A stretch of 62,533 nt of DNA from positions 1 through 62,533 of the IMG/VR virus record IMGVR_UViG_3300031963_000146; one strand, 5' to 3'. The position numbers and the translations under genes are program-made. Position 1 is the stretch's first letter; the number at the start of each line of letters is the position of its first letter. This DNA comes from a virus. Of this stretch, positions 1 to 62,533 are shown piece by piece. The notes below the pieces were generated by a model. The model worked only from the letters and a program-made list of their open reading frames with translations. It was not told the DNA's origin and ran no database searches.

Positions 1-980
1 AACCAAAATCACAATACACTGGTTCTATTCCTGTTGCCCAAAATGGTTTATTTGGAGGCGCTACAGGAGATGTAATTGGTGGAGCAAATTTATACGAAAA
101 TATTACAGCAGGTAATACACAAGGTGTTAGCCCATCAGATTACGATGATGCAATTACAATCCTAAAAAATAGAGATGCATACCAATTTAATGTATTATTT
201 ACTCCTGGTTTAACGAATGATTTACATACATCACAAATTTCAGAAATTATTCAAAACACACAAGATAGAGGAGATAATTTATTTGTGATGGATTTAGTTA
301 CATATGGAGAAGGAGTACAAAGTGTAATTGGACAAGCAAATTCAAGAGATACTTCATATGCTGCTTCATATTATCCATGGGTTAGAGTACAAGACCCAGC
401 TACAGGAAGACAAATTTGGGCCCCTGCCTCAACAGTAATTCCAGGTGTATATGCATTTAACGATAAAGTAGCTGCTCCTTGGTTTGCTCCAGCAGGTATT
501 AACAGAGGTGGATTAAACACAGTAATTCGCGCTCAATATAAATTGACTCAAGCAAATAAAGACGATTTATATGAATCTAATGTTAACCCATTAGCATCAC
601 TACCAAAAGAAGGAGTAGTTGTATTTGGACAAAAAACATTACAAAAAGAAGCATCTGCTTTAGATAGAGTAAATGTAAGACGTTTGATGATTGAATTGAA
701 AAATTACATTCGCCAAATCGCTGACACTGTAGTATTTGAACAAAATACAGCGGCTACAAGAAATTCATTTATCGCTAAAGTAACACCATATTTACAAATC
801 ATCCAACAAAAACAAGGTTTGTATGCATTTAAAGTAATAATGGATGATACAAACAATGGACCAGATGTAATAGATAGAAACCAATTAATCGGACAGATTT
901 ATGTACAACCAACACGTACAGCTGAATTTATATCTTTAGATTTTATCTTGTTACCAACTGGAGCACAATTCCCAGTTTAA
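1..980 (+). CDS. Tail sheath protein, C-terminal part (start outside window)
   Basis: The reading frame is open from base 3, so the gene begins before the window and about 325 codons are visible. The product forms the contractile sheath around the tail tube. The visible part has the sheath C-terminal pattern: a GxYAFND segment, a SLPKEGVVVFGQKTL segment, then DRVNVRRLMIELKNYI and a conserved end with QPTRTAEFISLDFILLPTG. An internal ATG at 285 is not the true start because homology-like sequence continues upstream. The tail tube gene follows, as in T4 (gp18-gp19). Identification rests on motif recognition and gene order. Confidence 0.92.
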   Translation, partial: PKSQYTGSIPVAQNGLFGGATGDVIGGANLYENITAGNTQGVSPSDYDDAITILKNRDAYQFNVLFTPGLTNDLHTSQISEIIQNTQDRGDNLFVMDLVTYGEGVQSVIGQANSRDTSYAASYYPWVRVQDPATGRQIWAPASTVIPGVYAFNDKVAAPWFAPAGINRGGLNTVIRAQYKLTQANKDDLYESNVNPLASLPKEGVVVFGQKTLQKEASALDRVNVRRLMIELKNYIRQIADTVVFEQNTAATRNSFIAKVTPYLQIIQQKQGLYAFKVIMDDTNNGPDVIDRNQLIGQIYVQPTRTAEFISLDFILLPTGAQFPV

Positions 981-995
981 AAAATTGAGAATATA

Positions 996-1010
996 ATATT
1001 TATAATAAAA
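996..1010 (+). promoter_or_regulatory. Late-type promoter candidate before tail tube gene
   Basis: The sequence ATATTTATAATAAAA lies 20 bases before the tail tube start. The identical 15-mer occurs before 5688, 19057 and 45329, and near-copies occur before 3070, 17064 and 42293. The link to late expression is inferred from its presence before structural genes. Confidence 0.55.
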
Positions 1011-1029
1011 CAAATTAATATAACGTAAA

Positions 1030-1518
1030 ATGGCAATTTTAAATCCTAACGAAATTTTTTACACAGCGTTTGAACCTAGACTAACAAACCGTTTTATCCT
1101 TTATATGGATGGTATCCCATCATATTTGGTAAAAGGAATGTCTGCAATTTCATTGTCTCAAACAGCAGTTGCTCTTAACCACATTAACGTTCAACGTTAT
1201 GTAAAAGGAAAAACCATTTGGAATACAGTTACTTTTACACTTTATGAAGCAATCACTCCTGCAGGTTCACAAACAGTAATGGAATGGGTTCGTTTAGGAC
1301 ATGAATCAGTAACAGGTAGAGATGGTTACTCTGATTTCTATAAAAAAGACATTACATTCAATGGTTTAGGTCCAGTAGGTGATATTGTTAATGAATGGGT
1401 AATTAAAGGAGCTGTTATTACAAGCGTTAACTTTGGAGACTATAACTGGGATGATGATGGAACAGCCGTAAACATTACAGTTGAAGTCCAACCAAATTAC
1501 TGTATCTTGAACTACTAA
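1030..1518 (+). CDS. Tail tube protein (gp19-like)
   Basis: This 162-residue protein should polymerise into the inner tail tube. Its size and pattern match T4 gp19-type tubes: an N-terminal NRFILYMDGIPSYLVK segment, a central segment with KTIWNTVTFTLYEAI, and a C-terminal strand ending in VEVQPNYC. It directly follows the sheath gene and precedes tail-assembly and tape-measure genes, which is the expected order. It has its own late-type promoter and ends just before a hairpin terminator, so it can be expressed at high level alone. Confidence 0.93.
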   Translation: MAILNPNEIFYTAFEPRLTNRFILYMDGIPSYLVKGMSAISLSQTAVALNHINVQRYVKGKTIWNTVTFTLYEAITPAGSQTVMEWVRLGHESVTGRDGYSDFYKKDITFNGLGPVGDIVNEWVIKGAVITSVNFGDYNWDDDGTAVNITVEVQPNYCILNY

Positions 1519-1546
1519 TTAAAAAACACAATCCGACGTATATTTA

Positions 1547-1573
1547 AGCCTCAACTTTTGTTGGGGCTTTTAT
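1547..1573 (+). terminator. Intrinsic terminator after tail tube gene
   Basis: A 9-bp stem AGCCTCAAC/GTTGGGGCT (one G-T pair) encloses a TTTT loop and is followed by a T-rich run. It lies 29 bases after the tube stop codon. Confidence 0.85.
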
Positions 1574-1578
1574 TTTTC

Positions 1579-1608
1579 CTTGGATATTCCAATATTTATT
1601 AGTATAAT
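1579..1608 (+). promoter_or_regulatory. Promoter CTTGG-N19-TATAAT
   Basis: CTTGG at 1579 and TATAAT at 1603 are 24 bases apart (start to start), the spacing seen at 15 other sites in this window. It sits directly after the tube terminator and 8 bases before the next ATG. An ATATTTATTA late-like string overlaps it. Confidence 0.55.
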
Positions 1609-1615
1609 ATTGACC

Positions 1616-1987
1616 ATGAAATTAAATAATTTACGTACTCTAGTTAAAGAAGAACTTAAACGCAAGTTAAACGAGGAATACCAAGACAAATACAAAATGG
1701 TAGGAACATTAGTTTCAAATATCGAATCTAGACCCCAAAAAGAAATTTATTCAGATATTCGCTCAATTACAGGAATTTCTGTTTTATCTTCAAAAGAACC
1801 ACTTGAATACAGCGAACAAGACACTACAAGATTCCAATCAGTAATTACAATAAAAGTTGATGGTTATCCTTGGATTACAAAAGGAGGATTTGACAGAACA
1901 AAAATGCAAGAAATAGCAGCCCAAGTTAGAAAAGTACCAGGAGTAGTATCTTTTAATGTAGCAGAGGATAATATTTCTGCTCTTTAA
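1616..1987 (+). CDS. Hypothetical protein between tube and baseplate genes
   Basis: I do not recognise a family. The start at 1616 (MKLNNLRTLVKEEL) is preferred over an upstream in-frame ATG at 1580, which would lie inside the promoter. The 123-residue product begins with an amphipathic basic/acidic helix (LRTLVKEELKRKLNEE) that closely resembles the start of the 20709 product (LKKIVKEEL). The remainder looks like a small alpha/beta fold with strands VITIKVDGYPW and VVSFNVAED and a helix with MQEIAAQVRKV, an ACT- or ferredoxin-like alternation. Its position suggests a tail or virion role, which is inference. Confidence 0.75.
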   Translation: MKLNNLRTLVKEELKRKLNEEYQDKYKMVGTLVSNIESRPQKEIYSDIRSITGISVLSSKEPLEYSEQDTTRFQSVITIKVDGYPWITKGGFDRTKMQEIAAQVRKVPGVVSFNVAEDNISAL

Positions 1988-2029
1988 TATATGTATATAA
2001 GACAAATAAAGTTATAATAAATAAAAATT

Positions 2030-2761
2030 ATGGAAGAAAATTTTAAGTTACCAACGGAAACCATTGAACTACCCTCAAAAGGTTTATTGTACTCTGAAGA
2101 ATCTGAATTAGCTAAAGGTACAATTGAAATGAAATACATGACCGCTAAGGAAGAAGATATCCTTACAAACCAATCATATATTAAAAACGGTACTGTATTA
2201 GATAAACTTTTAAAATCCTTAATTGTTTCCCCTATCAATTACGATGATCTTTTAATTGGAGATAAAAATGCAATTATGGTTGCAGCCCGTATTTTAGGAT
2301 ACGGCTCAGAATATTCATTTGACTATTTAGGTGAACCGCATACAGTTGATTTATCCCAAGTAGAAAATAAAGAATTAAAAGAGGAATTATTTAAAAACCG
2401 TGTAAACGAATTCACATTCCAGCTTCCAAAATCAAAAAATACAGTTACTTTTAAACTTTTAACCCATAAAGACGAACAAAACATAAATCGTGAGTTAGAA
2501 GGACTTAAAAAAATCAACAAAGATGCTTCCCCTGAACTTTCTACTCGCTTAAAATACCTTATTACTTCAGTGGAGGGAAGCAGAGAAACTAAAGATATTC
2601 GAGAGTTTGTTGATAATTACCTCCTAGCCCAAGATTCCAGAGCTCTAAGAGAATACATTAGAGAAGTTCAACCAGATGTTGATCTAACTTTTTTTCCCGA
2701 CGGGAGTTCAAATCGAATCAGTATCCCAGTTGGGGTTAACTTTTTTTGGCCTGACATTTGA
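2030..2761 (+). CDS. Baseplate/tail-assembly protein, T4 gp26-like
   Basis: The 243-residue product resembles the T4 baseplate protein (gp26) family: an N-terminal LPTETIELPSKGLLY segment, an MKYMTAKEEDIL segment and a central YLGEPHTVDLSQ segment. The family helps baseplate hub assembly in T4. The gene lies between tube and tape measure, the position where other tailed phages keep a tail-assembly chaperone. Its last codons run through seven T residues (2741-2747), where a second frame (2730-3032) overlaps and continues. This looks like a G/GT-type frameshift pair. A late-type motif (TTATAATAAATAAAAA) precedes the ATG. Confidence 0.8.
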   Translation: MEENFKLPTETIELPSKGLLYSEESELAKGTIEMKYMTAKEEDILTNQSYIKNGTVLDKLLKSLIVSPINYDDLLIGDKNAIMVAARILGYGSEYSFDYLGEPHTVDLSQVENKELKEELFKNRVNEFTFQLPKSKNTVTFKLLTHKDEQNINRELEGLKKINKDASPELSTRLKYLITSVEGSRETKDIREFVDNYLLAQDSRALREYIREVQPDVDLTFFPDGSSNRISIPVGVNFFWPDI

Positions 2762-3032
2762 TACAGCCACTGAAACAAGAGCAGCTATATTTAAACAAAT
2801 ACATCAAATTGTTTTTCATGGTAAAGGAGGATATGATTGGCATACTGTTTACAATATGCCAATCTGGCTTCGACGTTTTACTTTTATTGAAATTCAAAAA
2901 TTCTATCAAGAAGAAAAAGATGCAGTCGAAAACCAAGGAAAATCAGGCTCTAAAACTGTAGTTGGAGCTGATGGAAAAATTAAAGCCCCAGAATATCTTT
3001 CCCAAGCTAAAAAACCAGCAAAATACAGTTAA
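2730..3032 (+). CDS. Downstream frame of the tail-assembly pair
   Basis: This frame encodes about 100 residues with a well-conserved look: IHQIVFHGKGGYDW, then VYNMPIWLRRFTF and a charged helix EIQKFYQEEKDAVE. It overlaps the 2030 gene by 32 bases, and its only start in the overlap is a TTG at 2730. It is more likely reached by frameshifting on the T7 run, giving a long chaperone form (about 340 residues), as in lambda G/GT. The coordinates use the TTG as the most upstream possible start. The tape measure gene follows 37 bases later. Confidence 0.65.
   Translation: MGLTFFGLTFDTATETRAAIFKQIHQIVFHGKGGYDWHTVYNMPIWLRRFTFIEIQKFYQEEKDAVENQGKSGSKTVVGADGKIKAPEYLSQAKKPAKYS
2741..2747 (+). other. Probable frameshift site (T7 run) joining two overlapping frames
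   Basis: The upstream frame reads AAC TTT TTT TGG and stops at 2761. The downstream frame reads ACT TTT TTT GGC. Moving from one to the other on this T7 run needs a +1 (or -2) shift and would fuse the 2030 product to the 2730-3032 frame. The homopolymer could also hide an assembly indel. Confidence 0.5.
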
Positions 3033-3047
3033 AAACATCAAATTTTC

Positions 3048-3062
3048 ATATTTATAACAAAA
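3048..3062 (+). promoter_or_regulatory. Late-type promoter candidate before tape measure gene
   Basis: ATATTTATAACAAAA differs from the late 15-mer at one base and ends 8 bases before the ATG at 3070. Confidence 0.5.
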
Positions 3063-3069
3063 TATTTAG

Positions 3070-5667
3070 ATGGCTGAACAAGATCCTAAAGAAATAGAAA
3101 AACAGTTTAAACGCTTACAAACCTTAGCAGCTACATTAAGAAAAGATTTATCTTCATTTAATCTTTCAGCTTTAAGGAATGATTCTGCTCTTATAGGGGA
3201 ATTACTTGAAAAGTGGGAACAAGAACTCCGTGACTCAACAGCAAGTTTAGATTCATTGTCTTCTTCATTCCAGGATATTGTTAGAGATATTTCTAAAGGT
3301 AATAAAGGTTTAAATGATACTAAAAATTCATTTAATAAACTTACCAGTTTAGCCCAAGATTTACAAGCCCATCAAAGAGGCATTAATCAGTTATCTAAAA
3401 AACAATTAGAATCTATTGGAAAACAAGCTGAAAAAGAAAAATTAAAACTTGAAATAGCCTATAATACTTTAGAACAAGAAAAACAAGCTATAATAGCAGC
3501 TAGGAAAAGAGGACAATTTAACCCCAAACAATTAGAACAACTTAAAAAGATCAAATCATCTCAAGAAGAGATTAAAGGAACAATAACTGGACAAAACTCA
3601 GCATTTGAAGATTTACTCACAAATGCTAATAATTTTCTTGAAATTGAAAATCAAATAGATAAACAAACTGGTATTTTAGGTGGTTTATTTAGTGGATTAG
3701 GAAAAGCATTTCCTGACATGGCTGATAAATTAGGTTTAGATAAAGTTCAAGCCAAGATGAGAGAAATGGCTGAAGAAAATATCAAAAACCAACAAAAAGA
3801 AAGAGATTTAACAGCTGAAATAAACGAAAAAAGGGGAAATCTTAGTGATAAACAAATTAAAGCTGGTTTTGGTGGTAAAGAATTAAAAGATCTTTTTGCC
3901 CAAAAAGAAGCTCTTTCTGCTTCTAATGTTGCCGCTTCCGGCCTCTCAGGCAAATTTAAAATGTTAGGGGGTGCTGCTAAAGTGTTTGGCACAGAACTTA
4001 AAGCAGCTTTAGGCCCTATAGCACTTATAGAATTTGCCATCACAGAATTAATAGCAGCACTTAAAATAGTTGACTCAGGAGCAGGAGACATGGCTAAGTC
4101 CATGAATATGACCTACGGGGAAGCTTTAGCTACCCGTAGAGAATTTGGAAATATAGCAGCTTTATCAGGTGATGCTGCTGTTACTACTAAGGGATTACAA
4201 GAAACATACATGGCTATTGGTCAATCTTTAGGTTCCAATGCTAAACTAAATGAAAAAGATCTAATTACTGCTACAAAGTTACGTGAACAAGCAGGTTATA
4301 CTAATGATCAATTAGTAGAGTTAAATAAACTTTCCTCAATAAATGGTAAATCTTTAGAACAAAATACAAAAGAAATACTTGGAGGAGCCAAAGCATATGC
4401 CTCTCGTAAAGGTTTAGTTATTAATGAAAAGCAAGTATTAGACGATGTAGTTAAATCATCAGCCTCTTTAAAATTATCTTTAGGTGGAAGCGCAGATGCA
4501 CTCGCTAAATCAGCTGTTCAAGCGCGTGCAGTTGGTTTAAACCTTGAACAAGCAGCAGCTATTGCAGATAGTTTACTTCAATTTGAATCTTCCATTGAAA
4601 ATGAGCTAAGTGCAGAACTTTTAACCGGAAAAGATTTAAATTTTGAAAAAGCAAGAACATTAGCTTTAAACAATGATATAGCAGGTGCTGCAGAAGAAAT
4701 AGCAAACCAAGTTGGCTCCTCAGCTGACTTTGCTAAAATGAATGCTATTCAACAAGAGGCAATTGCAAAAGCCGCAGGTTTAACCAAAGACCAATTAGCT
4801 CAGTCCTTAATGGATAGAGAAGCATTACAAAAACTTTCAAGTGTTGAAGGTAAAGATGCTAAAGAAAAATTCGATAATTTAGTTAAACAAGTAGGGATGG
4901 AAGAAGCTAAAAAACGTTTAGGAAACGAACAATTAGCTAATCAATTCCAACAACAATCTGTTCAAGAACGTTTTAACCAATCAGTAGAAAAATTAAAAGA
5001 ATTATTTATTCAAGTAGCTGAACCAATCTTAGCAATTGTTTCTCCATTAATGAATCTTATTTCAACAATTTTACCAGCTATTAACTTTTTATTACAACCT
5101 TTAATTGTAGGATTTCAAACTATAGCAGGATGGGTTACATCATTGATAGATGGGCTTAAAAAAGGACAACCTTTAGCAATAGCTCTAGCTGGAGCTATTG
5201 GATTAATAGCTCTTCCCGCAATAACCTCAGCAATTGGTGCTATATTTTCTACATTTGCTCAAATTCCATTTGGGATAGGTATCCCTTTAGCTATAGCATC
5301 AGTTGTAGGGTTAATGAGTATGTTAACTCAAGGGCAATCTAAAGCTAAGCAAGGAAATGATATCATGTCCCCTGGAACTGGGGGTAGTGGTTACGGTTCT
5401 CGAACATTGTTTGGACCAGAAGGAGCAATTCAATTAAATAACAAAGACACAGTAATAGCAGGAACGAATTTATTTGATAAAGCAGATGATATGATGTCTG
5501 CCCCAAAAGGTGCTTTACAAGTAAGTAACAAAACTACTCCTCCTCCTCCTGCACCGGATTCAAACGCTTTATTGGTAGCTGAAATGAAACGTGGAAATGA
5601 TCAAAGAGCAGAACAAATCAAACTCCAAAAACGAGATACATCTGTATCAACAATTCGAGTTCAATAA
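3070..5667 (+). CDS. Tail tape measure protein
   Basis: The 865-residue protein sets tail length and sits inside the tube. It has long coiled-coil helices in about residues 1-280, rich in K, E and Q. A hydrophobic segment follows near 305-330 (IALIEFAITELIAALKIV). A central helical region with ATKLREQAGY and AIADSLLQFE comes next. Hydrophobic stretches near 655-760 (LAIVSPLMNLISTILPAI and IALAGAIGLIALPA) are typical of tape measures that contact the membrane. The C terminus is Pro-rich, then charged. Its position after the tube and chaperone genes fits. Confidence 0.88.
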   Translation: MAEQDPKEIEKQFKRLQTLAATLRKDLSSFNLSALRNDSALIGELLEKWEQELRDSTASLDSLSSSFQDIVRDISKGNKGLNDTKNSFNKLTSLAQDLQAHQRGINQLSKKQLESIGKQAEKEKLKLEIAYNTLEQEKQAIIAARKRGQFNPKQLEQLKKIKSSQEEIKGTITGQNSAFEDLLTNANNFLEIENQIDKQTGILGGLFSGLGKAFPDMADKLGLDKVQAKMREMAEENIKNQQKERDLTAEINEKRGNLSDKQIKAGFGGKELKDLFAQKEALSASNVAASGLSGKFKMLGGAAKVFGTELKAALGPIALIEFAITELIAALKIVDSGAGDMAKSMNMTYGEALATRREFGNIAALSGDAAVTTKGLQETYMAIGQSLGSNAKLNEKDLITATKLREQAGYTNDQLVELNKLSSINGKSLEQNTKEILGGAKAYASRKGLVINEKQVLDDVVKSSASLKLSLGGSADALAKSAVQARAVGLNLEQAAAIADSLLQFESSIENELSAELLTGKDLNFEKARTLALNNDIAGAAEEIANQVGSSADFAKMNAIQQEAIAKAAGLTKDQLAQSLMDREALQKLSSVEGKDAKEKFDNLVKQVGMEEAKKRLGNEQLANQFQQQSVQERFNQSVEKLKELFIQVAEPILAIVSPLMNLISTILPAINFLLQPLIVGFQTIAGWVTSLIDGLKKGQPLAIALAGAIGLIALPAITSAIGAIFSTFAQIPFGIGIPLAIASVVGLMSMLTQGQSKAKQGNDIMSPGTGGSGYGSRTLFGPEGAIQLNNKDTVIAGTNLFDKADDMMSAPKGALQVSNKTTPPPPAPDSNALLVAEMKRGNDQRAEQIKLQKRDTSVSTIRVQ

Positions 5668-5681
5668 TATTTATAATAAAA
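5667..5681 (+). promoter_or_regulatory. Late-type promoter candidate before 5688
   Basis: This is an exact copy of ATATTTATAATAAAA. It begins on the last base of the tape measure stop codon and ends 6 bases before the ATG at 5688. Confidence 0.55.
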
Positions 5682-5687
5682 CAAATA

Positions 5688-5903
5688 ATGGGACTATTAG
5701 ACAAATTAACAACAGAGGGATCCAATTTGAGCCAATTTGATGGTTCAACCCCACCAGTAACTAATCAGGATACAGCAGAATCAAAACTACATTATTCTTA
5801 TTCAATTAATGGTAATCCAAACCTACCAGGTTTTCCAACACCATCACAATTAGATTTGAATGGTGTAACCCCACCAAAGTATTCAGATAATTTACCAGGA
5901 TAA
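5688..5903 (+). CDS. Small virion-region protein, 71 aa
   Basis: No family is recognised. The product is Pro-, Asn- and Ser-rich and looks extended rather than globular, with GSTPPVTNQDT and NGVTPPKYSDNLPG. It starts MGLLDKL, echoing MGLLIKL at the start of the following gene, which suggests a shared N-terminal anchor or a partial duplication. It lies in the tail operon behind a late-type promoter, so a minor tail or baseplate role is plausible. Confidence 0.7.
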   Translation: MGLLDKLTTEGSNLSQFDGSTPPVTNQDTAESKLHYSYSINGNPNLPGFPTPSQLDLNGVTPPKYSDNLPG

Positions 5904-5910
5904 AATATAA

Positions 5911-7980
5911 ATGGGTCTTTTAATCAAATTAAAGAATGGGGACACCTCACTTAAATCCCTTAAATTTGGTCATGATAGACCAGGTGGGGGAGATAGTGGG
6001 CAACCTTATATTCAAAATCCAATTGATAAGCCCGATACCCCAACATTAAATAGTGATTTTTTATTACGTGGAGGTATATCAGCACCTTTAAATGCTGCTG
6101 AGGATATAACTCGTCTAACAAAATATTTTTTTGACTTTAAAAACCCAAAAGGACTTTTATTCACAGCAAAACAGAATTTACTTTCTCGAACAGGAACAAA
6201 AACAGAAGCTTCAAAAGGAACCGGTTACGGCGGTGGAAATGTAAATGAAGGTATTTATACTCCTTTATCTACACTACTTCAAGCTAATGAAGGATATTTA
6301 GGTGGACATTTAAATAAACAAGGTTTAGATCCAACAGGAGCCTTCCCTAATTTATCTATCAATAAATATCAAGACATAATTAAACAAAACCAATTAGTTG
6401 GAGAGTTTGATAAAGAAAGTAATAGATTAACAGCATTAACTAATGCTGTATTGCAAAAGAAAAGTATAAGTAATTTTGGGTTTGTAAAAAATTATAACCT
6501 AAACGTCAATAATAATATTATAACGTACAGTGGTGGATCAGATTCAACAGTTGGTGTTGGTAATACTAATATAAAATTTGCAACAAACAATGCTGGATTT
6601 AAAATAGATTCAATTACTCCAAAATCAAAAAATTATTTAATTGGAAAACCCATTGATCAAATAGATGAAACTCAATGGAAAATTCCAATAAATGCTACAT
6701 TAGCTTTTAATTCTTCCTCAACAGCAGATTTTATCCAAATAGAATCAACCCAACAAAACCCAACATACTTAACTCCCGGTGTTATTTCCTATCAATACAA
6801 TTTTAACCCTAGTGTTTATGATCCTGGAACTTTAAACCCTAAAAATGGATTAGATGAGTATTTAACTCGAAAAGACACAGAAATAAACCCAGTAACTAGA
6901 AATAAGGATGAGGCTGAAACTGCATATTTTTCTCCAATTAATGAAAAACTAACAGAATATGGAAGACAATATGTTCAAGAATCTTCATATCAAATCGATT
7001 CTGGATATTTTGAAGCAACTAATTATAACAGTAATACACCTTTAGGAAGATACTCATCTAAACAAACATTACTTGCTGACCCTCGATTGACAGGCTCCCA
7101 AGCTGACCCATCTAGTGATATAGAAAAACCGAAAATTCTTAACGCTGGTGCTCAAGGTTATTTAGCAAATTTAAATAAAAATGCAGGTCCTTATTTAGAT
7201 GATAATGGCAACACAATAAATAAAGGGTACAATCCTGATAGAGTTGGAGGTAGAGGAATAGCAAATGATTTTAGACAAGTTAATAGGGATGTAAGAGGTT
7301 TTTTTGATCCTCCATCTTCATATGATTATATTACTAAAGAATCTGGGAGTGATTATAGTGAAAATGGCCCTTTACCTACTCTTGATAGAATATATTATAA
7401 AGCAGGAGCATTTAAAAGAACATCAACAGCTTTAAATTCCCCTGATGCTGCAACAGATATCATTCCTTTTAGAATTACCATAGTAGACCCTAGAAACCCC
7501 AAAAATAAATCAACAGAATTAAATTTTAGAGCTTACATTGATTCATTTTCAGATACCTACAACAATGAATGGAAATCTCAAACATATATAGGTCGAGCAG
7601 AAAAACAATACAAATATAATTCATTTGATAGAAGTATTTCTTTTGGATTTACTATTGTAGCTGATAACTCAGCTAATTTATCTAAAATGTATGAACAATT
7701 AAATACATTAGCAGCATCAATTGCCCCAACGTATACAAGTCAAGGTTATATGACTGGAAATTTACACCGTTTAACTTTAGGAAATTATTTATCTGAACAA
7801 TGGGGTATAATGAATGGTGGATTTACATATGAAATAACAGATGAAACCCCTTGGCAGATTTCAGAAGGAAATCAACTTCCCTTGTATATTAAAGTAACAG
7901 GTATTAACTTTACAGTAATCCATAATTTTAGACCAGAATCTCAATTTAATACAACCCATCAATTCATTAACCAAAAATAA
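5911..7980 (+). CDS. Baseplate / tail-tube-associated structural protein
   Basis: The 689-residue protein lies between the tape measure and the gp53-like gene, where T4-type phages encode baseplate hub and tube-initiator proteins. Its C-terminal 150 residues (FRAYIDSFSDTYNNEW, then SFGFTIVADNSANL and TYEITDETPWQI) have the beta-strand alternation of tube-like proteins such as gp48/gp54. The first 500 residues are Asn-, Gly- and Thr-rich and unassigned. I infer a baseplate tube-cap role but did not see a diagnostic motif. It follows the 5688 gene by 7 bases. Confidence 0.6.
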   Translation: MGLLIKLKNGDTSLKSLKFGHDRPGGGDSGQPYIQNPIDKPDTPTLNSDFLLRGGISAPLNAAEDITRLTKYFFDFKNPKGLLFTAKQNLLSRTGTKTEASKGTGYGGGNVNEGIYTPLSTLLQANEGYLGGHLNKQGLDPTGAFPNLSINKYQDIIKQNQLVGEFDKESNRLTALTNAVLQKKSISNFGFVKNYNLNVNNNIITYSGGSDSTVGVGNTNIKFATNNAGFKIDSITPKSKNYLIGKPIDQIDETQWKIPINATLAFNSSSTADFIQIESTQQNPTYLTPGVISYQYNFNPSVYDPGTLNPKNGLDEYLTRKDTEINPVTRNKDEAETAYFSPINEKLTEYGRQYVQESSYQIDSGYFEATNYNSNTPLGRYSSKQTLLADPRLTGSQADPSSDIEKPKILNAGAQGYLANLNKNAGPYLDDNGNTINKGYNPDRVGGRGIANDFRQVNRDVRGFFDPPSSYDYITKESGSDYSENGPLPTLDRIYYKAGAFKRTSTALNSPDAATDIIPFRITIVDPRNPKNKSTELNFRAYIDSFSDTYNNEWKSQTYIGRAEKQYKYNSFDRSISFGFTIVADNSANLSKMYEQLNTLAASIAPTYTSQGYMTGNLHRLTLGNYLSEQWGIMNGGFTYEITDETPWQISEGNQLPLYIKVTGINFTVIHNFRPESQFNTTHQFINQK

Positions 7981-7983
7981 TTT

Positions 7984-8295
7984 ATGGCACGTTATTCAGC
8001 TATACCAATAATACAAACACCTGAAAATCTTAAAAGAAGGTATATTAATGTGAAATATCCCGAAATTCCCCGTGATTTTTCAGATATTTATGTGTATACT
8101 ACAAGAGGTGATAGATATGATTTGTTAGCTTTATCATATTATAATAACGCTTCTTTATGGTGGATAATAGCTCAAGCAAATATAAATAACACAACCCCTG
8201 ATTCTTTATTCCCAAATGTTGGAGAACAAATTAGAATCCCAGGATCATCAAGAGTATCCACTATATTAGGTGAATATGAGACTTTAAATACGTAA
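7984..8295 (+). CDS. Baseplate wedge protein, gp53/LysM-like
   Basis: The 103-residue protein matches the gp53-type LysM fold: RYINVKYPEIPRDFSDIYVYTTRGDRYDLLALSYY followed by ASLWWIIAQANI and a final IRIPG. In T4, gp53 joins wedges around the hub. This version is about half the length of T4 gp53, as in many environmental T4-like phages. It sits between two baseplate genes with spacers of a few bases. Confidence 0.8.
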   Translation: MARYSAIPIIQTPENLKRRYINVKYPEIPRDFSDIYVYTTRGDRYDLLALSYYNNASLWWIIAQANINNTTPDSLFPNVGEQIRIPGSSRVSTILGEYETLNT

Positions 8296-8301
8296 AATGT
8301 T

Positions 8302-11300
8302 ATGGCAAATATTATTGGAGAACCATTAGCTTCATATGTTTATAATCAAATAAAAACCAGACAGAAAATCCACGGCTCTGGAACACCTAATAACCCTCGT
8401 ACACCAGAATACATATCATATCTAAATTCAAAAACAGCATGGGTTAAAATGGCATCTGGTGTTTTAGTTACAAAAGATCGCTTATTAAGTGAAACTGACT
8501 CAGCTGGAAAATCTATTAGTTATTCAGGATATGAATGGGATGGATTAGCTAAAAATTTTATTTTATTTAGTGGAGTTTCTCATCTTATTGATGGAAAACT
8601 TACTCCTAGAGGAACGTATGAAGGTGCTAATAACATATACGATTGGGATAAAGGAACATATAATATTAATCCATTTACTACATCAAACGATGTAACTGGA
8701 GAATTTGGTTTAGCTCCGATGCCTGGAATCGAAAGTGTTGATGTTAAATGCTTAAATAGAGGTTCCACCAAAAATGTCTCAGTTAAAGTAAAATGTTATA
8801 CCCCCGAACAATTTAAAATTATAGATTTACTTTATTTAAGAATAGGATATACTATGTTTATAGAGTGGGGATGGGCTCCATATATGGAAGATAGTGAAAC
8901 TCTTGTTCATGATTATTCTACTTTAATTGAACAAAGTGAAAATCAAGGATTTCTCCATCATTCTTATTGGAAAAACAAATCTTATATTGATTTTTCTAAA
9001 AGAATTGAAAAAGTTAGAGCAAAACATAGAGGAAATTATGATGGTCTTTTATGTAAAGTAACTAATTTTAGTTGGACTTTTACTCAAGATGGATCATACG
9101 ATATTGATATTCAACTTATAAGTTTAGGGGATGTTGTTGAATCACTTAAAACTAACATTACCCCATCATATAAAACTTCTAAAGATATTACCACAGCGTA
9201 TAAATTATTTAATGATGATTATAGTCAAGAAGAATCTCAAGATTCTCCTCCTTCCCCAGTAAACAATATTATTTCAGCATATTTTTTCCTCCAAAAATTA
9301 ATCACATACCAAAATGGCCAAGACGGGAATAATAAATATTGGATAGAAAGACAAATTCCTATTAAAGTAAATGGAGAATCTCTTGATTTATGTAGTATTT
9401 TTGTAAAAGATCCAAATTCTAAACTAGAACCATTTTCTCAAATAGAATATGTAGAATTTGATGATGATGGAGGCACTGATTTTACCCAATGGTTAAAAGA
9501 AAATTATTCAAATGCTACAAGAGTAACTAATCTGGATACAGCAACTTCCCCTGGAACATATTACACAGTTAATGATGAAAGTAGTATTACTGTTAAAAGT
9601 ATTATTGATTTAAATTCACTTGATACCCAAAACCAACAAAAATCAGATATAGTATATTTTAATTATAACAATCAAGAAGATGATGAAGATAAAGTGAATG
9701 ATGAGGGTTTTTATATTCGATTCGGGCATTTACTTGATTTTCTTAAAGAACGTGTTATACCTAGAATTGACGGAACATCTCACCCAATGGGAGAAGCTCC
9801 TATTTTAGATATAGACTCTGGACAATGGAGTAATAAAATGTATACTTTTCCTTATCAAGTATCTTTAGATCCTAGAGTTTGTATAGTACATACAAAAGAA
9901 AAAGTTAATTCAAAGGAATATTATACTTCATTACCTGTTTGGAAAAATGAAAAAAAAGGATATGCTTATCCTATGAACATATATTTAAGTTTTAATAAAA
10001 TAAATGACATTATTTCTTCTAATTTAGATGACAAAGGTAATTTAGCTTTATTTGATTTTTTATCTTCTATATGTACTGAAATAAATAAAGCTTTAGGAGG
10101 ATTAAACAATTTAGAACCTATAATAGATGAAGTCACTAATACTTTAAAAATCATAGATGGAAGTTACTCCCCTAAATTTAACAAACCAGAATATGCTTTA
10201 GAATTATTTGGATATAATTCCAACAATCCCGTCCAAGCTAATACAACAGTTTCTAATTTTGTTAGAGATTTTAGTATTAAAACTGAAATTACAAATGACT
10301 TCGCTACAATGGCAACAGTCGGTTCAACAGCTGGAGGATATGTTAAAGGAACAGAAAATACAATGTTTTCTAAATGGAATAAAGGTTTAATAGATAGATT
10401 CAAACAAGAACTCATCCCAGCTGATAAAAACTCTAGAAAAAAAGAAGGAGAAACACCTGAACCAAACGTAATGTATGTTGAAGAGTTTTGGAATAAAAAA
10501 TATAGTGCTTTTGGTTTAACAATCCCAATTGATATCCCTAATGATATTTGGACAGGAGACCAACCCTCACTTTTACCAGAAATGATAGACCGTAATATTT
10601 CAGTTGTTACAGAATTTTACAAATATTGCCAATCTGAAATCCAAAAGAAAAAAGAAAAATACGCTTCTCCTTCAAATGGATTTGTCCCAATAAGTTTAAA
10701 TTTAACAATAGATGGCTTATCAGGAATCAAAATATATAATGCTTTAAATGTTGTTACTCGTGTACTTCCTTCAAATTACCCGAATGCGTTAAAATTTATT
10801 GTTAAAGGTGTTAACCATAAAATAAGTGATAATGATTGGGAAACAACAATTGAAACTGTAGTTATATCTCAAAATGAAGATAATAAAAAAGAAATCTTAT
10901 CTTACCAAGAAATATATGATATTGTAAAAAACATTATAGGAAATGGTACAAGAGAATCAGCAGCTCAAAATAATAATTCTCAAAATAACAGTGCTCCCCA
11001 AAATAATAATATACCTCGAAATAACTTAAAAAGCAAAAACCCTTCAGGATATGGAGATACAGTAGGTGCTTGTGGTACTCCTGAAAAATATAATATATCT
11101 AACATAAAATATAATGATAAAGTAAATCCTATTCAAGCTAAAAAATTATTAGATAGAATACTTAATAAAGTAGTTAAAGACATTGAAGGTGGATCCCATT
11201 CTATATGTGCTGCATATGTAAAACGCATAGCTAAAAAATATTTTGAATATTATAACAAACCCGAAGTAAATATCTCAAACATCCCATCCTGGAAACAATC

Positions 11301-11655
11301 TAGTGTAGGAGTTGGAGGACTCCATGCTAAAAATAAAAGTACTCATGATTGGTTAGTAAATTCTTTTGGATACACTAGAATAATCTTAGGTAAAAATTTA
11401 ACCCAACCAGAAGCTAAATCACTAATAAATTCAGTGAAATACAATATAGGAGATATCATTTCATATTGGGATCATAGTGATGATACCCAAGGAAAACAAA
11501 AATACGGACATATTCAAATGTATGTAGGAGGAGAAGGAAAACAATGGGTATCTGATTTTAGACATAATTCATTTGTTTATTCATCAAAAACAGGGTGTTG
11601 GGATGTTATTTATTTACAAGCACCTAATAAAAAAGAACCTAAAATTGTATCTTAA
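8302..11655 (+). CDS. Baseplate hub protein fused to CHAP-like peptidoglycan hydrolase
   Basis: The 1117-residue protein combines a large hub-like region (about 1-880, including GYTMFIEWGWAPYM, seen in phage hub proteins) with a poly-Asn linker near 890-915 and a C-terminal papain/CHAP-like domain from about 955. Candidate catalytic residues are Cys969 (HSICAAYV), His1070 (YGHIQMYVGG) and Asp near 1086 (WVSDF). I infer that it forms the hub and cuts the host wall during injection, replacing the T4 gp5 lysozyme. Its stop overlaps the next start (TAATG). Confidence 0.75.
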   Translation: MANIIGEPLASYVYNQIKTRQKIHGSGTPNNPRTPEYISYLNSKTAWVKMASGVLVTKDRLLSETDSAGKSISYSGYEWDGLAKNFILFSGVSHLIDGKLTPRGTYEGANNIYDWDKGTYNINPFTTSNDVTGEFGLAPMPGIESVDVKCLNRGSTKNVSVKVKCYTPEQFKIIDLLYLRIGYTMFIEWGWAPYMEDSETLVHDYSTLIEQSENQGFLHHSYWKNKSYIDFSKRIEKVRAKHRGNYDGLLCKVTNFSWTFTQDGSYDIDIQLISLGDVVESLKTNITPSYKTSKDITTAYKLFNDDYSQEESQDSPPSPVNNIISAYFFLQKLITYQNGQDGNNKYWIERQIPIKVNGESLDLCSIFVKDPNSKLEPFSQIEYVEFDDDGGTDFTQWLKENYSNATRVTNLDTATSPGTYYTVNDESSITVKSIIDLNSLDTQNQQKSDIVYFNYNNQEDDEDKVNDEGFYIRFGHLLDFLKERVIPRIDGTSHPMGEAPILDIDSGQWSNKMYTFPYQVSLDPRVCIVHTKEKVNSKEYYTSLPVWKNEKKGYAYPMNIYLSFNKINDIISSNLDDKGNLALFDFLSSICTEINKALGGLNNLEPIIDEVTNTLKIIDGSYSPKFNKPEYALELFGYNSNNPVQANTTVSNFVRDFSIKTEITNDFATMATVGSTAGGYVKGTENTMFSKWNKGLIDRFKQELIPADKNSRKKEGETPEPNVMYVEEFWNKKYSAFGLTIPIDIPNDIWTGDQPSLLPEMIDRNISVVTEFYKYCQSEIQKKKEKYASPSNGFVPISLNLTIDGLSGIKIYNALNVVTRVLPSNYPNALKFIVKGVNHKISDNDWETTIETVVISQNEDNKKEILSYQEIYDIVKNIIGNGTRESAAQNNNSQNNSAPQNNNIPRNNLKSKNPSGYGDTVGACGTPEKYNISNIKYNDKVNPIQAKKLLDRILNKVVKDIEGGSHSICAAYVKRIAKKYFEYYNKPEVNISNIPSWKQSSVGVGGLHAKNKSTHDWLVNSFGYTRIILGKNLTQPEAKSLINSVKYNIGDIISYWDHSDDTQGKQKYGHIQMYVGGEGKQWVSDFRHNSFVYSSKTGCWDVIYLQAPNKKEPKIVS

Positions 11656-12293
11656 TGTATTTCCCAAAGTCCCAAATAAAAACTAATTTATATACTAATG
11701 GTGGAAAATATATCCTTTCAACCACACAAGAAGACTATAAAGGATATTATTATGAAACATCCAATGGAACAAGATATACAGGAAAAACTCCCCAAGATGG
11801 TCCTAATATACTTCTCATTCTTCCTACAAATGTTACAAATCCAACATTACCTCAATATTCTGACCCTATAATATATGCTTTAGAAGGAGATAAGAATGAA
11901 AACTCAAATCTTACCACTTTAGATAATAATGTTTATTTTGATCTAAAAAAACCAAAATTAACTTTTAGATCCCTTCCCCTTCCAAACCCTACCTTACCTA
12001 CTCAACAAGATCAAAACCTTGGAGTTTTTACAAGATATTTCTGTAAAAAAAACAATGAATTAAAATACATAGAAATAGACAAAACAACCTCAGAAAAATT
12101 AACTTCTAAATCAGACGATATCGCTTGGGATCTTTACACCCCTGTTTCAACACTTTGGTATATAAAAGGAGATAAAGAAAAAACATATAAAGCAAATAAA
12201 GGATTGATTTCCCTGATTGAACAACAAAAAAGTTGGTATGGATTTACACAATGGTTTAAAGATAAATTTTTAAAATATTATTTGGAGTCCTAA
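11655..12293 (+). CDS. Hypothetical protein at end of baseplate operon
   Basis: The 212-residue product is not recognised. It starts on the last base of the preceding stop, which implies translational coupling with the hub-hydrolase. It is rich in Tyr, Asn and Pro with beta-type segments (YYYETSNGTRYTG). It ends with a Trp/Lys-rich helix (WYGFTQWFKDKFLKYYLES) that could be amphipathic. No signal peptide is seen. A role as accessory baseplate protein or hydrolase partner is possible from context only. Confidence 0.7.
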   Translation: MYFPKSQIKTNLYTNGGKYILSTTQEDYKGYYYETSNGTRYTGKTPQDGPNILLILPTNVTNPTLPQYSDPIIYALEGDKNENSNLTTLDNNVYFDLKKPKLTFRSLPLPNPTLPTQQDQNLGVFTRYFCKKNNELKYIEIDKTTSEKLTSKSDDIAWDLYTPVSTLWYIKGDKEKTYKANKGLISLIEQQKSWYGFTQWFKDKFLKYYLES

Positions 12294-12310
12294 AATATCT
12301 TTTGTATCTT
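12281..12310 (+). promoter_or_regulatory. Promoter TTTGG-N19-TATCTT
   Basis: TTTGG at 12281 and TATCTT at 12305 have the 24-base spacing. The upstream box overlaps the end of the preceding gene. The ATG at 12317 begins 6 bases after the downstream box, so the transcript may be almost leaderless. Confidence 0.6.
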
Positions 12311-12316
12311 TAAAGC

Positions 12317-13567
12317 ATGTATTGGCTAATAGAAGATCAACAAAAAATAGAAACCCTTTGCCGTATCAAACACCCAGTAGCTTATGTTGAAGTAATCCCA
12401 ACTTCTCATAACTTACATCCTGTTGAAAACGATATATGTGCCGTATATATTCGACCAAAAGATGATTCAAAAGGTTATATTATACCAATAAACCACAGTG
12501 AAACAATAAACTCAACAATAGAGGATTGTTTAAAAGTATTAAACAGTATAGAAAATATTTATGTAAGGGATAAAAAGGAATTTTTACATTATTTTTGCCT
12601 TAAACATTATTACCAACCCTCACCCTCCCCAAATACGTATATACCTCAATTAACAACAGCTCACACTCATATTTACAACAAATATCCAAACTCAACTAAT
12701 TTAAACACAATTGTTCCAATTGTAAAACATTATGAGGTATGTGAGCAAAATTTTGCTAATTTTAATAGTATAAGAATAAATCCATTTTACAACAAAGCAG
12801 CACTTGTGTTTAATCAATTAGAACGAGCGGGTATAAAAGTAGATCAAACCAAATTTGAACAGTACTATGATAGGGAAGTAAACGAGTTTATATACACGCA
12901 ATATAACCTAAACACATTAACAACAAGACCATCTAATACATTTAACAACCTAAATTTTTCAGCTTTAAACAAAGATAATGGAGAAAGAGAGTGCTTTATA
13001 CCACGCAACGATGTTTTTATTGAAATGGATATTTCTGCTTATCACCCTACCCTTCTTGCTAATTTACTACAGTATGATTTCGGTGATAACGATATTCATA
13101 TGGCTTTTGCTCAAATGTATGGAGTGGACTATGCCAAAGCAAAAGAAATAACATTCAAACAATTGTATGGGGGTATTTGGAAAGAATATAGAGATTTAGA
13201 GTTTTTTAAAAAAGTACAGGCATATGTAGATGATTTATGGGACACTTTCAATTATGGAGGATACATTGAGTGTCCTATTTCAAATCATAAATTTATAAAA
13301 AGTGAAATAGAGGAAATGAATCCACAAAAACTTTTAAATTACGTACTACAAAACTTGGAGACCGCAAATAATGTTCTTATATTGTGGGATATTTTTAAAA
13401 TTTTACGAGGGAAAAATACTAAACTCGTGTTATATGTTTACGATTCATTTTTATTTGATGTAGATGAAAATGAAACAGAAGTAATAGAGCAAATTTTAGA
13501 AACATTTAAAACTAAACAATTACAAGTTAAAATTAAAACAGGAAATAACTACAACAATTTAAAATAA
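12317..13567 (+). CDS. Small family A DNA polymerase-like protein
   Basis: The C-terminal half carries the A-family polymerase motifs in order. Motif A is MDISAYHPTLLANL (Asp and Ser kept). Motif B-like is AKEITFKQLYGG. Motif C-like is LYVYDSFLF, where YDS replaces the usual HDE. An upstream segment (VFNQLERAGIKVD) matches the stretch before the thumb in Pol I. The first 120 residues (ICAVYIRPKDDSKGYIIPI) resemble a degenerate 3'-5' exonuclease domain without its acidic motif. At 416 residues it is far shorter than Pol I. The phage also encodes a family B polymerase at 35704, so this one may serve repair, gap filling or primer removal. Confidence 0.7.
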   Translation: MYWLIEDQQKIETLCRIKHPVAYVEVIPTSHNLHPVENDICAVYIRPKDDSKGYIIPINHSETINSTIEDCLKVLNSIENIYVRDKKEFLHYFCLKHYYQPSPSPNTYIPQLTTAHTHIYNKYPNSTNLNTIVPIVKHYEVCEQNFANFNSIRINPFYNKAALVFNQLERAGIKVDQTKFEQYYDREVNEFIYTQYNLNTLTTRPSNTFNNLNFSALNKDNGERECFIPRNDVFIEMDISAYHPTLLANLLQYDFGDNDIHMAFAQMYGVDYAKAKEITFKQLYGGIWKEYRDLEFFKKVQAYVDDLWDTFNYGGYIECPISNHKFIKSEIEEMNPQKLLNYVLQNLETANNVLILWDIFKILRGKNTKLVLYVYDSFLFDVDENETEVIEQILETFKTKQLQVKIKTGNNYNNLK

Positions 13568-13570
13568 GTT

Positions 13571-14032
13571 ATGCACACCACTCTCGAAACACCTTCATAT
13601 ATGTATAATCAGTATGACTTTGATGAAGTCTTAGATTTTACATTGATGAACAACAGACTATTTTGCACTTTTACAGCTTTAGATGATCTTGAACTACTAG
13701 TTCATGAACTATCTACTAGATATTCTATAATGTATAACAAAATGTTTGTTTTACATGTTAAAAGTAACAATGAATATGTTGTAACATATAATGTAGATCA
13801 AGGTAACATAAATAATATTCCTGATAATACAATTCTTGTACATAGAAAAAAAGAATCAAACACTTTATACACTATAAACGCATTAAACGAATTAATTAAA
13901 AGATTAAATAGTGGAGTAGTTGATACAAAATACCCAATAAATTGGCAACATTATAAAAATTGTATATTGTTAACTCAACATAATGAGATTAAGCAATTGA
14001 ATACAAAGATTTTTAAAATAGTTGAACTATAG
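13571..14032 (+). CDS. Hypothetical protein, 153 aa
   Basis: No family is recognised. The gene starts 3 bases after the polymerase-like gene behind an AAGTT leader and is followed by the SSB promoter, so it probably shares the polymerase transcript. The protein looks compact alpha/beta with strands MFVLHVKSNNEYVVTYNV and helices NALNELIKRLNS, and has no membrane segment or zinc motif. A partner role for the A-family polymerase is possible from co-expression only. Confidence 0.7.
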   Translation: MHTTLETPSYMYNQYDFDEVLDFTLMNNRLFCTFTALDDLELLVHELSTRYSIMYNKMFVLHVKSNNEYVVTYNVDQGNINNIPDNTILVHRKKESNTLYTINALNELIKRLNSGVVDTKYPINWQHYKNCILLTQHNEIKQLNTKIFKIVEL

Positions 14033-14062
14033 TTTGGCTATTTAAATAAAGGTTATTATATT
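14033..14062 (+). promoter_or_regulatory. Promoter TTTGG-N19-TATATT before SSB gene
   Basis: TTTGG at 14033 and TATATT at 14057 are 24 bases apart. The leader ends in AAGTTAT directly before the ATG at 14092. Confidence 0.65.
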
Positions 14063-14091
14063 AAACGTTGTAAAATTATAAATTAAGTTAT

Positions 14092-14922
14092 ATGAATCTA
14101 GATGCAATCAAGAAAAAACTTGAATCAATGCAAAAAACCTCAACAGGAGGTTCAAACAATTCAAGCAATGTAAAGCGATTTAAGCCAAGCATTGGAAAAC
14201 AAACGGTTAGAGTTGTTCCGTTTAAATACAACAAAGAATTTCCATTCACGGAAATGAAATTTTACTACGGTATCGGAAGTAAAAAAGTAATTGCCTCTCC
14301 TTTAAACTGGGGTGAAAAAGATCCAATTGCAGAATTTGCAAAACAATTGCGTGGTACAAACGATAAGGAAAATTGGCGTTTAGCTAAAAAATTAGATCCT
14401 AAAACTCGTATCTATGCTCCTGTAATTGTACGTGGTGAAGAATCTGAAGGTGTTCAATTGTGGGAATTTGGTAAAGAAATTTACGAGGCATTTTTACAAA
14501 TGGCAGCTGACGAGGAAGTAGGAGACTTTTCAGACATCATGTCAGGTAGAGATATTAAATTAACTACAGTAGGACCAGAGGCTACAGGTACAAAGTATAA
14601 TAAAACTACTATTGCACCTTCAATGAAAACCTCTCCATTATCAAGTGATTCTAAATTGGTTGAAAAATTGTTAGAGGAACAAGAAAATCCACTTGATCTA
14701 TACAAACCACTTCCATTTGATACTATCAAACAAGCACTTCAAGAATGGTTAAATCCTGAAGAAGATGAAGAGGAAACAGTTGCTTCAGTTGAAAAAGAAC
14801 TAGAAGAAGTTGCCCCCGCAAAATCAAACTACAGTTTATCAACAAAACCAGCTGCTAAAAAATCTAAAGCAGATGCGTTTGATGATTTGTTTGATGACGA
14901 GGATGATGATTCTCCATTTTAA
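14092..14922 (+). CDS. Single-stranded DNA-binding protein (gp32-like)
   Basis: The 276-residue protein coats ssDNA and organises replication and recombination. It has a basic N-terminal segment (MNLDAIKKKLESMQK) for cooperative binding, a core with KQTVRVVPFKYNKEFPF and FYYGIGSKKVIASPLNW, and a strongly acidic tail (DDLFDDEDDDSPF) that recruits partners in T4. The core has no cysteine, so the structural zinc site of T4 gp32 is absent. It is followed 13 bases later by uvsX, a T4-like grouping. Confidence 0.92.
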   Translation: MNLDAIKKKLESMQKTSTGGSNNSSNVKRFKPSIGKQTVRVVPFKYNKEFPFTEMKFYYGIGSKKVIASPLNWGEKDPIAEFAKQLRGTNDKENWRLAKKLDPKTRIYAPVIVRGEESEGVQLWEFGKEIYEAFLQMAADEEVGDFSDIMSGRDIKLTTVGPEATGTKYNKTTIAPSMKTSPLSSDSKLVEKLLEEQENPLDLYKPLPFDTIKQALQEWLNPEEDEEETVASVEKELEEVAPAKSNYSLSTKPAAKKSKADAFDDLFDDEDDDSPF

Positions 14923-14935
14923 TTAAAAACAATTT

Positions 14936-16018
14936 ATGGCAAAAAGAAAATCGCTAACAGAGGCGGCGGACAAAGAACTGAAAACCGCCTTTAGCTTAGA
15001 TAAATTTAAAGCAAATAAAGGTTTAGCGTCCAACGTTAAATTTAAGGAACAAAGATGGATTCCATTTTCACCAGCTTTGCAAGAAGCATTATCCATCCCC
15101 GGAATCCCTATGGGTCATAATGCTATGGTTCGAGGTAAAAGTAATACAGGAAAGTCTACTATGACTATTGAAATAGCAGTTAATGCTCAAAAAATGGGAG
15201 TATTACCTGTGTTAATTATTACCGAAATGAAACACGATTGGGAACACTGGAAAAAAATGGGTTTCCAAATCGAGGATGTAGTTGATACAGATACAGGTGA
15301 AATTGTAGATCAAACTGGTTTCTTTATCTATAGAGATAGAAGTACTCTAAATTCAATTGAAGATATTGCAGAGTTTATTATTGACTTACTGACCGAACAG
15401 AAAAAAGGCAATTTACCATATGATTTGTTATTCATTTGGGATTCGGTTGGTTCAATACCATGCCAAATGTCAATTGAGCAAGGCAAAAATAATCCGATGT
15501 GGAACGCAGGAGCCATTGCAACTCAATTCGGTAATTTCATTAACCAGCAGATTGTAATGTCTCGTAAGGAAAGTTCAAAATACACGAATACCTTGTTTAT
15601 TGTAAACAAAGTAGGTGTTGCCCCGGCTTTAACTCCAATGTCACAACCTAGAATGACAAACAAAGGTGGAGATACATTTTACTATGATGTTTCTTTATGT
15701 TTAACATTTGGTAATGTTACAAATGCAGGTACATCTAAAATCAATGCTGTAAAAGATAAGAAAAAAGTTGAATTTGCGTTGCGTACTAAAATCGCATGTG
15801 ATAAAAACCATATCAACGGTATTACAACAATGGGAACTATTATATCTACAGTACATGGGTTTATTAAAGATGACCCAAATGCGGTTAAAAAATATAAAGA
15901 TACACATTCGCATGAATGGGCTGATATTTTAGGACAAGGTAATTATGCAGTACAAGAAGATAATAGTGAATGGGACGAAAAAGCAGTAACTGCTGATTTA
16001 TTTGAAAACGAAGATTAA
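14936..16018 (+). CDS. uvsX: UvsX/RecA-like recombinase
   Basis: This 360-residue ATPase promotes strand exchange and recombination-dependent replication. A Walker A motif GKSNTGKST lies near residues 67-75, and a Walker B strand LLFIWDSVGSIP near 160-172. The length and the pairing with a gp32-like gene match T4 UvsX (391 aa). The C terminus is acidic (TADLFENED). It forms a tight cluster with the SSB and the RNase H gene, with gaps of 3 to 13 bases. Confidence 0.92.
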   Translation: MAKRKSLTEAADKELKTAFSLDKFKANKGLASNVKFKEQRWIPFSPALQEALSIPGIPMGHNAMVRGKSNTGKSTMTIEIAVNAQKMGVLPVLIITEMKHDWEHWKKMGFQIEDVVDTDTGEIVDQTGFFIYRDRSTLNSIEDIAEFIIDLLTEQKKGNLPYDLLFIWDSVGSIPCQMSIEQGKNNPMWNAGAIATQFGNFINQQIVMSRKESSKYTNTLFIVNKVGVAPALTPMSQPRMTNKGGDTFYYDVSLCLTFGNVTNAGTSKINAVKDKKKVEFALRTKIACDKNHINGITTMGTIISTVHGFIKDDPNAVKKYKDTHSHEWADILGQGNYAVQEDNSEWDEKAVTADLFENED

Positions 16019-16021
16019 TAC

Positions 16022-17050
16022 ATGAAAAAAGACCTCTTAAACCTCCTAAATAACATACAAGAACAAGGAGAAGAATTGCCAACATCTGAAAGATACCTTT
16101 TAATAGATGGACTGAATTTATTTTTTAGAAATTTTAGTGCTATAAACGCTGTAAATTCAAACGGAGTCCATATAGGAGGTTTAGGGGGATTTTTTCGATC
16201 TTTAGGTGCTTTAATCCGTACAATACAACCAACCCAAGTTTATGTTGTATTTGATGGACCTGGCTCCTCAAACAACAGGAAAAACATAATCCCAGAATAT
16301 AAATCTGCTAGAAATGTAACTCGAGTTACAAAACATGAATTGTTTGATAATTTAGAAGAAGAAGATGATTCTAAAATCAACCAGATTATCCGAATCATAC
16401 AGTATCTACAAACATTACCTGTTAAAACAGTATCATTAAGTAGAGTAGAAGCAGATGACATTATAGCATATTTAAGCTCCACACTACCTACAAAACCAGA
16501 AGATAGAGTATTTATAGTATCAAGTGACAAAGATTACCTACAATTAGTTACTGAAAAAGTAATTGTGTATCGCCCAATTGAAAAAGAATACTATACAACA
16601 GATACAGTAAAAGAAAAATTTAATGTAAACCCACATAATTTTCTTTTATATAAACTACTAATGGGTGATAATTCAGATGGAATTACAGGAATAAAAGGGT
16701 TAGGTGCTAAAAAACTATTCAAATTATTCCCTGAACTTGCAACCCAAGATATATCGTTTGATGATTTACTAGACATTGCTGAAGCTAAACTAAAAGAACA
16801 TGTTGTATATGCAAGAGTATTACATGACATAGAAGACCTAGAAAATAAATACAGAGTAATGGATTTATCCAACCCAATGATGTCAGATAAAGACAAAGAG
16901 CATATAGATGAATTTGTAAAAAATACCCAATTAGAATTTCATCCGAATGAATTTGTTCAAATGTGTGAGGAAGATCAAATTGGAAATTTAATTAGAAATA
17001 CAGATTTTTGGGTTCGTGATATTTTTAAAGGGTTTTTGGGGAATAAATAA
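16022..17050 (+). CDS. RNase H / 5'-3' exonuclease (FEN-like)
   Basis: The 342-residue protein should remove RNA primers from lagging-strand fragments, like T4 RNase H. It has the PIN/FEN acidic motifs: LLIDGLNLFFRNF near 27-39, VVFDGPGSSNNRK near 75-88, VEADDIIAYLS near 142-152, VSSDKDYLQLV near 163-173 and MGDNSDGITGIKGLG (H3TH region) near 215-229. It starts 3 bases after uvsX. The downstream gene has its own late-like promoter. Confidence 0.88.
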   Translation: MKKDLLNLLNNIQEQGEELPTSERYLLIDGLNLFFRNFSAINAVNSNGVHIGGLGGFFRSLGALIRTIQPTQVYVVFDGPGSSNNRKNIIPEYKSARNVTRVTKHELFDNLEEEDDSKINQIIRIIQYLQTLPVKTVSLSRVEADDIIAYLSSTLPTKPEDRVFIVSSDKDYLQLVTEKVIVYRPIEKEYYTTDTVKEKFNVNPHNFLLYKLLMGDNSDGITGIKGLGAKKLFKLFPELATQDISFDDLLDIAEAKLKEHVVYARVLHDIEDLENKYRVMDLSNPMMSDKDKEHIDEFVKNTQLEFHPNEFVQMCEEDQIGNLIRNTDFWVRDIFKGFLGNK

Positions 17051-17064
17051 TATTTATATTAAAA
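17050..17064 (+). promoter_or_regulatory. Late-like promoter candidate before 17064
   Basis: ATATTTATATTAAAA differs from the late 15-mer at one position and runs directly into the ATG at 17064. Confidence 0.35.
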
Positions 17065-17588
17065 TGTCGTCCTATAAAACACTACTTATACCTATTCTTA
17101 ATGAAATTCTTGTAAAAGAAATTGGAGAAGCAAATATCCAACCATTAGAATGGACTAGAGTATCCCCTTTTAAATATAAATTTTGGGTGGATATAAATGA
17201 TTATACTGAAATAGTAACAGTTGAGTTTGAACATATTAAAGATGATATAAGCAAGCAATTTTACTTTCCCCCAAAATATAGAAATTTAGATAAAGTATTT
17301 AATGTTGGATATGTTGTGTCTGGTTCTGAAGTGCAATTTGCTAAAACCGATTTAAAGACTTTACTTACTATTCTATCCACAATAGTAGACATTATAAAAT
17401 ACTTCATTAAAAATCATTCATTTATAGATGGTTTATATATTAGAGGAACAGAAAAAGAATTAGGTAGTGGAGACACCAGTAAAAAATCAAACTTATACAA
17501 AGCATTTATCCAAAAACAACTACAAAACATCCCAGAATTTAGTTCTGACTCTTATAAAGAAGGTTTTATTTTAGTAAAAAAGAAATAA
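17064..17588 (+). CDS. Hypothetical protein, 174 aa
   Basis: No family is recognised. I use the ATG at 17064 because the upstream in-frame start at 17016 lies inside the RNase H gene and before the promoter-like box. The protein has beta-rich segments (YKFWVDINDYTEIVTVEFE) and a hydrophobic helix (LKTLLTILSTIVDIIKYFI), and ends in a basic tail. Segments such as FNVGYVVSGSEVQF and IDGLYIRGTEKE look conserved. It lies between two replication genes, so an accessory replication role is possible. Confidence 0.7.
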   Translation: MSSYKTLLIPILNEILVKEIGEANIQPLEWTRVSPFKYKFWVDINDYTEIVTVEFEHIKDDISKQFYFPPKYRNLDKVFNVGYVVSGSEVQFAKTDLKTLLTILSTIVDIIKYFIKNHSFIDGLYIRGTEKELGSGDTSKKSNLYKAFIQKQLQNIPEFSSDSYKEGFILVKKK

Positions 17589-17593
17589 AATCC

Positions 17594-17623
17594 ATTGGAA
17601 AAACAATAAAAAGTTATTATATT
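17594..17623 (+). promoter_or_regulatory. Promoter ATTGG-N19-TATATT before helicase gene
   Basis: ATTGG at 17594 and TATATT at 17618 have the 24-base spacing. An AAGTTAT element follows at 17631, before the helicase ATG at 17643. Confidence 0.6.
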
Positions 17624-17642
17624 TAAATAAAAGTTATAAAAT

Positions 17643-18995
17643 ATGACACTCGCCAATATAGACGAATACGGCCCGTCCTTTCAAATGAAAGTTATTTCAT
17701 CGCTACTCACACACAAAGAATTTTTACAAAACATAAACGATGTATTAAGTGATGAATATTTCTCAAACCCAGCACATAAATGGGTTATAAATGAAATTTT
17801 AAAGTATTACGACAAATACCATACAACTATTTCAATGGATATCTTAAAGGTTGAAATGAAAAAGTTGGAAAATGAAGTACTTAAAGTTTCTGTAAAGGAA
17901 CAATTACGTGAAGCTTATAAAGCAGATATAGATGATTTAGCTTATGTACAAGAAGAATTTTCTACATTTTGTAAAAACCAACAACTTAAAAAAGCACTAT
18001 TAAACAGTGTTGATTTACTTAAAGCAGGCGATTATGATTCAATTAAATATATGATTGAATCAGCTATGAAAGCAGGTCAAGACAAGAATATTGGACATGA
18101 ATATAAACGAGATGTTGAATCACGTTATAGAGAAGATCATAGAAAAATTGTTCCTACACCTTGGGTTGAAATAAATGAATTGATTCAAGGTGGTTTAGGT
18201 AATGGAGATTTAGGTTTAATATTTGGTAATCCTGGAGGAGGTAAATCATGGACATTAGTTGCTTTAGGTGGTTTTGCTGTTCAAATGGGTTACAATGTTA
18301 TACATTATACTTTAGAATTAAGTGAAGCTTATACCGGAAGAAGATATGATGCTTTCTTTACAGGCACACCAGTTGACCAGTTAGAAAAACATAAAGGAGA
18401 TGTTGAAAAATCAACCTCAAACCTACCAGGAGAGTTAATTATCCGTGAATTTCCTATGGGGAAAACAACAATTTCATCCATAGAATCACATATTCAAAAA
18501 GTAAAAGATCTAGGAATTGAACCGGATTTAATCATAATAGATTACATTGATCTTCTTTCCTCAAAACGAAAAAGAGGCGACCGTAAAGAAGAGATAGATG
18601 ATATTTATACGAGCACAAAGGGATTAGCACGCGAATTAAACATACCAATCTGGTCAGTTTCGCAAGTAAATCGCGCAGGTGCAAAAGATGATGTTATTGA
18701 AGGTGATAAAGCCGCGGGAAGTTATGATAAAATGATGATAACTGACCTTTCAATATCGTTATCTAGAAAGAAAGAAGATAAAGTTAACGGAACAGGAAGA
18801 CTTCATATTATGAAAAATCGTTATGGAATGGATGGACTTACTTTTCAAGTTGAAGTTGATACTTCAAATGGCCAAATTGCAATTGGAGACCATTATGATG
18901 AGGAAGCAGATTCTCCAAAGAAAATGAAAAACGAAGATTTTGAAGAACTAGATAGACAAATGTTAGCACATAAATTTTTTGAACTAAACACATAA
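17643..18995 (+). CDS. Replicative DNA helicase (DnaB/gp41-like)
   Basis: The 450-residue protein has a helical N-terminal domain (about 1-150) and a RecA-like C-terminal domain with Walker A GNPGGGKSW near 196-204, and a Walker B-type LIIIDYIDLLSS near 298-309. Further motifs are IPIWSVSQVNRAG and GSYDKMMITDLSISL. It unwinds DNA ahead of the family B polymerase as a hexamer. The C-terminal tail is charged. No separate primase gene is visible in the window. Confidence 0.93.
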   Translation: MTLANIDEYGPSFQMKVISSLLTHKEFLQNINDVLSDEYFSNPAHKWVINEILKYYDKYHTTISMDILKVEMKKLENEVLKVSVKEQLREAYKADIDDLAYVQEEFSTFCKNQQLKKALLNSVDLLKAGDYDSIKYMIESAMKAGQDKNIGHEYKRDVESRYREDHRKIVPTPWVEINELIQGGLGNGDLGLIFGNPGGGKSWTLVALGGFAVQMGYNVIHYTLELSEAYTGRRYDAFFTGTPVDQLEKHKGDVEKSTSNLPGELIIREFPMGKTTISSIESHIQKVKDLGIEPDLIIIDYIDLLSSKRKRGDRKEEIDDIYTSTKGLARELNIPIWSVSQVNRAGAKDDVIEGDKAAGSYDKMMITDLSISLSRKKEDKVNGTGRLHIMKNRYGMDGLTFQVEVDTSNGQIAIGDHYDEEADSPKKMKNEDFEELDRQMLAHKFFELNT

Positions 18996-19034
18996 AACTT
19001 GCACATTGGCTAGCGACTTTAATATATTTTTACC

Positions 19035-19049
19035 ATATTTATAATAAAA
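19035..19049 (+). promoter_or_regulatory. Late-type promoter candidate before HNH gene
   Basis: This is an exact ATATTTATAATAAAA, ending 7 bases before the ATG at 19057. The preceding 40 bases also hold TTGC and TATATT at a 24-25-base spacing, a weaker copy of the other promoter class. Confidence 0.5.
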
Positions 19050-19056
19050 TAATATT

Positions 19057-19752
19057 ATGAAATCGTGTATAAAATGTAAAAACATGTTTGAAGTTAATTC
19101 AAATAACTTTCACAAAAGAAAACTATCCAAAGATGGATTTGAAAGTATGTGTAAAAGTTGCAAAAAAGAGTATGATAGACAATATAAAACAATAAATAAA
19201 GAAAAAGTTTACACTCAATGTAGAGAATGGAACAAATCAAACAAAGAAAAACTAATAGAAGCAACCCAAAACTGGGCCAAAAATAACCCAGAACGACATA
19301 AAGAAATTAAAAAAAATTCATTTAGAAAATTTATATCAAACCCAGAAAATAAAAATAAAAGAAGGGAATATGATAGGAAATATGTTAAACAAAAAAGACA
19401 AAACAATATAGAATACAAAATAAAAGATTCGATAGGAAGTATGATAAACTATCATTTAAAAGAAAGAAAAAATAATTCTACCATTGAATATTTAGGTTGT
19501 TCTATTGAAGAATATATTGTATATTTAGAAAATATGTTTTTACAAGAAATGGATTGGAAAAATTATGGAGTTGTTTGGGAAATAGATCATAAAACACCAC
19601 TTTCAACCTTTGATTTAACCCAAGAAAAAAACATATATGAAGCATTTAACTATCAAAACACACAACCTTTGTTTAAAACAACAGAAATAGCAGAAAGTTT
19701 TGGATATGTAGATCAAATAGGAAACAGAAATAAAAGTAATAAATTAATATAA
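19057..19752 (+). CDS. HNH endonuclease, probably a free-standing homing type
   Basis: The 231-residue protein starts with a zinc-knuckle pair CIKC (near 4-7) and CKSC (near 32-35). A very Lys-, Asn- and Arg-rich linker follows, then an HNH-type core: WEIDHKTPLSTFDL with the His-containing motif near 171-185, and NYQNTQPLF near 199-207. It interrupts an otherwise continuous set of replication and nucleotide genes, between helicase and nrdB, as homing endonucleases often do. Its own late-type promoter separates it from the helicase promoter. Confidence 0.75.
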   Translation: MKSCIKCKNMFEVNSNNFHKRKLSKDGFESMCKSCKKEYDRQYKTINKEKVYTQCREWNKSNKEKLIEATQNWAKNNPERHKEIKKNSFRKFISNPENKNKRREYDRKYVKQKRQNNIEYKIKDSIGSMINYHLKERKNNSTIEYLGCSIEEYIVYLENMFLQEMDWKNYGVVWEIDHKTPLSTFDLTQEKNIYEAFNYQNTQPLFKTTEIAESFGYVDQIGNRNKSNKLI

Positions 19753-19758
19753 CAAAAT

Positions 19759-20712
19759 ATGGCAATAACTGAACTTCGTCCACATTATAAACCATTTGAA
19801 TACCAAACAGCCTTTGAGTTCTTTAAAGACCAACATAGGGGGCACTGGCTTGCTGATGAGGTACCATTATCCTCAGATTTAAATGATTGGAAATTGAAAC
19901 TTACCGAAAGTGAAAAAAACTTAATTGGTAATATTTTAAAATCATTTGCACAAACAGAAACGTATGTAAACGATTATTGGTCAACAAAAGTGGTTGATTG
20001 GTTTCCAAAACACGAAATCAAAGCTATGGCGTGTGCATTTGCTGATTTTGAATCAATTCATGCTGAAGCGTACGCTCGTTTAAATGAAGAACTTGGTTTA
20101 GATGATTTTGAGGCGTTTATGGAAGACGAGGAGGCAAAAGCTAAAATTGATCGTTTAGTTGAATTACCTGGAGATACATTACATGAAAAGGCACTTTCAT
20201 TAGCTATATTCTCAGCATTTACAGAAGGTGTAAATTTATTTTCTTCATTTGCTGTATTGATGTCTTTTCAATTACGTAATTTGATGAAGGGAACCGCTCA
20301 AGTAGTAGAATGGAGTGTTAGGGACGAATCTTTACATTCAAAAGCAGGATGTTGGTTATTTAGGACCTTACTAGAAGAATACCCTGAACTAGATACCCCT
20401 GAATTAACCCAAGCAATATATGAAGCATGTGATCTTTCAGTTAAACTTGAGTTTGATTTTATAGACAAAGCCTTTGAAATGGGTGATATTGAGGGACTTT
20501 CAGTGGAACAGTTGAAAAACTTTATAAAAGAACGAGCGAATCAAAAAATAACTGAATTAGGTTATAGTCCAATTTACAATGATATTGATCCTAACCTTTT
20601 AAAACAAATGGAATGGTTCGGACATTTAACAAGTGGTAAAAGTCATTCCGACTTCTTTAGCACTAGAGTAACAGATTATTCAAAATCCACAGCAGATTGG
20701 TCAGACCTATGA
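19759..20712 (+). CDS. nrdB: Ribonucleotide reductase small subunit
   Basis: The 317-residue protein makes the tyrosyl radical used to reduce ribonucleotides. Metal ligands and the radical tyrosine are visible: an EYxE-type TETYVND segment, FESIHAEAY (Glu, His, and Tyr four residues after His), FTEGVNLFSSF and RDESLHSKAG. It is followed by a small gene overlapping at ATGA and then by nrdA, so B precedes A. The length matches the family. Confidence 0.93.
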   Translation: MAITELRPHYKPFEYQTAFEFFKDQHRGHWLADEVPLSSDLNDWKLKLTESEKNLIGNILKSFAQTETYVNDYWSTKVVDWFPKHEIKAMACAFADFESIHAEAYARLNEELGLDDFEAFMEDEEAKAKIDRLVELPGDTLHEKALSLAIFSAFTEGVNLFSSFAVLMSFQLRNLMKGTAQVVEWSVRDESLHSKAGCWLFRTLLEEYPELDTPELTQAIYEACDLSVKLEFDFIDKAFEMGDIEGLSVEQLKNFIKERANQKITELGYSPIYNDIDPNLLKQMEWFGHLTSGKSHSDFFSTRVTDYSKSTADWSDL

Positions 20713-21245
20713 AACTAGATGATTTAAAAAAAATAGTTAAAGAGGAACTTCAAAAACATTTTGAAAGTCATCCATATTCTCTTGAAGATGAAATGATAAT
20801 AACAAATGAAGTTATGCTTGGAGAACTTCTTAATCCTGATAATTCATACCCATATATTAATAAAGGTAAAGGGATACGGGGATATAAGGACATGAACGAT
20901 GTTGAATTTATAGTAAGATTAACCTATCAACCAACATCTCCCCCATACCTAGAATTTAAAACAGGATGGTTTGATGAAAATGGAAAAATTACATATGAAC
21001 CATCAATACCCCCAGTTTCACCAAATTCATCAGCTATTGATTGGGATAAACGTTCGGATACAGTAGCTAAAATTTATAGAGATGAAATCTTACCATTTTT
21101 TAAACAACAAACATTAACAAATTTTATGGTAATAAAACCTATATCTTCTAGCAGAATGAAATTTGCTGAACGTTTAGTTAAAAAATTTACCCCAGATGAA
21201 TTTAAAACAGAATTTAAAGATAAAGAAATACAAATAATAAAATGA
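20709..21245 (+). CDS. Hypothetical protein inserted between nrdB and nrdA
   Basis: The 178-residue product is not recognised. The start at 20709 overlaps the nrdB stop (ATGA), and the stop overlaps the nrdA start in the same way, so the three genes are coupled. It begins MKLDDLKKIVKEELQKHFE, the same type of amphipathic leader found at 1616. The middle has PTSPPYLEFKTGWFDENGK. The end has an FAERLVKKFTPDEFKTEF segment. The leader might target it to the prohead, which is inference. Confidence 0.75.
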   Translation: MKLDDLKKIVKEELQKHFESHPYSLEDEMIITNEVMLGELLNPDNSYPYINKGKGIRGYKDMNDVEFIVRLTYQPTSPPYLEFKTGWFDENGKITYEPSIPPVSPNSSAIDWDKRSDTVAKIYRDEILPFFKQQTLTNFMVIKPISSSRMKFAERLVKKFTPDEFKTEFKDKEIQIIK

Positions 21246-22969
21246 GCATACAAGTAGATACAACAAACTGGGTTAAGGGAAAGCATTTTCCACCATTCAT
21301 GAACGAGATTTCATTATCAATGATTTCAAAAGGGTATTTGTTACCTGATGAAGATGTTTTTGGAGCATTTAAACGCGTTTCAAGGGCAGCTGCTAAACGT
21401 TTAAAACGTAAAGATTTACAACCATATTTTTATGAAGCAATGACCAAAAACTGGTTATGTTTAGCTTCTCCTGTTCTCTCAAATATGGGAACTGAACGTG
21501 GAATGCCCATTTCATGTTTTGGAATCGATACAGATGACTCAATTGAAGGAATTGCTTTAGCTAATTCAGAATTGATGCGCTTATCATCTCAAGGTGGAGG
21601 AGTAGGAATTGGTGTATCTCGAATTAGAGGAAGAGGTAAAACAATTTCAGGTAATGGAGTATCAGAAGGTGTAGTTCCGTGGATTAAAATATATGATTCA
21701 ACTATTTTAGCTACAAACCAAGGTTCAGTTAGGCGTGGAGCAGCATCAGTTAACTTAAATGTTAACCACCCAGATATTGAAGAATTTTTAATGATTCGAC
21801 GTCCAAAAGGTGATGTTAATAGACAATGTTTAAATATGCATCAATGTGTAGTAATTGATGACGAGTTTATGAATAAAGTTGAAAATCGTGACCCTAAAGC
21901 ACTTAAACTATGGGGTGAAATTTTAAAAACACGTTTAGAAACAGGTGAACCTTATATCATGTTTGAGGATAATGTAAATAATGCAAATCCTGAGGCATAT
22001 AAAAAGAACAATTTACATGTTTCAATGACAAATATTTGTTCTGAAATCTCACTTTACACAGATGAATTGCACTCCTTTATTTGTTGTTTATCCTCTCTTA
22101 ATTTAGCAAGATGGGAAGAATGGAAAGAATACAAATTTGAAAATGGAATGGACCTTCCAGAATTAACATGTTGGTTTTTAGAAGGTGTATTACAAGAATT
22201 CATTGATAGAGCAAAAAATATTCGTTTCATGGAAAACACATACCGTTCAGCGTCTAAAGGTAGAGCAATCGGTATTGGTGTTTTAGGATGGCATACGTTT
22301 TTACAAGAAAAAGGTTTACCATTTGCTGGCTTACAGGCAAATGCTTATACAAGAATGATGTTTGAATTTATTGAAAAAGGAGCATTAAAAGCATCTCGTG
22401 ATCAAGCAATAGAATATGGAGAACCAGAATGGTGTAAAGGTACAGGTTTAAGACATACCCACCATTTAGCAATTGCTCCAACAGTATCAAACGCTCATAT
22501 TTCAGGTGGTGTTTCTCCCTCAATTGAGCCAATTCCCGCAAACGTATTTAACTTAAAAACAGCTAAAGGCACATTTATTAAACGTAACCCAACTTTAGAA
22601 AAATTACTTGAATCTAAAGGATATAACATTGATAGCGTTTGGGAACAAATTGCAAAAGATAAAGGTTCGGTTTTGGGGTTACCTGATTATATTTTAACTG
22701 ATGAGGAAAAAGAAATATTCTTAACATTCAAAGAAATTAACCCATACGAGATAGTTAGACAAAATGCAATACGTCAAAAATATGTTGACCAAGCAATTTC
22801 ATTGAATTTAACATTTGATCCATCTGATTCACCAAAATATATAAGCGATGTACATAAACTAGCTTGGAGGGAAGGTATTAAAACATTATACTACATGCGC
22901 TCAGAATCTATTTTGAGGGGAGATACAATTTCAAGAGATGAAAGTAGCTGTGTTGCTTGTGAAGGATAG
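21242..22969 (+). CDS. nrdA: Ribonucleotide reductase large subunit
   Basis: The 575-residue catalytic subunit keeps the three active-site cysteines: PISCFGID near 91, the radical-bearing NICSEI near 264 and FICCLSSLNL near 281. It also keeps the C-terminal redox pair CVAC at the very end. Substrate and barrel motifs QGGGVGIGVSRIRGRG and GSVRRGAASVNLN are present. It is shorter than bacterial NrdA (about 750) because the N-terminal ATP-cone is missing, so dATP feedback at that site should be absent. It is translated in overlap with the upstream gene. Confidence 0.93.
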   Translation: MSIQVDTTNWVKGKHFPPFMNEISLSMISKGYLLPDEDVFGAFKRVSRAAAKRLKRKDLQPYFYEAMTKNWLCLASPVLSNMGTERGMPISCFGIDTDDSIEGIALANSELMRLSSQGGGVGIGVSRIRGRGKTISGNGVSEGVVPWIKIYDSTILATNQGSVRRGAASVNLNVNHPDIEEFLMIRRPKGDVNRQCLNMHQCVVIDDEFMNKVENRDPKALKLWGEILKTRLETGEPYIMFEDNVNNANPEAYKKNNLHVSMTNICSEISLYTDELHSFICCLSSLNLARWEEWKEYKFENGMDLPELTCWFLEGVLQEFIDRAKNIRFMENTYRSASKGRAIGIGVLGWHTFLQEKGLPFAGLQANAYTRMMFEFIEKGALKASRDQAIEYGEPEWCKGTGLRHTHHLAIAPTVSNAHISGGVSPSIEPIPANVFNLKTAKGTFIKRNPTLEKLLESKGYNIDSVWEQIAKDKGSVLGLPDYILTDEEKEIFLTFKEINPYEIVRQNAIRQKYVDQAISLNLTFDPSDSPKYISDVHKLAWREGIKTLYYMRSESILRGDTISRDESSCVACEG

Positions 22970-23001
22970 TAATATGTATAACAAAATAAAATTTTAAAGT
23001 T

Positions 23002-23211
23002 ATGGGAATTTCAAAACACATAACAAAAATGAAAAAAAATTACTACACTCCAACCCCAAAAAAATGGAGAAAACTTGGAGATACCCTACTTGCCGTTAGT
23101 ACAACCATAACAGGATACGCCGTATACGAGGATATAAAATGGGTTGCCTTAACAGCTTTAATTACAGGTGTAATAGGTAAGTTTTTAACAAATTTTTTCA
23201 CAGAAGAATAA
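23002..23211 (+). CDS. Putative holin, two membrane segments
   Basis: The 69-residue protein has a basic N terminus (about 18 charged or polar residues including KKWRKLGD), a first hydrophobic segment TLLAVSTTITGYAVY, a short charged turn and a second segment WVALTALITGVIGKFL. It ends in NFFTEE. Size, topology and the M15 endolysin gene 18 bases downstream suggest a class II-type holin. A second ATG at 23029 could give a shorter form, as with holin/antiholin dual starts, but this is not demonstrated. Confidence 0.65.
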   Translation: MGISKHITKMKKNYYTPTPKKWRKLGDTLLAVSTTITGYAVYEDIKWVALTALITGVIGKFLTNFFTEE

Positions 23212-23229
23212 TTTATAAACAATATATTT

Positions 23230-23697
23230 ATGTTAACAACACAACAAACAATCAAAAAATACGGTACCCCAACAGAAACTGGAGCAGCTTATCTTGTTAC
23301 TGTTGATTTGCCTTACCCAATGAGATTAGCTTGGGATTTAGATACAACCGTTACTAGACTAAGATGTCATAAACTTGTAGCTGATAAATTTGAAGCTGTA
23401 TTCAAGGATATTTTAGCTCATTATGGTTTACCCAAAATTAAAGAACTTGGAATTGACCTATTTGGAGGTTGTTTCAACTTTAGAAAAATGAGAGGCGGTT
23501 CAGCATGGAGCAAACACTCTTGGGGAATTGCAATCGATTTAGACCCAGCCAGAAATACACTCAAAGAAACATCCAGAACAGCCAGATTTGCTAGACCAGA
23601 ATATAAACCAATGATTGATGCTTTTTACAAACATGGTTTTATTTCTTTAGGTGTAGAAAAAAACTATGATTGGATGCATTTTGAGATTAAAGAGTAA
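23230..23697 (+). CDS. Endolysin, M15 D-Ala-D-Ala/L-Ala-D-Glu peptidase
   Basis: The 155-residue protein has the M15 zinc peptidase signature: [13 protein letters not shown] (His and Asp ligands, near 96-108) and WMHFEI (final His, near 149). It should cut peptide bonds in host peptidoglycan at lysis. There is no signal peptide, so it needs the upstream holin-like protein for release. A strong terminator closes the two-gene lysis unit. Confidence 0.85.
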
Positions 23698-23717
23698 TAA
23701 ATTTTTTAAAATGTTTT

Positions 23718-23738
23718 GGCCCCTTAAGGGGCCTTTTT
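23718..23738 (+). terminator. Intrinsic terminator after lysis genes
   Basis: A perfect palindrome GGCCCCTTAAGGGGCC is followed by TTTTT. TTTGG at 23715 and TACATT at 23738 sit 23 bases apart, so the hairpin may overlap a promoter for 23751. Confidence 0.88.
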
Positions 23739-23750
23739 ACATTTCGGAAT

Positions 23751-24860
23751 ATGAAACAAAATTATTTACCTTGGTTTTTACTGTTTTGTGCAGTAGGACT
23801 TTCAACAACAGCAGCCTACTATAGTGTAGTAGGTTTATCTATAGTGTTTATAGGCGCAGCAATGCCTGTTATAGTAATGGGTTCATTTTTAGAGATATCT
23901 AAAATTGCAATTGCCACTTATCTTCATAATGCTTGGAAAAAAACATATACACTTTTAAAAGTATATTTAACTATAGCATTAGTGGTTTTATCTGTTATTA
24001 CCTCTATTGGAATTTATGGTTTATTAAGTACTGGATTTCAACAAAATATTGCTAAACTTGAAATTAGTGGAAAGCAAATCAAAAATATTGAAGTTAAAAA
24101 ACAGAGATTTGAGGATATTAAATTGGATCTTGAACAAGAAAAAACCAATTTAGACAAAGATATATCCCAGTTACGAAATGCTCTTTCAACAAATACTACA
24201 ACCCAATCAGTAGACCGTAAAACAGGCCAAGTGGTAACAAAAGCAAATAATGCAAATCGTAAATCATTTGAAACCCAACTCACCTCAGCACAATCTAATA
24301 AAGATAAAATATCTACCAAAATAGATGCTTTAAATGACTCGATTACAAACTTGGATTTGAAAATATTGGATATGGAATCTACAGCTACTGAATCAAATGA
24401 ACTTGGAGCTGTACAATATGTGAGTAAAATTACGGGTGCAAGTTTACAAACTGTAGCAAATTGGTTTATATTTTTGTTAATTTTTGTGTTTGATCCATTA
24501 GCCATAACCTTGGTGATAGCAACAAACCAAGCGTTTGAGCAAAAAAAAACTAAATTAAACATTTATGGTGAACCTAAAACACACTGGCAAAATGAAGCTG
24601 ATAGGGTTTGGGGAAAAGTTGCTGAATTAAAAGACAAAGGTGTATTCACTGAAGTAACTGAAGAGGAAAAATTAGATGAACCATCTGCTTTAGCAAATTC
24701 CCAATATAGAAACGAATACTTAACAGAGGATGAAAAATTAAGAATCCAAAAAGAAATTGAGATAGTAAAAAATTCTAACACATCCAGTAAAAAGAAAGGA
24801 GCAACCCTTCAAAATCTCCAAAAACAATTAAACAATATAGATAATCAAATAACTTACTAA
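23751..24860 (+). CDS. Membrane protein with extracytoplasmic coiled coil
   Basis: The 369-residue protein has three N-terminal hydrophobic segments: about 7-30 (WFLLFCAVGLSTTAAYY), 30-55 (IVFIGAAMPVIVMGSFLEI) and 70-95 (LTIALVVLSVITSIGIYGLL). A long heptad-like helix region with a Thr/Asn-rich break follows (about 100-215). A fourth segment lies near 235-260 (WFIFLLIFVFDPLAITLVI), then a charged cytoplasmic tail. No family is assigned. A role at the host membrane (lysis timing, superinfection exclusion) is possible given the lysis genes next to it, but unproven. Confidence 0.8.
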   Translation: MKQNYLPWFLLFCAVGLSTTAAYYSVVGLSIVFIGAAMPVIVMGSFLEISKIAIATYLHNAWKKTYTLLKVYLTIALVVLSVITSIGIYGLLSTGFQQNIAKLEISGKQIKNIEVKKQRFEDIKLDLEQEKTNLDKDISQLRNALSTNTTTQSVDRKTGQVVTKANNANRKSFETQLTSAQSNKDKISTKIDALNDSITNLDLKILDMESTATESNELGAVQYVSKITGASLQTVANWFIFLLIFVFDPLAITLVIATNQAFEQKKTKLNIYGEPKTHWQNEADRVWGKVAELKDKGVFTEVTEEEKLDEPSALANSQYRNEYLTEDEKLRIQKEIEIVKNSNTSSKKKGATLQNLQKQLNNIDNQITY

Positions 24861-24881
24861 TACGTATAATAAAATTTAAAA

Positions 24882-25823
24882 ATGGCAACACCAAACCCAA
24901 ACATCATCTACCGTTCAGGCTCAGTCGGACCCTTAACATTTGATCAATTAGATGGTAACTTTGCTTACCTTTCCCAATCAATTGCTAATATTTCTACCCC
25001 AGTATCAACTTCATATGCATCAACTGCTTCATATGTAGAAAATGCTCAAACTGCTTCATATTTTCAAGAAACAGACCCTGTATTTACAGCGGTATCTGGT
25101 ACATTTGTTTCAACATCTTCATTTGATTCATTTACATCTTCATACTCTTCAGATAGTGCTTCATTTGATACTCGTATTACTGATTTAGAATCATTTAGTT
25201 CTTCACTCGATGCAACTTTTGCAACAGAAGCAGAATTGAACTCAGCAACTTCTTCTTTAAGTTCATCATTTGCTGGTGAAATTGATGGACTAGCTTCAGC
25301 GGATGAACAAACAATTGAACTTGATACTCTAAATAATGTAATTCGTTTAAAAGAAACGGTAGCTGCCCCTATTTCTGGGACACGCACGTTTGAAGGAAAT
25401 GTTACAATAACAGGTTCTTTAAATGTTTTAGATCCTATAACAGGAAGTTTAATACAAGTAACAAATGTTCAAGGAACCGGATCTCTTTACTTAAAACCTG
25501 ATGGAAGTGATATAGCAGAAAGGCAATTTGAAATTTACAATACCGCTCCATCAGACATACATTTTAAAGGTAGTGCCACACATAGTTTCTTTGGTGATGA
25601 TACTAATTATCTTAAAATAGATGATAGTGCAGCAACAGTTACTATTGGTTCAACAAATGGATTATTTATTGATTCTGATACTACTATTAATAGCATTCTT
25701 CAATTACAACTAAGAACTACTAACCCACCAACATCATCAGAAGGAATGATTATGGCTTCAGGTTCAGCAGGATCTAGTGTATTGTATTACTATAATGGTA
25801 CTAGCTGGAATGCTTTATTCTAA
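24882..25823 (+). CDS. Tail fibre / adhesin-like structural protein
   Basis: The 313-residue protein starts with a conserved-looking head (IIYRSGSVGPLTFDQLDGNFAYLS). It then has a long Ser/Thr/Ala-rich repeat-like region with many SxSS and TASY units, and beta-type segments near 170-260 (TFEGNVTITGSLNV). It ends in MIMASGSAGSSVLYYYNGTSWN, a pattern common near fibre C termini. TATAATAAAA 15 bases upstream resembles the late promoter. Assignment is by composition and motif only. Confidence 0.65.
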   Translation: MATPNPNIIYRSGSVGPLTFDQLDGNFAYLSQSIANISTPVSTSYASTASYVENAQTASYFQETDPVFTAVSGTFVSTSSFDSFTSSYSSDSASFDTRITDLESFSSSLDATFATEAELNSATSSLSSSFAGEIDGLASADEQTIELDTLNNVIRLKETVAAPISGTRTFEGNVTITGSLNVLDPITGSLIQVTNVQGTGSLYLKPDGSDIAERQFEIYNTAPSDIHFKGSATHSFFGDDTNYLKIDDSAATVTIGSTNGLFIDSDTTINSILQLQLRTTNPPTSSEGMIMASGSAGSSVLYYYNGTSWNALF

Positions 25824-25846
25824 GATATAATTTTTTATTAAAAAAA

Positions 25847-25876
25847 CTAGGCTCCTCAAAGGAGCCTTTTTATATT
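25847..25876 (+). promoter_or_regulatory. Promoter CTAGG-N19-TATATT overlapping terminator
   Basis: CTAGG at 25847 and TATATT at 25871 are 24 bases apart. The terminator hairpin lies between and across these boxes. An AAGGTT leader precedes the ATG at 25895. Confidence 0.55.
25850..25870 (+). terminator. Intrinsic terminator after fibre-like gene
   Basis: A 7-bp stem GGCTCCT/AGGAGCC with a CAA loop is followed by TTTT. It shares bases with the promoter for the next gene. Confidence 0.85.
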
Positions 25877-25894
25877 TACGGTAAAATAAAGGTT

Positions 25895-26407
25895 ATGTTA
25901 TTCAAAACGTCTGATCCACAAACAGTAGCAAAAGAAATCTCAAAACTACAATCTCTCAACTACAACCAATTTAGATGGTGGAGACGTTTTGATACTAAAG
26001 TAAAACCACTTCCAAAAAGTGCTACATTCCTTCAACGTATCCAAAACGGTGAATTTGAATTTTCCCACTACTACTGGCAATGGAAATTATCCGAGCTAGA
26101 ACTTAATGAACTTTACAAAAAATACAATGGTGATGTTCAAAAACTACTTGAAAATAATTCAGTTGATTTAGCTCGTAGAAAACGTTTAATAGAGGATTTC
26201 GAAAAAGACGAGAATGCTAGATTGGATGCTCTTTTAAAAGGTTTTTTAAGGGAATTTGATATGACAAAAGAGGATTATTATCTTCATCTTGAAAATTTTG
26301 ATGGTACAACAGAGGAATTTTATATGTACTGTTTAAAAACATTTGATAGAACAGGTAAACAACCTGAAAGACGTGGTAGACCCAAAAAACAAATATATGA
26401 CAATTAA
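25895..26407 (+). CDS. Hypothetical protein with AT-hook-like tail, 170 aa
   Basis: No family is recognised. The protein is helical and charged, with Trp/Tyr-rich FRWWRRFDTK and SHYYWQWKLSELELNELYKKY segments. It ends in ERRGRPKKQ, an AT-hook-like minor-groove binding motif, so DNA binding is plausible. It heads a run of overlapping genes that leads to thymidylate synthase. Confidence 0.75.
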   Translation: MLFKTSDPQTVAKEISKLQSLNYNQFRWWRRFDTKVKPLPKSATFLQRIQNGEFEFSHYYWQWKLSELELNELYKKYNGDVQKLLENNSVDLARRKRLIEDFEKDENARLDALLKGFLREFDMTKEDYYLHLENFDGTTEEFYMYCLKTFDRTGKQPERRGRPKKQIYDN

Positions 26408-26618
26408 AGAATTGATTGAAAAACTAAGTGAATTAGATCCTGAATTACATGTTTTTGTACCTGGATATGAAGGAGGATACCATTATGTATCCCTTTCAGA
26501 ACCAGATAAATTTTGTTTAAATGTGAACACCGAATGGTACTATGGACCACATGATAAACCATCTAGTATGGGAAAAGATAAATCAAATTATAAAATAGTA
26601 AACGGAATAGTATTATGA
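26397..26618 (+). CDS. Conserved small phage protein, 73 aa
   Basis: The start at 26397 (MTIKELIEKLSELDPE) overlaps the previous gene by 11 bases and is preferred to an in-frame ATG at 26343 deep inside it. The pattern LIEKLSELDPELHVFVPGYEGGY is one I recognise from small phage proteins of unknown function. It overlaps the next gene by 4 bases (ATGA), so the cluster is translationally coupled. Confidence 0.75.
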   Translation: MTIKELIEKLSELDPELHVFVPGYEGGYHYVSLSEPDKFCLNVNTEWYYGPHDKPSSMGKDKSNYKIVNGIVL

Positions 26619-26974
26619 CAGCAGAACAATTTACATATTGGCTACAAGGATTTATGGAAATCTGTAACCCAGAAATACTTGATGAAAGTCAAACCCAAAT
26701 CATAAAAGACCATTTAAAATTGATATTTGATAAGCAGACACCAGATAGATCTTTCCCTTCAATACCACCCGGAGAAGGATTTAGAATCACCCCATACCAA
26801 ATTACGTGTGATGACAATAATAATTTTCCAGATCTAATGACTACTCCATTATGTAGTGGAACTACAATAACAACAACACCACTTGATCCTGATATTCAAA
26901 AGGCAATGAATGATTTTGCTAAAGAAGCTAAAAAAGAAATAAAAAGGAGTAGAGTTAACGAATTAAAATGTTAA
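26615..26974 (+). CDS. Conserved phage protein of unknown function, 119 aa
   Basis: The N-terminal part (EQFTYWLQGFMEICNP, then QTQIIKDHLKLIFDK) is a compact helical motif found in small proteins of many phages, with no known role. A Pro/Thr-rich middle and a basic helical end (KEAKKEIKRSRV) follow. It overlaps both neighbours by a few bases. Confidence 0.75.
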   Translation: MTAEQFTYWLQGFMEICNPEILDESQTQIIKDHLKLIFDKQTPDRSFPSIPPGEGFRITPYQITCDDNNNFPDLMTTPLCSGTTITTTPLDPDIQKAMNDFAKEAKKEIKRSRVNELKC

Positions 26975-28050
26975 TTGTGAATTACTTAGATAAACAATAC
27001 CAGGAACTTCTATTTGACATCATTGAAAATGGCGTTGATAAAGATACTAGAAATGGAAAAACACGTTCTGTGTTTGGTAAACAAATCAGACATAAAATGT
27101 CAGATGGATTTCCACTTTTAACCACAAAAAAATTACATTTTAAATCGATTGTAACAGAATTGTTGTGGTTTTTACGTGGTGATACAAACATTAGATATCT
27201 AGTTGATAATGGGAATACTATATGGGTAGGAGATGCTTACAAAGCATACACAGACAAATTTGTAGGGTATGATGATGTTCCTAGTAAGGAATGGTTTATT
27301 GAGGAAATAAAACGTAACCCTGAATTTGCTCAAAAATTTGGGAATTTAGGTCCTATCTATGGTAAACAATGGAGAAAATGGAAAACATTTAGAACCACAA
27401 GCTATACTAACCCATCCAAACCAACAGATAGTGTTGAATATATAGACCAAATCGCAAATCTAATTAACGACCTTAAAACAAACCCAGACTCGAGACGGTT
27501 AATGGTTAATGCTTGGAATGTAGGTGAGATAGACCAAATGGTTCTTCCACCTTGTCATTATGGATTTCAAGTTTATACAAGAGAATTGAGTTTGGAAGAA
27601 AGGAGAAAATTAGCAAATCACGATTCGCAATTTATCTCACCAATCACAGTAGAATCTTGGGATAGAGCTAATATTCCAACCAGAGCAATCTCCCTAATGT
27701 GGAATCAACGTTCAGTAGATACATTCTTAGGTTTACCATTTAACATCGCTTCTTATGGATTGTTATTGGAAATAATTGCTAAACTAGTTAATATGGTTCC
27801 TGATGAATTGATTGGAAACTTAGGTGATACACATTTGTATTTGAATCACATTGAACAAGCAAAAGAACAGATTAGTAGGGAACCATACCCACTACCTAAA
27901 TTAATTTTAGATGATTGGTATTCTACTCAAGGCGACCTATCAAATACACCAAAAGATATATCTGAGTTTTTAAAGAATATTCATGTATCACATATTAGGA
28001 TTGATAATTATCAACCACACCCATCAATTAAAGCTCCACTATCAAATTAA
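26968..28050 (+). CDS. thyA: Thymidylate synthase (ThyA type)
   Basis: The enzyme methylates dUMP to dTMP using methylene-tetrahydrofolate. The catalytic cysteine lies in LPPCHYGFQVY near 193-203. Other family motifs are RQIRHKMSDGFPLLTTKKL-like near 40-58, the phosphate-binding PDSRRLMVNAWN, and GLPFNIASYGLLL. At 360 residues it is longer than the usual 264-290, with extra sequence near 85-140 (VPSKEWFIEEIKRNPEFAQK). It works with the NrdAB pair to supply deoxynucleotides. Confidence 0.94.
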   Translation: MLIVNYLDKQYQELLFDIIENGVDKDTRNGKTRSVFGKQIRHKMSDGFPLLTTKKLHFKSIVTELLWFLRGDTNIRYLVDNGNTIWVGDAYKAYTDKFVGYDDVPSKEWFIEEIKRNPEFAQKFGNLGPIYGKQWRKWKTFRTTSYTNPSKPTDSVEYIDQIANLINDLKTNPDSRRLMVNAWNVGEIDQMVLPPCHYGFQVYTRELSLEERRKLANHDSQFISPITVESWDRANIPTRAISLMWNQRSVDTFLGLPFNIASYGLLLEIIAKLVNMVPDELIGNLGDTHLYLNHIEQAKEQISREPYPLPKLILDDWYSTQGDLSNTPKDISEFLKNIHVSHIRIDNYQPHPSIKAPLSN

Positions 28051-28057
28051 AAAAATC

Positions 28058-28087
28058 CTTGGCTTAGTAAATATTCTTTTGTATATT
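28058..28087 (+). promoter_or_regulatory. Promoter CTTGG-N19-TATATT
   Basis: CTTGG at 28058 and TATATT at 28082 are 24 bases apart, just after thyA. The leader ends AAAGTT directly before the ATG at 28109. Confidence 0.65.
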
Positions 28088-28108
28088 TCGAGTATAAAAA
28101 TAAAAGTT

Positions 28109-28339
28109 ATGACAGTTAGAAAAAAAATCAAATCGAAATTTTTAAGTGCCCTCCGTAAAGTAGGAATGTTGTGTAAACAACCAATTGAAACTACAAAATA
28201 TATTAAAGTTTCAAAAACAGTTTATCCTGATGGTACTGAGATGAAACATCATAGAATAACATCTGTACCTGAAAATAGAAACGACTTTGAATCTCAAGTC
28301 CATATCTTCCATGAAATTAAAAATTCAGTTAGTAAATAA
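28109..28339 (+). CDS. Hypothetical basic protein, 76 aa
   Basis: I use the start at 28109 because it follows the promoter and the AAAGTT leader. An upstream in-frame ATG at 27983 lies inside thyA. The N terminus is strongly basic (MTVRKKIKSKFLSALRK), and the rest holds one Cys and several His. No family is recognised. Confidence 0.7.
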   Translation: MTVRKKIKSKFLSALRKVGMLCKQPIETTKYIKVSKTVYPDGTEMKHHRITSVPENRNDFESQVHIFHEIKNSVSK

Positions 28340-28357
28340 TCCCCTAAAATAAAAGTT

Positions 28358-28675
28358 ATGAAAGTCACAAAAGAAAAAGTAATGAGTGTAATCAAACCAG
28401 CTTTAAATGTTATAGTAATTGTATCACTTGTAGCTACAGCATTCCAATTAGGTAGCTTGTATCAATCATCTAAACAATCAGAGACCAAAATAGAAAACCC
28501 ATATGCACATGCATTTTCCCCAGAGGAAATTTCAATTGCAGTAAACGAATCAAATGAATTGATTATGATTGAAAGAGCAACTGGAAAATATATTGTATAT
28601 TCAGATCAGATTGGTCAAACAATTTTTGGAATGTATGCAAACCGTATTCACCAAGAAGTAAATGCTGGTAAATAG
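28358..28675 (+). CDS. Single-span membrane protein, 105 aa
   Basis: A basic start (MKVTKEKVMSVIKPAL) is followed by one hydrophobic segment, about residues 17-33 (NVIVIVSLVATAFQLGSLY). A polar domain of about 70 residues is predicted outside the cytoplasm. An AAAGTT leader precedes the ATG. It overlaps the lytic transglycosylase gene by 14 bases, so the two are probably made together. No family is recognised. Confidence 0.75.
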   Translation: MKVTKEKVMSVIKPALNVIVIVSLVATAFQLGSLYQSSKQSETKIENPYAHAFSPEEISIAVNESNELIMIERATGKYIVYSDQIGQTIFGMYANRIHQEVNAGK

Positions 28676-29183
28676 TATTAAAATCGGATTAGTGGTGGGA
28701 GCATTTGCTACTGCCACTTTTTCCGTTACTGAATCGGATGTTGAAACAACTCAAGAAGTGCGTATTCCGAGCAGTATCGACCAAGGTTCACCACCATGCC
28801 TACAAATGTACAAGTACATTAAAGCATACGCAGATACATTTAATATACCTGCAAATTTTGCTTTTGGAATAGCATACGCAGAAACAAGATATAATGGTCC
28901 ATTTCAATGGAGATACAATCCTGCTCAAACATCTTGTACAGGTGCTGAAGGACCAATGCAAATTTTACTTTCAACGGCACGTTGGGTAAACAAAGATAAA
29001 GTATCTAGAGAACAATTGCGAACTGATGTAAAATATAATGTAAAAACTTCAATGAAGTATTTAAAAATGTTATACAAAACATACAAAGATTGGGCTATTG
29101 TAGCAGGATACTACAATACAGGTTATCCTAGAGTAAACGATTATGCTAGAAAAGTAGTAAATTTTAAAATAGATTGGAAATGA
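28662..29183 (+). CDS. Lytic transglycosylase (SLT/lysozyme-like), exported
   Basis: The 173-residue protein starts with a signal-like hydrophobic segment (SIKIGLVVGAFATATFSV). It has the SLT fold signature: FAFGIAYAETRYNGPF with the candidate catalytic Glu near 75, EGPMQILLSTAR near 101-112, and VAGYYNTGYPRV near 150-161. It should cleave glycan strands in the periplasm. Together with the M15 endolysin and the hub CHAP domain, the window holds three unrelated wall-degrading activities. Confidence 0.82.
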   Translation: MLVNSIKIGLVVGAFATATFSVTESDVETTQEVRIPSSIDQGSPPCLQMYKYIKAYADTFNIPANFAFGIAYAETRYNGPFQWRYNPAQTSCTGAEGPMQILLSTARWVNKDKVSREQLRTDVKYNVKTSMKYLKMLYKTYKDWAIVAGYYNTGYPRVNDYARKVVNFKIDWK

Positions 29184-29428
29184 AAAGAGTAATTTGTATA
29201 AATGACAAGAATTTACCTTCAGGTGCGGTTTTACAAGAGGGACAGGAATATAGAGTAGAACAAGAATACGTAAACAATTTTGAACAACGTGTTTACATTT
29301 TATATGGTATAATTAATGAAGGAACTACCCCAATGGGTTTACGTTGGATTGGATATGATGCAGCTCGCTTTGCAGACCCAGAAACAGCTCAACAAGTGTT
29401 AGAAGAACAAAAATATGAATATGCGTAA
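29180..29428 (+). CDS. Hypothetical protein, 82 aa
   Basis: The start at 29180 overlaps the preceding stop (ATGA). The product resembles small one-domain beta-barrel phage proteins: an N-terminal strand KRVICINDKN, then PSGAVLQEGQEYRVEQEY, and a helix AQQVLEEQKYE at the end. No function is known to me. It overlaps the DpdA-like gene by 14 bases, so co-translation is likely. Confidence 0.7.
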   Translation: MKRVICINDKNLPSGAVLQEGQEYRVEQEYVNNFEQRVYILYGIINEGTTPMGLRWIGYDAARFADPETAQQVLEEQKYEYA

Positions 29429-30215
29429 AGTAAAATTATCACATGAGGTACCATTTTGCCTCTTAGAAAAAAGTAGAGAATTCAACGACTACGATTACTG
29501 CTTACCCCATTTAATGGATGAAAACGAAGAATATCGTAATTTCTTCTACAAGTCAAAGGAAATGAGCCGATATATTGTAATGGACAATTCCCTCCATGAA
29601 CTTGGAGAAGCATACAATACAGAACGTTTAATGTATTGGGTAAATGAAATTAAACCAAATGAGTTTATTGTACCGGATGTTTGGGAAGACTATACAGCAT
29701 CTGTTAGAAACGCAAAACAATGGTCAACTGTTGAATTACCTGAAGGTGTTACAAAAGTAGCTGTAGTTCAAGCAAAATCATTACATGAAGCGTATTTATG
29801 TGTTCAATCTTACAAAGATTTTGGATACAAGAAAATAGCATTTTCATACGGTGCACAATACTACCATGATTTAGCCCCACATCCTGATAAAGATTTTGGA
29901 AAAGCAGTTGGACGTTTTATGGCACTTTCACAAATGTATGATGATAAACTTTTATCCCCATCAGATAGAGTACATTTACTTGGAACTGCTTCACCTATTG
30001 AATTTGGTTTATACAAAAATATTAAATGTATAGAATCAATTGATACTTCAAATCCAATTATGGCGGGAATTGAAAAAAGAATGTACTCTAGTTTAGGTAT
30101 ATCTCCTAAACCAGTAGCTAATATGAACAAATATCAAGATGTAAGTGAAGATTTTATCGAACCTGAACTTATAGAATATAATGTTCGAAAATTTCGTGAA
30201 ATAAATGGACTCTAA
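29415..30215 (+). CDS. dpdA: DpdA-like DNA-guanine transglycosylase (TGT fold)
   Basis: The 266-residue protein resembles phage DpdA enzymes, the tRNA-guanine transglycosylase relatives that swap guanine in DNA for a 7-deazaguanine. Visible matches are YIVMDNSLHELGEAY near 54-68 (Asp of the nucleophile/base-recognition motif), IVPDVWEDY near 86-94, VHLLGTASPIEFGLY and IESIDTSNPIM with the second catalytic Asp. The neighbouring queC, queD, queE and folE genes can supply preQ0. No cellular-type TGT zinc motif (CxCxxC) is seen. This is the marker of DNA rather than tRNA modification. Confidence 0.72.
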   Translation: MNMRKVKLSHEVPFCLLEKSREFNDYDYCLPHLMDENEEYRNFFYKSKEMSRYIVMDNSLHELGEAYNTERLMYWVNEIKPNEFIVPDVWEDYTASVRNAKQWSTVELPEGVTKVAVVQAKSLHEAYLCVQSYKDFGYKKIAFSYGAQYYHDLAPHPDKDFGKAVGRFMALSQMYDDKLLSPSDRVHLLGTASPIEFGLYKNIKCIESIDTSNPIMAGIEKRMYSSLGISPKPVANMNKYQDVSEDFIEPELIEYNVRKFREINGL

Positions 30216-30227
30216 TTTGGAGTCCAT
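30205..30227 (+). terminator. Hairpin over the dpdA stop codon
   Basis: An 8-bp perfect stem ATGGACTC/GAGTCCAT with a 7-base loop contains the TAA stop. It is followed by ATCTAATTTTATT, a weak T tract, so it may attenuate rather than fully terminate. It overlaps the TTTGG box of the next promoter. Confidence 0.5.
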
Positions 30228-30245
30228 ATCTAATTTTATTATATT
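30216..30245 (+). promoter_or_regulatory. Promoter TTTGG-N19-TATATT
   Basis: TTTGG at 30216 and TATATT at 30240 are 24 bases apart. The leader ends in AAAGTT before the ATG at 30265. This promoter can drive the queC-queD-queE run. Confidence 0.62.
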
Positions 30246-30264
30246 TAACCCAAATAAAAAAGTT

Positions 30265-30528
30265 ATGGAATATTTAAGTTTATATGATTACCTAGGAAAA
30301 CCAGCAGGGCCAGGATTAGGTAAAGAAGTTTATGAAACCGCTAGAACTCAAGGAATTAAAGCTCAATCTCGAGAAATTTCAAACCCCAAATTTACAGGAA
30401 AAGTACTTTTGTATCCTAAAAATTTTCTTGATTTTTATTTCAGAGAACCATATCCAATTCATATGGACGATTTACCTAAAGGACATGATTGGACAGGAAA
30501 TATTGATGATGACGATTTACCGTTTTAG
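30265..30528 (+). CDS. Hypothetical protein, 87 aa
   Basis: I chose the start at 30265 because it follows the promoter and AAAGTT leader. The in-frame ATG at 30205 lies in the preceding hairpin. The product begins MEYLSLYDYLGKPAGPGLG and ends with an acidic tail (NIDDDDLPF) reminiscent of SSB-type C-terminal tails. I recognise the LGKPAG-type start from small phage proteins of unknown function. Confidence 0.72.
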   Translation: MEYLSLYDYLGKPAGPGLGKEVYETARTQGIKAQSREISNPKFTGKVLLYPKNFLDFYFREPYPIHMDDLPKGHDWTGNIDDDDLPF

Positions 30529-30530
30529 TT

Positions 30531-30683
30531 ATGGCAAAAGAGACATTTGAAGAATATAGAAAACTCTGGAAATTAGAGTGGTATGACCATTGGAGACTCT
30601 TGGATATTGATTTTGAAGCTTATATGTTGATGAGAGGATTACCAAAAGAAGAATTTGATAGATTAAACAAAGAAGAACAATAA
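30531..30683 (+). CDS. Small charged protein, 50 aa
   Basis: The frame runs ATG to TAA between two well-supported genes, 2 bases after the upstream stop and 1 base before queC. The product is helical and charged (MAKETFEEYRKLWKLEWYD, ending EFDRLNKEEQ). No family is recognised. Support comes from its exact fit in an otherwise gapless operon. Confidence 0.6.
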   Translation: MAKETFEEYRKLWKLEWYDHWRLLDIDFEAYMLMRGLPKEEFDRLNKEEQ

Positions 30684-30684
30684 T

Positions 30685-31530
30685 ATGAAACATGTAGTAA
30701 TATCCCTATCTGGAGGAATGGATTCCAGTACATTGTTGCTTCGTTGCTTGAAAGAGTACGATACAGTAACAGCAATTTCATTTGATTATGGACAAAAACA
30801 TCGAGTTGAGCTTGAACGCGCTCAATCATTGGTAGATTATTTAAATGGGTGTTCTGAAAAAACGATACAAGATGATTTTGCCACTATTACTGTAATAGGA
30901 GAAAATTTTACCCCTATTAACTACCGCCAAATCCAATTAAATGGATTATCTGATTTACTTAACTCAGCACTTGTAACAGGTGGAGATGAAGTACCTGAAG
31001 GACACTATGCTGAAGAAAATCAACGTCAAACCGTAGTCCCAAATCGTAACAAAATATTTGCTTCAATCGTACAAGCAGTTGCACTTTCGGTAGCAAATAG
31101 AACTGGGGAAAATTGTGATATTGCGTTAGGTATTCACGCTGGAGATTTTGGAGTTTATCCTGATTGTAGACAAGAATTTAGGGATGCAGACGATCAAGCA
31201 TTCCGTTTAGGAAATTGGGACGCAGAAATGGTTGGTTACTTTACACCATACCTTTATGGAGATAAATTCACCATCCTTCAAGATGGAGAAGTGTTATGTA
31301 AAGAGTTAGGTTTGGAATTTGACGAAGTATATAAAAGAACTAACACCTCATATAAACCATACCCTTCAGGTAACTCAGATTATAAATCAGCTTCAAGTGT
31401 AGAAAGAGTAGAAGCGTTTATCAAGTTGGGAAGAAAAGATCCTGTAATATATGAAGATGAAACAGGTCCTGTAACTTGGGAACACGTAGTAAACGAAGTA
31501 ACAAAGGTATTAGAAACACATAATGGCTAA
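30685..31530 (+). CDS. queC: 7-cyano-7-deazaguanine (preQ0) synthase
   Basis: QueC converts carboxy-deazaguanine to preQ0 using ATP and ammonia. The PP-loop SGGMDSS lies at residues 9-15. FDYGQKHRVEL near 33-43 and the NRNKIFASIV segment near 115-124 are typical. The C-terminal region, which in bacterial QueC binds zinc through four Cys, reads NTSYKPYPSGNSDYKSASS here and has none of them. The 281-residue length is slightly above the usual 220-240. It overlaps the next gene by 8 bases. Confidence 0.88.
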   Translation: MKHVVISLSGGMDSSTLLLRCLKEYDTVTAISFDYGQKHRVELERAQSLVDYLNGCSEKTIQDDFATITVIGENFTPINYRQIQLNGLSDLLNSALVTGGDEVPEGHYAEENQRQTVVPNRNKIFASIVQAVALSVANRTGENCDIALGIHAGDFGVYPDCRQEFRDADDQAFRLGNWDAEMVGYFTPYLYGDKFTILQDGEVLCKELGLEFDEVYKRTNTSYKPYPSGNSDYKSASSVERVEAFIKLGRKDPVIYEDETGPVTWEHVVNEVTKVLETHNG

Positions 31531-31801
31531 TTGGGATAAACTAAACAAAGAATTAGATTCAGCTTTAGATTCAATGACCCCAGAGGATTGGAATGAATGG
31601 AAAAATAAAACACAAAAAAATAGTATATTAAATTGGGATTTGCATCAAAAACTTATGAATAAAAGAAATGAAATTATAGTTTGTGTTGGAATAGGATTAA
31701 ACATGTTCTTTCCAGAATACATTACAATTGGATCCTTACCTGAAGTTAAAAAGGAATTAGTTGAATCTATTAAAAAAATTAAAAAAAATGGCAAAATTTA
31801 A
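31523..31801 (+). CDS. Hypothetical protein between queC and queD, 92 aa
   Basis: The product is not recognised. It is helical and charged at both ends (LNKELDSALDSMTPEDWNEW, then VKKELVESIKKIKK) with a short hydrophobic centre (EIIVCVGIGLNMFF). It overlaps queC by 8 bases and queD by 14 bases, so it is embedded in the modification operon and may be part of the pathway or of its regulation. Confidence 0.68.
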   Translation: MANWDKLNKELDSALDSMTPEDWNEWKNKTQKNSILNWDLHQKLMNKRNEIIVCVGIGLNMFFPEYITIGSLPEVKKELVESIKKIKKNGKI

Positions 31802-32252
31802 CTCAACAAAATTATTTGATGGATACTCAACATGTTTTCGTCAATGGAAAGCAGACGGAACTCATTGCAAATTCTTACACGGATACGCAGTATCATTTAG
31901 AGTATGGTTTGAAGGTGAACTAGATCATAGAAATTGGGTATGGGATTTTGGTGGTATGAAACGTGCAAAAACATCAATTTCTGGTATGTCTCCAAAAGAT
32001 TATTTTACATTTTTGCTAGATCATACTACAATTGTAGCAGAGGATGATCCGTATTTAGAGCATTTCAAACAAATGGATGAAGACGGTATAATCCAATTAC
32101 GTATTTTACCTGCAACAGGATGTGAACGATTTGCAGAATACCTTTATAAAACAATAAATGATTTTTTACGAGAAGAAACCAACAGTAGAGTTAGAGCTAC
32201 CAAAGTAGAAGTTTATGAACATGAAAGAAACTCAGCAAGTTATGGAGAATAG
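31788..32252 (+). CDS. queD: 6-carboxy-tetrahydropterin synthase
   Basis: QueD makes 6-carboxy-tetrahydropterin from dihydroneopterin triphosphate. The start at 31788 (MAKFNSTKLFDGYS) is preferred over an upstream in-frame ATG. The catalytic Cys and a zinc His lie in HCKFLHGYAVSF. The usual HGH is HGY, and the first zinc-binding segment reads STCFRQW, a variant I associate with marine phage and cyanobacterial QueD. LLDHTTIV and the Glu of GCERFAEYLY are present. It follows FolE in the pathway and precedes QueE. Confidence 0.85.
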   Translation: MAKFNSTKLFDGYSTCFRQWKADGTHCKFLHGYAVSFRVWFEGELDHRNWVWDFGGMKRAKTSISGMSPKDYFTFLLDHTTIVAEDDPYLEHFKQMDEDGIIQLRILPATGCERFAEYLYKTINDFLREETNSRVRATKVEVYEHERNSASYGE

Positions 32253-32313
32253 TTACTATACCGTTACAACCACTTTTGGTGATATTAAATTTAATTATAT
32301 TTTAACAAAATGA
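32221..32313 (+). CDS. Possible very small protein, 30 aa
   Basis: A 30-codon frame starts inside queD and ends in TGA overlapping the thioredoxin start (ATGA), a geometry used by many real gene pairs here. A second ATG at 32242 would give 23 residues. The sequence (MKETQQVMENSYYTVTTTF and so on) has no recognisable domain. It could equally be just a spacer, so confidence is low. Confidence 0.25.
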   Translation: MKETQQVMENSYYTVTTTFGDIKFNYILTK

Positions 32314-32558
32314 AAAAAATACTTTACTTTAGCGCAGCATGGTGTGGCCCATGTAAAAATTTTAAACCAATTATGGAACAAGTAAGCCGTGAATTGCCTG
32401 TACAATTTATTGATGTAGATGCAAATCCTGATTTAGTTGCAGAATACGGTATACGAAATGTTCCTACAATTGTAGTAACTAGAGATAATAGAGCGGTAGC
32501 AAAACAAGCCGGAGTTTTAACAGAGTCACAAATAAAAGGTTTATGGAACCAAAATTAA
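32310..32558 (+). CDS. Thioredoxin-like protein, 82 aa
   Basis: The active site is WCGPC at residues 11-15 in FSAAWCGPCKNFKPI, followed by VQFIDVDANPDL and the cis-Pro region RNVPTIVV. It is a minimal thioredoxin domain. It may reduce the phage NrdAB reductase, or act on enzymes of the surrounding deazaguanine operon. It lies 4 bases before queE. Confidence 0.9.
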   Translation: MKKILYFSAAWCGPCKNFKPIMEQVSRELPVQFIDVDANPDLVAEYGIRNVPTIVVTRDNRAVAKQAGVLTESQIKGLWNQN

Positions 32559-32562
32559 AAAT

Positions 32563-33402
32563 ATGAGCAAAATAGAAAAAACCCAATTACTTATCTCCAG
32601 TGATTTTTATAGTGTACAAGGAGAAGGATTTTCTACAGGTGTACCTTCGTACTTTGTACGTTTAGGGAACTGTAATTTAACTTGTGGGATGTCCCGCTTA
32701 TTCACCAATAAACTGATGAAGGAAAAAAACCTAGAAAATGGTGAAATATTTGAGGGGGATTTACAAGTTGAAGGAAAAGCAACTTGGACATGTGATAGTA
32801 CATCTCAATGGTTGTTTAGAGGAGAAAACAAAGATTTCCAATACTTAATTGATAGATGGAAAGAACAAGGAATATACGAAGATATTAAGAATAGATTAAT
32901 TCATATTATTTGGACTGGTGGTGAACCTACAATTAAAGGGCACCAAGAAGCTATTGTTAACTTTCACAAATACTGGAAATCAATAGACTTATCTGTTGAT
33001 CTAACCACCGCATATTATGAAATAGAAACTAATGGTACAATTTATATTGAAGATGCTTTATTTAAAGATCTTGACCAAATTAATTGTTCCCCTAAATTAT
33101 CCAATTCAGGTATGACAGAAAAACAACGAATTGTACCTGTTGCTATTGAACGTATTATGGAACATAGAAACTATCAATTCAAATTCGTTATTTCAAACGA
33201 AAATGACATTGAAGAAATGTTTAGGGATTTTATCGAACCATTCAATATCCCACTTCAAAGAGTATGTTGTATGCCTGGTTTAGATAGTCAAGATGATTTT
33301 CATGAAAGAACTCAATGGGTGCTTGAAATGGCCAAAAAATATAAATTTGTAGGTTTAACCCGCTTACATATATCAGCTTGGGATAAAACATTAGATGTTT
33401 AA
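32563..33402 (+). CDS. queE: 7-carboxy-7-deazaguanine synthase, radical SAM
   Basis: QueE rearranges carboxy-tetrahydropterin to carboxy-deazaguanine with SAM and an iron-sulfur cluster. The start DFYSVQGEGFSTGVPSYFVRLG is typical. The cluster cysteines are spaced unusually: Cys37 and Cys41 (CNLTC), then Cys77 (WTCDS), so about 35 residues are inserted in the loop. IIWTGGEPTIKG is the SAM-binding Gly motif, and EIETNGT and INCSPKLSNS match QueE. The protein has 279 residues, longer than minimal bacterial forms because of the insertion. Confidence 0.88.
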   Translation: MSKIEKTQLLISSDFYSVQGEGFSTGVPSYFVRLGNCNLTCGMSRLFTNKLMKEKNLENGEIFEGDLQVEGKATWTCDSTSQWLFRGENKDFQYLIDRWKEQGIYEDIKNRLIHIIWTGGEPTIKGHQEAIVNFHKYWKSIDLSVDLTTAYYEIETNGTIYIEDALFKDLDQINCSPKLSNSGMTEKQRIVPVAIERIMEHRNYQFKFVISNENDIEEMFRDFIEPFNIPLQRVCCMPGLDSQDDFHERTQWVLEMAKKYKFVGLTRLHISAWDKTLDV

Positions 33403-33805
33403 AAATATGGAAAAGTTTTATGTTACGTGGGATGAAATAGAAGAATTAGTTGAACTTTTATGCTCCCAAATAATTAAATCAGGAATTCAAATTGAATATA
33501 TTTATGGTTTACAAAGAGGAGGACTTATCCCTGCTGTTTTACTTTCACATAAACTAGGTATTCCTATGACTCAAAATCCAAATTCACCTAATCTTTTGGT
33601 AGTAGATGATATTTGTGATAGTGGAGAAACATTTCATGAGTTTTTTCTCGAATACCCAAAAACTAAATTTGCCTGCCTACATTTTAAACCCCATACCTCC
33701 CATTTTAATCCAGAATTCTCAGCAAATAAATTTTTCTCAGATGCTTGGATAAATTACCCTTGGGAAAAAGTAGATGCAAAAACAATTCAAGATTACAAAC
33801 TTTAA
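33395..33805 (+). CDS. Phosphoribosyltransferase
   Basis: The 136-residue protein has the type I PRTase fold: YIYGLQRGGLIPAVLLSHKLG near 29-49 and the PRPP-binding LLVVDDICDSGETF near 68-81. It joins a base to PRPP. The substrate cannot be read from sequence. Short purine PRTases of the xanthine/hypoxanthine type are closest in layout. It overlaps queE by 8 bases, so salvage of a purine or deazapurine for the modification pathway is a fair guess. Confidence 0.8.
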   Translation: MFKNMEKFYVTWDEIEELVELLCSQIIKSGIQIEYIYGLQRGGLIPAVLLSHKLGIPMTQNPNSPNLLVVDDICDSGETFHEFFLEYPKTKFACLHFKPHTSHFNPEFSANKFFSDAWINYPWEKVDAKTIQDYKL

Positions 33806-33835
33806 TTTGGATATTTAAAATATCCTTTGTACATT
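33806..33835 (+). promoter_or_regulatory. Promoter TTTGG-N19-TACATT before folE
   Basis: TTTGG at 33806 and TACATT at 33830 have the 24-base spacing. The leader ends TTAGTTAT before the ATG at 33856. Confidence 0.62.
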
Positions 33836-33855
33836 TATATAAAATAATTAGTTAT

Positions 33856-34554
33856 ATGTCTGAAAATACAAGAAAAAAACAACACACAGATTTAGAATGT
33901 GTACAAATAGGTTTTGCAAACGGAGTTGCACCTGGTTTTCCACTTACCGAACAAGAAAAATGGGACATGGTAGAAAAAGCAGAAAAAGCTTACGGTGAAT
34001 TTTTAACAGCATTGGGTGTGGATTGGAAAAACGATCCAAACTCCGCAGATACTCCACGCCGTGTAGCAAAAGCATATGTGTTTGATTTATTTGCTGGGAG
34101 ATATACAGCAATGTCCGATATTACTTCATTCCCAAGCGACGGATACGATGGTATTGTAATTGAAAGAAACATTCCAGTTACCTCAATATGTTCACATCAC
34201 CACCAAACAATTGGAGGAGTTGTACATATTGGATATGTTGTAGGAAATGAAGGTAGAGTAATTGGTTTATCTAAATTGAACCGTATAGTTGAATTATTCG
34301 GTCGTAGAGGAGCAATTCAAGAGCAATTAACATCTGCAATTCATAATGCTGTAAACAAAATTTGCGAACTTAACCGCGGAGTAATAGTTACAGTAGTAGC
34401 AACACATAATTGTGTATCTTGTAGAGGTGTTAAACATCAAGGCGCCTCAATGGTTACAACCAAAGCATCAGGTGTGTTTTTAGAAAACGATAATCAAGCA
34501 CGTAAAGAATTTTTTGATTCAATTAAAATAAACAATGGAGGACACCAAATTTAA
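33856..34554 (+). CDS. folE: GTP cyclohydrolase I
   Basis: FolE makes dihydroneopterin triphosphate from GTP, the first step towards preQ0. The start at 33856 follows the promoter and leader. The protein (232 aa) has DTPRRVAKAYVFDLFAG near 60-76, the zinc site SICSHHHQTIGGVVHIGYV near 112-130 and HNCVSCRGVKHQGASM near 186-201, with conserved Cys and His ligands. It completes the set folE, queD, queE, queC. Confidence 0.92.
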   Translation: MSENTRKKQHTDLECVQIGFANGVAPGFPLTEQEKWDMVEKAEKAYGEFLTALGVDWKNDPNSADTPRRVAKAYVFDLFAGRYTAMSDITSFPSDGYDGIVIERNIPVTSICSHHHQTIGGVVHIGYVVGNEGRVIGLSKLNRIVELFGRRGAIQEQLTSAIHNAVNKICELNRGVIVTVVATHNCVSCRGVKHQGASMVTTKASGVFLENDNQARKEFFDSIKINNGGHQI

Positions 34555-34559
34555 AAATT

Positions 34560-34793
34560 ATGACAAAATCACAATTACTTTATAGAGCTTTAGAAGCAAA
34601 GTACGAAGCTCAAATTGCAGAAGCAAAAGCAACACTAGCAATTTATTTTGAAAGTTCAGTTGGAATTGGAGAACATCCACAACATTTAGAAGAAATGGAT
34701 AAATTTGTAACCCAATTAACAGACGCTCAAGATAAACTTGAAGTTTTAAACACAGTCCATTCAAACATCTCAAATGAATTTAACCCATTTTAA
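34560..34793 (+). CDS. Hypothetical helical protein, 77 aa
   Basis: The product is predicted almost entirely helical (LYRALEAKYEAQIAEAKATLAIYF, then LEEMDKFVTQLTDAQDKLEVLN), like small coiled-coil phage proteins. It follows folE by 5 bases and is followed by AAGTT and the MazG-like gene. Function unknown. Confidence 0.72.
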   Translation: MTKSQLLYRALEAKYEAQIAEAKATLAIYFESSVGIGEHPQHLEEMDKFVTQLTDAQDKLEVLNTVHSNISNEFNPF

Positions 34794-34799
34794 TAAGTT

Positions 34800-35426
34800 A
34801 TGACTCCACTAGAACAAAAACAAGATGAGTTAATTAATTTATTGCGAAACCAAGTTATAGACCTATCAATGATGTCTAAAATTGAACTTGGAGATGACGT
34901 AATTCAAGAATGGACTCGATTAAAAGAAGAAATTGAAGAAGCAAAATCCCAATCTACTTATGTACCATTTGTATCCGAAGTTGAAGAATTCAATGCAGTT
35001 ATGGGAAAACCCAATAATTATAATCCGGTCATTCCCGCTGAGAAGGAGTGGATGTTTGTCTATAATTTCATTTTGGAAGAACTCGAGGAATATAAGCATG
35101 CGTGTGAAACAGGGGACATTGTTGAAGTTCTTGATGCTTTGTGTGACATTACGTATGTCTCGCTTGGCAATGGTGCTATGCTACACGGTCTTAAGGATAA
35201 AATATGGCCCGCGTATCAAGAAGTACAAGCATCGAATCTTAGCAAGGCTTGCTCAAGTGAGGAAGAGGCACAAGAAACCGTTAGAGTACGTTCCCAAGAG
35301 CAAAAGGAACCATGTCACTATGAAAAGGTTGGAAACTATTATATTGTCTATAGAACATCTGATAGAAAAGTAATGAAAAATATTAACTATTTTAGACCCG
35401 ATTTAAGTAAATTTTTTAAACAATAA
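34800..35426 (+). CDS. MazG/HisE-like nucleotide pyrophosphohydrolase
   Basis: The 208-residue protein contains the all-alpha NTP pyrophosphohydrolase pattern near 83-140: FILEELEEYKHACETGD (ExxE type), then VLDALCDITYVSLG (ExxD type) and AYQEVQASNLSKA. Related enzymes remove unwanted or alarmone-type nucleotides. A helical N terminus (LEQKQDELINLL) and a C-terminal YYIVYRTSDRKV segment flank it. Bases 35025-35340 use more AAG, GTC and GCG codons than neighbouring genes, which may mark a recently acquired domain. Confidence 0.75.
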   Translation: MTPLEQKQDELINLLRNQVIDLSMMSKIELGDDVIQEWTRLKEEIEEAKSQSTYVPFVSEVEEFNAVMGKPNNYNPVIPAEKEWMFVYNFILEELEEYKHACETGDIVEVLDALCDITYVSLGNGAMLHGLKDKIWPAYQEVQASNLSKACSSEEEAQETVRVRSQEQKEPCHYEKVGNYYIVYRTSDRKVMKNINYFRPDLSKFFKQ

Positions 35427-35429
35427 CAT

Positions 35430-35687
35430 ATGAAAACACCAGAACAAATCATCAGCGAAATTAAAACTTTTATTTCTACTTCAAGGCCATTTAGATTTTC
35501 AGGCCCAGAAACAACTGTATTGAATCTTTTAACTGAACTAGAAAACACATTAAATCCACAACCAATTGTAGAAGAGGTAGCTATAGAAGAGCCAGTTGTA
35601 GAGGAAACAGTAGTTGAAACAGAAGTAGTTGAAGAAACAGTAATAGAAGAGCCAGTTGCTAAAACAACAAAAAAGTCTAAAAAATAA
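35430..35687 (+). CDS. Acidic repeat protein, 85 aa
   Basis: The N-terminal 45 residues look globular (PEQIISEIKTFISTSRPFRF). The rest is an imperfect repeat of VEE/VVEET/IEEP units, then a basic end (KTTKKSKK). The acidic tail could act as a flexible linker or DNA mimic. It sits 16 bases before the DNA polymerase gene and 3 bases after the MazG-like gene. No family is recognised. Confidence 0.7.
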   Translation: MKTPEQIISEIKTFISTSRPFRFSGPETTVLNLLTELENTLNPQPIVEEVAIEEPVVEETVVETEVVEETVIEEPVAKTTKKSKK

Positions 35688-35703
35688 TAAAATATAAAAG
35701 GTT

Positions 35704-38433
35704 TTGTATCAAGCAGTTTTCTATTCAAGATTACCCGGAGAGGATCAATGGCATTACTTTCTTAGGGACGATAAAAAAGGAATACACAAATTCACTTATT
35801 GGCCCACAGTCTATAAACTTGATGAAGAGGGAGAACTTGAAACACTGTTTGGTGAACGTTGTTCTCCCCTTCAAGGCAAGTACGATAGAAAAGATCCTAC
35901 TATTTTAGAAAAAGATATTGACCGTGAACTTGTATTGTTGAGGGATCTGTACTACGAGACAGATGATATGCCCTCATACCATAATACAGTTTATTTAGAT
36001 ATTGAGATTGAAATTTTAGGTGCACTTACACCACAAACCATTAAGGAAGCAAATGCTGAAGTTACAGCTATTGCTTTAATTGATACTACAACCAAAGAAA
36101 AGATATGTTTTATCTTGGATAAAGCAGGTAAAATTGAGGAACTAAATCAAGATGGTAAAGTAATTGTACCTTGTCCTGACGAAAATACTCTATTACGTAA
36201 ATTCTTATCCAAATGGGAACAAATGGATCCTACAATTGTAGTAGGATACAATAGTGATTTCTTTGATATTCCGTATTTATATTACAGAATTAAAAGACGT
36301 TTAGGAGATGAAGTATATCGTTTATCTCCTGTAGGTAAAGTTGAGGAAATATCATCTCAACCAAATTCCCCAATTCGTATTGGTTTAGTTAACAGTTTAG
36401 ACTATATGCACTTACTTCGTAAGTATATGATGAAGGAAGAACCATCATATAAATTGGGAGATATAGGTTTAAAATATGCTAAACTAGGAAAAATAGAATA
36501 CAATGGTAATTTAGATACTTTATTTAGAGAAGATCCAAACAAATTTATAGACTATAACATTCGAGATGTTGAGATTATAGAGGCGCTAGAGGAAAAACAA
36601 AAATTTATTGAGTTAACTGTTTTGATTTCCCATTTATGTCATACACCATACGAGTCAATTTACTACAACACCATATTGAATGAAGGTGCTATTTTAACGT
36701 ATTTAAAGCGCAGGAATATAATTGCTCCAAACAAACCTACTACTACAAATCCAACCATTAGAGAGTTAGAGTTAGGTGATCACGTTGTAAATCAACGAGG
36801 TACCCCTACAGTTGAAGGTACTGTATATAGTTTTGAGGACAAACAAATCATAATCAAAACACTTTCAGGCAAATATATTACTCGTAATCCCAAAACAGTA
36901 AAGAAAAAAGATTCATATGCTGGAGGATATCTACTTGATCCTATACCTGGACTATATTCAGATGTAAGTGACCTCGACTTTACCTCACTATATCCTTCAA
37001 TTATCAAATCGCTTAATTTGGGTGTTGAAACATTAGTTGGTAGAATAGTTACAAAAAATAATTACGAGCAGTACAATTCACTTGAACAACTTAAACAACG
37101 AGATCCTGAGGAAAAAATACATATACAAAAACTCAACAAACATTCATATCAACTTAAAGATGCAACTATAGCTGTAGGTGCCTTAATTAAATTGATAGAA
37201 GACAATAATTGGACAATTTCAGCTAGTGGAGCGTTTTTTACAACAGATAAGAAAAGTATTGCTTGTACAGTATTAGAGGATTGGTTTGATCAAAGGGAAC
37301 ACTATAGAGCACTTAAGAAAAAAGCAGGTAAAGCAGAAGATTGGGCAAATTACAAACTATATGACCTATACCAGTTAGCATTCAAAATCTTACAAAACGC
37401 TTTATATGGTACATATGCAATTAATTCATGGCGTTTTACAGATGGGTTTAAAATATGTTCTGCAGCTATTACAAACAGCGGACAGAGATTAACTCGCGAA
37501 AGTATTGATTTTGTAAACCAGTATATCTCAGACCAACTTGAAATTGAACCTAGAAAATTTGTTATCGCGTCAGATACTGATTCATTGTATATGGAGTTAA
37601 CTGATTTGCTTAAAAAACGTAACCCTGATTTAAACTACAATGATCGTGAGGAAAAAATTAATCGATTACTTGTACTAACTGAGGAACTCCAATCAGTAGC
37701 AAACGGAAATCTAAACAGTATTACGCAAAATCTATTCAATATGCACGGCAAACACCACTTTGTATTAAAGCAAGAGGTAATCGCTGAAAAAGCATATTGG
37801 GCCGGTAAACGTAGATACGCTATTTATATTGTAAACAAAGAAGGTGTACCAATTGAGGAACTAGAGATGAAGGGATTAGACATCATGAAATCTAACTTCC
37901 CAGATTACTTTAGAAATTTTGGAGAAAACTTAATCAAAAATATCCTATTCTCTAAACCAAAAGAAGAAATAGACAAGGATGTAATGGATTTTAAAAATTC
38001 AATCCAAACTGTAGAATGGAAAAAGTTATTGAAACCTACTGGACTTAAAAAAATAGGTGAATATACTGAACGTAAACCTGCCCCTGGCGAATTGTTCTCT
38101 AAACTAAAATTGAAATGTCCTGTTAATACAAAAGCAGCTATCATAACAAATGATATATTACGTTTTAAAGGTTTAACTAAAAAATATCCCGAATTTACAA
38201 TTGGAGATAAGATGTATATAGCCATTTTAAAACCAAACCCATATCAAATTGAGGTAATTGGATTAAACGGATACAATGATGCCCCTGAAATACTAGATAT
38301 AGTAAACAAGTATATTGACCGTGATGGGTTATTTGATAGTGTGATTAGAAATAAATTAGAAGGGGTATACAATGATATTGGATGGGTATTAAACTTAAAT
38401 CCGTTTAAAGCGAAATTTTTTAATTTTAATTAG
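35704..38433 (+). CDS. Replicative DNA polymerase, family B (gp43-like)
   Basis: The 909-residue polymerase has the 3'-5' exonuclease motifs YLDIEIE near 98, YNSDFFDIPYL near 183 and YNIRDVEI near 282. It also has the polymerase motifs DFTSLYPS near 425, KILQNALYGTYA near 562 and ASDTDSLYM near 621. The only usable start is TTG at 35704, because an in-frame stop lies three codons upstream. About 45 extra residues (356-402, GDHVVNQRGTPTVEGTVYS) sit between the exonuclease and palm and look like a small beta domain. It works with the clamp encoded next. Confidence 0.94.
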   Translation: MYQAVFYSRLPGEDQWHYFLRDDKKGIHKFTYWPTVYKLDEEGELETLFGERCSPLQGKYDRKDPTILEKDIDRELVLLRDLYYETDDMPSYHNTVYLDIEIEILGALTPQTIKEANAEVTAIALIDTTTKEKICFILDKAGKIEELNQDGKVIVPCPDENTLLRKFLSKWEQMDPTIVVGYNSDFFDIPYLYYRIKRRLGDEVYRLSPVGKVEEISSQPNSPIRIGLVNSLDYMHLLRKYMMKEEPSYKLGDIGLKYAKLGKIEYNGNLDTLFREDPNKFIDYNIRDVEIIEALEEKQKFIELTVLISHLCHTPYESIYYNTILNEGAILTYLKRRNIIAPNKPTTTNPTIRELELGDHVVNQRGTPTVEGTVYSFEDKQIIIKTLSGKYITRNPKTVKKKDSYAGGYLLDPIPGLYSDVSDLDFTSLYPSIIKSLNLGVETLVGRIVTKNNYEQYNSLEQLKQRDPEEKIHIQKLNKHSYQLKDATIAVGALIKLIEDNNWTISASGAFFTTDKKSIACTVLEDWFDQREHYRALKKKAGKAEDWANYKLYDLYQLAFKILQNALYGTYAINSWRFTDGFKICSAAITNSGQRLTRESIDFVNQYISDQLEIEPRKFVIASDTDSLYMELTDLLKKRNPDLNYNDREEKINRLLVLTEELQSVANGNLNSITQNLFNMHGKHHFVLKQEVIAEKAYWAGKRRYAIYIVNKEGVPIEELEMKGLDIMKSNFPDYFRNFGENLIKNILFSKPKEEIDKDVMDFKNSIQTVEWKKLLKPTGLKKIGEYTERKPAPGELFSKLKLKCPVNTKAAIITNDILRFKGLTKKYPEFTIGDKMYIAILKPNPYQIEVIGLNGYNDAPEILDIVNKYIDRDGLFDSVIRNKLEGVYNDIGWVLNLNPFKAKFFNFN

Positions 38434-38459
38434 GATATTTAAAAAATATTTCATACATT
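38430..38459 (+). promoter_or_regulatory. Promoter TTAGG-N19-TACATT before clamp gene
   Basis: TTAGG at 38430, overlapping the polymerase stop, and TACATT at 38454 have the 24-base spacing. The clamp ATG at 38466 begins 6 bases after the second box, so a nearly leaderless mRNA is possible. Confidence 0.58.
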
Positions 38460-38465
38460 TAATAT

Positions 38466-39200
38466 ATGGTAAATAAATTAGTTCTACAATCTGTTATAAA
38501 CAAATACTACTTGGGCGAAAACGAATCTGTCAAGTGGAAAATAAAAGATAATACACTCACTATAGACTTTATGTCTGTAAATAAAGAGGTAATAGGTAAA
38601 ATAGTATATGATGGTTTTGATGTAGAGGATAGTGAATTAGCTATCTTTGATACCAAAAAATTCCTTAACCTACTTTCTATTACATCAAATGACTTGATGT
38701 TTAATTTAGAAAAAGGTAAAAGCGTTTACACTAAAATGCACTTTGCAGACAACTCATTTAACTTAACTTATGCACTTGCAGATCCTTTATTGATTGGAAA
38801 AGTAGCTTCCGTTACAGAACCAGAATGGGATGCCTGTTTGACTTTAGAAAAAGAACACGTTGACAATTTAGTTAAAGCCAAAAATGCTTTAACAGGTATA
38901 GGTTCAATGACTATCTCTGTTGATCTAGATTTGAATGGAGATAATATGTGTTTGTTTACATTTGGAGACGAGCAAGGCCACAACAACAAAATTACCTACC
39001 AGCTATATGGTAAAATTAAACAGGAAAAAGTTGAAATCCCATTCAACTCAGATATGTTTAGAAACATATTAAAAGAAAATAAGGATTTAGAGGAAGGATA
39101 TATTTGGTTAAGCTATCAAGGTTTAATGAAACTTGAATTCAATTCAGAAAATATAACCAGTACATATTATATGGTTCGTAAAGAAGAAAGTAGTTTTTAA
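38466..39200 (+). CDS. Sliding clamp (gp45-like)
   Basis: The 244-residue protein has the two-domain clamp layout: MVNKLVLQSVINKYYL, a middle DSELAIFDTKKFLNLLSI segment, and a second domain ending EGYIWLSYQGLMKLEF and TSTYYMVRKEE. In T4 the trimer tethers the polymerase and couples replication to late transcription through gp33/gp55. It follows the polymerase gene. The length is close to T4 gp45 (228 aa). Confidence 0.88.
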   Translation: MVNKLVLQSVINKYYLGENESVKWKIKDNTLTIDFMSVNKEVIGKIVYDGFDVEDSELAIFDTKKFLNLLSITSNDLMFNLEKGKSVYTKMHFADNSFNLTYALADPLLIGKVASVTEPEWDACLTLEKEHVDNLVKAKNALTGIGSMTISVDLDLNGDNMCLFTFGDEQGHNNKITYQLYGKIKQEKVEIPFNSDMFRNILKENKDLEEGYIWLSYQGLMKLEFNSENITSTYYMVRKEESSF

Positions 39201-39211
39201 TATGTATAACT

Positions 39212-39391
39212 ATGGATAAAGAATTTTTATATATGCAAAAACTGGCTGGTATTATTACTGAAAGTGAATACAATGCTAAAATAGAAGAAATTAAACAAGA
39301 TGAAAATTTTGTTAATAATCTTTTAAATTTAGAAAAATTAGCACATGAATATGTAGCTCAATATGGTAAAATAAAATTAAACAATGAATAA
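39212..39391 (+). CDS. Small protein with LAGIITE motif, 59 aa
   Basis: An ATG at 39212 opens a 59-codon frame, MDKEFLYMQKLAGIITESEY followed by charged helices. The KLAGIITESEY stretch is nearly the same as FLSGVITESEYK in the 45486 product and KLAGIQEN in the 45329 product. The I-T-E-S portion fits the (I/L)-x-E cleavage site of T4-type prohead proteases. I infer a capsid core or internal protein. It overlaps the next gene by 8 bases. Confidence 0.65.
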   Translation: MDKEFLYMQKLAGIITESEYNAKIEEIKQDENFVNNLLNLEKLAHEYVAQYGKIKLNNE

Positions 39392-39650
39392 ATTTGATAG
39401 AATTCGTTTTTTAGACAAAAAACTTGAATCTGTTTTTTCTCAAATTGAAGCTATTGTAAAAGAAGACCCAAGTGAAGCTATAGCTTTTAAAAATTTAATA
39501 AAAGGTTTCCATCAAATGTATTTGAATATAAAGTCAGATCTAATTGATCCCTACTATGAAAATCAAAATCCAAATATTGAAGAAAAAATAATTGAACGTT
39601 TAGAAAGTTTAGTTAAAATAATGAATATTATTATAGACTTTGAGAAATAA
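39384..39650 (+). CDS. Hypothetical helical protein, 88 aa
   Basis: The protein is all-helical in appearance (KFDRIRFLDKKLESVFSQIEAI, then IIERLESLVKIMNIII). It overlaps the preceding LAGI-motif gene and ends right at the next promoter. Function unknown. Confidence 0.7.
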   Translation: MNKFDRIRFLDKKLESVFSQIEAIVKEDPSEAIAFKNLIKGFHQMYLNIKSDLIDPYYENQNPNIEEKIIERLESLVKIMNIIIDFEK

Positions 39651-39680
39651 TTTGCTCATTCAAATAAGTTTTCGTATATT
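39651..39680 (+). promoter_or_regulatory. Promoter TTTGC-N19-TATATT before chaperonin operon
   Basis: TTTGC at 39651 and TATATT at 39675 have the 24-base spacing. The leader ends TTAGTT before the ATG at 39705. It can drive 39705, groES and groEL. Confidence 0.6.
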
Positions 39681-39704
39681 ATAGTTATAAATTTAAATTT
39701 AGTT

Positions 39705-40057
39705 ATGGCAGAAACAAAAGGTAAAGGTCGTCCTTCTAGGGACGAAAATGACACACAATCTAATTATTGTATTATTAAAGACCCATTAATTGAACCTTAC
39801 TATATAGTAAAGGATTCATCTAATTTTACTTTAATGGAGAAAAAAATTGCTGAAAAAGGATTTAGAGGAGGTGAAGCATCTGGCAAAGAAAGAGAAATCA
39901 CTATTGGTTATTACACTAGTTTTAAAAACGCTCTAAACCGAATTGCAAAAGAAAAATTTTATCAAAACCCAGGAGAATATAATTCAATTCAAGAATATAT
40001 TAACACTTGGAATAAAGTTAAAGAAGGAATGGAATCAATGTTAAACAAGTTAGAAAT

Positions 40058-40061
<4 letters not shown>
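39705..40061 (+). CDS. Conserved hypothetical phage protein, 118 aa
   Basis: The N terminus is basic (ETKGKGRPSRDEND), followed by YCIIKDPLIEPYYIVKDSSNFTL and IGYYTSFKNALNRIAKEKFY, a layout I know from small phage proteins of unknown role. It overlaps groES by 4 bases, so it is the first gene of the chaperonin operon. Confidence 0.72.
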
Positions 40062-41999
<1,938 letters not shown>

Positions 42000-42002
42000 G
42001 AT

Positions 42003-42263
42003 ATGCTACAAGTAACAGAATATAATGAAATCATCGCTACACGAGTACCCCCTGGAGATCAGTGGGTGCTTGTAAATGATAAAAGTAAAGTGATTCACAA
42101 GTCAATAACTGATGCTTTAGAGGCATGGTTTGAAAAAAACCAAGAAAATGTAGAATTTCGTTTAGCTCCTTTAGACAGTAAACTCTATGTTATACGAAGC
42201 CAGGAAAAAGAAATTCAACCCGAACCAGCTAAACGCTATAATATTTATGGAGACCCAATGTAA
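42003..42263 (+). CDS. Hypothetical protein, 86 aa
   Basis: The protein looks like a small alpha/beta domain (EIIATRVPPGDQWVLVNDKSKV, then a DALEAWFEKNQENVEF helix) with a polar end. It follows groEL by 3 bases and precedes a terminator whose hairpin covers its last codons. No family is recognised. Confidence 0.72.
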   Translation: MLQVTEYNEIIATRVPPGDQWVLVNDKSKVIHKSITDALEAWFEKNQENVEFRLAPLDSKLYVIRSQEKEIQPEPAKRYNIYGDPM

Positions 42264-42278
42264 CGGGTCTCTTTTTTT
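42250..42278 (+). terminator. Intrinsic terminator after chaperonin operon
   Basis: A 7-bp stem GAGACCC/GGGTCTC with an 8-base loop containing the TAA stop is followed by T7. Confidence 0.88.
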
Positions 42279-42280
42279 AC

Positions 42281-42295
42281 ATATTTATAATTATG
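42281..42295 (+). promoter_or_regulatory. Late-type promoter candidate before 42293
   Basis: ATATTTATAATTATG matches the late motif through ATATTTATAAT and overlaps the ATG at 42293. It follows the terminator directly. Confidence 0.45.
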
Positions 42296-43219
42296 AAATT
42301 TAGAGACATTTTACGAGAAATAGAAGACCAAGAAGGCGATGGAATGAAAAGAACATATCAACAATATGATCTAGCAATCCAACCTACAGACATACAAGCA
42401 GCAGTTGAGGCTTTAAAAAATAAAGAAAATTATGGTATCTATTCTAAAAACTTAAGTGATAGATCTAACATAGAAAAAGTTTTTGGCCCTCCAAATCCAA
42501 ACGAAAAAGAAAAAGCAGCTAGAAAAGACTGGATGAATTTAAATTTTACAGCTAAACAAGCTAAAATAAAAGATATTATCACACGTCATCCGAATTGGGA
42601 TAATGTTAAGACTAAATTAGAAATTAATGATGATGATGAGGCTATTAATGAATTAACTAATCTAACATTTGATCAAAATAAAACTACTGGGATATTTGGG
42701 CCTAAATCAAATTTATATTTTCCTCCTAAAACTGGAGAAAATATGAAAAATTTAGGTGGTGTAATGATTGAGGGAACTCATTATGTAGTAGATGGAGATA
42801 AAATTACATTCCCTCAAAAGAATAGTCCATTTAATTCTAAAGCATACTTAGAAAAAGTACTTACTACTATTATGGATAATGCTAATGTTGGGTTTGAAAT
42901 AGTTAATGTTGAAAGAACAGATAATGAAAAACCAGCAACTGCATCCCCTGAAGTTAAAACACTTAAACCTATTGAATTCAAAGATGTAGATAACTATGTA
43001 GCAGATGATATTAAAGATACTTTAACTAAAAAATACCCCAATTTATCAGTATCTATATTTACATCTGAAGAATCAGATTTAGCTGTTTTACGAATTAAAG
43101 GATTTAAAAATAATAGTGAAAGAGCTGCTGTACAAAATGAAGCTAGTAAAATATTAACTGACTTAATGGAAGGAAAATTAAAACGAGACTTTCAAAGGAG
43201 AGCAGGTATTATAAAATAA
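42293..43219 (+). CDS. Candidate virion/prohead protein ending in RAGIIK
   Basis: The 308-residue product is not recognised. It begins MKFRDILREIEDQEGDGM, similar in style to the capsid-targeting leader of T4 internal proteins (with an L-R-E site). It ends FQRRAGIIK, almost the same end as the 46237 product (QLRAGIIK). The middle holds NLGGVMIEGTHYVVDGDKITFP and a repeated KxVDNYVADDIKDTL region. The isolated position between two terminators, with a late-like promoter, supports a late structural protein. Confidence 0.7.
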   Translation: MKFRDILREIEDQEGDGMKRTYQQYDLAIQPTDIQAAVEALKNKENYGIYSKNLSDRSNIEKVFGPPNPNEKEKAARKDWMNLNFTAKQAKIKDIITRHPNWDNVKTKLEINDDDEAINELTNLTFDQNKTTGIFGPKSNLYFPPKTGENMKNLGGVMIEGTHYVVDGDKITFPQKNSPFNSKAYLEKVLTTIMDNANVGFEIVNVERTDNEKPATASPEVKTLKPIEFKDVDNYVADDIKDTLTKKYPNLSVSIFTSEESDLAVLRIKGFKNNSERAAVQNEASKILTDLMEGKLKRDFQRRAGIIK

Positions 43220-43225
43220 TTTGAA

Positions 43226-43251
43226 AAGCTTGTCTCTGACAGGCTTTTTTT
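43226..43251 (+). terminator. Intrinsic terminator before clamp loader
   Basis: A 9-bp stem AAGCTTGTC/GACAGGCTT (one G-T pair) with a TCT loop is followed by a T run. Confidence 0.85.
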
Positions 43252-43258
43252 GTATAAT
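43229..43258 (+). promoter_or_regulatory. Promoter CTTGT-N19-TATAAT inside terminator
   Basis: CTTGT at 43229 lies in the 5' arm of the hairpin, and TATAAT at 43253 directly follows the T run. The spacing is 24. The clamp-loader ATG is 6 bases after the second box. Confidence 0.5.
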
Positions 43259-43264
43259 TAGGTT

Positions 43265-44173
43265 ATGAAAGAAAATACGTTATATGTAGAGCGTTTTCGC
43301 CCTACCACTTTAGAAACATACGTTGGTAACGAAAGTATTAAAGACACAATCCAAACATACCTTAACCTAGGTGATATCCAAAATTTTATATTTTATGGAC
43401 CTGCAGGTACAGGTAAAACAACATTAGCTAAAATTATAATTAAAAACCTAGATTGCGATTACCTTTATATAAACGCAAGTGATGAAAACGGAATCGACAC
43501 TATTAGAGAGAAAGTAAAGGGATTTGCTAGTGCTGCATCTTGGAAAGGTATTAAAGTAGTAATTCTAGATGAAGCCGATTTTATCACAGTACAAGGACAA
43601 GCCGCTTTACGTAACGTAATTGAAACATTTTCCCGCTCAACACGTTTTATTTTAACTTGTAACTTTATAGAGCGAATTATTGATCCTTTACAATCCAGAT
43701 GCCATACCCTTAAAATTGTACCTCCAACTAAAATGGATGTGTATAATCATTTGACTTGGATTTTAGCTGATCAACTTAATTTATCTTACAAGCAAGATGA
43801 TATAAAAAATTTAATTGTTAAATACTATCCTGACATGCGTAAAATGTTAAATGTTTTACAAATGTCTGTAAAAGATGATGCTATTGTATTAGATGAAACA
43901 GTTTTAACCTCAAACAACTATGTTAAAGAGGTATTAAAGGAACTAGCAGGTAAGAAAAAATGGCTTACAATCCGACAAATCATAGCAGATTCAAATGTTA
44001 AAGACTTTGAAGAACTATATCGTAATTTATTTGAACATGCTCCAAAATATGCCCCCGGCAAAGAAGGATCTGTTGCAATTATATTAAACGAGCATTTATA
44101 TCAAGCAAATTTTAGAATAGACAAAGAAATTAATGTAATGTCTGCAATTGCAAAGATTATAGATGTAATATGA
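43265..44173 (+). CDS. Clamp loader large subunit (gp44-like AAA+ ATPase)
   Basis: The 302-residue ATPase has FRPTTLETYVGNESIKDTI at the start, Walker A GPAGTGKTTLAK near 45-56, Walker B VVILDEADFIT near 98-108, and the SRC motif LQSRCHTLKI near 142-151. It opens the sliding clamp at primer ends. The small subunit gene (44610) lies two genes downstream. It overlaps the next gene by 4 bases. Confidence 0.93.
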   Translation: MKENTLYVERFRPTTLETYVGNESIKDTIQTYLNLGDIQNFIFYGPAGTGKTTLAKIIIKNLDCDYLYINASDENGIDTIREKVKGFASAASWKGIKVVILDEADFITVQGQAALRNVIETFSRSTRFILTCNFIERIIDPLQSRCHTLKIVPPTKMDVYNHLTWILADQLNLSYKQDDIKNLIVKYYPDMRKMLNVLQMSVKDDAIVLDETVLTSNNYVKEVLKELAGKKKWLTIRQIIADSNVKDFEELYRNLFEHAPKYAPGKEGSVAIILNEHLYQANFRIDKEINVMSAIAKIIDVI

Positions 44174-44370
44174 AACATTTTTTAAAATACACTCTTTCGT
44201 GGGTATCAAATAATTTAGCCGTACCTTTCTGGACAGTAGGACATATACATTTAATGACCTCAATTTACCAAGATATACACGAATTAATCATGTCATTGGG
44301 AATGAACCTGATAGTTGCAGCAGGATTTATCCATGACTTTATAGAATATAGAAACAATAAAAACAAATAA
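44170..44370 (+). CDS. Small hydrophobic protein, 66 aa
   Basis: The product starts MKHFLKYTLSWVSNNLAVPFW, and a moderately hydrophobic stretch near 42-56 (SLGMNLIVAAGFIHDF) could be a membrane segment. The end is basic. It overlaps the clamp-loader gene by 4 bases (ATGA). No family is recognised. Confidence 0.68.
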   Translation: MKHFLKYTLSWVSNNLAVPFWTVGHIHLMTSIYQDIHELIMSLGMNLIVAAGFIHDFIEYRNNKNK

Positions 44371-44371
44371 A

Positions 44372-44617
44372 ATGCAAGAAAAACCACAATTAAACATTGA
44401 CTTCCAAAACACAACATCCGTTGAAGGATTTGATGGAGGTAAATTATTTGGACAAGCAGTAGTAATCCGTAAAGTATCTAAATTCCTAGTTGGATCAGAC
44501 GAGGACATGCTTATCCCAGTCCCAGTATTTTACGATTTGGACAGTAAAAAAATCTTACCAGATTCCCTTCCAAAAGAAATCCGTGACGAATACAAAGATA
44601 TTTCTTTAGATGTCTAA
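44372..44617 (+). CDS. Hypothetical protein, 81 aa
   Basis: The protein has a beta-like centre (GQAVVIRKVSKFLVGSDEDMLIPVPVFYD) and an acidic end. It lies between the two clamp-loader genes and overlaps the gp62-like gene by 8 bases, so it is probably co-expressed with them. No family is recognised. Confidence 0.7.
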   Translation: MQEKPQLNIDFQNTTSVEGFDGGKLFGQAVVIRKVSKFLVGSDEDMLIPVPVFYDLDSKKILPDSLPKEIRDEYKDISLDV

Positions 44618-45038
44618 AAAACAGATAAAAGATATTTGGGGGTGGTTAAACGAAATCACCCTCTATAAAACACCAATTGAAAATATCTCTGAGGAGTCGT
44701 GGGATAAATGGAATTCTTATATGATACATCGATATGTATCTATGAATATAAACTATGTTGAATTAGCAAATTATATTCAAACTCTACCATACGACAACAA
44801 AAAACAAATATATTTAATTTATAGAGAGATGATTCCAAAAAACAAGGTGTTCTTGAAGTATATCAAATCAAGGACAAAAAAACAGCCTGCTATATTGGTA
44901 GAGCATGTAGCAAAGTATTTTGAATGTAGCTTAGGTGAAGCAGAAGAGTACATTGACATTTTACGTGAACATGGTGTTCGTAGAGTCCTTTATGATATGG
45001 GAGTAGATGAAAAAGAAGCTAAAAAATTAATGAAATGA
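44610..45038 (+). CDS. Clamp loader small subunit (gp62-like)
   Basis: The 142-residue helical protein has the gp62-like pattern: WGWLNEITLYKTPIENI, then MIHRYVSMNINYVELANYIQ and MIPKNKVFLKYIKSRTKK, ending with a helical repeat EAEEYIDILREHGVRRVL. It acts with the gp44-like ATPase. It is shorter than T4 gp62 (187 aa), and similarity is by pattern and location only. Confidence 0.7.
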   Translation: MSKKQIKDIWGWLNEITLYKTPIENISEESWDKWNSYMIHRYVSMNINYVELANYIQTLPYDNKKQIYLIYREMIPKNKVFLKYIKSRTKKQPAILVEHVAKYFECSLGEAEEYIDILREHGVRRVLYDMGVDEKEAKKLMK

Positions 45039-45316
45039 CATTTGTACCACAAAAAGATCCTTTAACAGGAAAACCATACGGAATATCAATTGGAGAAAAC
45101 GAACGAGTAATTCCAACAACAGACTCAATTGTTGACTCAATTATAGACAAATTTATTGAAAGGGCCACCACAGGAAAACAAAAATATAATACAGATCTAG
45201 ATAGATCAGATCTATCCCTAGAAGATTGGCTTGAACATAGCATCCAGGAAAAGTTAGACGATATTTTATACATGCAAAAAGCTTTAAAAACATTGCGTGA
45301 ATCAAAAACTCCATAA
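45035..45316 (+). CDS. Conserved small phage protein, 93 aa
   Basis: The C-terminal half (IIDKFIERATTGKQKYNTDL, then SLEDWLEHSIQEKLDDILYMQKAL) is a helical pattern common in phages. It resembles short MazG-type domains with an ExxxD-like helix. A nucleotide pyrophosphohydrolase-like role is possible but unproven. The gene overlaps the gp62-like gene by 4 bases (ATGA). Confidence 0.72.
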   Translation: MTFVPQKDPLTGKPYGISIGENERVIPTTDSIVDSIIDKFIERATTGKQKYNTDLDRSDLSLEDWLEHSIQEKLDDILYMQKALKTLRESKTP

Positions 45317-45330
45317 TATTTATAATAAAT
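45316..45330 (+). promoter_or_regulatory. Late-type promoter candidate before 45329
   Basis: ATATTTATAATAAAT matches the late motif at 14 of 15 bases and overlaps the ATG at 45329. Confidence 0.5.
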
Positions 45331-45499
45331 GAATAATAAGGGAATATACGAAAAGGCAGCTATTGGTTTCAACGAAAAAAAACGTATGAAAAAATTAGCA
45401 GGTATTCAAGAGAATAAAAAAACATTATCCCCCGAATTTAAAGAAAAAATAGATCAATTAGCTATTAATAGTAGAAAAGATTTAGATGGAATTAAATGA
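45329..45499 (+). CDS. Small protein with LAGIQE motif, 56 aa
   Basis: The frame starts at ATG 45329, right behind a late-type promoter, and overlaps the next gene by 14 bases. The sequence MNNKGIYEKAAIGFNEKKR leads into KKLAGIQENKK, sharing the LAGI-x-E core with the 39212 and 45486 products. The rest is charged. It is probably a small late or virion protein, by association with that motif family. Confidence 0.65.
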   Translation: MNNKGIYEKAAIGFNEKKRMKKLAGIQENKKTLSPEFKEKIDQLAINSRKDLDGIK

Positions 45500-46214
45500 G
45501 GAAAGTAGTGATTTTGTTTATTTAGGAAAACGAATAGACAAAGCCTTAGATTATATTCAAAATAGTAAAACTGATCTACTAGATTGGTTTAAACAATATG
45601 TTGAAATTCCTTACCAAGATATAATGTCTGGGGAACTAGATTTAGAAGAGGAAGATTATACATTTGATTATTTAGATTCCTTATTAGATGACCTAGAAAA
45701 AAAATTTAATGTAATATTTGAAACCAAAAATAAAATGACACAAGAACAACTACGCATGCAATTCCTTTCAGGTGTGATCACAGAAAGCGAATATAAAACA
45801 AAATTAGAAGAACTTAACACTCCATCAGAAAAAGATTCTTTAAACGAAAATTTTATTGGAATGAGTGCTATTAACAATCCATTTGCTGACCGCAAAAAAG
45901 AAACATATGAAGATGCTTTTGAACATTTTTTAAGCCAAAAATATACTTTAAATGAAAATGAAAATCAAGCATTGGGAACATTGTTCTATGAAGAGGATGG
46001 TGATTATTTCTATAATGAAGAAAAATTAATCGAACTTATTAAAAATATGGGGTACGATGATGCTGAGGAAATTGCTAATGAAATCATGACTATATCTTCT
46101 CCAGAAGATGATTTAGAAATGTTTAGAAATAAATATAACCAACCTGATTTAGGAATGGAAGGTATTACTTTAGATATGATAAAGAAAAGTATCGAAGACG
46201 AATTTGAAAAATAA
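45486..46214 (+). CDS. Acidic virion-associated candidate, 242 aa
   Basis: The product is very acidic and helical. It contains QFLSGVITESEYKTKLEEL near 93-111, matching the 39212 product, and FIGMSAINNPFADRKKETYEDAFEHFLSQKY near 124-154, which looks conserved. An I-T-E-S site could be cut by a T4-type prohead protease. It overlaps the 45329 gene and shares its late-type promoter. A scaffold or core role is an inference. Confidence 0.7.
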   Translation: MELNEESSDFVYLGKRIDKALDYIQNSKTDLLDWFKQYVEIPYQDIMSGELDLEEEDYTFDYLDSLLDDLEKKFNVIFETKNKMTQEQLRMQFLSGVITESEYKTKLEELNTPSEKDSLNENFIGMSAINNPFADRKKETYEDAFEHFLSQKYTLNENENQALGTLFYEEDGDYFYNEEKLIELIKNMGYDDAEEIANEIMTISSPEDDLEMFRNKYNQPDLGMEGITLDMIKKSIEDEFEK

Positions 46215-46236
46215 TTAAAATCAGACAACTACTAAA

Positions 46237-46470
46237 ATGAACCCAAGAGACACAGTCAAATTAGATATTCCTCTATTTATTCGTTTACTCGAATATGCTA
46301 GAGAAGATGCAAAAGACGACATGGATTTACACCGTGTTGCAGAAAACGCAATTGATTTGTCTCGTTTAGGTGGAACCTTAGGGATGATCGATTACGAAAA
46401 CATAATTGGCCCTCAAGAAAATATTGAAGAAATCAAACGTTGGCAGTTAAGAGCTGGCATAATAAAATAA
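46237..46470 (+). CDS. Conserved small phage protein ending in RAGIIK, 77 aa
   Basis: The segment LDIPLFIRLLEYAREDAKDDMDLHRVAENAIDLS is a conserved phage pattern that I know only as unannotated. The last residues (RWQLRAGIIK) match the end of the 42293 product. It lies in a late-type transcription unit with two LAGI-motif genes, which supports a shared fate such as packaging into capsids. Confidence 0.75.
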   Translation: MNPRDTVKLDIPLFIRLLEYAREDAKDDMDLHRVAENAIDLSRLGGTLGMIDYENIIGPQENIEEIKRWQLRAGIIK

Positions 46471-46473
46471 AAA

Positions 46474-46590
46474 ATGTCTAAAGCAAAAAAAGAAGGTAAA
46501 CAAAAACGTAATAGAGGCAATTTAGCTAAACGTTTAAAGTTAATTGAAAAAAATACTCAATTACTAAACAAATTTCAAGAAACGGCTTAG
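46474..46590 (+). CDS. Small basic protein, 38 aa
   Basis: The frame starts 3 bases after the previous stop and gives a very basic helical peptide (MSKAKKEGKQKRNRGNLAKR, then LKLIEKNTQLLNKFQETA). It could bind nucleic acid. Support comes from exact packing in the operon and a conventional ATG. The stop lies inside a hairpin. Confidence 0.55.
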   Translation: MSKAKKEGKQKRNRGNLAKRLKLIEKNTQLLNKFQETA

Positions 46591-46674
46591 GACCGTTTGC
46601 TGGTTACAGTAAGAGAATACTTTTATCGCTATCAAGATATTCTCAAGAAAGCTTGCCTTTGGCAGGCTTTTTTT
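46580..46674 (+). ncRNA. Triple-hairpin intergenic RNA candidate
   Basis: Three consecutive stems lie here. AAACGG/CCGTTT is at 46580-46598. GAGAATA/TATTCTC is at 46613-46644. AAGCTTGCC/GGCAGGCTT, followed by T5, is at 46649-46674. The 60-base spacer before the terminator encodes nothing. It may be a small RNA or the 3' end processed from the 45329-46590 transcript. Confidence 0.35.
46649..46674 (+). terminator. Intrinsic terminator after late small-gene operon
   Basis: A 9-bp stem AAGCTTGCC/GGCAGGCTT with a TTT loop is followed by T5 and then GTATCTT. Confidence 0.85.
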
Positions 46675-46681
46675 GTATCTT
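46652..46681 (+). promoter_or_regulatory. Promoter CTTGC-N19-TATCTT inside terminator
   Basis: CTTGC at 46652 lies in the hairpin 5' arm, and TATCTT at 46676 follows the T run. The spacing is 24. The ATG at 46688 is 6 bases after the second box. Confidence 0.5.
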
Positions 46682-46687
46682 TACCCT

Positions 46688-47626
46688 ATGGCCAAGAAAA
46701 AACTACCTTCTATATTAAAGGAAATAAAAACTAAGGTTTTACCCGAAATTGATTATGCAACCCAAAAATCAATTTCATATTCCCAATTTTCTATGTTCAA
46801 TGAGTGCCCTAAAAAATGGTCACTCCAATACAAAGAAGGACACAAACAATTTACCTCTACAATCCATACAGTTTTTGGAACAGCATTACACGAAACACTC
46901 CAGCATTACCTAACTGTATTTTACGAACAAAGTGGAGCAGAAGCAGACCGAATCAATACCTCTGAAATGCTAGAGGAAAAACTTAGAGAAGAATACAAAA
47001 AACAATACAAAGCAAACAACAACCAACATTTTGTAACCCCAGACGAGTTAAGAGAATTTTACGAAGATGGAGTAGAGATTATAAGAGAGATAGCTAAAGA
47101 TAGAGGAAAACATTTTGGTAAAAGAGGATGGCATTTAGTTGGATGTGAAATTCCACTTATACTATCTCCTGATCCAAAATTACCAAACATAATGTTTCAA
47201 GGTTTTTTAGATATTGTTTTGTACCACGAACCAACAAACAAAATTAAAATCATAGATATCAAAACAAGCAGACAAGGTTGGAACAAAAAACAAAAAGCAG
47301 ACGAAAACAAACAATTTCAACTTATAGCTTATAAAAAATATTTTTCCGAGCTATACAATATGCCTTTAGAAAACATTGATGTTGAATTCATGATTGTAAA
47401 ACGTAAAATATTTGAAAGTGAACAATTTGTTATAAAAAGAGTACAATGGTTTAAACCGGCGGCAGGTAAAGTAAAATTAAACAGAGTAACAAAATCTATA
47501 GAAGAATTCATAGAAAGCGCGTTTGATTGGAATGGTTTTAAAAAAGTTGAACACCAACCAAAACCAAATGAAAATTGTAAATGGTGTCCTTTTTATAAAA
47601 CTCATTTATGCTCTGCGACCTATTGA
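46688..47626 (+). CDS. PD-(D/E)XK nuclease, RecB/Cas4-like with Fe-S cysteines
   Basis: I start at 46688 because the upstream in-frame ATG (46673) lies in the terminator. The 312-residue protein begins with SYSQFSMFNECPKKWSLQYK (first Cys near 43) and has FGTALHETLQHYL (conserved His). Its nuclease core is GFLDIVLYHEPTNKIKIIDIKTS (Asp, Asp, Lys). C-terminal cysteines CKWCPFYKTHLC complete a probable 4Fe-4S site. Related enzymes process DNA ends in recombination. No helicase partner is adjacent. Confidence 0.82.
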   Translation: MAKKKLPSILKEIKTKVLPEIDYATQKSISYSQFSMFNECPKKWSLQYKEGHKQFTSTIHTVFGTALHETLQHYLTVFYEQSGAEADRINTSEMLEEKLREEYKKQYKANNNQHFVTPDELREFYEDGVEIIREIAKDRGKHFGKRGWHLVGCEIPLILSPDPKLPNIMFQGFLDIVLYHEPTNKIKIIDIKTSRQGWNKKQKADENKQFQLIAYKKYFSELYNMPLENIDVEFMIVKRKIFESEQFVIKRVQWFKPAAGKVKLNRVTKSIEEFIESAFDWNGFKKVEHQPKPNENCKWCPFYKTHLCSATY

Positions 47627-47669
47627 CATCCCTACATATGTATATACAACAATATTAAATTAAAAACAT

Positions 47670-47867
47670 ATGAGTGAAAAAAACCAACAATTAACGTCCG
47701 TAAAAATAGACAAAGATCTATTTGAGCAATTTAGAGTAGAGTGTATTAAGCGTAAATTTAGCTTTCAAAAACTAAGTGAAAGAGCAATCCACCTATATTT
47801 AACAAACGAGGAATTTAGAAAACAAGTTCACAACCACAATGACTTAAGCTTGGAAACCGAAGAATAA
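47670..47867 (+). CDS. Ribbon-helix-helix-like DNA-binding protein, 65 aa
   Basis: The small protein has a short strand (QQLTSVKIDKDL) followed by two helices (FEQFRVECIKRKFSFQKLSERAIHLYL), the layout of Arc/MetJ-type regulators. It may repress phage genes. An A-rich leader precedes the ATG. A TTGACA-like string at 47623 does not have canonical spacing. Confidence 0.65.
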   Translation: MSEKNQQLTSVKIDKDLFEQFRVECIKRKFSFQKLSERAIHLYLTNEEFRKQVHNHNDLSLETEE

Positions 47868-47898
47868 GTTTTTACATTTAAAATAAATTAACAGTTAT

Positions 47899-48078
47899 AT
47901 GGAACATACAGAAAAATCAAATTTAAAAGTCAGAATCCAAATTCTTGATTCTAATGATCAAGTTCTTATACATTCTACAATTAATCTAACAGAAATAAAT
48001 GATTTAAAAGTATATACTAATGTCAGTGCATTAGATGAAATTTATTTAATGTTATTAGATGAATTAAAACAAAAATAA
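47899..48078 (+). CDS. Hypothetical protein, 59 aa
   Basis: The frame starts after a CAGTTAT leader and stops 6 bases before the first glycosyltransferase gene. The peptide has strands LKVRIQILDSNDQVLIHST and a helix ALDEIYLMLLDELK. It packs exactly between its neighbours, which supports coding. No family is recognised. Confidence 0.6.
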   Translation: MEHTEKSNLKVRIQILDSNDQVLIHSTINLTEINDLKVYTNVSALDEIYLMLLDELKQK

Positions 48079-48084
48079 AGTTAT

Positions 48085-49524
48085 ATGAAAGAAAAGTTTA
48101 AACACTTGCCTCAAAACGAGAGGAAAAAAATCCTATTAATTTGCGACGACATTAGAGTCCATTCCGGAGTAGCAACAGTAGCACGTGAATTAGTTTTAAA
48201 CACAGCCCACCACTTTAATTGGGTTAATATTGCGGGAGCAATCAATCATCCCGAACAAGGTAAACGTTTTGATTTATCTCAAGACACAAACACAAACACA
48301 GGTTTAACAGATGCTTCTGTTTTTCTTTACCCTGTAAATGGTTATGGTGATGCAGATTTTATTCGTCACATGATTGAACTAGAAAAACCAGATGCAATCA
48401 TGTTAATAACGGACCCAAGATATTTTGAGTGGTTGTTTATGATTGAAAATGAGATTAGAAAACATATGCCAATCATTTATTTAAACATCTGGGATGATTA
48501 TCCAGCACCACTGTACAACAAAGCATTTTACGAGTCGTGTGATGCATTGTTAGCAATTTCAAAACAAACAAAGTTAATAAACGAGTTGGTTTTAGGTGAT
48601 AAAGCAAAAAGTAAAGTTATTGAGTATGTTCCTCATGGTTTAAATGAAGATCATTTTTATCCAATGGAATCGGAAAGTGATTTAAAAGAGCTAGAGGCAG
48701 TTAAAAACCAAATATTTGGTAACCAAGAAAAGGATTTTGTAGTATTTTTTAATTCAAGAAACATTAGACGTAAACAAATCCCAGATACAATGCTTGCGTT
48801 TAGATTCTTTTTAGACACATTACCAAAAGAAAAAGCAGAAAAATGTGCTCTAGTTTTACATACCGAAATTATTTCAGAACATGGAACTGATTTGGATGCG
48901 GTAAGAAATATTTTATTTAACGATTATCCAAACGCAATTTATTTTTCAACAAACAAATTAGACCACAAACAATTAAATTGCTTATACAATATTGCCGATG
49001 CTCAAATTTTATTAACTTCAAATGAAGGATGGGGCTTATCTTTAACAGAGGCAATTTTAGCGGGAACTCCAATTATAGCAAACGTAACAGGTGGAATGCA
49101 AGATCAAATGCGTTTTGAAGACGAGTATGGAAATTGGTTTATACCAACTCCAAAATTACCTTCAAACCACACTGGTAGATTGAAAAACCATGGTTGTTGG
49201 GCGTTTCCGGTTTATCCAACAAATCGTTCAATTCAAGGTTCACCTAAAACACCTTATATTTGGGATGATAGATGCACAGCAGAGGATGCAGCCGCTCGTA
49301 TTTCTGAAGTATATGCTTTAGATAGAAAAATGAGAAAAGAACTTGGTAAAACAGGAAGACATTGGGCTTTAAATGAAGCAGGGTTAACTGGAGAACATAT
49401 GGGAGTTAGAGCAATTAACGCGATAGATCAATTATTTGAAACGTGGACTCCACGCTCAAAATATGAGTTAATCAACTGTAATGAAGTAGAAACAGATACA
49501 ATTAGACACGAATTATTATATTAA
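48085..49524 (+). CDS. Glycosyltransferase, GT-B fold (GT4-like)
   Basis: The 479-residue protein has the GT4 layout. The N-terminal Rossmann start is ILLICDDIRVHSGVATVARELVLN, the linker YVPHGLNEDHFYP introduces the C-terminal domain, and the nucleotide-sugar site reads LLTSNEGWGLSLTEAILAGTPIIAN with Glu residues of the EX7E type. It probably transfers a sugar from a UDP- or GDP-donor. It is the first of nine transferases in this island. A hypothetical gene and an HNH gene separate it from the next. Confidence 0.88.
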   Translation: MKEKFKHLPQNERKKILLICDDIRVHSGVATVARELVLNTAHHFNWVNIAGAINHPEQGKRFDLSQDTNTNTGLTDASVFLYPVNGYGDADFIRHMIELEKPDAIMLITDPRYFEWLFMIENEIRKHMPIIYLNIWDDYPAPLYNKAFYESCDALLAISKQTKLINELVLGDKAKSKVIEYVPHGLNEDHFYPMESESDLKELEAVKNQIFGNQEKDFVVFFNSRNIRRKQIPDTMLAFRFFLDTLPKEKAEKCALVLHTEIISEHGTDLDAVRNILFNDYPNAIYFSTNKLDHKQLNCLYNIADAQILLTSNEGWGLSLTEAILAGTPIIANVTGGMQDQMRFEDEYGNWFIPTPKLPSNHTGRLKNHGCWAFPVYPTNRSIQGSPKTPYIWDDRCTAEDAAARISEVYALDRKMRKELGKTGRHWALNEAGLTGEHMGVRAINAIDQLFETWTPRSKYELINCNEVETDTIRHELLY

Positions 49525-49535
49525 AAAATTAAATT

Positions 49536-49784
49536 ATGGAAAATTACAAAACAAGTTTTTACAACCCAGAAACATCTGAAAAAACAGAAATTGAAACTAA
49601 AATCTCTGTAGATTTGGTAAACAAAATACGTCGCGACCTAGAAAGTCTACAAGGTTATCTCGTAACACCTACATTAATTAATCCTAATGATAAGGATTCT
49701 GTTGTGTTTGGTATTGTGGATATGAATAATACTGATAATGGCAAAAAAATGAAATATAAGGTGACAATCTCACCTAACAATTAA
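49536..49784 (+). CDS. Hypothetical protein, 82 aa
   Basis: The protein looks like a small beta-sandwich piece (YKTSFYNPETSEKTEIETKI and DSVVFGIVDMNNTDNG) with one helix (VNKIRRDLESLQGYL). No family is recognised. It lies 11 bases after the glycosyltransferase. Confidence 0.68.
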   Translation: MENYKTSFYNPETSEKTEIETKISVDLVNKIRRDLESLQGYLVTPTLINPNDKDSVVFGIVDMNNTDNGKKMKYKVTISPNN

Positions 49785-49805
49785 AATAAAGCTATATTTT
49801 TCCAA

Positions 49806-49839
49806 TAGGCACACATATGTATAATCAAACGTGTGCCTA
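49806..49839 (+). promoter_or_regulatory. Start-adjacent hairpin before HNH gene
   Basis: A 9-bp perfect stem TAGGCACAC/GTGTGCCTA with a 16-base loop ends on the base before the ATG at 49840. It should block ribosome access to the start on long transcripts, as described for T4 homing endonuclease genes. A GTG at 49831, within the 3' arm, is an alternative in-frame start. Confidence 0.6.
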
Positions 49840-50517
49840 ATGGATTATACAAGAATATACAATCAAATTATTGAGCGTGCCCAAACCCGTAAACTAGAGG
49901 GATATGTTGAAAAACACCATATAGTACCAAAATGTATTGGAGGTTTAGACGTAAAAGAAAATATTGTTGAATTGACTGCTCGTGAACATTTTTTATGCCA
50001 TATGTTACTTTGTGAAATATACCCACAAGAATATAAACTCAAACATGCTTTGTTTTTGATGGCTATAGGAAAACAAAAAGTAAAAGAAAAAACATATGTT
50101 ATAGGTTCAAGAGTATATGAGCGGTTAAAAGAAGAATATTCTGCTATGTTAACTGGAAAAAAACAATCTCAAGATACCAAAAACAAGAAAAGTAAAAGTA
50201 TGTTGAGTGTTTGGGATGGAAAAACAAAAGAAGAAATGTCTGAAATTGGACAAAAAAGATGGAATACAAGGAAGGAAAATGGGACTGATAAAATAACTTG
50301 GGGAAATAAAATATCCCAATCTTTAAAAGGAAGAGATACTACCCAAGCAAACCAATCTAGAAGTAAACCTATTCTCCAATTTGATACCCAAAATAATTTC
50401 CTTAAAGAATGGCCAAGCATTTCAGAAGCTGAAAGGCAACTAGGAGGAGATATTAAAAGTGCAATTGCAGGAAGACAGAAAACAGCTGCAGGATTTATTT
50501 GGAAACCTAAAAATTAA
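49840..50517 (+). CDS. HNH homing endonuclease with NUMOD-type C-terminal domain
   Basis: The 225-residue protein has an HNH core near 21-60: EKHHIVPKCIGGLDVKENIVELTAREHFLCH, a pattern typical of phage homing endonucleases. A basic Lys/Ser-rich linker follows (SQDTKNKKSKSML). The C-terminal part IQSISEAERQL-like (WPSISEAERQLGGDIKSAI and GFIWKP) resembles the NUMOD1 DNA-binding repeat. It sits between two glycosyltransferase genes and is preceded by a start-occluding hairpin. Invasion of this operon by a mobile gene is likely. Confidence 0.85.
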   Translation: MDYTRIYNQIIERAQTRKLEGYVEKHHIVPKCIGGLDVKENIVELTAREHFLCHMLLCEIYPQEYKLKHALFLMAIGKQKVKEKTYVIGSRVYERLKEEYSAMLTGKKQSQDTKNKKSKSMLSVWDGKTKEEMSEIGQKRWNTRKENGTDKITWGNKISQSLKGRDTTQANQSRSKPILQFDTQNNFLKEWPSISEAERQLGGDIKSAIAGRQKTAAGFIWKPKN

Positions 50518-50527
50518 ATTATATATT
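50498..50527 (+). promoter_or_regulatory. Promoter TTTGG-N19-TATATT
   Basis: TTTGG at 50498 (inside the end of the HNH gene) and TATATT at 50522 have the 24-base spacing. It serves the glycosyltransferase at 50545. Confidence 0.58.
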
Positions 50528-50544
50528 AAATCAAAATAAAAAAT

Positions 50545-51858
50545 ATGAGTAAACCAGTTTTTGTAATTAGTTGTGCGATTGATACATACAGTGGCTATGG
50601 CGCACGTTCACGCGATATCGTTAAAGCAATCATTGAATTGGAGAAATACGATGTTAAAATAGCCCCTCAACGATGGGGAGCTACACCTAAAGGATTCATT
50701 AAAGATAACCCAGAATGGGAATTTTTAAACAAACATATCTTAACCAACCCACAATTACCAGCTCAACCTGAAATTTGGATGCAAATTACAGTTCCAAACG
50801 AATTTCAACCAATTGGAAAATATAACATTGGATGCACAGCAGGAATTGAAACTACAATTGCTCCTGCAGAATGGATTGAAGGATGTTCACGTATGAATTT
50901 AATTTTAGGTTCCTCAAAACATACAATTGATGTATTAAAAAGTTCTAAATTTGAAAAACGCGATCAAAGAACAAACCAACCAATGGGAGTAATTGAGTGG
51001 AATGGAGATAGTGAGGTTATATTTGAGGGAGCAAATACAGAAGTATATGGTCCTTTAATAATGCCAACAAAAATGAAACTAGCAGACTATATAATAGAGG
51101 ATTTCTGCTTTTTGTTTGTAGGACATTGGATGCAAGGTCAACTAGGTGAGGATAGAAAAAATGTAGGATTGCTTGTAAAAGCATTTTACGAAACATTTAA
51201 AAACAAGAAGAAAAAACCAGCCCTTATTTTAAAAACATCTCAAGTAGGATCCTCTTATATGGATAGAGATGAGATTCTGAAGAGAATTAAAGCAATTAAA
51301 GATTCTTGTAAATCTAAAAATTTACCTAACGTATATTTGTTACACGGTGAACTTTCAGATGTTGAAATGAATGAATTATACAACCAATCCAAAGTTAAAG
51401 CAATGGTTAATTTAACTAAAGGAGAAGGATTTGGTCGTCCATTACTTGAATTTTCACTTGTAAATAAACCAATCATTACAACAAATTGGAGTGGTCATAT
51501 TGATTATTTGAATCCTGAATTTACAACGTTGTTACCTGGTACTTTAACAAATGTTCACCCGAGTGCGGCAAACAACATGCTGATGCAAGAGGCACAATGG
51601 TTTTCTGTTGATAATGGGCACGTAGGACATTATTTAAAGGATGTATTTGAAAACTATAAAGGATATGCTGAAAAAGCAAAACGTCAAGGTTTCCAATCAA
51701 GATCAAAATTCTCATTTGAGGCAATGAAAGAAAAATTAGGCAAAGTATTTGAAGAAAAAATACCAGAGTTTCCAAAGCATATACAGTTACAATTACCGAA
51801 ACTTTCTAAAATAGAGCTTCCAAAACTCAAAAAAGTAGAAACAACAGAAACAAAATAA
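50545..51858 (+). CDS. Glycosyltransferase, GT4-like
   Basis: The 437-residue protein has FVISCAIDTYSGYGARSRDIVKAI at the N terminus, VIFEGANTEVYGPL in the hinge, FCFLFVGHWMQGQLGEDRKNVG, and a donor-binding VNLTKGEGFGRPLLEFSLVNKPIITT segment with the EX7E-like Glu pair. The end is Leu/Lys/Pro repeat-like (LPKLSKIELPKLKKVE). It follows the HNH insertion, so the two GT4 genes may once have been adjacent. Confidence 0.86.
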   Translation: MSKPVFVISCAIDTYSGYGARSRDIVKAIIELEKYDVKIAPQRWGATPKGFIKDNPEWEFLNKHILTNPQLPAQPEIWMQITVPNEFQPIGKYNIGCTAGIETTIAPAEWIEGCSRMNLILGSSKHTIDVLKSSKFEKRDQRTNQPMGVIEWNGDSEVIFEGANTEVYGPLIMPTKMKLADYIIEDFCFLFVGHWMQGQLGEDRKNVGLLVKAFYETFKNKKKKPALILKTSQVGSSYMDRDEILKRIKAIKDSCKSKNLPNVYLLHGELSDVEMNELYNQSKVKAMVNLTKGEGFGRPLLEFSLVNKPIITTNWSGHIDYLNPEFTTLLPGTLTNVHPSAANNMLMQEAQWFSVDNGHVGHYLKDVFENYKGYAEKAKRQGFQSRSKFSFEAMKEKLGKVFEEKIPEFPKHIQLQLPKLSKIELPKLKKVETTETK

Positions 51859-51861
51859 AAC

Positions 51862-52329
51862 ATGCAACACGAAGAAATAATCAATTGTCCTAAATCAGGT
51901 GGAGACCTATGTTACAAAACACAAGTAACACCTGACATCTATAACTTCATGAGTTTAAGCTGTGGTTTTTGGACTAACAGTTTAATGAAAGAAGGTGAAG
52001 AATTTTATGAAGTACAAATGGAAACACTACCCGAGCTATACAAAGATTTAGCTTGGGTGGATGAAAAAACAGGTTTAACTTGGATTCCAAACACTATCAA
52101 CCAACCAGGTTTAGGAATGGTATTTGCTAATGGTTCCAATGCTCAAAATTGGGGATGGGCAGCAGTTAAATCTGTTGAAATTCCTGAGGAGGAAAGACAA
52201 AACCACCCAATCCCAGGTAAACCAGGAGAGTTCATGGAACATAAAATGGACATGGCTAATATGAAAATATTTAACGAGCGTGATTATATTGAAGCTTTAG
52301 ATTTTATAGGTATTTTTCAAAATAACTAG
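51862..52329 (+). CDS. Hypothetical protein, 155 aa
   Basis: The N terminus NCPKSGGDLCYKTQ and the later SLSCGFWTNS could supply cysteines for metal binding. WAWVDEKTGLTWIPNT-like and GWAAVKSVEIPEEE segments look conserved. I recall similar unannotated proteins in T4-like phages. It follows the GT4 gene by 3 bases and ends over the next promoter. Confidence 0.72.
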   Translation: MQHEEIINCPKSGGDLCYKTQVTPDIYNFMSLSCGFWTNSLMKEGEEFYEVQMETLPELYKDLAWVDEKTGLTWIPNTINQPGLGMVFANGSNAQNWGWAAVKSVEIPEEERQNHPIPGKPGEFMEHKMDMANMKIFNERDYIEALDFIGIFQNN

Positions 52330-52355
52330 GATATTCAAAAATCTTTTAATATATT
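52326..52355 (+). promoter_or_regulatory. Promoter CTAGG-N19-TATATT
   Basis: CTAGG at 52326 and TATATT at 52350 have the 24-base spacing. The leader ends AAAGTTAT before the ATG at 52376. It probably drives the nine-gene block to 58802. Confidence 0.62.
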
Positions 52356-52375
52356 CCATTCAAAATAAAAGTTAT

Positions 52376-52999
52376 ATGACAATTACATACGCAATTACAG
52401 TTTGTAATGAATTTGTAGAAATTCAACGTTTAGTGCATTTTTTGCTTCGGCATAAACGTATTCAAGATAACATCGTAGTTTTATACGATGAAGCAAATGG
52501 TGACCCGGAGATTGAAAATTTTCTCCGTTCCCACTCGGTGAACGGAGAGTTTTCATGGCACAAAGCAAAATTTGAAGGGCATTTTGCTGATTGGAAAAAC
52601 AAGTTAACTTCATTTTGTAATGGGGACTATATTTTCCAGATCGATGCAGATGAACTCCCAAATGAAAATCTAATAATGGTTTTACCTGAAGTACTAACTG
52701 AAAATGAAAACATAGATGTTTTTTTAGTACCAAGAGTAAACACAGTAGAAGGTTTAACCCCGGAACATATCCAAAAATGGGGGTGGGAATTAAATGATGC
52801 TGGGTGGGTTAATTGGCCTGATTATCAATGGCGAATTTGGAAAAATAAATCCGAAATTAAATGGGTAAATAAAGTACATGAGCGTTTAGATGGGTTTAAA
52901 ACCTATACCGCTATGCCTGATGTGGAGTATTTTGCTTTATATCATCCCAAAACAATAGAAAAACAAGAAAAACAAAACAATTTATACGATAATTTATGA
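52376..52999 (+). CDS. Glycosyltransferase family 2-like
   Basis: The 207-residue protein has a GT-A start ITYAITVCNEFVEIQRLVHFLL, a DxD motif in YIFQIDADELPNE near 84-96, and WRIWKNKSEIKWVNKVHERLDG near the end, typical of family 2 enzymes. It overlaps the next gene by 4 bases. Confidence 0.85.
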   Translation: MTITYAITVCNEFVEIQRLVHFLLRHKRIQDNIVVLYDEANGDPEIENFLRSHSVNGEFSWHKAKFEGHFADWKNKLTSFCNGDYIFQIDADELPNENLIMVLPEVLTENENIDVFLVPRVNTVEGLTPEHIQKWGWELNDAGWVNWPDYQWRIWKNKSEIKWVNKVHERLDGFKTYTAMPDVEYFALYHPKTIEKQEKQNNLYDNL

Positions 53000-53850
53000 A
53001 AAAGGACCTAGTAGTAACTACTATAAGTGAAAATTATAACTGGATAGATATAAAAAATTGGATTGTATCTTTGAAAAAAACTTCATATGAAGGTGATGTT
53101 CTTGTGTTAGCTTATAATTTCCCTGAGAATCACGAATATCTAGATAAATTAAAAGAATTAAATGTAATCCTTTTAACCCCAAAAAACACATATCGGGCAG
53201 AATTTGAAGAAAATTTTATCTGGCACTCAGGTCAAGTAAATCCTTCAAATGCTAGTAGATTGATTCATAATATTCGTTTATTTCACCTTTGGCAATATTT
53301 TACAGAAACCCAATCTGATCTAGACTATAATAGAGTAATCTTTACAGATGGAAGGGATGTAGTATTCCAAACAAATCCTTCAGAATGGTTAGATGAATTT
53401 ATGGTTAAAGATATATTAGTCCCTTCTGAAGGTGTATTATATAAAAACGAACCATGGAATTCTAGCAATGCTTTACTTAATTATGGGCCTTATGTTTATG
53501 AATATGTCCTTAAAGACTCAGAAACATGTAATGTAGGAACATTTGCTTGTTCTGCTTCTATCTGTAAAGATTTATGTTTAACATTGTATTTGATGTCAAA
53601 TAATATTGGCCATGCTGATCAACCTTCATTTAACATTTTAACTAAAACTTTGCTTAAAGATAGATGTCAACAAGTAGATTATAATGATTTGTGGGCTCTT
53701 CAAATAGGTACTATAGTTAATAATCTAGATAAATATGTTGAATTTAAAAATGGAGTAGTATATTCTCTTAAACAAAATAAACCATATTGCCTAGTTCATC
53801 AATATGATAGAGTACCTGAATATAAAAATTATTTTGATACTAATATCTAA
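52996..53850 (+). CDS. Glycosyltransferase-like protein, GT-A fold
   Basis: The 284-residue protein has a GT-A type layout with a candidate DxD-like metal site in VIFTDGRDVVFQTNPSEWL near 114-132. It also has acceptor-side segments CNVGTFACSASICKDL and HADQPSFNIL. It resembles transferases that follow an LxxLDxD-type motif. The sugar is unknown. It overlaps its upstream neighbour by ATGA. Confidence 0.72.
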   Translation: MKKDLVVTTISENYNWIDIKNWIVSLKKTSYEGDVLVLAYNFPENHEYLDKLKELNVILLTPKNTYRAEFEENFIWHSGQVNPSNASRLIHNIRLFHLWQYFTETQSDLDYNRVIFTDGRDVVFQTNPSEWLDEFMVKDILVPSEGVLYKNEPWNSSNALLNYGPYVYEYVLKDSETCNVGTFACSASICKDLCLTLYLMSNNIGHADQPSFNILTKTLLKDRCQQVDYNDLWALQIGTIVNNLDKYVEFKNGVVYSLKQNKPYCLVHQYDRVPEYKNYFDTNI

Positions 53851-53853
53851 ACC

Positions 53854-54564
53854 ATGAAGTCTATTATAATCCCTTACAGGAACCGAGAAGAACACCTCTT
53901 AATCCTCCTCCCAGCATTATTAGAAAAATTTCAGGGTGAAGATTATGAAATAATTATAGCTGAACAAAACGATGAAGAAAAATTTAGATTGTCTTCCCTT
54001 TATAACATTGCATTTAAATACACTTCAGGAGATTTAATAATATTTCATGATGTTGACTATATCCCAACTTCAAATGTTTCCTATCAATTAAAAAATAATA
54101 ATCCTACTTACCCAGTAAGGCAAGTAGTATTTCTTAATGATGATCTTACTCTAAAAAATTACAATGATATACCTGCTGGATATCGTCATTTTAAAGATGA
54201 TGTTGGAAATCATTGGGGGGGTGTTTTTATAATGAGTAGAGAACATTTTGAATTAATTAATGGTTTTAACCCTTTATATATTGGGTGGGGTAAAGAAGAA
54301 GAGGAAACTCATTTACGACTTTTAGAAAAAAATCTAATTTGTGAAAGGAATGATAAAGGATTATTTTATGCTTTAGACCATATAGATAATTGTCCTCCAA
54401 TCACCGATTCTAATTTTATAGAAAACCATCACTTATTAAACAATTACAAAAATAATCTCCATATAGGATACCAAAACCTTTCAGCAGATATAGAAGAATT
54501 TACTACTGGAAATGATATTAAATGGTTAAAAATAAAAAATTTTAAATATGAAAATATTAATTAA
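53854..54564 (+). CDS. Galactosyltransferase-like (GT7 C-domain) glycosyltransferase
   Basis: The 236-residue protein starts SIIIPYRNREEHLLILLPALL, has a DxD in LIIFHDVDYIPTSN near 61-74, and the GT7-like acceptor motif NHWGGVFIMSREHFELINGFNPLYIGWGKEEEETHLRL near 117-154. Family 7 enzymes include beta-1,4-galactosyl and N-acetylgalactosaminyl transferases. The end overlaps the next gene by 17 bases. Confidence 0.82.
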   Translation: MKSIIIPYRNREEHLLILLPALLEKFQGEDYEIIIAEQNDEEKFRLSSLYNIAFKYTSGDLIIFHDVDYIPTSNVSYQLKNNNPTYPVRQVVFLNDDLTLKNYNDIPAGYRHFKDDVGNHWGGVFIMSREHFELINGFNPLYIGWGKEEEETHLRLLEKNLICERNDKGLFYALDHIDNCPPITDSNFIENHHLLNNYKNNLHIGYQNLSADIEEFTTGNDIKWLKIKNFKYENIN

Positions 54565-55396
54565 ATCTGTAGGATTTATAGGAGATAACTTATTCGGAAG
54601 TTCGGTTGCTAAAAAACTTAAAGAAAAATATTCTGATTGTAGTGTAGATTATTTGTTAACTGTAGCTCAACCGTATGAGTTATTATTAAATAATCCATAT
54701 ATTAACAATGTTTATTTAACATTACCTGATAAATCATATGATGTAGTTTATCAATTATGTCCTATTCATAGGGAACTCACCCCATGTGAACAATTCCAAC
54801 TCCAATGTGATATACCAAATTCTTCCCCAGAATTCAAAGTATATACTAACCCTTCATTAGATCAATATATTAAACACTTATTTGAACCTATAAAAGATAA
54901 AAAAATAGTAGCTTGGCTTTCTAATTGGGAAGAACGAACTTTTGGATTCACCCCAGAAGAATATACTTTAGGAATTAATACACCTAATTTAGGGTATGGT
55001 GGTAGAAGAAGAAATATATCATATATTGTAGAACAATTAGAAAAAGATTCCAATGTATATTTGATTGAAGTTGGAAAACCTAATGGAACTAATCAATTAG
55101 AATTTGACCTATCTACAGTATCAGAATATAGTTTAACTGCCTCTATTATAAAAAATTGTCATTATTTTATTGGCGCTGAAGGAGGATTAGCTAATTTAGC
55201 ATCTGGAATAGGAACCAAAACAATACTTACAGGGGATTTTATTCACCAATTATATGGATGGAACGGAGTTATTGAAAAATGTGAAGAACCTAAATTAGGA
55301 CCTAAATATTATTTTGGAGAAGAAAACCATAAAGTTTTAGATCCTTATTTAACTGATAAACAAGTAGTACAATCCATATTAAATATTATATCATGA
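54548..55396 (+). CDS. GT9/heptosyltransferase-like glycosyltransferase
   Basis: The 282-residue protein begins MKILIKSVGFIGDNLFGSSVAKKL and has FIGAEGGLANLASGIGTKTI near 209-228, a donor-binding motif of the heptosyltransferase (GT9) type. VYQLCPIHRELTPCEQF in the middle looks acceptor-related. It may add heptose-like or related sugars. It overlaps both neighbours. Confidence 0.75.
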   Translation: MKILIKSVGFIGDNLFGSSVAKKLKEKYSDCSVDYLLTVAQPYELLLNNPYINNVYLTLPDKSYDVVYQLCPIHRELTPCEQFQLQCDIPNSSPEFKVYTNPSLDQYIKHLFEPIKDKKIVAWLSNWEERTFGFTPEEYTLGINTPNLGYGGRRRNISYIVEQLEKDSNVYLIEVGKPNGTNQLEFDLSTVSEYSLTASIIKNCHYFIGAEGGLANLASGIGTKTILTGDFIHQLYGWNGVIEKCEEPKLGPKYYFGEENHKVLDPYLTDKQVVQSILNIIS

Positions 55397-56127
55397 TTCA
55401 TGTTTTCATTTTAGGGTATAATGGAGCCCAATATCTTTCAAATTGGCATTCCCAAGTTAAGTTTGAGAAAGACATTAAATTTTATTATATAGATAATGGA
55501 AATCAGTCTTTAACTCCTTATCTCCATCAATTATTCCATTACAAATCTAGTAAAAATTTATTCTGCTCAGGAGGATGGAATTTAATATGTGATATAGCAT
55601 TTAAAAGTCTTGAATTAGATAAAATAATTATAGGACAAGAAGATGCTATATTTACTGATGAAATTTTAAGAGAAATTTCTAACCAAACATCTCCTTCTAG
55701 AATATGTGGAACTTATGACCGTTCATTTGAATTTTCGTTATTTGGAATTCATAGTAAAACTTTTAAAGATGTAGGAAGATTTGATGAAAATTTTATTTTA
55801 GGTGGAAATGAAGATAATGATTACAAACAAAGGTGTAAGTTAAAAAATATTAATATAATATCCCTTAATATTTCTGCTGATTATAATATATCTATCACTG
55901 GGGGTCTTAGAGCTCATTATAATAATATTAACTCAAATTATTTACATAAAAAATGGGGTAATTATATTAATGCTGAGAATAGAATATATGAATATGAAGT
56001 TCCTTTTAATGGAAAAAAACATGATAAATTAGATTTTGAATACAAAAAATATTTTGATCTTACAAAAAAGGATACTAAATTTATGAGTGAATTAGAATAC
56101 AAATTATATAAAACCCAAAACATATGA
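55393..56127 (+). CDS. Glycosyltransferase family 2-like
   Basis: The 244-residue protein starts MIHVFILGYNGAQYLSNWHS. It has IIGQEDAIFTDEIL in place of the standard DxD and the acceptor-type HSKTFKDVGRFDENFILGGNEDNDYKQRC near 119-147. The core is GT2-like but the metal motif is divergent. It overlaps the neighbouring genes by 4 bases each. Confidence 0.75.
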   Translation: MIHVFILGYNGAQYLSNWHSQVKFEKDIKFYYIDNGNQSLTPYLHQLFHYKSSKNLFCSGGWNLICDIAFKSLELDKIIIGQEDAIFTDEILREISNQTSPSRICGTYDRSFEFSLFGIHSKTFKDVGRFDENFILGGNEDNDYKQRCKLKNINIISLNISADYNISITGGLRAHYNNINSNYLHKKWGNYINAENRIYEYEVPFNGKKHDKLDFEYKKYFDLTKKDTKFMSELEYKLYKTQNI

Positions 56128-56666
56128 CTTTACAAGAAATTTATGAAACCAAATTCACTACCCCAAGTGATATTAATGAACACCTCCCAATACTAAAAGA
56201 ATATGCTGAAAAATGCGCTCATGTAACTGAGTTTGGGGTAAGAGATGTAGTATCTACTTATGCTTTAATGAATGGAAAGCCAAAAACCATGAGATCATAT
56301 GACATAAGTCCAGTAGAAAATCACGGAACTTCTAGAGAATTTTTAACCCAATTAGCTTTAGATAACGGAGTGGATTTCAAATTTGAAGTAGGAGATACCC
56401 GTGAGATTGAAATTGAAGAAACTGAATTATTATTTATAGATACTTGGCACATTTATGAACAAGTAAAAAAAGAATTAGAAATTCATTCTTCTAAAGTATC
56501 TAAATATTTGATATTTCATGATACTACTACTTTTGGAGTTAATGGTGAAGATGGCTCTGCAGGTCTTTGGCCTGCTATAGAAGAATTTCTTGCTAGTAAT
56601 TCAAATTGGATTATAGAAAAAAAACTAGAAAATAATAACGGATTAACTATTTTAACTAAAAAATGA
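56124..56666 (+). CDS. SAM-dependent methyltransferase-like
   Basis: The 180-residue protein has a Rossmann-type start HVTEFGVRDVVSTYALM near 34-50 (E-x-G-x-R in place of GxGxG), DISPVENHG near 61-69, VGDTREIEIEETELLFIDTWHIYEQVKKELE (Asp/His motif) and YLIFHDTTTFG. This resembles sugar or cephalosporin O-methyltransferases of the methyltransferase-24 group. It may methylate a sugar laid down by neighbouring transferases. Confidence 0.72.
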   Translation: MTLQEIYETKFTTPSDINEHLPILKEYAEKCAHVTEFGVRDVVSTYALMNGKPKTMRSYDISPVENHGTSREFLTQLALDNGVDFKFEVGDTREIEIEETELLFIDTWHIYEQVKKELEIHSSKVSKYLIFHDTTTFGVNGEDGSAGLWPAIEEFLASNSNWIIEKKLENNNGLTILTKK

Positions 56667-57325
56667 TGGAAGAACTAATTAACAATTTAATCTCTAACCA
56701 AATTAGTATGGTAGATGCTGGGAGGTTTCATACTGTATTGAGAAATTTTGATAAAATAAATTCTGTAAAAGGAGATATTGTAGAATGTGGTGTTTGGAGA
56801 GGTGGAATGAGTATTTTTTTAAGTACTTTATTTAAAGATAAAAACATTTGGGTTTGTGACTCATTTGATGGATTTCAACCTCTAGACATAGCAACTTATT
56901 CTTATTCAGATGAACCTCATACTCCAAATTATAATGACATGATTCGTGTTAGTTATGAAGAAGTAGTAAATAATTTTGAAAAATATGGTTTTGAAGAAAA
57001 CGATCCAAGAATCAAATTTCTTAAAGGATGGGTAAAAGATACTTTAAATCCAAAAACATGCTCCATTAAAAATATTTCCCTTCTTAGAATAGATGTAGAT
57101 GCCTACTCAGCAACTAGAGAAGTTTTAGAATATCTTTATCCAAAAGTAACTTCTGGAGGATATATTATTTTTGATGATTCATGCTTAATCCAAACGGTAG
57201 ATGCTTTTTGTGATTATTTTGAAGAAAATAAAATTCTATTTGAGTTAAGACACCCTGAAACAGATGAAATAATTTCTGATTTAAGATCAAACCATCCTTG
57301 TGGATGTTATGTTATTAAATCATGA
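56663..57325 (+). CDS. TylF/macrocin-type O-methyltransferase
   Basis: The 220-residue protein has the TylF pattern: GRFHTVLRNFDKINSVKGDIVECGVWRGGMSIFLS, IWVCDSFDGFQPLD, FLKGWVKDTLN, LLRIDVDAYSATREVLEYLYPKVTSGGYIIFDD. TylF-type enzymes methylate sugar hydroxyls with metal help. Its place in a transferase island suggests an O-methyl sugar decoration. Confidence 0.85.
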   Translation: MMEELINNLISNQISMVDAGRFHTVLRNFDKINSVKGDIVECGVWRGGMSIFLSTLFKDKNIWVCDSFDGFQPLDIATYSYSDEPHTPNYNDMIRVSYEEVVNNFEKYGFEENDPRIKFLKGWVKDTLNPKTCSIKNISLLRIDVDAYSATREVLEYLYPKVTSGGYIIFDDSCLIQTVDAFCDYFEENKILFELRHPETDEIISDLRSNHPCGCYVIKS

Positions 57326-58056
57326 AAATAATATATCGCATATCAAATGCAGGTTACAATAAAATAAAACCTGATTATATAGACAATGAAAAATGTTTAA
57401 AAAACTTTTGTAATGTATTTTATGATTATATCTATGATATTCATATTATAGCAGACAATTGTAGTGAACCTACAATGGAAATGATTAAAAAATATATTGA
57501 TCCAATTAATATTGAAAAAGTATCTGTAGGTCATGGTGCAGGAACATTTAATTTAGCGTTAGATAAAGCGCTAAAATGGGGAGATGATGAAATTGTTTAC
57601 TTTGTAGAAAATGATTATATTCACTTGCCTGGTTCACCTGAAATACTTAAAGAAGGATTTAATTTAGGTGCTCCGTATATGACTCTTTATTTACACCCAG
57701 ATAAATTTATTCCCCCATTCAATGGTGGGAACCCAGAAGTAGATTCAGATGGAGGTTACCCAACGAAAATTTATAGGGGAGAAACACAGTTGTTTGGAAT
57801 GTTCAATAGTACAACTATGACTTTTGCCTCTACAGTTAAAACTTTAAGAGAAGATGAAGCTATTTTAAGAAAATGGACCTCAGAAACCCACCCAAATGAC
57901 TTTCAAATGTTCTTGGAGTTGAGAGAAAAAGGTAGTATATTACTTTGTCCTTTAAATACATTTAGCACACATGGAGAGACAGCTTGGCTTGCCCCACTTT
58001 ACAAAATTAAACCAGAAAATCTAATAGAAGAATGGAAGAAGCATTTATCTCAGTAA
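57322..58056 (+). CDS. Glycosyltransferase-like protein
   Basis: The 244-residue protein has GT-A features: YIYDIHIIADNCSEPTMEMI, ALKWGDDEIVYFVENDYIHLPGS (E-N-D near 94 as the metal-binding site) and HPNDFQMFLELREKGSILLCPLN. No exact family is recognised. It overlaps the next gene by 25 bases, the longest overlap in the block. Confidence 0.74.
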   Translation: MKIIYRISNAGYNKIKPDYIDNEKCLKNFCNVFYDYIYDIHIIADNCSEPTMEMIKKYIDPINIEKVSVGHGAGTFNLALDKALKWGDDEIVYFVENDYIHLPGSPEILKEGFNLGAPYMTLYLHPDKFIPPFNGGNPEVDSDGGYPTKIYRGETQLFGMFNSTTMTFASTVKTLREDEAILRKWTSETHPNDFQMFLELREKGSILLCPLNTFSTHGETAWLAPLYKIKPENLIEEWKKHLSQ

Positions 58057-58802
58057 TTATCCCAACATATAAAAGCCCAGATGCTTTAGATTTATGTTTG
58101 TATTCTGCAATTGAAGGACAACAAAATAAAAACCAAATTATAGTTGTGGTTGATGGATTTTACGAGGTAAACAAAGAAGTACTTGAAAAATGGTCTGAAC
58201 ATATAGATATTTTAAATTTAGAAGAAAACGTTGGTTTGTGTAGAGGAACAAATTTAGGTGTTTATAATGCAAAATATAATAAAATACTAATTGTAAACGA
58301 TGATAATGTATTTCCTAGATTTTGGGATACAACATTACTTGATGATTGGGAAGATGGAGCTGTTATTTCACCAAACCAAATTGAACCGTACCCTTCAATG
58401 TTTAAACAGTTTCATATTGAAGATTTAGGGACAGATCCAAGTACATTTGACCTAGAAGCATTTTGGTTGTTTGATTACCATTATGCTTCGGGAGATAAAA
58501 AAGAAGAATCTGGTTCAACTTTACCTATATTCATGAACAAATATGATTATATTCGTTTAGGTGGATGGGATGAAAATTATGAATTAGGGATGGTAGCAGA
58601 TTGGGATTTCTTCTTAAAATGTTCAATGTCAAATTTGAAAATGATTCGAACATGGAATTGCCATTTCTACCATTTTGCTTCTGTTTCCACAAATGGAGAA
58701 AAAAGACAACAAGCAGAACAAGCAGGTCATGAATATGCAAAATATAAATGGGGAAGTTATATCCACCACCACCCAGAAACAAACCAAAAATTTATTTTAT
58801 GA
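58032..58802 (+). CDS. Glycosyltransferase family 2
   Basis: The 256-residue enzyme has VIIPTYKSPDALDLCLYSAIEGQ at the start, LNLEENVGLCRGTNLGVYNA near 62-81, the DxD-type ILIVNDDNVFPRF near 87-99, and RLGGWDENYELGMVADWDFFLKC near 178-200. This is a standard family 2 layout. It closes the island. Its stop overlaps the next start. Confidence 0.88.
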   Translation: MEEAFISVIIPTYKSPDALDLCLYSAIEGQQNKNQIIVVVDGFYEVNKEVLEKWSEHIDILNLEENVGLCRGTNLGVYNAKYNKILIVNDDNVFPRFWDTTLLDDWEDGAVISPNQIEPYPSMFKQFHIEDLGTDPSTFDLEAFWLFDYHYASGDKKEESGSTLPIFMNKYDYIRLGGWDENYELGMVADWDFFLKCSMSNLKMIRTWNCHFYHFASVSTNGEKRQQAEQAGHEYAKYKWGSYIHHHPETNQKFIL

Positions 58803-58978
58803 GAACATATATTTATTACAACAAACGAGATTCCTCACAAGAACCACAAGGTAAAATAGAGGCGGAAAACATTACAGAGGCAATTGAAAAAGCAGCCGTA
58901 GTAAAACAAATGGATTTAGATACTTTTTTAAAAGTATTTGGCATGAAAACAAAAACCCATGGAAAAATCAAAGTTTAA
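58799..58978 (+). CDS. Hypothetical protein, 59 aa
   Basis: The start at 58799 (MRTYIYYNKRDSS) overlaps the previous stop (ATGA). An upstream in-frame ATG at 58748 is inside the transferase. The centre GKIEAENITEAIEKAAVVKQM is a small strand-helix pattern. No family is recognised. Confidence 0.65.
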   Translation: MRTYIYYNKRDSSQEPQGKIEAENITEAIEKAAVVKQMDLDTFLKVFGMKTKTHGKIKV

Positions 58979-59345
58979 AAATATTAATGAACTTCTTGGA
59001 AAAGGAATTGAGGTAAAAGAAAGTTCAAAATCAATTAAAAAAAATGAAGAGAAATGCTTTCTTGATTTAATTGAAATTCTATGCCAAATAGAAATGTCCT
59101 CTAAAGTAGCCGAATCCATTGGTATAAACTTAACAGAATATGAAGACCTACATTTAAAAGCAATAGATATATTACTTGAAAAATATTATGGGTATGAAAA
59201 ATCAGCTATTATAATGTGGTGGGTATTTGAAAGCATATCACCAGATGGAGAAGTATACCCCATAACGGATGAAAATGGAATCAAACACATAATCAAAACA
59301 CCTTTACAACTTTATAAATTTTTAAAAAAACGATATGGAAACTAA
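58959..59345 (+). CDS. Conserved hypothetical phage protein, 128 aa
   Basis: The product is mostly helical with YEDLHLKAIDILLEKYYGYEK, then IIMWWVFESISPDGEVYPI, a segment I have seen in unannotated phage proteins. The N terminus is basic and acidic (ELLGKGIEVKESSKSIKK). It overlaps both neighbours by 11-20 bases. Confidence 0.7.
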   Translation: MEKSKFKNINELLGKGIEVKESSKSIKKNEEKCFLDLIEILCQIEMSSKVAESIGINLTEYEDLHLKAIDILLEKYYGYEKSAIIMWWVFESISPDGEVYPITDENGIKHIIKTPLQLYKFLKKRYGN

Positions 59346-59649
59346 AATATGTGTTAAATGTAGAGAGGAAATTAACCCATTGCGTTTAAAGGCTTTACCA
59401 ACAGCAAAAACTTGTGTTGATTGCTCAACAACTGGAGCAAAACGTGGTATGCCTGTAATGTTTGGAGAAAAAGACCACACTTGGACTGATATGGTAATCA
59501 TGGAACCAGAAGAATATGATCGATTTGAAAGGCAAAACAAACAAACAGTCTCATTTGATAAACTAGATAAAACAGAAATGAATGATGATGGAGATGATGA
59601 TATGAAACTTTGGGATAATACATTACTTGATGGATTAGAGGATTTATAG
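59335..59649 (+). CDS. DksA/TraR-type zinc finger protein, 104 aa
   Basis: The N-terminal 35 residues hold a four-Cys zinc finger (CVKCREEINPLRLKALPTAKTCVDC) of the DksA/TraR class. The rest is acidic, with a DDGDDDMKLWDNTLLDGLEDL tail. DksA-type proteins bind RNA polymerase. This one lacks the long coiled-coil finger with its acidic tip, so a simple polymerase- or DNA-binding role is possible. Confidence 0.75.
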   Translation: METKICVKCREEINPLRLKALPTAKTCVDCSTTGAKRGMPVMFGEKDHTWTDMVIMEPEEYDRFERQNKQTVSFDKLDKTEMNDDGDDDMKLWDNTLLDGLEDL

Positions 59650-59650
59650 T

Positions 59651-60307
59651 ATGGCTCACCCAAAACCTATATCAAAAGAGGATTGTATTAGAGCAATGAA
59701 ATATACCCGCTCAGTTAGAGCAGCGGCTAGGTATTTAAATTGTTCCTACCAGCATTTAAAGCCATTTATGAAGGCCTATAAGGATGATGAAACAGGCTTG
59801 TCTTTATTTGAAATGCACAAAAACCAAAGTGGAAAGGGTATTCCAAAATTCCTAATGACAAATCACGCTCATTTTGCAACAAAGTTTCCAGCAATGGAGG
59901 ATATAGTGAATGGTAAGGTAGATGCTTCTTCATTTAATGCCGATAAAATTAAATTCAAAATGATTGAAGCTGGCTATATGCTTGAGCAATGCTACTATTG
60001 TGGATATGATGAGAAAAGAGATATTGATGGTAAAACACCATTACTAATGGTATTTTTAAATGGTCACAAACACGATTTTACAAATGGTAATGCTCAATTA
60101 TGTTGCTACAACTGCTACTTTATGCAGATTGGGAATGTATTTACAGACAAAGATATTGAATCAATTGAGGGGCATTCTGTTTACAAAACAAGTGATATGG
60201 TTGATTTTCAAGTGGATGAATATACAAAAAAGAGACTAGAGGAGTTAGGGAATTTTGATACTAAAGTTACTGACAACCCGTACGACCTTGTTTCTAGAAA
60301 AAAGTAA
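59651..60307 (+). CDS. Zinc-finger/HNH-like protein with helix-turn-helix start, 218 aa
   Basis: The N-terminal 60 residues include a helix-turn-helix-like SKEDCIRAMKYTRSVRAAARYLNCSYQHLKPFM. The centre has CYYCGYDEKRDIDGKTPLLMVFLNGHKHDFTNGNAQLCCYNC, with two CxxC pairs around a His-rich loop, like HNH/zinc-ribbon nucleases. It may be a nuclease or a transcription regulator. No exact family is recognised. Confidence 0.65.
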   Translation: MAHPKPISKEDCIRAMKYTRSVRAAARYLNCSYQHLKPFMKAYKDDETGLSLFEMHKNQSGKGIPKFLMTNHAHFATKFPAMEDIVNGKVDASSFNADKIKFKMIEAGYMLEQCYYCGYDEKRDIDGKTPLLMVFLNGHKHDFTNGNAQLCCYNCYFMQIGNVFTDKDIESIEGHSVYKTSDMVDFQVDEYTKKRLEELGNFDTKVTDNPYDLVSRKK

Positions 60308-60323
60308 AATATGTATATTTGAA

Positions 60324-60479
60324 ATGAAAAGTAAAAAACATAACAAGATAGTTAAAGACTACGACAAACAAAAACAAAAACATCTTGAAAAGCTTGCTTC
60401 AAAGATGCTTGAAAATGACGAGAAAATTAGCAAATTAAAGGGAAAAAATATTGATCCCGGATTTTTAAATTTATTTTAA
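60324..60479 (+). CDS. Small basic helical protein, 51 aa
   Basis: The start at 60324 follows TATATTTGAA. The upstream in-frame ATG (60255) is inside the previous gene. The peptide is highly charged (KSKKHNKIVKDYDKQKQKHLEKLASKML) and likely helical. No family is recognised. Confidence 0.62.
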   Translation: MKSKKHNKIVKDYDKQKQKHLEKLASKMLENDEKISKLKGKNIDPGFLNLF

Positions 60480-60480
60480 C

Positions 60481-60786
60481 ATGGCAATAGAAATTAGCGT
60501 ATTTGATAGTGAGGAGTTTGAAGAAATGATTGCTAAACGTGATTTGAGAATCTCAAAAGCATTGGTTGAAACCATTTTGAAAAACCTAAAAGGCAGAAAA
60601 AGACACCTCCATGCTCTTTCAGTAATTGTAGAGCAAGATCAAACAATATATGATATAACAGTAGATAGAAAAGACTTTGTAACCACTTTAGAAAACAATT
60701 TACCAATATATGAGGAACATGAATTGTTTGAGGGGTGTGCTGAAATAGTAAATGCAATCAAGTTTTTAAAAGAAAAAGAAAAATAA
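60481..60786 (+). CDS. Hypothetical protein, 101 aa
   Basis: The 101-residue protein is alpha/beta-like with ISVFDSEEFEEMIAKRD, a basic segment KNLKGRKRHLHALSVIVEQDQTIYDITV and a helical end. It starts 1 base after the preceding stop. No family is recognised. Confidence 0.7.
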   Translation: MAIEISVFDSEEFEEMIAKRDLRISKALVETILKNLKGRKRHLHALSVIVEQDQTIYDITVDRKDFVTTLENNLPIYEEHELFEGCAEIVNAIKFLKEKEK

Positions 60787-60816
60787 TTTGGCTTTCTAAC
60801 CTTTCTTTCGTATATT
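60787..60816 (+). promoter_or_regulatory. Promoter TTTGG-N19-TATATT
   Basis: TTTGG at 60787 and TATATT at 60811 have the 24-base spacing. The leader ends AAGGTT before the ATG at 60839. Confidence 0.65.
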
Positions 60817-60838
60817 CAAAGTATCAAAGGAAAAGGTT

Positions 60839-61282
60839 ATGTTAAGTAAAATGTTTATAGAGTACGAGGACGGGTTGAAGGTAGAGAAAGTAGTTCATAA
60901 TAGCGAAACATCTTTCAAAACCAAAAGCATTAAACATGCCAGTTGCCAACCGTTCAAGTACGAAGTTGAAAAACATGCTTACTTATGCATAGCTATTGTT
61001 CAAATGGGTAACATTAAAAAAATTATGCCAGCTGGTATAGTTTGCCACCCAAAAACAACATTAGAGGATATTGTTGAAATAGACAATACCCCAATTGAAA
61101 AAGTAGAAAAACCAGTTGAGAAAAAGAAATGGATGTTTGAATCCTCCAGTTCAGATGGTTTCTACCAGGTAACTGAAAATATGGGAAAACTAAAATGCAA
61201 TTGCCCAGGAACATGGAGAGCAAAAGATAGAAGATGCAAGCATATCCAAGAAGTTGAAAAAGAACTTGGAATAGTAAAATAG
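60839..61282 (+). CDS. SWIM zinc-finger protein, 147 aa
   Basis: The C-terminal 35 residues have the SWIM pattern C-x-C-x(n)-C-x-H in YQVTENMGKLKCNCPGTWRAKDRRCKHIQEVEKEL. The first 90 residues form an unassigned beta-rich domain. SWIM fingers bind DNA or proteins and occur in several phage and recombination proteins. It ends at the promoter for the small gene before the tRNA array. Confidence 0.75.
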   Translation: MLSKMFIEYEDGLKVEKVVHNSETSFKTKSIKHASCQPFKYEVEKHAYLCIAIVQMGNIKKIMPAGIVCHPKTTLEDIVEIDNTPIEKVEKPVEKKKWMFESSSSDGFYQVTENMGKLKCNCPGTWRAKDRRCKHIQEVEKELGIVK

Positions 61283-61294
61283 AAATTGTATATT
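61265..61294 (+). promoter_or_regulatory. Promoter CTTGG-N19-TATATT before tRNA array
   Basis: CTTGG at 61265 (inside the preceding gene) and TATATT at 61289 have the 24-base spacing. It can read the 61307 gene and the tRNA array. Confidence 0.6.
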
Positions 61295-61306
61295 TAAAAT
61301 AAAAAA

Positions 61307-61402
61307 ATGAGCAAAGTAAGCACAAGACAAAGAGTAGAACAGTTACAAGGATGGTTGTTATTTATAAAAGCAGAGGCAATCAGAAAAGGTAGAAAAAAAT
61401 AA
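61307..61402 (+). CDS. Small protein, 31 aa, before tRNA array
   Basis: An ATG frame right behind a promoter encodes a 31-residue basic peptide (MSKVSTRQRVEQLQGWLLFI and then KAEAIRKGRKK). It ends 3 bases before the first tRNA. No family is recognised. It may be a small leader peptide for the array. Confidence 0.5.
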   Translation: MSKVSTRQRVEQLQGWLLFIKAEAIRKGRKK

Positions 61403-61405
61403 AAT

Positions 61406-61477
61406 GCTGCTATCGTCTATCGGTTAGGACCTATGGTTTTCATCCATAAAAGCGGGGTTCGATTCCCCGTAGCAGTA
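61406..61477 (+). tRNA. tRNA-Glu (UUC)
   Basis: The acceptor stem GCTGCTA/TAGCAGT (one G-T pair), a D-arm with GTCT and GGAC, the anticodon stem TATGG/CCATA with loop TTTTCAT (anticodon TTC), and the T-arm CGGGG TTCGATT CCCCG are all present. The 3' CCA is not encoded. Confidence 0.88.
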
Positions 61478-61482
61478 CATAT

Positions 61483-61554
61483 CGCGTGAAGGTGTAATTG
61501 GTTGCATGGGACGCTCATAACGTCTACGGGGTGGTTCGAATCCACGACACGCTA
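61483..61554 (+). tRNA. tRNA-Met (CAU), atypical acceptor
   Basis: The anticodon arm is GGACG/CGTCT with loop CTCATAA (CAT). The D-arm GTGT/GCAT and T-loop TTCGAAT are standard. The acceptor CGCGTGA/ACACGCT has only five clean pairs, with an unpaired C1 against T72 and A7 against A66. The unpaired first position recalls initiator tRNA. An Ile tRNA with a modified C34 is also possible. CCA is not encoded. Confidence 0.75.
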
Positions 61555-61560
61555 CAACTG

Positions 61561-61680
61561 GCTCACGAAGTAGGAAAAATGTAGTGAGGGAGTGCAAGCT
61601 AGCCTAATAGCTGTGGCACCGGGTGTAAGCGTTAGTGCGCTGCTTACAATTGTAACGAATGGCAGGTGGGAACGTTACAA
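61561..61680 (+). ncRNA. Structured non-coding RNA 1 in tRNA array
   Basis: Four stems occur in 120 bases. CTCAC/GTGAG is at 61562-61588. GTGC/GCAC, enclosing AGCTA/TAGCT, is at 61592-61619. GTAAGC/GCTTAC is at 61625-61647. TTGTAACG/CGTTACAA is at 61650-61680. There is no reading frame of note. It is not a standard tRNA. Confidence 0.5.
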
Positions 61681-61683
61681 CAT

Positions 61684-61755
61684 GCGTCTTTGATGTAATT
61701 GGTAGCATAATGGATTCCAAATCCATTCGTCAGAGTTCGAGTCTTTGAGGGCGTG
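61684..61755 (+). tRNA. tRNA-Trp (CCA)
   Basis: The acceptor GCGTCTT/AGGGCGT pairs with several G-T wobbles. The anticodon stem ATGGA/TCCAT encloses loop TTCCAAA (anticodon CCA). The T-arm is CAGAG TTCGAGT CTTTG. CCA is not encoded at the 3' end. Confidence 0.82.
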
Positions 61756-61816
61756 CGCAAAAAACATGAGATGGAGTTTCCTTACCTCAACAGAGATGGG
61801 TTTTAGAAGTCCAAAT

Positions 61817-61888
61817 TGTCCCCTCGTCTAATCGGCAGGACACATGGTTTTGGTCCATGGAATCGAGGTTCGAACCCTTGGGGGACAA
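61817..61888 (+). tRNA. tRNA-Gln (UUG)
   Basis: The acceptor TGTCCCC/GGGGACA is perfect. The D-arm GTCT/GGAC is present. The anticodon stem CATGG/CCATG encloses TTTTGGT (anticodon TTG). The T-arm is CGAGG TTCGAAC CCTTG. CCA is not encoded. Confidence 0.88.
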
Positions 61889-61890
61889 CA

Positions 61891-61984
61891 ACACGTAAAC
61901 CTAAGTACCCATACCGCTGACGGTGGGCTAAGTAAGATACAATTTCGTACCGCGGGAAGTAGAATGCTTAGGAGCGTGTTTTTT
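61891..61984 (+). ncRNA. Structured non-coding RNA 2 in tRNA array
   Basis: A long-range closing stem ACACG/CGTGT and CCTAAG/CTTAGG (61891-61905 with 61967-61979) encloses a hairpin CCCA-TA-CCG/CGG-TGGG. The 3' strand ends in T6. The layout suggests a discrete RNA with an intrinsic end. Confidence 0.5.
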
Positions 61985-61986
61985 AT

Positions 61987-62101
61987 AGTCAGGTGGCGGA
62001 ATGGTATACGTACTCTAATGTGGTTTGACCCACTCTAAACATTAGAGTTAAAAAACCGAAGATGGGAAGTAGGTTTACAGGTTCGAATCCTGTCCTGACT
62101 A
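61987..62101 (+). tRNA. tRNA-Leu-like gene with enlarged anticodon loop (A)
   Basis: The acceptor AGTCAGG/CCTGACT is perfect. The D-arm GCG/CGT and TGGCGGAATGGTA match Leu-type tRNA, and the T-arm ACAGG TTCGAAT CCTGT is perfect. The anticodon stem CTCTA/TAGAG encloses 25 bases, not 7. A 7-base direct repeat ACTCTAA (62012 and 62032) marks a possible 20-base insertion. The anticodon cannot be assigned. It may be an intron-bearing or non-functional tRNA. Confidence 0.55.
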
Positions 62102-62103
62102 CT

Positions 62104-62228
62104 AAACTAACCAAGGAGCTGAATAAAAAGTAAGCAATAAGGAGTGAAAATAAATACGAATGTTTTACTATGGGAAATGGGACCGTAACTCAAGCGTATA
62201 TAGGTTGCGATCGGTAGGTTAGTTTTTT
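62104..62228 (+). ncRNA. Structured non-coding RNA 3 in tRNA array
   Basis: A closing stem AAACTAACC/GGTTAGTTT (62104-62112 with 62217-62225) embraces about 105 purine-rich bases and ends in a T6 run. It has the same architecture as RNA 2 and lies 5 bases before a second Leu-like tRNA gene. Confidence 0.45.
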
Positions 62229-62232
62229 ATAT

Positions 62233-62391
62233 AGTCAGGTGGCGGAATGGTAAACGCAGGTTTGTAGGTTACGTGCCATGAGTTGAAAGCAACCTTAAAC
62301 GGGGTTAACAACCGAAAAGATAGCTCGCTATTGACCTGAATTGACAGGAGAATTAAATAATGGCTTACAGGTTCGAATCCTGTCCTGACTA
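62233..62391 (+). tRNA. tRNA-Leu-like gene with long insertion (B)
   Basis: The acceptor AGTCAGG/CCTGACT and T-arm ACAGG TTCGAAT CCTGT are identical to copy A, and the D-arm is GCG/CGC. The candidate anticodon stem AGGTT/AACCT encloses 28 bases. A further 70 bases lie before the T-arm with hairpins GATAGC/GCTATT-like and CCTG/CAGG. The total of 159 bases is about twice a normal Leu tRNA. The anticodon is unassigned. Confidence 0.5.
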
Positions 62392-62394
62392 CAC

Positions 62395-62501
62395 CTTAAT
62401 ACCGATTCGAGTTTGACAATTAAGAGGGACCTTGCTCCTTAAGTGGAAAAAATGTCGTTAAATAACCCTCCGCACCAGGTGGCATCGGTGACCTGGTTTT
62501 T
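62395..62501 (+). ncRNA. Structured tail RNA with strong terminator
   Basis: Nested stems CTTAAT/ATTAAG (62395-62424) and GAGGG/CCCTC (62424-62470) precede a terminator hairpin ACCAGGT/ACCTGGT (62474-62497) with T5. This closes the tRNA array transcript. Bases 62502-62533 are AT-rich with no recognised feature. Confidence 0.55.
62474..62501 (+). terminator. Intrinsic terminator at end of tRNA array
   Basis: A perfect 7-bp stem ACCAGGT/ACCTGGT with a 10-base loop is followed by a run of T. Confidence 0.85.
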
Positions 62502-62533
62502 AAAAATATTTGGTTATTTAAAATTATAGTTGT

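Follow-up and report, generated by a model that had tools for sequence, protein, structure and literature searches.

Phage tRNA arrays are usually viewed as sets of translation helpers. They can also act as counter-defences, and the phage tRNAs that evade defence in this way are working tRNAs with changed anticodon loops (PMC10264068, PMC11555353). Other phage non-coding RNAs, GOLLD and ROOL, are encoded near tRNA islands and have folds of their own with no tRNA frame, GOLLD often exceeding 800 nt (PMC12286853). In tmRNA, a tRNA-like end domain without an anticodon is joined to an extra RNA domain, and in the engineered tRNA scaffold of E. coli, which yields stable RNAs, the acceptor, D and T arms are kept and the anticodon stem-loop is swapped for cargo (PMC3753655). 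The E. coli LeuRS needs A73, A15-U48, G18G19, A20a and the contacts between the D and T loops, but not the anticodon or the variable arm, and a minimal tRNA-Leu from which both are missing can still be charged (PMC9976931).

The window analysed here is the whole of one virus record, 62,533 bases in length, and its last kilobase is a tRNA array in the order Glu (61406), Met-like (61483), Trp (61684), Gln (61817), followed by two RNA genes termed copy A and copy B; the features of the window given here with start and end coordinates are on the plus strand. Like bacterial tRNA-Leu (RF00005), these genes and their relatives have acceptor, D and T arms, A15-U48, G18G19, A20a and A73 and lie in tRNA arrays, but instead of an anticodon arm or a type II variable arm they carry 23-120 nt of unrelated sequence. 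They differ from the engineered scaffold in being natural and Leu-type, with many cargos that are exchanged between phages, and from tmRNA in being Leu-type and far shorter, with a complete D arm, a U3-A70 pair where tmRNA has G3-U70, diverse interiors and no tag reading frame. They resemble GOLLD and ROOL in being encoded near tRNA islands and, in one subfamily, in a palindromic kissing loop that could dimerise, but they have no Rfam match of that kind. We found no earlier description of such Leu-tRNA-framed RNAs in the open-access literature, although one elsewhere is possible.

Two genes with leucine tRNA arms and no anticodon arm

In both copy A (61987-62101, 115 nt) and copy B (62233-62391, 159 nt), the acceptor, D and T arms of a Leu-type tRNA are intact and an anticodon arm is missing; the lengths and coordinates that an earlier note on this DNA had given for them were exact on re-reading the sequence. 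The 5′ frame of copy A (61987-62011) comprises the acceptor strand AGTCAGG (61987-61993), U8 and G9, and the D arm (61996-62011), in which A15 lies at 62001, G18G19 at 62003-62004 and A20a at 62006, as part of the same frame that recurs in hundreds of elements. Its 3′ frame (62077-62101) comprises the T arm (62077-62093), the acceptor strand CCTGACT (62094-62100) and A73 (62101). In copy B, the acceptor strand and D arm occupy 62233-62257 (A15 at 62247, G18G19 at 62249-62250, A20a at 62252) and the 3′ frame 62367-62391 (T arm 62367-62383, acceptor strand 62384-62390, A73 at 62391). The two copies had been described as sharing perfect acceptor and T arms, and indeed AGTCAGG pairs with CCTGACT at 7 of 7 positions in both, and both have the T arm ACAGG-TTCGAAT-CCTGT. 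The hallmarks of the tRNA family RF00005 are therefore present (a 7-bp acceptor, a 5-bp T arm with a TTCRA loop, and a D arm), and both copies carry by sequence all LeuRS determinants, namely A73, A15-U48, G18G19, A20a and the D-loop/T-loop contacts. With the Rfam tRNA model RF00005, copy B reached 37.8 bits in an alignment that skips the anticodon arm, whereas copy A fell short of the gathering score; ARAGORN called neither copy as a tRNA.

The interior of copy A (62012-62076, 65 nt, U48 at 62076) replaces the anticodon and variable arms, and that of copy B spans 109 nt (62258-62366, U48 at 62366). No canonical arm, defined as a 5-bp anticodon stem with a 7-nt U33/R37 loop, is present in the interior of either copy, which agrees with the earlier description of enlarged loops without a standard anticodon arm. 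The loop sizes given there depend on the stem chosen: copy A has a 25-nt loop if the stem is taken as CTCTA/TAGAG (5 bp), but this helix extends to CTCTAATG/CATTAGAG, with 8 bp and a 19-nt loop, and the 28-nt loop of copy B is a weak detail because it needs a 4-bp GGTT/AACC helix that is not favoured by the energy model.

The direct repeat ACTCTAA noticed in copy A is real, with copies at 62012-62018 and 62032-62038 that start 20 nt apart. Two exclusive folds are predicted for copy A, because its two ACTCTAA repeats compete for a single TTAGAGT and its two GGTTT for a single AAACC. Fold I has two arms (62013-62020/62040-62047 and 62053-62057/62072-62076), and fold II is nested, with 62022-62026/62053-62057 enclosing 62032-62038/62042-62048. 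We rejected a reading of CTCTAAA as an amber-suppressor anticodon loop, because it has no flanking stem and the loop sits inside a longer helix.

The interior of copy A recurs unchanged in a phage contig of 140 kb (L078/G001) and with a single change in a second contig, L405, where G62022 is replaced by A, which would weaken fold II and leave fold I unharmed. The interior is thus 98-100% conserved, and the sequence shared with copy A stops at the element boundary; two neighbouring tRNAs are just 85-90% identical. L078 and L405 were the exceptions in a 16-mer scan for relatives of copy A, in which most matches were due to chance. The corresponding scan with the interior of copy B gave chance matches only, and no relative of that interior was found.

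The surrounding array contains further sequences of note. The Met-like (CAT) tRNA at 61483-61554 has a mispaired acceptor, was missed by ARAGORN and scored 26.1 bits, below the Rfam cut-off. The gap between the genes for tRNA-Trp and tRNA-Gln (61756-61816) is conserved at 12 other loci and is found after copy A in L405. A second structured RNA, unmatched in Rfam, occupies 61893-61980 between the tRNA-Gln gene and copy A; it recurs in 47 stretches of viral contigs (36 distinct), often directly upstream of an AGTCAGG element, and its outer stem, second helix and pseudoknot covary, with 43 double changes compared to 13.5 in shuffles. The gap between copies A and B (62102-62232), which is conserved in L234 (88%), L056 (78%) and L281 (74%) and closed by CTAACC/GGTTAG followed by a T run, is probably another RNA. 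Elsewhere in the window, 40356-41999 encodes a GroEL-like chaperonin (PHROG 5725, E-value 1e-150).

A viral RNA family with exchanged interiors

Rather than being peculiar to this phage, copies A and B belong to a large viral RNA family built on a constant Leu-tRNA frame. Querying viral contigs with the 20 bases at the 5′ end of the element gave at least 120 stretches, and further scans brought the catalogue to at least 473 elements with at least 397 distinct Leu-type frame sequences; because any Leu-type frame was admitted, this includes a few ordinary tRNA-Leu genes. At least 322 of the at least 397 distinct sequences are 95 nt or longer, and the shortest elements, with 73-74 nt, still lack an anticodon loop. 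The 5′ search pattern holds nothing of the 3′ half, yet a matching T arm and complementary acceptor strand were present within 260 nt in 105 of the 107 distinct matches listed, compared to 117 of 4000 random positions (3%), and therefore the Leu-type frame is not a product of chance. With a second 5′ pattern, the matching 3′ half was present in 95 of the 108 distinct matches listed.

A pattern without any acceptor sequence recovered 106 long elements with 47 acceptor sequences. Across all scans, the long elements have 56 acceptor sequences in addition to AGTCAGG, and these show Watson-Crick covariation at all seven acceptor pairs, with A73 retained in 50 and U48 (T48) in 53 of the 56. The retained A73 argues only moderately for charging, since tRNAs in general often have this base, and the conservation of the D arm derives partly from hit selection, as the D arm stood in the search patterns. 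Variants of the frame exist as well. In L379 (G001, about 7016), L305 (6413) and L006 (2478), RNAs combine an AGTCAGG acceptor with the same T arm but have no Leu D arm, the RNA of L379 lying between a gene and a terminator, and an extra hairpin is found at the same place in the D loop in two different phages (L015, 8985; L032, 7082; all positions in element orientation).

The interiors are between 23 and about 120 nt long and form about 150-190 unrelated groups (191 clusters of 395, or 153 representatives). Canonical anticodon arms were found in 4 of the 153 representatives, among them one genuine tRNA-Leu, compared to 3.25 in shuffles. The sequence beside the D and T arms is unconserved across the family except for positions 26 and 48. 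Words that could pair with the frame arms (CCTG, TCAGG, TGACA and GAACC) are depleted in the interiors, as selection for a correctly folded frame would predict.

Stable folding was rejected as a general property of the interiors, which individually show no greater stability than shuffled sequences do (mean z −0.15). Covariation demonstrates structure in one subfamily only, GTGGTATAAAT, and is suggestive in a second, ATGAATAA. In the GTGGTATAAAT subfamily (L067, L129, L264, L265 and other loci), the only one large enough for this comparison, an interior helix covaries at 6 of 8 pairs and a hairpin at 2 of 3, and in the whole RNA 97.8% of the pairs form, with 41 double changes compared to 8.3 in shuffles (0 of 500). 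The 9-nt loop of this hairpin has a 6-nt self-complementary core that appears as CTGCAG, CTCGAG, TGTACA, AGTACT or versions with G-U pairs, and this covarying palindrome suggests a kissing-loop dimer. Dimerisation was discarded as a general principle because palindromes are depleted in the interiors overall. For the ATGAATAA subfamily, all pairs of a candidate pseudoknot form, but one double change in eight sequences is too few to regard the structure as established. A second complete T-arm-like hairpin is present inside 6 of the 153 interiors, where 0.025 would be expected (L042/L091, L079, L112, L150, L334 and L353).

Interiors are replaced inside the constant frame. Among 144 pairs of elements with interiors at least 95% identical, 40 have unrelated flanks on both sides, including copy A and its counterpart in L078. 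Conversely, an alignment of L014 with L023 that spans the element covers 2,089 bp at 86.7% identity; the frames are identical, but the interiors of 73 and 60 nt resemble each other no more than expected by chance. Three different interiors occupy one locus in L211, L046 and L106, within 1.7 kb of 86-89% identity, and the orthologous loci of L310/L119 and L349/L351 likewise have unrelated interiors. In L405, the match to the window of about 90% over 61756-62004 is followed by another element at the locus of copy A, and the interior of copy A is located on the other side of the tRNA-Gln. Because one interior occurs in unrelated places and different interiors occur at one place, we conclude that the frame stays and its interior is exchanged; the simplest route would be homologous recombination between the shared arms.

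The 3′ half is present in 31 of 32 long phage contigs chosen from the matches, with 1-12 copies each, always on one strand, and true tRNAs including Leu(TAA) share the arrays with the framed elements. Among 84,980 species genomes, exact matches were confined to six contigs, five of them from MAGs and one a chance match inside a gene, and of 395 sampled genomes of the phylum to which one Chitinophagaceae MAG belongs, one matched. Because the elements are present in 31 of 32 phage contigs and nearly absent from bacterial genomes, they are a viral feature; proviruses from isolate-genome records carry them as well. BLAST of 61900-62533 against INPHARED gave no match, and querying INPHARED with the arms returned ordinary tRNA arms and one element only, MW202828.

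Possible roles of the frame and its interiors

We propose, with a probability of roughly 60%, that copies A and B represent a family of RNAs on a Leu-tRNA frame matured by the host, in which the anticodon and variable arms have been replaced by an unrelated, active and exchangeable payload. This agrees in general form with the earlier suggestion of tRNA mimics or RNAs using tRNA ends, since the tRNA ends are retained as a frame around unrelated sequence. The enzymes that mature tRNAs read the acceptor, the T arm and the elbow. Because the retained parts are those read by the maturing enzymes and by LeuRS, we infer from the sequences that the host matures these RNAs and probably leucylates them, and that the payload is functional. 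Host RNase P and RNase Z would cut the RNA from the tRNA-array transcript, CCA would be added, and the tRNA fold would shield the RNA from nucleases as in the engineered scaffold RNAs. The framed RNA would probably be leucylated yet unable to decode; such charging cannot apply to all elements because some lack the Leu D arm. Activity would reside in the payload, through binding to a protein or RNA of the infected cell. A payload role in phage-host or phage-phage conflict is a guess, made because payload replacement at fixed loci resembles loci under diversifying selection; the rapid replacement might then reflect conflict with hosts or rival phages. More tentatively still, the elements could constitute a new class of viral RNA effectors, in which a leucylated, ribosome-inert tRNA-Leu chassis serves both as a module for maturation and stability and as a handle for recombination, and the exchangeable payloads set the specificity in conflict.

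Identity with tmRNA, GOLLD or ROOL is disfavoured for copies A and B because no model matched and the anatomy is wrong: ARAGORN and Rfam give no tmRNA there, pair 3-70 is U-A, and neither GOLLD, ROOL nor other Rfam phage RNA models match. We also rejected antisense sRNAs against the phage's own genes, because the interiors show no excess complementarity to flanking phage DNA (n = 120, p = 0.73), nor do copies A and B to nearby phage DNA compared to shuffles.

The conserved frame and variable interior would also fit a decoy, in which the tRNA-like fold itself is active and absorbs or survives attack on the acceptor end or elbow of tRNAs, and the interior drifts freely as long as it avoids decoding and anticodon nucleases. 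Phage tRNAs do counter tRNA-attacking defences (PMC10264068, PMC11555353), and Cas12a3 cleaves tRNA tails (PMC12851939). We nevertheless consider this unlikely, as the interiors do not drift: identical ones persist in unrelated contexts, that of copy A is 98-100% conserved in two other phages compared to 85-90% for two neighbouring true tRNAs, and interior helices covary in the GTGGTATAAAT subfamily. A pure decoy frame, possible as it is, leaves conserved payloads unexplained. The retained LeuRS determinants, and the charging of a minimal tRNA-Leu without both arms (PMC9976931), would suit a leucylated non-decoding RNA acting in translation or amino-acid transfer, which binds EF-Tu or another acceptor and is guided by its interior; the lack of a reading frame or common interior, and the elements without Leu D arm, make this distinctly improbable. 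That the frame serves mainly as recombination handle of a mobile cassette, a selfish RNA gene from which the phage gains nothing, would explain why shared sequence ends at element boundaries and why interiors are swapped in place, but the folding constraints on the interior suggest an RNA function, and we give this reading very little weight.

The intron-like reading raised in the earlier note is similarly disfavoured. The insertion lies at the usual site of tRNA introns and the direct repeat of copy A surrounds 20 nt, but none of the eight possible single removals of 18 nt from the enlarged loop of copy A yields a Leu anticodon, and copy B has no defined stem for such a splice test. The inserts are, as had been remarked, too short for group I introns, and neither copy matches the Rfam group I or II intron covariance models. 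Moreover, the elements of 73-74 nt leave no room for an intron yet lack an anticodon loop, the sequences beside the arms are unconserved, and normal tRNA-Leu genes exist in the same arrays, so that small spliced-out introns in tRNA-Leu genes appear highly improbable. Decaying tRNA-Leu pseudogenes would lack an anticodon arm too; this is the least credible reading, contradicted by the acceptor covariation and the conserved interiors, and also by the intact T arm, A73 and U48, and up to 12 copies per phage.

The preferred reading of a host-matured frame with an active payload means that many phage tRNA arrays hold, beside true tRNAs, genes for non-decoding tRNA-Leu look-alikes with swappable RNA, which may pass as tRNAs for the maturation enzymes and perhaps for LeuRS. 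Such genes would account for some of the phage tRNA calls labelled 'undetermined'. Because the same locus and frame occur with different payloads, their function is testable by allele exchange, and the family would open a route to new RNA counter-defences and provide the tRNA scaffold of biotechnology with a precedent in nature.
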